Of a DNA stretch of 17,228 nucleotides, positions 1-17,228 are shown piece by piece. Under the pieces are notes generated by a model that saw nothing but the letters and a program-made list of their open reading frames with translations, ran no database searches and was not told the DNA's origin. This DNA is from Candidatus Yonathbacteria bacterium CG17_big_fil_post_rev_8_21_14_2_50_43_9 (GTDB lineage: Bacteria; Patescibacteriota; Minisyncoccia; Phycocordibacterales; UBA1550), in NCBI GenBank assembly GCA_002771015.1, contig PCUO01000035.1:30322-47549 (forward strand), given 5' to 3'. How positions within the stretch are numbered: the stretch's first letter is position 1; every line of letters starts with the position of its first letter. The position numbers and the translations under genes were made by a program.

Positions 1-42
1 AAGTATAGCAAAAATCAAAAGGAAAAGAAAGTCAATTTGCCA

Positions 43-573
43 CTAAAATATAGCCATTTTGCGCCATTTTGCTCGAAATATACTTATCGAAACATGCAAG
101 TTCTCGCCCTCTCCTCGCTTGGTCGTGTCAGAATCGTGGTAGTAAAATCTCGTCACAGCACCATCCTTTTCCTCAAATCCCGTAAGTATGACCATATGAA
201 ATTTATCATCTTCTTCAAAATTCTTTACAGCAGACACGACTACAGGTCTTCCAGAACGTAGCTCTGAAATCAAAAAATTAACTCCTTCTTCATTTAGCTC
301 ATCAGCAGTTTTTGATTCTGATTGTCTCCACTCATTGCGTGAAAGCTTTACTCTATACTGTCTGGCGAGAGCAACAAGTCCGTCATGCTTCCATCCGTAC
401 TCTCCATGCGCGCCTATTGCGCATCCTTGCGTTATCATTTCATCCAGAGTTGGAGCTCGCTCTGTCTTCGCTTCAATAAGCATTTTCAAACACGCCACTC
501 CGCACGCGCGCGGTTGCCACAATTCGTCTATAACATCTAGATATTGAGAATAATATGGGACAGAAATTTTCAT
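43..573 (-). CDS. C39-like cysteine peptidase domain protein
   Basis: This 176-residue protein resembles the C39-like (Peptidase_C39_2) papain-fold family. It opens with VPYYSQ, followed by Q20 and C24-G25 in RACGVAC, which fits an oxyanion Gln and a nucleophilic Cys. H126 (FHMVILTGF) and D147 (YYHDSD) would complete the triad. There is no signal peptide or membrane segment, so it is probably cytoplasmic unless exported another way. It is the last gene of the pheS-pheT run, 133 nt after the pheT stop. That gap is almost filled by an inverted repeat, and the likely ribosome site GGAAAT lies just outside the repeat arm. The true substrate is unknown; family members cleave peptides such as Gly-Gly leaders or act as general peptidases. 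The assignment rests on the motif order only. It is notable because the preceding gene, pheT, also carries a cysteine peptidase domain. Confidence 0.75.
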   Translation of the reverse strand: MKISVPYYSQYLDVIDELWQPRACGVACLKMLIEAKTERAPTLDEMITQGCAIGAHGEYGWKHDGLVALARQYRVKLSRNEWRQSESKTADELNEEGVNFLISELRSGRPVVVSAVKNFEEDDKFHMVILTGFEEKDGAVTRFYYHDSDTTKRGEGENLHVSISIFRAKWRKMAIF

Positions 574-582
574 AATATTTCC

Positions 583-703
583 ATTCCCTACAATAAACAG
601 CTATATAACTGGGTACAATATCTCCTGAGTTCGCTCGGAAGTTGCAAACGCCGTGTTTGCACTTCGCTCGCTCACTTGGAGATAGCTGTTTATTGTAGGG
701 AAT
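583..703. repeat. Large inverted repeat filling the pheT-peptidase gap
   Basis: Positions 583-604 and 682-703 are perfect 22-nt reverse complements. Inside them a second stem can form: TGCAAAC with GTTTGCA around a GCCGT loop, extended by GAAG/CTTC with one bulged base. The repeat starts 3 nt after the pheT stop and ends about 10 nt before the start of the downstream peptidase gene. It could be a transcript-stabilising or attenuating hairpin, or a miniature palindromic element. No T-tract follows the outer stem, so it is not a classical intrinsic terminator. Confidence 0.8.
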
Positions 704-706
704 TAG

Positions 707-3082
707 TTAGCGCACCTCTAGTCCTTTATCTAGAAGTTTCATTGTAATGCGTGACATTACTTCGTTTACTTCCGCATCTGAAAGAGTGCGTTCTTGCGAC
801 TGGAACACGAGATTAAATGCATAGGAAGTTTTTGAGTCTTTTGTAAACACATCAAAGAGTCTGTCGCGAACAAGAAGCTCCGCCCCCTCCGCTCTAATGA
901 TTTTATTAATTTCATCTTTTGTTACATTTGTAGGTGCCCACATTGCGATATCGCGAAGTACAAACGGGTACACTGAAATCCTTTTGTAGGGAGCGCTTGC
1001 TGATGATGAAATTAGCAGATCATATTTTCCGCATTCAATTTTGCGCACGGGAAGCGTACATTCCCACACACTCCCCTCTTCACCCCATGAAACTGGTGTA
1101 CCTAGGGCGTCTTCAACCGCTTTATGCGCTTGAAGTAAAATTTTGCGTTCCATCTCTATCTTTGCAGACTGCTTCATATTTTTTGTAACATTCGCGCCAA
1201 CAGAAATGTGTATGGATTCCTTCTCCGGCGCAAAAAATACGGTGCCAATTTCAAACATCAAAATTTCATCCACGCCAAGGAGTGGCGCATTGCGAGCGTT
1301 AAACACAAGAGCTTCTTTCATTCCGTCTGCTAAATTATCACGGAGAAAATTAACTCCTTCCGCCATAGGATTCATGAGCCCAACTTTCCCTTCTTTGCGG
1401 AATGCATAGGTGAAAATTTCTGAGAAGCCAAGTGATGCGAGCGCGTTGCGAACTTTTATTGTTGCACCATACGCATCATTATGCGCAGGTTTAAATCCAT
1501 CGTCAGGAAGTGTTGCGACAGGAATTTTGTTGTATCCAATGAGCCGAGCAATTTCTTCTGCAATATCTGCAGGAATACGAATATCAAAACGCTCGGCTGG
1601 AGCAACAACTGAAAACCGCTCCTCATTGATTGTAGGAATTCGTCTCGCTCCGGTGTTATTTTTGAAACGAGGGCTGTCAGCAAGTTTTTCTATGAACACA
1701 CCGCCTGCTTCTCCGACACTTTTATTGTAGCGTGAAGCGTGCGCTATCATTCCATCGCCGATATACACACCCACATGATCAATCCCTTGCTCGTGGACCT
1801 TAGTTCCTTTCATCCATTCAATGCTCTCGTGATATATTTCACTACCTTCATTCACTGAAAAAATAAGATCTCCAGTTTGAAGCGCGTCAAGTGATACTTC
1901 TTCTCCAAATACATATTGATCCACTGAGATACGTGGAATTTTTATTCCTGCTTCCAGATATAGATACGTGGCGAACCCAGAACAATCAAATTTATTTGGC
2001 GCGTCAAAACGCACACTAGCGCCATAAAAATATGGAGTGCCGATTAATTCCTTTGCGCGAAGTGCGATTTTTTCTGCGGGATTTTTAATTTTCTCGTACT
2101 CAAAACCAAGTCTGATAAGGTCTCGCTCGAGATCCTTTTCTGAATATGAAATACCCAGAGTGCGAGCAATATCATTTGGAGACATGCTCACACGATACGA
2201 ATTTGCTGGTCGCGGGTACATATCAACAACCTCCCCAGCTTTCGCATATGGAAAAATTTCTAAAAGAAGCTCTGTGGCACGCTCCATTGCAATAGGCGCA
2301 ATCTCCGGCGCGCGGTTATGCTCAAACCTACGAGAGGAATCCGTGCGAATATTTACATAGGCGGACGCCTTGCGCACGAGCGCCGAATTAAAAATTGCGG
2401 ACTCTAGCACGATAGTGTTTACTTTTTCGCCAACGCCCGCATGTGCGCCTCCCTTCACACCGGCAATTGCGAGCGCGCGGGAAGTGTCAGTAATTACCGC
2501 AACGCCTTCGGGAAGCGCGATATCTTTACCATCAAAAGTTTCTATTTTTTCTCCTTTGTCCGCATTACGAACAATAATTTTGATTTCTCCATTTGAACCG
2601 CGAGAAAGCATGTCGGCATCAAATGCGTGCATAGGCTGTCCGAGCTCAAGCATCACAAAGTTGGTCACATCAACAATAGCGTTTATGCTTCGCTGTCCAA
2701 CTGCCTCCAGAGCCTCCTTGAGCCACGCAGGCGACTCCTTGCCGTCGACACCCTCCACTACACGACCAACATACCGAAGGCACGCCTTGGGCTCATGTAT
2801 CTCAACATTTAATTTAGATTTAATCTCAGACGTAGAAACTTTAGGAGAAAAAGTTTTTAGTTTTGCATCGCTAAACACAGCGACCTCGCGCGCTAGCCCC
2901 ACATATGAAAGCAGGTGCCCTCGGTCGGGAGTAATTTTCAATTCAAAAATAGTGTCGTCGCCTTTTTTCTCAACACCTTCAACTTCGCAAATATGTGTGA
3001 GTAAAATATCAGAAAGCTTGTCTGTAGGAGGGAGCTTTTCCACATATCGTGAAAGATTTTTATATGATGTGAAAATATTCAT
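707..3082 (-). CDS. pheT: Phenylalanyl-tRNA synthetase beta subunit with inserted NlpC/P60 domain
   Basis: This is the beta subunit of the cytoplasmic (alpha-beta)2 enzyme that charges tRNA-Phe. Domains in order: a B1-like N-terminus (about 1-75) without the usual OB-fold tRNA-binding insert; the B3/B4 editing domain (about 92-260); B5 beginning near 296 (YRVSMSPNDIARTLG) and resuming near 489 (FSVVAPAERFDIRIPADIAE); a catalytic-like core; and a C-terminal FDX-ACB anticodon-binding domain (about 703-791). Residues about 334-485 break up B5 and form a full NlpC/P60 (C40) peptidase domain. It has FDCSGF with C367, GIDHVGVYIG with H436, and H448 in MIAHAS as the probable third residue. The reading frame is uninterrupted, so this is a fusion and not a frameshift. 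The start codon follows the pheS stop after a single base, indicating translational coupling. At 791 residues the length resembles E. coli PheT by coincidence: one domain is lost and another gained. Confidence 0.95.
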   Translation of the reverse strand: MNIFTSYKNLSRYVEKLPPTDKLSDILLTHICEVEGVEKKGDDTIFELKITPDRGHLLSYVGLAREVAVFSDAKLKTFSPKVSTSEIKSKLNVEIHEPKACLRYVGRVVEGVDGKESPAWLKEALEAVGQRSINAIVDVTNFVMLELGQPMHAFDADMLSRGSNGEIKIIVRNADKGEKIETFDGKDIALPEGVAVITDTSRALAIAGVKGGAHAGVGEKVNTIVLESAIFNSALVRKASAYVNIRTDSSRRFEHNRAPEIAPIAMERATELLLEIFPYAKAGEVVDMYPRPANSYRVSMSPNDIARTLGISYSEKDLERDLIRLGFEYEKIKNPAEKIALRAKELIGTPYFYGASVRFDAPNKFDCSGFATYLYLEAGIKIPRISVDQYVFGEEVSLDALQTGDLIFSVNEGSEIYHESIEWMKGTKVHEQGIDHVGVYIGDGMIAHASRYNKSVGEAGGVFIEKLADSPRFKNNTGARRIPTINEERFSVVAPAERFDIRIPADIAEEIARLIGYNKIPVATLPDDGFKPAHNDAYGATIKVRNALASLGFSEIFTYAFRKEGKVGLMNPMAEGVNFLRDNLADGMKEALVFNARNAPLLGVDEILMFEIGTVFFAPEKESIHISVGANVTKNMKQSAKIEMERKILLQAHKAVEDALGTPVSWGEEGSVWECTLPVRKIECGKYDLLISSSASAPYKRISVYPFVLRDIAMWAPTNVTKDEINKIIRAEGAELLVRDRLFDVFTKDSKTSYAFNLVFQSQERTLSDAEVNEVMSRITMKLLDKGLEVR

Positions 3083-3083
3083 A

Positions 3084-3821
3084 TTAGAATTGATTTACCA
3101 AACGTAAGTCGCCAGCGTATAGGAGGCGAACATCTTCAATGCCGTACTTTGTCATAACAAGTCTATCAACGCCCATTCCAAACGCAAACCCGCTGTATTT
3201 GCGCGGGTCAATACCGCTTGCATGCAAAACATTTGGATGCACCATCCCTCCACCCATTACTTCAATCCATCCGGACTTTTTACATACGTTGCATCCCATC
3301 CCTCCACAAAGAAAACACGATATATCAATTTCAACTCCAGGCTCAACAAACGGGAAAAAACTTGGACGCATGCGCATTTTCACATTTTCCCCGAAAAGAT
3401 TTTTAAAAAATGTTTCAAGAGTTCCTTTAAGTCCGGCCATTGTGACATCCTCACCAACAACAAGTCCCTCAACTTGATGAAATTGAGTCTCGTGAGTGGC
3501 GTCTGTTGCTTCGTAGCGAAAAACCTTTCCAGGAACTACGATGCGAAGTGGGGGTTTGTTCTTTTCCATATAACGAATCTGCACGGGCGATGTATGTGTA
3601 CGGAGCACTGTTTCCTTTACCCCTTTAATCCAAAAAGTGTCCTGCATATCGCGCGCTGGATGATCCTTTGGCACATTGAGCGCATCAAAGTTGTAGTGCT
3701 CAGTTTCTATCTCTGGCCCAAGCGCGACCTCAAAGCCAAGCTCCGCAAAGATACGCACTATCTCGTCCATCGTTCGCGTAAGCGGATGAATATGCCCTAT
3801 ATTCTCCTTCGTTTCCTCCAT
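3084..3821 (-). CDS. pheS: Phenylalanyl-tRNA synthetase alpha subunit (short form)
   Basis: This is the catalytic alpha subunit of Phe-tRNA synthetase (class II), which forms Phe-AMP and transfers Phe to tRNA. Class II motif 1 lies around [20 protein letters not shown]. Motif 2 and the Phe pocket lie around the segment with [14 protein letters not shown]. Motif 3 is [13 protein letters not shown] with R220. A four-cysteine cluster (C169, C172, C177, C180) precedes [14 protein letters not shown], as in many bacterial PheS. The protein has only 245 residues against about 330-350 usually, because the N-terminal tRNA-binding coiled coil is absent. The upstream frame hits TAG within two codons, so the gene is not simply mis-started. 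A promoter ends 9 nt before the ATG, so the mRNA is probably leaderless. The gene runs directly into pheT. Confidence 0.95.
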
Positions 3822-3830
3822 AATCTATAC

Positions 3831-3859
3831 ATTTTACACGAAAACCCCCGTGCGACCAA
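3831..3859 (-). promoter_or_regulatory. Promoter for pheS-pheT (leaderless)
   Basis: On the minus strand TTGGTC (3859-3854), a 17-nt spacer and TAAAAT (3836-3831) form a sigma70-type promoter, with TG one base or less upstream of the -10. Only 9 nt separate the -10 from the pheS ATG, so transcription should begin within about 3 nt of the start codon. No Shine-Dalgarno sequence is present, and there is no room for a T-box leader. Confidence 0.65.
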
Positions 3860-3868
3860 ATTAATCAC

Positions 3869-3886
3869 AGTGAGATTTTTCTCACT
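3869..3886. other. Small hairpin overlapping the sortase stop codon
   Basis: AGTGAG (3869-3874) and CTCACT (3881-3886) are perfect 6-bp arms around ATTTTT. The TGA stop of the sortase gene (3882-3884) lies in one arm. No clear T-tract follows on the minus strand, so the hairpin may mark the 3' end of the sortase message but is a weak terminator call. Confidence 0.35.
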
Positions 3887-4493
3887 CTATATCGGCAAAC
3901 ACCACGAGGCGATTAGAGTAACTCTTTAAATTTTTATTCCAGACACCCTGACAGGTCACAAGATTAAGGTGAGCTTTCCCATCGCTTGATCCAAATACAT
4001 TAGAGGCGTCTGCGTTTTGGTCATATGACTTTATTTCACGCACCACAAACGTGGTCGAAACACCGCTTTCACCATACGTATATATTTTGTCTCCAATTTT
4101 TAATTTGTGCAAATTATCAAATACCGCAGGTATCCCATTTTTCCAACCAAAGTGCCCGGATATGACCGCACTTCCCTCTTCGCCTGGACGTGGACCGAGA
4201 TTAAACCATGCAGTAGTCATGGGACCTTTTGGTATATCCATTTCACCACCATCAGTGACTCCAACATCCTCAATAACAGAATTAACATTGAGAATAGGAA
4301 TTGTCAGACGGATTGGTAACTGAGAACGTTCTTCTTCTGTTTTTGAAATAATTATATTTCCAGTAGTCTGCACAGAGTAATTTTGAAATGGAGCCCTTAT
4401 ACTAGGAAGAAAAATGAGCGCAGGCGAAACCACTAACCCCCCGACTGCGGCTGTAAATAGTGTTCGCTTTGAGCGGATTTTTGGTAATTTCAT
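3882..4493 (-). CDS. Sortase family transpeptidase
   Basis: Sortases cut LPxTG-type signals and join surface proteins to the cell wall or to each other. This 203-residue protein has an N-terminal basic stretch and membrane anchor (about 10-30, AAVGGLVVSPALIFLP), then a sortase fold. All three catalytic residues are visible: H114 in SGHFGW, C181 in NLVTCQG and R195 in YSNRLVV. The size and the single N-terminal helix fit the small non-class-A sortases (class D/E/F-like); the class cannot be fixed by eye. It lies just downstream of a gene ending in an LPNTG signal, which is the obvious substrate. A strong hairpin terminator sits 22 nt upstream of its ATG, so expression may depend on read-through or on a promoter I could not identify. 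No Shine-Dalgarno sequence is visible. Confidence 0.9.
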   Translation of the reverse strand: MKLPKIRSKRTLFTAAVGGLVVSPALIFLPSIRAPFQNYSVQTTGNIIISKTEEERSQLPIRLTIPILNVNSVIEDVGVTDGGEMDIPKGPMTTAWFNLGPRPGEEGSAVISGHFGWKNGIPAVFDNLHKLKIGDKIYTYGESGVSTTFVVREIKSYDQNADASNVFGSSDGKAHLNLVTCQGVWNKNLKSYSNRLVVFADIE

Positions 4494-4515
4494 TTTTGTA
4501 TAAGGACTACAACTG

Positions 4516-4542
4516 AAAAGTCCCGCTAAAGGCGGGACTTTT
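4516..4542. terminator. Intrinsic terminator between LPNTG gene and sortase
   Basis: AAAAGTCCCGC (4516-4526) and GCGGGACTTTT (4532-4542) are perfect 11-bp arms around a 5-nt loop. A-tracts and T-tracts flank the GC core, so it could work in both directions. On the minus strand it follows the surface-protein gene and precedes the sortase start. Confidence 0.85.
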
Positions 4543-4568
4543 CCTGCCCTTAAGGCATATATCTCCGA

Positions 4569-5750
4569 CTATACTGTACTCTTCCTTCGAGCTACATAGA
4601 ATGCCAATAGGAGAGCTAGGATACCTGTTGGAACAAGAATATTCAACAAGGTATTACTCTCAGGCCCATATCCTGTATTAGGAAGCCCTGGCGAAGTAAC
4701 TGCAACTGTTGCTTGAGCAAAGTCGATAGCAGTCAAACCATTTGCATGGCCTTGGGCTGTTGCAATATTTGTTGTTGTCTTTGTAATCTTTGTCTGACAA
4801 GTAAATTGCCATGTTTCATTACTCTCAAGGAGATTATTTTTATTCAAGTCTCCTTGGTGTCCTACAACACGCCCCGGAAGACCCGTACACTTGTCGTCAA
4901 CAATACTAACATTATTTAGCGGTGCTGTTCCTGGGTTAGTAACAGAGTAGCTATATGTTACTTCTCCACCCCCAGCAGGAAGGACGAAGATATTGGGCTT
5001 CTTTGCAATGTGGATAAGTGGTGGAGGAAGAGGTAGTCCAATCACAACTGTTGCTGAAGCTACATCATACGCGTCAAATGTATTGTCTGTACTCACACCA
5101 CGCACCGTCACGGTGTTTGTTTCAGTTTTAGTAACTATTTTTGAACAGCGATAATTCCATACCTCATTGACCTCGAGCTGTTGGTTGTTATTTGTATCTC
5201 CCGAAACAAAACTTACGTTGCTACATTTGTTGTCAATAATTGTTACGTTAAACATTGAAATAATTCCAGCGTTTGTTACAGCGTAATCATACGTTACGTT
5301 CCCGCCTCCCATTGGGAGGGTTAGTGGGGTTGGAATCTTTGTAACATTGATTAATGGGGGCACAGGGGTAACTGCAGCGGGTGCTGTCGAACGAGGGATT
5401 GACGGACGAAGTACACACGACGGTGTCACAACAGTAGTGTTATTGAGCGTAACGGAGCCAATACTTGCGAGAAGTCTTCCTTGTACAATAGAGCCGCCAT
5501 TGTCAGTAATTGACTGGTCAGCCATGATTGTTCCCTTAAATAGGGTGTTCGTTCCAAGGGTTGCAGACGTTCCAACCTGCCAAAAGACGTTACATGCCTG
5601 CGCTCCTCCTGTTAGGACAATATCCGTAGCAGCAGCCGTGGTAAGAGAGGACACTGCCTGGAATATCCACACATCTGTTGCGCTACCGTTAAGGGTAAGG
5701 GTTCCAGTAACTCCTATTCTTGCAGGAGACTTATAGATGCCTGGTGCCAA
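4569..5750 (-). CDS. LPNTG-anchored DUF3494 surface protein, C-terminal part (frameshifted)
   Basis: The leftmost start codon in this frame is TTG, but the frame reads open upstream to about 5882 (TLVGNAQIALTAAYGDAAGQ and so on). It is the continuation of the 5852-6169 gene. Residues 1 to about 112 finish a DUF3494 ice-binding-like domain (APGIYKS, DVWIFQ, GGAQACNVFWQVG). Two DUF11-like Ig-type repeats of about 110 residues follow, each starting near INVTKIP or IHIAKKP. Each contains a Ca-binding-like loop: GDTNNNQQLEVNEVW and GDLNKNNLLESNETW. The C-terminus is a sorting signal: LPNTG, a hydrophobic helix (LLNILVPTGILALLLAFYV) and the tail ARRKSTV. The product would be cell-wall anchored by the neighbouring sortase and may act in adhesion. 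Repairing one base gives a full product of about 533 residues. Confidence 0.85.
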   Translation of the reverse strand: MAPGIYKSPARIGVTGTLTLNGSATDVWIFQAVSSLTTAAATDIVLTGGAQACNVFWQVGTSATLGTNTLFKGTIMADQSITDNGGSIVQGRLLASIGSVTLNNTTVVTPSCVLRPSIPRSTAPAAVTPVPPLINVTKIPTPLTLPMGGGNVTYDYAVTNAGIISMFNVTIIDNKCSNVSFVSGDTNNNQQLEVNEVWNYRCSKIVTKTETNTVTVRGVSTDNTFDAYDVASATVVIGLPLPPPLIHIAKKPNIFVLPAGGGEVTYSYSVTNPGTAPLNNVSIVDDKCTGLPGRVVGHQGDLNKNNLLESNETWQFTCQTKITKTTTNIATAQGHANGLTAIDFAQATVAVTSPGLPNTGYGPESNTLLNILVPTGILALLLAFYVARRKSTV

Positions 5751-5851
5751 TGTATAACCCGTAGCAGAGAAAGAATCGGTCGGGTTATCTAGTAGGGTTG
5801 TAACTGAAGGCGCCGTTTGTCCCGCAGCATCGCCATAGGCTGCAGTGAGTG

Positions 5852-6169
5852 CTATCTGAGCATTGCCAACGAGAGTTGGGTATTCCCTGCAGCGCCATCG
5901 GGACCAGTAGCATCTACAGCATATATTGTGTCGGATACTTCTGGTGAAGTTATCCCTATAAAAGTGCCTGACGCTGGACTCAGTCCAGCATCCCCAGTAA
6001 TTACACTCGGATTTATGTCGACTATTGAAGCCCCTGCCAAAACAGCGAAGCTATCTGCTACCCCAAGGCTTGGTGCAGTTTGAGCCATCATGAGGCCTGC
6101 GAGACTAACAACAGCTGTGATCGCGAGTGTTGCGAGAGCAGACCTTTTGCTAAATATTAATTTTTTCAT
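5852..6169 (-). CDS. DUF3494 surface protein, N-terminal part (frameshifted)
   Basis: The 105-residue reading frame has a signal peptide (MKKLIFSKRSALATLAITAVV onward, small-residue cleavage region near AQTAPS). It then has the first half of a DUF3494 domain: LGVADSFAVLAGASI, VITGDAGLSPASG and DTIYAVDA. After GAAGNTQ the frame degenerates to LSLAMLR and stops, while the -1 frame carries the rest of the domain. Adding one base to the GGG run at 5878-5880 (CCC on the coding strand) gives GNTPTLVGNAQIALTAAYGD, a seamless DUF3494 sequence. The gene begins 21 nt after the stop of the other DUF3494 gene, so they form an operon. It is either an inactivated gene or a one-base assembly error. Confidence 0.8.
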   Translation of the reverse strand: MKKLIFSKRSALATLAITAVVSLAGLMMAQTAPSLGVADSFAVLAGASIVDINPSVITGDAGLSPASGTFIGITSPEVSDTIYAVDATGPDGAAGNTQLSLAMLR

Positions 6170-6190
6170 AATTTTAATTGTTAATTATTT

Positions 6191-7510
6191 CTAATGTGAA
6201 CTAATATACGCTCGGGTTATTGGACCAAAGTTTCCTGAAGCAGGACTAATTCCCACTGAAGCCTGATATTCAGCGACAGCAGCGAGGGTCATCTCACCGA
6301 AGTATGTTGTCGTTGTAATATTTGCGAGGGCCTGAGCAGCTGGTCCTTTGTTTTGCGCAACAAGGAAGTCTTGAAGTGACTTCACATCAGCGTCGCGCGT
6401 TCCCTTCCATAGATTCTTTGCGAAGTTGCGAACCTGTTGTCCGAAAGCTGAAGATGCTCCTGCTTGAGAACCACAGTTTTTACCAGTTACGGTGCTAAAT
6501 TTATTCCCAGGGATACATCCAGCATCAGTTGCAGAAGCCATGTTAGTAGAGGCTGCCTGAGAAACACAGCTACGCCCTGTAACAGTGCTAAATTTGTTAC
6601 CAAAGGCGCATCCACTGTCATTTACAGCATCTGCTTGTGTTATATATGCAACCTGAGCTGGCGGAGTGTATGAACTTTCACCACTGTATGATGTTGTAGT
6701 TACTTGGGTAGGAGTCGTGACTGCTACTGGTATTGAAACAATAGATGACGCAGCAGTAGGTGCATTTACAGAGTTCGAATCCAAAGTAACTGCGCTCTGA
6801 GCTAAAGCTCTACCATTTAATGTCGCTCCTGTATTTAAAACAATTGCAGTCTGGTCTAGAATTATACCATTAAAAACAGCTGTCGTACCAATGGTTGTTT
6901 GACCTGCAACAACCCAGAACACATTGCTAGCTTGTGCTCCCCCACTCAAGAGAATTCCTGCGCCTGAGCTAACATTAAGGTTTTGAGCAATCTGGAAAAT
7001 CCATACATCATTTGCGGAACCTGAGAGGGTAACGTCTGTGGAAATTGTTACACCTGTCCCCCATTTATAGAGCCCAGGAGCGAGTGTCATCCCTGCAATG
7101 TTACCAGCCCCCAATTCTGTGGCTGTGGGATTTGTCCTGCCAACACCATCAGTATAGGCAGTCTCCATGGCGCCAATCGCACTTGTAAGATTTGCTGGAG
7201 TTGGATCTGCGTAGCCTGGAGCATACACTTTTCCAGCCACCAAAGGCGATGTTGAATATGCGCTTCCTACCGAGAGGTCTAGAGCAAACCCAGTGATGTA
7301 AGTTGCCTGAGCAGGGCTTACTCCAATATCACCAACAACTGAAGTAACTCCAGTGGTTGAAACCCCTGTTTTTGAGAGAATCGTGAAATTACCCGCTGAA
7401 CCTAGGTTAATTGCGGATGGGCCTGCTGCGATGGCGCTATTTATGCCAAAGAGACCGAGCGCCAAGGAAATAGTCAGAACAGTTACCGAAACTTTATTAA
7501 ATGTTTTCAT
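6191..7510 (-). CDS. Secreted DUF3494 protein with C-terminal peptidoglycan-binding-like domain
   Basis: This 439-residue secreted protein starts with a clear signal peptide (cleavage near AIAAGPSA, about 28-29). A DUF3494 ice-binding/adhesin-like beta-helix domain covers about 33-250 (LGSAGNFTILSKTGV, GDIGVSPAQ, GLYKWGTGV, DVWIFQIAQNL, GGAQASNVFWVV). A Ser/Thr/Pro linker follows. Then come two copies of a short Cys-bounded repeat (GCAFGNKFSTVTGRSC and GCIPGNKFSTVTGKNC). The C-terminal ~70 residues resemble a PG_binding_1 domain (DADVKSLQDFLVAQN, YFGEMTLAAVAEYQASVGI, GNFGPITRAYI). The likely role is a wall-associated surface adhesin; ice binding itself cannot be claimed. It is first in the surface operon. 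Its ATG has a good Shine-Dalgarno AAGGGG, unlike most genes in this window, so it is translated from a leader. Confidence 0.85.
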   Translation of the reverse strand: MKTFNKVSVTVLTISLALGLFGINSAIAAGPSAINLGSAGNFTILSKTGVSTTGVTSVVGDIGVSPAQATYITGFALDLSVGSAYSTSPLVAGKVYAPGYADPTPANLTSAIGAMETAYTDGVGRTNPTATELGAGNIAGMTLAPGLYKWGTGVTISTDVTLSGSANDVWIFQIAQNLNVSSGAGILLSGGAQASNVFWVVAGQTTIGTTAVFNGIILDQTAIVLNTGATLNGRALAQSAVTLDSNSVNAPTAASSIVSIPVAVTTPTQVTTTSYSGESSYTPPAQVAYITQADAVNDSGCAFGNKFSTVTGRSCVSQAASTNMASATDAGCIPGNKFSTVTGKNCGSQAGASSAFGQQVRNFAKNLWKGTRDADVKSLQDFLVAQNKGPAAQALANITTTTYFGEMTLAAVAEYQASVGISPASGNFGPITRAYISSH

Positions 7511-7720
7511 ATGTGTACCCCTTAAGGGATATTGTTAAGTGGACCCGTAACCGTATGTTGATAAAAATCACGACGCTCCAAGGTTATTTAATGAAGTGAA
7601 TTCGTTGCGCGTGTGGTAGATCCCAACACACAAACACAACTCCTTACCTATAAGGTATACCTATCTGATATCTTTACAACTAAACAGCTATTTAGATATC
7701 CACAGGCGAGTTTATCTTGT

Positions 7721-7744
7721 AAAAACCCCGCCTAAAAAGCGGAA
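7721..7744 (-). terminator. Terminator of tRNA-Thr
   Basis: On the minus strand TTCCGC, a 7-nt loop, GCGGGG and TTTTT form a short GC stem with a T-tract, starting 15 nt after the CCA end of tRNA-Thr. Confidence 0.65.
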
Positions 7745-7759
7745 CTTTTATGGAGCCAT

Positions 7760-7835
7760 TGGAGCCAGAAGTCGGGATCGAACCGACGACCTACGGTTTA
7801 CAAAACCGTTGCTCTACCAACTGAGCTATTCTGGC
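7760..7835 (-). tRNA. tRNA-Thr (anticodon TGT)
   Basis: The minus strand folds into a cloverleaf. The acceptor is GCCAGAA/TTCTGGC (7835-7829 and 7770-7764). The D-arm is GCTCAGTTGGTAGAGC. The anticodon stem ACGGT/ACCGT holds the loop TTTGTAA with anticodon TGT. The T-arm is GTCGGTTCGATCCCGAC. The discriminator is T and CCA is encoded (7762-7760). The first nine bases of the tRNA recur 84 and 168 nt upstream as part of a tandem duplication. Confidence 0.97.
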
Positions 7836-8006
7836 AATATTAAATTATTTCAAACTATTTCCTCAGGATACCACCTTTTGATGTTTTCTTTTGAGCCTAC
7901 CAAAACAGCGTATTCTGGCAATATTAAATTATTTCAAACTATTTCCTCAGGATACCACCTTTTGATGTTTTCTTTTGAGCCTACCAAAACAGCGTATTCT
8001 GGCAAT
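7827..8006. repeat. Perfect 84-bp tandem duplication starting in tRNA-Thr
   Basis: Units 7827-7910 and 7911-7994 are identical over 84 nt, and the first 12 nt recur a third time at 7995-8006 (TATTCTGGCAAT). Nine bases of each unit are the tRNA-Thr 5' end. The duplicated part therefore includes whatever promoter drives the tRNA on the minus strand. The identity indicates a recent event. The 12-nt direct repeat is a plausible recombination point. Confidence 0.95.
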
Positions 8007-8073
8007 TTAATTTTAAATTCACAAAAGTCGGGTATTAAATGCAAATTCCCAAGGCCAGACCTTTCAACGCACT

Positions 8074-8466
8074 CTACTTCACCTGGATAGACTTTTTGTA
8101 TTCTGCCACATCTCGCAGAAAAAAGGAAACAGAGCCCTTTTTTCTTATTACACCCTTACCCTTCACCATATCAAACCATTTGCCGTGTCGTTCCTTGAGC
8201 TTCTGTCCAACTAGCTCTGTAAAACGCAAGACCTCATGCGCAGTGGTGTAAAATAGCACGAGAACAAACTTGCGAATACGAGCAAGCACCACTACGCGAA
8301 AAACATACCATGCGTTATGAATTGTTTCGTAAAGCTTGCCATGAAGTTCCTTTTCAACGCCTTCTACGAGCGAAAGCTTTAGATTTCGCAATGTAATAAG
8401 CTTCCACGAAACCATTCCGATTATGGTTGCGAGGGATAGATAAAATAATGTAATGATGACAATCAT
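8074..8466 (-). CDS. Small one-helix membrane protein of unknown function
   Basis: I do not recognise a named family. From the chosen start (MIVIITLFYLSLATIIGM) the product has about 130 residues: one N-terminal membrane helix, then a basic, amphipathic helical cytoplasmic part (LVEGVEKELHGKLYETIHNA, HEVLRFTELVGQKLKERHG). It ends in a basic, aromatic segment. The frame extends to an ATG at 8526. However, that ATG lies in a GCGC-type hairpin and the extra 20 residues come from short repeats, so I prefer 8466. A TTGTCA (8505-8500), an 18-nt spacer and TCAAAT (8481-8476) lie exactly 9 nt before this ATG, matching the leaderless pattern elsewhere in the window. It follows tsf on the same strand. 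Confidence 0.65.
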   Translation of the reverse strand: MIVIITLFYLSLATIIGMVSWKLITLRNLKLSLVEGVEKELHGKLYETIHNAWYVFRVVVLARIRKFVLVLFYTTAHEVLRFTELVGQKLKERHGKWFDMVKGKGVIRKKGSVSFFLRDVAEYKKSIQVK

Positions 8467-8473
8467 GGTATAA

Positions 8474-8539
8474 ACATTTGACAACTGACCACTGACATTT
8501 GACAATGACTGATGCGCTTCGCGCATTTAAGTCAAATGT
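8474..8539. repeat. Short dispersed repeats upstream of the membrane protein
   Basis: ACATTTGACAA occurs twice in direct orientation within 8474-8505, and GTCAAATGT occurs inverted at 8531-8539. A small hairpin ATGCGC-TTC-GCGCAT lies at 8512-8526. These units generate promoter-like TTGTCA motifs on the minus strand. Confidence 0.6.
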
Positions 8540-8562
8540 TAATTGTTAGCGAAGCGATTGTC

Positions 8563-8599
8563 AATTGTTGGATACAAGCTCTGCTTGCGTCCAACAATT
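8563..8599 (-). other. Hairpin at the tsf 3' end
   Basis: AATTGTTGGA (8563-8572) pairs with TCCAACAATT (8590-8599). Inside, CAAGC (8575-8579) pairs with GCTTG (8583-8587). The tsf stop codon (8598-8600) overlaps the outer arm. No T-tract follows, so it is probably a 3'-end stabiliser or weak terminator. Confidence 0.55.
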
Positions 8600-9188
8600 A
8601 CTTTGCCACGGCAAAGCGAGAAAAACGAGCTACTGCTATTTTTTCGCCAAACTTCTGCACACCTCCATCAATGAGCTGTTTAATCGTAATGTCAGGATTT
8701 TTTACAAAAGCCTGATTAAGAAGTGTACGCTCTCCAAAATATCCAGCGAGCTTGCCTTCCATCATTTTTGCTTGAATGTCCGCCGACTTACCAGACTTTT
8801 CAACTTCTTTTTTGAACATATCAATCACTTTTGCGCGTACTTCTTCCGTAATCTCTGACTCATCCAAATATTCTGGATTTGTTGCGGTAATATGCATTGC
8901 AATATCGCGAGCCATTGCAACAAACTCTTCATTGCGCGCAACGAAGTCAGTCTCGCAAGAAAACTCAATCATCGCGCCAACAGTTTTGTTGCTGTGAATG
9001 TAAGCCTCGACAACCCCAGCGCCAAGCTCGCGGTCGCCTTTCTTTTCTGCGATGGAGCTGCTTTTTTTCCTAAGAATAAGGAGAGCCTTTTCCTTGTCTC
9101 CTTCTGCCTCTTCAAGAGCCTTCTTGCATTGCATAACAGAAATTCCTGTTAATTCGCGCAATTCCTTAATTTGTTCTGTGGTAATCAT
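8598..9188 (-). CDS. tsf: Translation elongation factor Ts
   Basis: EF-Ts is the nucleotide-exchange factor for EF-Tu. This 196-residue protein has the N-terminal UBA-like domain (about 1-40, IKELRELTGISVMQCKKALEEA). It also has the diagnostic TDFVARNEEF (about 80-89) that contacts EF-Tu, and a C-terminal core ending VARFSRFAVAK. The length matches the short Thermus-type EF-Ts rather than the 283-residue E. coli form, so one core subdomain is missing. It lies 45 nt downstream of rpsB on the same strand, the conserved bacterial order. No Shine-Dalgarno sequence is visible before the ATG. The short gap holds a repeat unit also found near 13275. Confidence 0.95.
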   Translation of the reverse strand: MITTEQIKELRELTGISVMQCKKALEEAEGDKEKALLILRKKSSSIAEKKGDRELGAGVVEAYIHSNKTVGAMIEFSCETDFVARNEEFVAMARDIAMHITATNPEYLDESEITEEVRAKVIDMFKKEVEKSGKSADIQAKMMEGKLAGYFGERTLLNQAFVKNPDITIKQLIDGGVQKFGEKIAVARFSRFAVAK

Positions 9189-9233
9189 ATTGGATAGAAT
9201 GTTGAATGTAGAATGATTCAGAAATACAAAACA

Positions 9234-9932
9234 CTATGCGTTGCGACCTTCTTTGAAGGCATCAACGATTTGAGAAACAAAGAAGCTTACGCTTGAAACT
9301 GATGAGTCGTTTCCTGGGATTGGGAAATCAATTTCCTTAATATTACAATCCGAGCTCGCGAGCGCAACAACAGGAATACCGAGGTGCTGCGCTTCCTTGA
9401 TAGCAATAGACTCTTTGCGGGGGTCAACAACAAACATTGCTGCGGGGGTTTCCTTCATTGAAACGATACCGGCAAAATTTCTTTCAAGACGCTCAATGTC
9501 CTTATCAATAAGTGAACGCTCTTTCTTTGTGTAAATTGCAAGCTCGCCTTTTTCCTTTTTTGAACGAAGGTCCTCAAGAAGGGCTACGCGCTTCTTGATC
9601 TCAGGGAAGTTTGTAAGAACCCCTCCCACCCAACGATCCGCGACAAATGGCATGTCAATAGACGAAGCGCCATCTTCAACAACCTTTTTTGATTCGCTCT
9701 TTGTTCCTACAAAAAGAATTTGCTTTCCGCCTTTTGCGAGCGTATTTACAAATGCCTTTGCTTTCTCAAGCTCAACGCTTGTTTTTTCAAGGTCCATAAT
9801 CTCAATACCGTTTTTGGTACCGAAAATAAAAGCCTTTGCTGATGGGTGACGGCGTGAACGTGAATAGCCGAAATGCGCCCCTGCGGCAAACATTTCGGTA
9901 ATTAGTCCTTTGTTCTCAACTGTTTTTGTCAT
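9234..9932 (-). CDS. rpsB: Ribosomal protein S2
   Basis: S2 is a late-assembling protein of the 30S subunit. The 232-residue product has the family signatures: AGAHFGYSRSRRHPSAKAFI, GIEIMDLEKT, ILFVGTKSESKKVV, WVGGVLTNFPEIKKRV and, near the C-terminus, VDPRKESIAIKEAQHLGIPVV with SVSFFVSQIVDAF. It is the first gene of the rpsB-tsf unit. A promoter at 10023-10051 would give a leader of about 84 nt. TATAAT lies directly against the ATG (9939-9934) and cannot be its promoter. The length is close to the usual 230-260 residues. Confidence 0.96.
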   Translation of the reverse strand: MTKTVENKGLITEMFAAGAHFGYSRSRRHPSAKAFIFGTKNGIEIMDLEKTSVELEKAKAFVNTLAKGGKQILFVGTKSESKKVVEDGASSIDMPFVADRWVGGVLTNFPEIKKRVALLEDLRSKKEKGELAIYTKKERSLIDKDIERLERNFAGIVSMKETPAAMFVVDPRKESIAIKEAQHLGIPVVALASSDCNIKEIDFPIPGNDSSVSSVSFFVSQIVDAFKEGRNA

Positions 9933-10022
9933 TATTATATTAATTTGGCCAGGTTTTAAATGTTTAAAAAGTACAAGAAGACACTCATGGCCTTATCTTC
10001 TTATCCCTTATTGTAAGTGTTT

Positions 10023-10051
10023 ATCCTACCAGACGATGACCAAAAAAGCAA
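10023..10051 (-). promoter_or_regulatory. Probable promoter for rpsB-tsf
   Basis: On the minus strand TTGCTT (10051-10046), a 17-nt spacer and TAGGAT (10028-10023) lie between prfA and rpsB. The predicted start near 10016 gives an 84-nt leader, one of the few long leaders here. Leaders of rpsB bind S2 for autoregulation in other bacteria; whether this one does is unknown. Confidence 0.45.
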
Positions 10052-10064
10052 GGTAATCAAGCCT

Positions 10065-11063
10065 TTACTCGCTGTCTTCCGCATCTCCCGCCGTTTCATC
10101 AGAAATTGCGGGCAAGCCAACCGTCCCCTTTGCGCAGGCTTCTAAAATTGGCTCAATGTTGCCGAGGAAAATCTTCTCAAGATTGCTCCAGGACTGCTTG
10201 ATGCGGTGGTCGGTAATACGGTCCTGAAGGATGTTGTAGGTTCGGATTTTTTCCGAGCGGTCACCAGTGCCAATTTGCCCTTTGCGGTCTGCTGAGACAT
10301 CACTTTCTTTTTTAGCTTGGTCAATATCTTCAAGGCGCGCCATGAGCATTGACATCGCCTTTTCGCGGTTTTTTATTTGGCTTCGCTCGCTCGTGCAACG
10401 CACAGCGAGACCTGTAGGCTTGTGAATGATACGTACCGCTGTTTCAACCTTGTTCACGTTCTGCCCGCCTGCACCACCTGAGCGCGAAAACTCCATTTCC
10501 AAATCTGCAGGGTTTATTGTAAAAGTTGTTACTGGATAAATTGGAAGTACTACGACTGATGCTGTGGAGGTGTGAATTCGTCCAGATTTTTCCGTTGCTG
10601 GAATACGTTGCACACGATGCACTCCAGTTTCCCAGCGTAGCATATCGTATGCGTCCTTGCTTTTAATTTCAAACGACGCTTCTTTATATCCGCCCATCTC
10701 GCTCGGAGATTCATCGAGTTTTTTAAATTCCCATCCTTTCTTTTCCGCGAAACGCTCGTACATCATTGCTAGATCCTGAGCAAAAATCGCCGCCTCTTCC
10801 CCGCCCGCGCCAGCGCGTACCTCCAAAATAATTTCTTTTGGTTTTACTTCCTCTTCTTTGTCGCCATCAATAATTTCCGTCATTTGTTTTTCTAGCGCCT
10901 CAATCTGCGCGTGAATAGTCACGAGCTCCCCTGCTCCCATTTCTGCAAACTCTGGGTCAGCTTCTATCATTGCATCCACTTCTGCCTCGGCAGACAAAAG
11001 TCGCTCGTATTCGTCCGCGAGATATTTTGTCTTGTGGTTTTTTTTAAAAGTTTCCAAATCCAT
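10065..11063 (-). CDS. prfA: Peptide chain release factor 1
   Basis: RF1 ends translation at UAA and UAG. The 332-residue protein carries the peptidyl-hydrolysis motif GGQ in [14 protein letters not shown] and the codon-recognition tripeptide PAT in [15 protein letters not shown]. That tripeptide is the RF1 (PxT) and not the RF2 (SPF) type. The N-terminal helical domain (about 1-90) is shortened relative to the usual ~360 residues. The C-terminus is acidic (GDAEDSE). It sits between rpmE upstream and rpsB downstream on the same strand. RF1 itself says nothing about UGA, but TGA is used as a stop in this window (for example by the sortase gene), so an RF2 is expected elsewhere. Confidence 0.96.
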
Positions 11064-11242
11064 TTGAGAGAAGGTCCTAGGTGTTTGGTTTTAGGAAATC
11101 ATCTTTGCGAGCGTAATCGCATGGCTGAATCAGCAGATTCACGTCTTGGACGCTATCTAGGATTCACACACAATGAATCATGGATTGCTTCGTACCTCAC
11201 AAAGACGATCTAAACTAAAATCTTGAATACATCTTACCATGC
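11064..11242. other. Non-coding gap between prfA and rpmE
   Basis: There is no convincing gene here. The stretch contains small inverted repeats, such as TGAATC-agca-GATTCA and GATTC...GAATC, and a 30-codon frame on the plus strand (11121-11213, MAESADSRLGRY...) without a visible ribosome site. It could hold a small structured RNA or an untranslated leader of prfA, but nothing is recognisable. Confidence 0.3.
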
Positions 11243-11278
11243 AAAAGAAAAACTACAGAGATGCAGTCCCTGTAGTTT
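11243..11278 (-). terminator. Terminator of rpmE
   Basis: On the minus strand AAACTACAG (11278-11270), an 11-nt loop, CTGTAGTTT (11258-11250) and TTCTTTT form a 9-bp stem plus a T-rich tail, starting about 10 nt after the rpmE stop. Confidence 0.8.
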
Positions 11279-11288
11279 ATCTGCTTCG

Positions 11289-11498
11289 TTACTTCTTTGT
11301 TGCTGCTACGCGCTTCTTGAAACGTTCTACACGTCCGCCTTGATCAAGAACCTTTTCCTCACCGGTAAAGAATGGGTGGCAGGAACTACAGATTTCAACG
11401 TCAATTTTTGGCATAGTTGAACCAACGACGAATTTTTCGCCACATGAGCAGGTAACTGCTGATTCCTGATGATATGCTGGGTGGATTTCTTTCTTCAT
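11289..11498 (-). CDS. rpmE: Ribosomal protein L31 (zinc-ribbon type)
   Basis: This 69-residue L31 of the 50S subunit is the zinc-binding (C+) form. It has CSC at 17-19 and CSSC at 38-41 ([15 protein letters not shown]). The N-terminus [11 protein letters not shown] is typical, and the tail is basic ([11 protein letters not shown]). It has its own promoter and terminator, so it is probably monocistronic. The ATG lies 9 nt after the -10 box and lacks a Shine-Dalgarno sequence, indicating a leaderless mRNA. It diverges from the nuclease gene with 59 nt between the starts. Confidence 0.96.
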
Positions 11499-11507
11499 AA
11501 TGGTTGC

Positions 11508-11536
11508 ACTTTACCAGATGAGCCCGCTTTTTGCAA
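11508..11536 (-). promoter_or_regulatory. Promoter for rpmE (leaderless)
   Basis: TTGCAA (11536-11531), a 17-nt spacer and TAAAGT (11513-11508) are followed by exactly 9 nt and the rpmE ATG. Confidence 0.7.
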
Positions 11537-11557
11537 TAGGCGTAACAGTATATACTA

Positions 11558-12136
11558 ATGACAATGGGAAAGATGCTAATTTGGGGCATTATTGTAGTTT
11601 TATTGATACTCGCGGGTCAAGATAAATTTTTTGATGGTAAAACAGGGGCGGTTCTTACGAGGTCGGACCTCGTAAGAACCGCCCCTGCAACCATGCAGTC
11701 ATCGATTGCATCGTCAGAAATAATGCCTGTCATAACCCGCGTTGTAGATGGTGACACGATTGTAGTTTTAATAAATGGCGTACAGGAAAAAGTTCGCCTG
11801 ATTGGAGTTGATACTCCAGAAATTTTTGATCCTCGCGGTTCTGCGCAATGTTTCGGAGAAGAAGCGAGTGCGTTTACGAAATCCTTACTTGAGAGCAAAT
11901 TTGTTCGTCTAGAGGCAGACGCATCGCAGGATGACCGTGATAGATATGGGCGACTACTCCGTTATGTATTTCTCGATGACGATACCCTCATTAATCAAAA
12001 AATTATTTTCGAAGGCTACGGTCACGAATACACATATCGCCGTCCATACAAATACCAGACAGAATTCAAAAATGCGGAAAAAGGCGCGCGCGAATCCCAA
12101 AAAGGATTATGGGGGCTGGACATTTGCAATAGTTGA
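11558..12136 (+). CDS. Membrane-tethered or secreted thermonuclease (SNase family)
   Basis: This staphylococcal-nuclease-like enzyme cleaves DNA or RNA with Ca2+. An N-terminal hydrophobic segment (about 7-20, LIWGIIVVLLILAG) acts as anchor or signal, so the enzyme works outside the membrane. The nuclease domain spans about 58-190. It carries VVDGDTI, VRLIGVDTPE (R80, D85, T86), E102 in FGEEAS and R132 in DRYGRLLRY, matching S. aureus R35, D40, T41, E43 and R87. Such enzymes may help scavenge nucleic acids in CPR cells. The linker (residues 29-44) is encoded by a 45-bp palindrome, probably an inserted element. ATGs occur at codons 1, 3 and 6. TATATA (11549-11554) lies 9 nt before codon 3, so the true start may be 11564. 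Confidence 0.92.
   Translation: MTMGKMLIWGIIVVLLILAGQDKFFDGKTGAVLTRSDLVRTAPATMQSSIASSEIMPVITRVVDGDTIVVLINGVQEKVRLIGVDTPEIFDPRGSAQCFGEEASAFTKSLLESKFVRLEADASQDDRDRYGRLLRYVFLDDDTLINQKIIFEGYGHEYTYRRPYKYQTEFKNAEKGARESQKGLWGLDICNS
11643..11687. repeat. 45-bp palindrome inside the nuclease reading frame
   Basis: Arms 11643-11664 and 11666-11687 are perfect 22-nt reverse complements around a single base (G11665). The element is in frame and encodes about residues 29-44 of the nuclease (TGAVLTRSDLVRTAPA). This lies between the membrane segment and the catalytic domain. The opposite strand is also open there. This is the behaviour of palindromic elements that insert into coding genes, as in Rickettsia. 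Confidence 0.9.
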
Positions 12137-12160
12137 CAAAATCTATAAATTTGATATAAT
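12133..12160 (+). promoter_or_regulatory. Consensus promoter upstream of the small protein
   Basis: TTGACA (12133-12138), a 16-nt spacer and TATAAT (12155-12160) with an extended TGA form a full-consensus sigma70 promoter. It overlaps the stop codon of the nuclease gene. Confidence 0.75.
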
Positions 12161-12188
12161 ACATACACTAGAAATAAATAATAACGGT

Positions 12189-12197
12189 TGATATAAT
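12189..12197 (+). promoter_or_regulatory. Second extended -10 box directly before the small protein
   Basis: TGATATAAT repeats the upstream -10 region. TATAAT (12192-12197) ends 9 nt before the ATG at 12207, the spacing seen at other leaderless genes here. No good -35 is visible; the TG extension may compensate. Confidence 0.55.
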
Positions 12198-12206
12198 AGA
12201 ACAATC

Positions 12207-12473
12207 ATGAATATAGAAATTCCACCTCAAATGACTCCAGAGCAAATTGCAGCTGATGAAGCAGAAATTCAAAAAATAAGAGAGAGAAATCTTAAAGCTA
12301 GAGCAGAAGAAACTGCAAAACAAAAAATAAAAGAGAGTTATGATTTCAGTGAAAGTCAAAACCTAAGTTCAGCGGATCAAAAATCAATTACTAGAGAGGA
12401 TATTATAGCAAGACTTGCTCGAGATCAAAAAGCAGCGAACGACATAAGCGAACAAATACAGAAGGCGGCATAA
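12207..12473 (+). CDS. Small charged helical protein, unknown function
   Basis: I do not recognise this 88-residue protein. It is highly charged, Ala/Gln/Lys/Glu-rich and predicted helical almost throughout (EIQKIRERNLKARAEETAKQ, REDIIARLARDQKAANDISE). It has no Cys, membrane helix or signal peptide. Two promoter elements precede it, one of full consensus, so strong expression is likely. There is no Shine-Dalgarno sequence. Its TAA stop lies inside a 60-bp perfect palindrome that separates it from tRNA-Ser. A nucleic-acid-associated or regulatory role is possible but unsupported. Confidence 0.75.
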   Translation: MNIEIPPQMTPEQIAADEAEIQKIRERNLKARAEETAKQKIKESYDFSESQNLSSADQKSITREDIIARLARDQKAANDISEQIQKAA

Positions 12474-12527
12474 ACAGCAAAACTTCCCATACTCTCTAGA
12501 GAGTATGGGAAGTTTTGCTGTTTATGC
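12468..12527. repeat. 60-bp perfect palindrome without loop
   Basis: Bases 12468-12497 and 12498-12527 are exact reverse complements (centre CTCT|AGAG). It contains the stop codon of the small protein on the left. The right arm contains the probable -35 (TTGCTG, 12515-12520) of tRNA-Ser. No T-tract directly follows, so it is more than a simple terminator. Confidence 0.9.
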
Positions 12528-12543
12528 TCATTTTTGCTAAAGT
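12515..12543 (+). promoter_or_regulatory. Probable tRNA-Ser promoter
   Basis: TTGCTG (12515-12520), a 17-nt spacer and TAAAGT (12538-12543) end 10 nt before the mature tRNA 5' end. The -35 lies in the palindrome arm. Confidence 0.5.
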
Positions 12544-12553
12544 ACCTTCACAC

Positions 12554-12643
12554 GGAGGCGTCGCATAGCGGTCTAGTGCACCACCTTGGAAAGGTGGCAA
12601 CGGGGTAACCCGTTCGAGAGTTCAAATCTCTCCGCCTCCGCCA
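12554..12643 (+). tRNA. tRNA-Ser (anticodon GGA)
   Basis: The acceptor is GGAGGCG/CGCCTCC. The anticodon stem CCACC/GGTGG holds the loop TTGGAAA, giving anticodon GGA. A long class II variable arm (AACGGGGTAACCCGTT) is typical of tRNA-Ser. The T-arm is GAGAGTTCAAATCTCTC. The discriminator is G and CCA is encoded (12641-12643). Confidence 0.97.
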
Positions 12644-12682
12644 AAAAAGCCCCGCCCTTTTTAAAAAGGGCGGGGCTTTTTT
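12643..12682 (+). terminator. Strong terminator after tRNA-Ser
   Basis: A 40-bp perfect palindrome: an A-run, GCCCCGCCC, TTTTT, and the mirror image ending in six T. It starts at the last base of the tRNA CCA and would work in both directions. Confidence 0.92.
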
Positions 12683-12703
12683 GTTTATTTGTTGCGTTTA
12701 TTT

Positions 12704-12807
12704 CGAGCACCAATATTGGTGCTCGACAGAGCTTTTTAACTACCTCCTTTAAAACATTTGTTCACAAATGCTCGGGCGAACGATTTTGTGTGTTACACAA
12801 AATCGTT
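12704..12807. repeat. Three consecutive perfect hairpins
   Basis: First, a 22-bp perfect palindrome at 12704-12725 (CGAGCACCAAT and its mirror). Second, CATTTGT/ACAAATG at 12755-12770. Third, 13-bp arms at 12779-12791 and 12795-12807 around GTT, ending right at the stop codon of the receiver gene. The third may protect the 3' end of that message; none has a T-tract on the minus strand. Confidence 0.75.
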
Positions 12808-13185
12808 TTAGTCAATTTTTTCCCGAATTCGCGCGATCACTTCATCAATTCTGATATCTGTTTTTACGAAGTATTCAAACACGTCTTCTTCAACCGCTTT
12901 TGCGATATCTTCATTGTCGCTCAGGTTTGTGAGCACAATTACTGGGACACTTCTCCCCCATTCGTCCGCGCGGAGATTTTTTAGCATCTCAAGCCCGTCC
13001 ATTTTTGGCATAAGGATATCAAGTAAAATCAAGTCTGGGTGCTCTTTTAACGCGAGCTCCAGTCCCTCAATCCCATTTTTTGCTTCAAGGACTATATATC
13101 CTTCCACTTTAAGAACATCTCTAAGAACCAACTGCATCGGCTCCTCGTCCTCCACAACAAGAATGATTTTCTTTTGATCTGTCAT
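12808..13185 (-). CDS. Stand-alone response regulator receiver domain
   Basis: This is a CheY-like REC domain of about 125 residues with nothing attached. The acidic pocket is in ILVVEDEEP. The phospho-acceptor Asp is in LILLDILMPKMDGLE, the switch Thr in VPVIVLTN, and the conserved Lys in YFVKTD. It would receive a phosphate from a histidine kinase not present in this window and signal through protein contact. I place the start at 13185 (MTDQKKIILVVEDEEP), where REC domains normally begin. The frame is open to 13272, but those residues derive from intergenic repeats. TATAAT sits exactly 9 nt before the chosen ATG, indicating a leaderless transcript. Confidence 0.92.
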   Translation of the reverse strand: MTDQKKIILVVEDEEPMQLVLRDVLKVEGYIVLEAKNGIEGLELALKEHPDLILLDILMPKMDGLEMLKNLRADEWGRSVPVIVLTNLSDNEDIAKAVEEDVFEYFVKTDIRIDEVIARIREKID

Positions 13186-13194
13186 ATCAGTAGT

Positions 13195-13200
13195 ATTATA
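13195..13200 (-). promoter_or_regulatory. -10 box of the receiver gene
   Basis: A perfect TATAAT on the minus strand lies 9 nt before the ATG at 13185. The -35 region is poor. Confidence 0.6.
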
Positions 13201-13394
13201 CACTAAACAGAATGAAGGTGGAAAGTAGATGGCACATTGGTATTTTGATTCAATATTCAATATTCTACCCATTCTTCTACATTCAACAGAGAATAGACCA
13301 TTGGGCGACTGTATCCGGTTATAGACGCTCTACGCAAAAGAATGAGTAACACATTCGCCAGCCACAATCTAGGACATTGAGCATGCCTATACCA

Positions 13395-13913
13395 TTACCT
13401 ATGTTTGGTTGCAGAAGCAGAAGTAGTATCAACTGACGTCTCTTCTATTGCAGAACCTTGCTTTGTAGCGGATTGCTCTTTTGTCACTGGACCGACATTC
13501 ACTATAAGATTACGACTTGGGCTATAAATAATAGCGCGGGCGATGCTACTGTATATGAGAAGCTTGTCTCCTTTTATAGCTCCTGTAAAAAACGGTTGCT
13601 CTGCAATCATCGCCTTTGGATCCGTGATTTCAAAAATTGTAGGAGTTTCATCTGTGGGCAGAATCATTATTCTACCGAGATCCTTCACTAATGCCTCAAC
13701 CACCTTACTATCCATTTGCTCTGTTTGATCCGAGAGTGGCGACTTTGATCTAAGCATCTGCGGAACATTAAAATACAAGATCCCCACAACAAGGAGAGCT
13801 CCAAAAATACCACCAACCAAAAAAACAGAGGACTTCCCAAATTTCTTTTTTGGAGTGTTTGCCGTTGCCCCCTGTGTAACATTTTCAAATGTTCTATTTG
13901 TATTTATATCCAT
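13395..13913 (-). CDS. One-helix membrane protein with CPR-type extracytoplasmic domain
   Basis: This 172-residue protein has a basic cytoplasmic N-terminus (KKKFGKSS), one membrane helix (about 29-48, VFLVGGIFGALLVVGILYF), a small conserved domain (about 70-145) and a Ser/Thr-rich tail. The domain includes LPTDETPTIFEITDPKAM, AEQPFFTGAIKGDKLLIYSS and ARAIIYSPSRNLIVNVGPV. I recall this arrangement as common in uncharacterised CPR proteins, but I know no assigned function. The IMILPTDETPTI/KGDKLLIY segments suggest a compact beta domain displayed outside the membrane. TAATAT ends 9 nt before the ATG, but no -35 is clear. The 121-nt gap to the receiver gene holds nothing I recognise. Confidence 0.75.
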   Translation of the reverse strand: MDINTNRTFENVTQGATANTPKKKFGKSSVFLVGGIFGALLVVGILYFNVPQMLRSKSPLSDQTEQMDSKVVEALVKDLGRIMILPTDETPTIFEITDPKAMIAEQPFFTGAIKGDKLLIYSSIARAIIYSPSRNLIVNVGPVTKEQSATKQGSAIEETSVDTTSASATKHR

Positions 13914-14042
13914 ATGAAATTTATATTATTATTATTTACCGAATTCGTGATTTTTCTAAAAAATGAACCTCCCCTTTGGGACTTATTAAACTATTATATC
14001 AAGACCACACGGTTTGCGCAATAGAAAAAAATTATTCGGAGA

Positions 14043-14093
14043 GTCAGGAGCCCCTCACTTGGAAACCCGACGTCCAAGTGAGGGGCTCCTGAC
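14043..14093. repeat. Long hairpin with GACGTC-type core
   Basis: Perfect 21-nt arms (14043-14063 and 14073-14093) enclose AACCCGACG. Positions 14054-14080 recur with one mismatch at 15583-15609, so this is a repeated palindromic element. It lies in the 287-nt non-coding stretch 13914-14200, which otherwise holds short hairpins (for example ATGTTCA/TGAACAT at 14157-14176). Confidence 0.85.
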
Positions 14094-14112
14094 AACCCAA
14101 AAAGGTTGGACG

Positions 14113-14139
14113 AAAAAGGAAAAAGAACTAGAGGGTTCT
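14113..14139 (-). terminator. Possible terminator of the Thr-rich protein gene
   Basis: On the minus strand AGAAC, a 6-nt loop, GTTCT and TTTTCCTTTTT follow the gene by about 60 nt. The stem is only 5 bp, so this is a weak call. Confidence 0.4.
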
Positions 14140-14200
14140 CTTATAAACTGTCAATTATGTTCAGTGGCTTGAACATAGAAAACGGCGGCGGTTTTTATAT

Positions 14201-15049
14201 TTACTCAGTAGTCGTGGGTTCCTGTACAGGAGCTGTGGTGGTGGTATCAGCAGGCGCCGTTTCAGTAGTCGTTGTCGCTGTTGCCTCAGCTGTCGTGGGT
14301 TCCTGTACAGGAGCTGTGGTGGTGGTATCAGCAGGCGCCGTTTCAGTAGTAGTTGTCGCTGTTGCCTCAGTAGTCGTGGGTTCCTGCGTGTCTGTGGTTG
14401 AAGTTGTGGTTGTTGCTTGGATTGGAGCTGGTGTTGGAGTCAGTACCAGCGCGGGAGTCGGATTAACGATGCTTGGCGCGGGTTGCGTTGCTTCACCGAT
14501 TCTCAAGGTTTCCAGCTCCTTCTTCTCCTTTTCTTCCTTTGGGTCAACAACAAGACCAAGAAGTCCCGAGTATCGCGTGAGGGTGACTTTTTGCGTCGCT
14601 CCTTTTGCTTTTTCTTTTTCCTGAACCTCTTTGATATAAGCCATATCGCGCGCTGCAACTTCCGCGAGCTCTTTTTTAACATACTCGATCAGGTCGGCAC
14701 TACCGAGCGCGTCTTTTGACACACGGAGCGTACCTACTTTTTCCACCTTCTTCCACGCGCCATCAACGACAGCAAACGTTGTGAATTGATATGCAACCGA
14801 AAAATAAACATTATCTTCTTCTATGCCACTAACGGTAAGGGCAGGAGCAAAGACGGCAAGGTCTTCGGATAAAAACGCGGTGTTGTCCACGGAGACGACT
14901 TGCGTTTCTTTTCCAATCAACAAATCATCCGTCGCTTGACGCACCGCGGGACTTGCCGCAAAAACACTCCCCCCTCCCAAAAAGACGATGGAGAATACAA
15001 TAATCATAGCGTTATTATATTTGACAAAATGGATTACAGTGTTGAACAT
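14201..15049 (-). CDS. Secreted protein with Thr-rich repeat tail
   Basis: A 282-residue exported protein of unknown function. The signal peptide runs to about SVFA|ASPA near residue 31 (MIIVFSIVFLGGGSVFA). A globular domain follows (about 33-175), including LLIGKETQVVSVDNTAFL, YFSVAYQFTTFAVVDGAWKK and GTLRVSKDALGSADL. A charged helix comes next (about 135-155). The rest is a Pro/Thr linker ending in two 27-residue repeats (QEPTTTEATATTTTETAPAD..., residues ~225-282). The tail resembles mucin-like spacers that push a domain away from the envelope or carry glycans. No wall-anchor motif is seen. The gene starts 12 nt after the coiled-coil gene stop, so the two form an operon. Confidence 0.75.
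   Translation of the reverse strand: MFNTVIHFVKYNNAMIIVFSIVFLGGGSVFAASPAVRQATDDLLIGKETQVVSVDNTAFLSEDLAVFAPALTVSGIEEDNVYFSVAYQFTTFAVVDGAWKKVEKVGTLRVSKDALGSADLIEYVKKELAEVAARDMAYIKEVQEKEKAKGATQKVTLTRYSGLLGLVVDPKEEKEKKELETLRIGEATQPAPSIVNPTPALVLTPTPAPIQATTTTSTTDTQEPTTTEATATTTTETAPADTTTTAPVQEPTTAEATATTTTETAPADTTTTAPVQEPTTTE
14211..14372. repeat. 81-bp coding tandem repeat
   Basis: Units 14211-14291 and 14292-14372 are nearly identical (period 81 nt = 27 codons), and a partial third unit follows from 14373. They encode the Thr-rich tail of the secreted protein. The unit number could vary by slippage without changing frame. Confidence 0.9.
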
Positions 15050-15061
15050 ATTTAATTTTAT

Positions 15062-15409
15062 TTACCGTGCGCGCGATGTTTCTAAAACACGAATCTTGTC
15101 TTCAAGGCGGTCAAAGCGGTTCTCGTGGTTCATAAAAATTTTATTCTCTATATTGTCAAATCTATTGTCAACTTGTTCAAATCGTTTGTCAACTTGTTCA
15201 AATCTATTGTCAACCGCGCTAAAACCTTTTGCTACCATTCTTGCTAATTCATTTGTTTCTTCACGAGCCTCATCAATCTTCTTGTTAACCTCATCAAACT
15301 TCTTGTTAACCTCGCCAAACTTCTTGTTGACACCACTAAACCCTTTGGACATCATTCCTGCCAAGTCGTCAAGTGTTGTCTTTGTTTTTGTTTCAACTTC
15401 TTTCTTCAT
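15062..15409 (-). CDS. Coiled-coil protein with heptad tandem repeats
   Basis: This 115-residue protein is almost all coiled coil. After MKKEVETKTKTTLDDLAGMM it has 7-residue units of type VNKKFGE/VNKKFDE/VNKKIDE (about 27-47), then VDNRFEQ/VDKRFEQ/VDNRFDN (about 66-86), and the end RFDRLEDKIRVLE. Such proteins oligomerise; many CPR genomes encode similar ones, but no function is assigned. There is no signal peptide. It is the first gene of a pair with the Thr-rich secreted protein. The TACAAT promoter box ends 7 nt before the ATG, so it is likely leaderless. Confidence 0.75.
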   Translation of the reverse strand: MKKEVETKTKTTLDDLAGMMSKGFSGVNKKFGEVNKKFDEVNKKIDEAREETNELARMVAKGFSAVDNRFEQVDKRFEQVDNRFDNIENKIFMNHENRFDRLEDKIRVLETSRAR

Positions 15410-15416
15410 TACGAAT

Positions 15417-15445
15417 ATTGTATCAAGACGCGATATTTAACACAA
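15417..15445 (-). promoter_or_regulatory. Promoter of the coiled-coil gene (leaderless)
   Basis: TTGTGT (about 15445-15440), a 17-nt spacer and TACAAT (15422-15417), then 7 nt to the ATG at 15409. Confidence 0.5.
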
Positions 15446-15582
15446 CCGCAAGTATTAGTTCACCCGCAAAACCTTGGCGTCGGGCCTAGAGCCTATCCAC
15501 TATCTCACCGCACACAATAATAGCTCAAATACATTGTTGTCGTATGGTAAAGTGGAACCCCTAGCACGCTTTCTTGGAAAAA

Positions 15583-15625
15583 CTCGCTTGGAAACCCGAC
15601 GTCCAAGTGTAGACGTTCAAGTGTA
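15583..15625. repeat. Second copy of the GACGTC-core element plus 14-bp tandem
   Basis: 15583-15609 matches 14054-14080 with one mismatch and forms the hairpin CTTGGA/TCCAAG. It is followed by two 14-nt tandem units, GACGTCCAAGTGTA (15598-15611) and GACGTTCAAGTGTA (15612-15625). It lies in the 15410-15726 non-coding stretch, which otherwise holds the promoter above and AT-rich sequence with a 14-nt A/T run near 15667. Confidence 0.8.
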
Positions 15626-15726
15626 ATAGGCAGTTGTTCAAACATAATGTTTTAATAGGATGTTGTTAAAAAAATTTTTTCACGAGCCAAAGTTTCAAAT
15701 TATCAAATACCAAAGTTCTACAAAAA

Positions 15727-17228
15727 CTACCGGGCACAGCGGAAGCCGACGATGGCGCTCACGTTCGCAGGCGCATCGCTGAGGTCCAGCGTAAAGGCGC
15801 CCGAAAGCGCGCCACCGCCCCAACCGCCACCACGGACGAAGCCACGAGCCGTAGTGACAGCTCCCCTGTACCAATTATCATTCGTGGTCTTCATATTACC
15901 ACAAATACCATCGCCGGTCGTCGCGCATGCTTGCCACCCAGCTGTAAGCGAGTTCAAAACAGGATACTCATCGCGGTTCACCTCGTCTGTCCATTCCCAT
16001 ATATTACCACCGAAGTCCCAGATATATTCGCCGTTTGAAAACTTATATGTGCGACGCTGTGAATCCCATGTAGTAAGCGAACATGTCTGTCCAGTGCCGA
16101 CGCAAGGGTCGTCGTCCGCGTTGCCGGTAATATCCGCGGCAAGCGAGCTGGCGGGAACATTATCCGAATGTCCGTCCGACATTTGATTGGTGCCTGCAAC
16201 GCCACCGTTCCAATTCCAACCCACATTTTCAATATTGTGCGCTATGGCAAGCCATTCGGGTTCGGTGATAAGATGCTTGCCCGCCACGATGCACGCCGCG
16301 CGGGCGTCATATTGAGCGATGCTCACCCAAGGGCTACCCGAAGCCTGCGAAGTGGCGACGCCACCGACGCTTTTTGCCTCGTACTTGTCCACACAGAATC
16401 CCTGTTTGCCGTCCGCGGGAGACGCGGGAACAGAGATCATTCCCGCTGGACAGGTCGCGGGGTTGAATGCATCCGCAAATACAGCTCCCTCGGCGAGCAC
16501 ATTGCCTTGACCAGCAAGCCCTGGAGGATCGGCAGGGCACGCGCCACCCGCGCAAACACGCAGGTTTTCGTTGTAGTAACCGATGTCGCCACCTGTAGTC
16601 GAAATCGCAAGGTCTCCCAAGGCGTTGATGGTGAGCTCGGCATAATTGGTAGCGTCATAAGAAACGCGGAATTGTGGATTGGCAGAGGTGTCTAATACTG
16701 AGAGTCGACGAAGAGGTCCAGCCGTCCCGATGCCGACATTGCCGGCCATATCGATTCTCATTCTCTCATAGGTATTAAAGGTCGTCGTAGTATCAGTTCT
16801 TGTAGTGTTTCCTGTTGAGTTTTGCGTATAAAATTTAATTCCAGTTGTATCTGATGCCATGACTGAAACGTAGTTTGATCCAAAACTAGTGCTCTCATTG
16901 GTAATCCAGTTTGTGCCATTGAAATATGTGGAGCCTAATGTTGCAAAATTATATCCCTCTGTGTTCGTCCATGTGCCTCCTAAATATCCTCTAGCGTTAC
17001 CTCCACCTTGACCCAAACCAAAACGTAAATTCCCAACGACATCTAATTTATGAACCGGCGCCGTCGTCCCGATGCCGACGTTGCCACCATTGAAATAACT
17101 GTCACCAGCAGTATCCAAATAAATTTTTGCGGTTCCGGTATCAAACAATCTTAAAAGCCCTTTATCATAATTAACGCCCGTACCTCGTGACTCAATTTGC
17201 CCGACAATAAAATCATTTGAACTAAGTC
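15727..17228 (-). CDS. Large surface protein with C-terminal FGE/C-type-lectin-like domain, likely DGR target (5' end off window)
   Basis: The frame is open to the window edge; the TTG at 17148 is internal, not a start. The visible ~500 residues are numbered here from that TTG. They begin with tail-fibre-like repeats: GGNVGIGTTAPVHKLDV (about 21-37) and AGNVGIGTAGPLRRLSV (about 135-151). From about 232 a formylglycine-generating-enzyme-like fold follows: CPAGMISVPASPADGKQGFC, DARAACIVAGKHLITEPEWL and DFGGNIWEWTDEV. It ends FVRGGGW...GFRCAR. The paired catalytic cysteines of true FGE near the C-terminus are absent, so it is probably a binding fold. The tail matches the layout of CLec-type variable proteins of diversity-generating retroelements, which abound in CPR genomes. 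No reverse transcriptase is in the window. The 3' two thirds are clearly more GC-rich than the repeat part. Confidence 0.85.
   Translation of the reverse strand, partial: LSSNDFIVGQIESRGTGVNYDKGLLRLFDTGTAKIYLDTAGDSYFNGGNVGIGTTAPVHKLDVVGNLRFGLGQGGGNARGYLGGTWTNTEGYNFATLGSTYFNGTNWITNESTSFGSNYVSVMASDTTGIKFYTQNSTGNTTRTDTTTTFNTYERMRIDMAGNVGIGTAGPLRRLSVLDTSANPQFRVSYDATNYAELTINALGDLAISTTGGDIGYYNENLRVCAGGACPADPPGLAGQGNVLAEGAVFADAFNPATCPAGMISVPASPADGKQGFCVDKYEAKSVGGVATSQASGSPWVSIAQYDARAACIVAGKHLITEPEWLAIAHNIENVGWNWNGGVAGTNQMSDGHSDNVPASSLAADITGNADDDPCVGTGQTCSLTTWDSQRRTYKFSNGEYIWDFGGNIWEWTDEVNRDEYPVLNSLTAGWQACATTGDGICGNMKTTNDNWYRGAVTTARGFVRGGGWGGGALSGAFTLDLSDAPANVSAIVGFRCAR
15730..15843 (-). other. Candidate DGR variable region
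   Basis: This encodes the last ~38 residues (GFVRGGGW to GFRCAR), the position of DGR variable regions in C-type-lectin proteins. Within it, codons at the likely variable positions (GGC, GGT, GAC, AGC, GAT, AGC, GCC, GTC) mostly end in C or T, as expected if they derive from AAC/AAT template codons by adenine mutagenesis. The template repeat is not seen in this window. Confidence 0.55.

Follow-up and report, generated by a model that had tools for sequence, protein, structure and literature searches.

The window, by which we mean the whole 17,228-nucleotide stretch of Candidatus Yonathbacteria DNA analysed here, encodes on its minus strand both subunits of phenylalanyl-tRNA synthetase (PheRS). 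The α subunit gene, pheS (3084–3821, minus strand; Pfam tRNA-synt_2d, 343.9 bits), lies directly 5′ of pheT (707–3082, minus strand), which encodes a 791-residue β subunit of a short type without the N-terminal EMAP/B2 domain. This short form fits the accessible part of a published account, according to which many CPR PheRS β subunits lack the B2 domain (PMC5370408). The next gene 3′ of pheT (43–573, minus strand) encodes a C39-like cysteine peptidase of 176 residues (Peptidase_C39_2, 41.3 bits; Pfam cut-off 24). A perfect 22-nt inverted repeat (583–604 and 682–703, with 77 nt between the arms) sits between pheT and the C39 gene and is either MITE-like or a long hairpin. Just upstream of pheS, a sortase gene (3882–4493, minus strand) lies near two genes for ice-binding-like proteins (PF11999; 4569–5750 and 6191–7510, both minus strand), the second of which also has a peptidoglycan-binding domain. 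A scan of the window for promoters and terminators yielded nothing useful.

The window PheT shows the domain order B3/4, B5, CLM and FDX-ACB in Pfam, and scores 414.1 bits with the NCBIfam pheT_bact profile (cut-off 402.65). Its B3/4 editing domain (residues 100–277; 2252–2785, minus strand) was located by Pfam and alignment and keeps His152 and Glu227, which we take to be the editing-site residues. The FDX-ACB anticodon-binding domain, also recognised by Pfam, spans residues 703–787 (722–976, minus strand). The B5 domain, on the other hand, is split by an insert. Its first half (about residues 296–333; 2084–2197, minus strand) aligns with insert-less PheTs, and its second half (residues 486–517; 1532–1627, minus strand), which begins at a conserved EERF boundary, is the sole part matched by the Pfam B5 profile (positions 34–67 of 67). 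A whole-genome search found no other PheT match in this genome. Given that this is the only copy and that the other domains are retained, the protein presumably still charges tRNAPhe together with PheS; the two B5 halves would close around the insert, and the synthetase would keep working.

The insert (residues 334–485; 1628–2083, minus strand) had been described in a first-pass annotation, made from the sequence alone, as a complete NlpC/P60 domain with one cysteine and two histidines, and a profile scan had been proposed as a check. The scan gave a Pfam NlpC/P60 match of 63.7 bits (curated cut-off 23), structure comparison identified a papain-like C40 fold, and the alignment agreed with both. 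The catalytic residues are Cys367 (1982–1984), His436 (1775–1777) and, as the third, His448 (1739–1741), all encoded on the minus strand. Over 107 fused proteins (P0001 and P0003–P0108), the cysteine is present in 106, the first histidine in 105 and the second in 103, and all three are kept in 102. The corresponding counts for 80 aligned standalone proteins, described below, are 80, 79 and 78 (P0313, a PheT fragment, was left out of that alignment). One fused protein, P0074, has all three residues replaced together, and its domain is still recognisable, as in a natural inactive variant.

The first-pass annotation had also raised the concern that the fusion might be a chimeric assembly join, and the window genome is indeed fragmented (41 contigs). 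However, a search of 5.8 billion proteins returned the combined architecture in 107 proteins among the best 120 of 160 matches (P0002–P0108). One of these, P0002, is the window's own cluster, with 10 member sequences from 9 contigs; the other 106 are separate database proteins. Among the matches listed, the lowest identity of a protein with this architecture, over the region searched, is 38%, and those for which an organism name is shown belong to Patescibacteria lineages. Within the order, 68 of 397 genomes gave a single match that spans the insert without a change of frame, among the matches listed, where such matches come first. The 68 include G003, whose first 56 positions are missing at a contig end; four further genomes are partial or unclear (G345, G223, G094 and G006, the last split over two contigs). 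Titled GTDB records searched with the insert profile gave 36 loci, of which 31 are PheT-type frames and five have the standalone form; Yonathbacteria, Nomurabacteria, Campbellbacteria, Lloydbacteria, Taylorbacteria, Zambryskibacteria, Vogelbacteria and Wolfebacteria are represented. Because the same architecture recurs in so many proteins, genomes and named records, an assembly chimera is refuted, its chance being practically nil.

In an alignment of 91 PheTs, 59 with and 32 without the insert, the insert occupies the B5 hairpin turn in 59 of 59. Its dN/dS (Nei-Gojobori) is 0.05–0.16 over six close pairs, and that of the flanks in the same pairs is 0.13–0.20; the remaining five of 11 pairs were left out, as their insert dS was saturated. 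Across 101 full-length fused proteins, pairs share on average 52% identity in the insert, 53% in B3/4 and 44% in the C-terminal part. The insert matches PheT's own domains in conservation and is under purifying selection.

The insert is patchy in its presence, yet its retained copies are under strong constraint. On the best tree of the PheT body, built with the insert left out, the insert label needs 17 changes, at least 12 of which are forced by supported branches. G002, a genome of the same genus without the insert, is the sister of insert-bearing G010 on this tree, and its PheT keeps the boundary remnants ESIV..EERF, which we read as an in-frame loss. Such a loss with remnants suggests that the insert can be shed. 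The patchy distribution and the apparent loss in G002 would both suit a peptidase with an unrelated job that was inserted by chance and stays because its loss must be in frame.

Many genomes of the order without PheT have a PheRS of about 382 residues that combines a PheS core with FDX-ACB and is mitochondria-like (Pfam, NCBIfam; for example L127:2760–3908). Among 80 genomes searched, which were chosen because PheT was missing or odd (G029 was added), 46 gave a full-length monomeric PheRS match. In 10 of the 46, a frame of 206–239 residues consisting of a B5 half, NlpC and the other B5 half adjoins the monomeric PheRS gene, seven times in tandem and three times divergently; the two genes overlap by four bases in C7867-005. 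For each of the ten frames, the whole PheT profile gives a better score than the NlpC profile (for example, 240 vs 185 bits). In the other 36 genomes, nothing matched the standalone NlpC query. That query drew 93 database matches, the weakest being ordinary C40 proteins; about 80 are of B5-NlpC size, and three of these are named PheRS beta chain by their source. A single-sequence structure prediction of the standalone form had a pLDDT of 35. Since standalone sequences are nested among fused ones at two or more supported points of our trees, the B5-NlpC unit most likely outlived PheT more than once, with the direction depending on a weakly supported root.

A second fused lineage was found outside the window's class. 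Among 379 genomes sampled across the phylum, eight (G421, G527, G588, G548, G703, G558, G498 and G491) encode a full-length PheT of 929–970 residues with a C40 domain in the same B5 hairpin. Pfam, applied to four of the eight, recognised tRNA_bind, B3_4, NLPC_P60, the second part of B5 and CLM, with FDX-ACB in three. The eight inserts group together in a single clade (100/99), and its position with respect to the short type is ambiguous on the tree. Cys and the first His are present in 8/8, the third residue is His in six and Asp in two, and the PR motif is absent. A YkuD L,D-transpeptidase with PG_binding_4 is the next gene 3′ in six of seven insert-bearing loci with downstream sequence (L259–L261 and L263–L265, but not L262; L258 falls outside the seven), a count made on insert-bearing loci alone.

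C40 is retained with both B5 flanks next to PheRS in genomes that have lost PheT, at two or more points of the tree, and the second lineage uses the same hairpin; both observations speak against a chance passenger. A further standalone type with B5-like flanks (G414, G677, G642, G674, G689 and a second copy in G029), for which the fetched flanks held no PheRS, would suit it. On balance, we consider a passenger unlikely.

The genomes without PheT bear on the suggestion of the first-pass annotation that the insert could regulate PheRS. Because a separate B5-NlpC gene persists where no PheT was found, regulation of PheT by a covalent domain is not the whole story. A broader version, with PheT cleaved by NlpC or C39 or with PheRS under the cis control of the domain, draws on the embedding of C40 in PheT and on the adjacency of two peptidase genes, but it fits poorly with a C40 unit that survives without PheT, and no conserved cut motif was seen at the insert boundaries apart from the EERF edge. 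Furthermore, C40 enzymes are generally known to act on short peptides with D or γ bonds. BcYkfC illustrates this preference in the accessible part of its description (PMC2954226). Processing or regulation in cis is thus very unlikely as an account of the insert.

A role in proofreading or deacylation, with the C40 site hydrolysing the ester of mischarged, D- or N-blocked aminoacyl-tRNA from PheRS, would explain why the domain is located on this enzyme and why it persists beside a monomeric PheRS that itself lacks B3/4. However, the fused PheTs keep their cis-editing residues (His152 in 106/107 and Glu227 in 98/107), which argues against a replacement editing domain; moreover, 36 of the 46 monomeric genomes do without a recognisable standalone unit, and the insert pocket resembles those of C40 peptidases. 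G117 is also at odds with this role, in that its PheT has no B3/4, yet the contig that carries its standalone NlpC gene is not the one with its pheST. We therefore regard proofreading as quite unlikely. Neither a replacement of lost cis-editing nor, as the main idea, the trans-editing-like hydrolysis named among the possibilities in the first-pass annotation is supported. The G117 PheT (L217:2484–3716) is 411 residues long with an uninterrupted B5, and frames of similar length (396–445 residues) occur in G142, G396, G093, G154, G194 and G226.

Among genomes with the insert, 30 of 47 have a C39 peptidase gene within 1.5 kb 3′ of pheT and on its strand, vs 1 of 17 among those without (Fisher p 3.4e-5, kinship ignored), leaving 17 of 47 insert-bearing genomes with none within this distance. 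The comparison started from 66 genomes, from which G027 and G327 were set aside because too little sequence follows pheT. The sequence is also short in G032 and G118, which were retained since C39 was found, and without both the figure is 28/45. An independent-pairs test gave about 5 pairs on supported branches, 3.6 concordant and 0.5 opposite, which is not significant. Among the neighbour clusters listed, C39 occurs at 19/31 NlpC-bearing loci, 1/20 insert-less PheT loci and 0/9 monomeric loci without NlpC, and it adjoins B5-NlpC in 6/10 monomeric loci. A few other neighbour clusters (for example 9/1/1 and 7/1/0) look, in our own reading, antisense to housekeeping genes. A whole-genome search of 80 chosen genomes gave strong C39 matches (at least 150 bits) in ten NlpC-bearing genomes and in insert-less G157, and weaker ones in G020, G031, G348, G058, G160 and a second copy in G042. 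No C39 match was found anywhere in 14 of the 24 NlpC-bearing genomes of this set, whose choice had in part favoured genomes lacking C39 next to PheRS. The C39 residues Gln10, Cys24 and His126 are kept in 40/40 copies, with D or E at position 147 in 40/40; in database proteins, the first three are kept in 109/113, 112/113 and 113/113, respectively.

In one genome, G041, a cyclodipeptide synthase gene (L172:3946–4641, minus strand; PF16715, 34 bits) lies between pheT-NlpC and C39 and abuts both. Cyclodipeptide synthases use aminoacyl-tRNAs. This arrangement, striking but single, would accord with a small-molecule or peptide pathway dependent on aminoacyl-tRNA, in which a peptide derived from Phe-tRNA would be modified or broken down by NlpC and C39. 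However, a match to the cyclodipeptide synthase family was found in just 15 of 397 genomes, and among 16 such loci, inspected over about 1.5 kb on each side, G041 alone has PheT-NlpC or C39. A general partnership with cyclodipeptide synthases is unsupported, and we judge a Phe-tRNA-derived peptide pathway distinctly unlikely. The PADLOC defence models gave no match at E 0.01 for C39, B5-NlpC or PheT-NlpC. In viral contigs, 52 loci with C40 relatives contained no C39 and no PheRS match, nor any PheT match beyond the NlpC region worth naming (best 2.8 bits).

The residues around the active site offer some indication of the substrate. In the accessible part of its description, the S1 pocket of BcYkfC for γ-D-Glu is formed by Tyr226, Trp228, Asp237, Ser239 and Ser257; Arg255 belongs to the network, and selection of a free N-terminal L-Ala is aided by Asp256 (PMC2954226). 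We mapped these residues onto the insert by motif spacing and one alignment gap. By this mapping, Tyr226, Asp237 and Arg255 correspond to Tyr351, Asp366 and Arg384, each kept in 105/107 fused proteins, Ser239 to Ser368 (94/107; Ala in 13) and Ser257 to Ser386 (84/107; Thr or Ala in 19). Four of the five S1 residues are therefore largely kept, but Trp228 is mostly replaced (Tyr353; Tyr in 54/107, otherwise mixed), and Asp256 corresponds to Ile385 (Ile or Met in 98/107). A YkfC-type enzyme would also use Tyr118 of an SH3b domain for the free N-terminal L-Ala, and SH3b had no Pfam match in P0001. Since Trp228 and Asp256 are replaced, and in agreement with the missing SH3b match, we rejected a YkfC-type γ-D-Glu-DAP recycling peptidase. 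The retention of the other pocket residues rather suggests a pocket better suited to an N-terminally blocked γ-D-Glu-type peptide than to a protein or an aminoacyl-tRNA.

The substrates may differ among lineages, because one C40 subgroup has Ser in place of Asp366 and Arg384 and the PR motif is missing from the full-length lineage. In that subgroup (the standalone proteins of G240, G171, G328, G365 and G117), FSC replaces FDC, PS replaces PR, and DK or EK replaces DQ, with the catalytic Cys kept; judging from these motifs, it probably has another substrate. Wall-precursor synthesis is plausible in these genomes, as Mur-ligase matches occur in 80 of 80 chosen genomes and mraY matches in 76, all 76 below the curated cut-off. 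A lack of wall synthesis in insert-bearing genomes, considered as an argument against a murein substrate, accordingly found no support, and the idea of a murein substrate survives.

Taken together, we tentatively favour, with a probability of about 0.4, the reading that the insert is a catalytically competent, cytosolic accessory C40 hydrolase of PheRS that acts, with C39, on a small, probably murein-type peptide. As part of PheT, the domain would reside in the cytosol. The YkuD gene that follows PheT at most loci of the second fused lineage counts in favour of this reading. The functional idea of the first-pass annotation thus holds in so far as an intact, probably intracellular C40 peptidase is carried by an essential synthetase, with trans-editing-like hydrolysis unsupported as its main role. 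In the favoured reading, the Cys367-His436-His448 site would hydrolyse a small peptide-type substrate, and the neighbouring C39-like peptidase, judging from its co-occurrence, may act in the same pathway. Carrying C40 on PheRS would place peptide turnover at the translation machinery and, speculatively, might couple it to phenylalanine supply. More broadly, and just as tentatively, PheRS in Patescibacteria may be the platform of an undescribed C40 and C39 module that links the translation machinery to cytosolic turnover of peptides or cell-wall precursors. Such a module may be selected in its own right, given that B5-NlpC stayed beside monomeric PheRS after the synthetase parts of PheT were lost, and that a second lineage of the phylum has C40 in the same hairpin.

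These observations suggest that C40 enzymes could operate on the translation machinery, inside the cytosol. The in-frame loss in G002, the triple active-site loss in P0074 and the escape to a separate gene provide natural experiments, and the system makes it testable whether amino-acid charging in these small bacteria is tied to the metabolism of peptides or of the cell wall. The C39 gene at 43–573, the standalone form and the second fused lineage go beyond what the first-pass annotation contained. That annotation knew of no earlier description of the fusion, and our search of the open full-text literature, including work on Patescibacteria and CPR PheRS, likewise found none for a PheRS with an inserted NlpC/P60 domain. 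In the accessible part of a review of papain-like peptidases, the sole mention of a synthetase is in the reference list (PMC10318531), and the accessible parts of two CPR papers do not mention PheT-NlpC (PMC6744442 and PMC5370408). Databases already list proteins of the PheT-NlpC type under either name.

Synthetases often gain extra domains, but we know of none in which the fold of an essential subunit houses a cysteine peptidase of the cell-wall type. Compared with bacterial PheRS β (PheT; TIGR00472), the window protein shares B3/4, B5, CLM, FDX-ACB and the adjoining pheS, but lacks EMAP/B2 and has a 152-residue C40 domain in the B5 hairpin. With C40 DL-endopeptidases (C. difficile Acd24020, 7cfl; CwlT-type enzymes; BcYkfC, 3h41; MepS), the insert has in common the fold, the triad and most residues of the γ-D-Glu pocket. 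Unlike these enzymes, it is carried inside a tRNA synthetase subunit, and it has four additional residues ahead of FDC and a conserved ESxEFxxGTK loop preceding the first His; unlike BcYkfC, it does not keep Asp256. The monomeric PheRS of Parcubacteria falls just under the cut-offs both for monomeric mitochondrial PheRS (TIGR00469; 248.9 bits, cut-off 258.35) and for the PheS-related mystery ligase SrmL (NF051887; 261 bits, cut-off 300), for which the papers listed in a literature search were unrelated. It differs from both in that, in ten genomes, it is the sole match to the monomeric query and is adjoined by B5-NlpC. The C39 protein shares with single-domain Peptidase_C39_2 peptidases (PF13529) the family match and the Gln-Cys-His-Asp/Glu residues, but it represents a distinct family of about 170–240 residues, with strong matches in NlpC-bearing genomes and G157 among the 80 genomes searched for it. 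To our knowledge, the combination of PheRS, C40 and C39 matches no known system; the synthetase and its accessory domain each belong to a known family.
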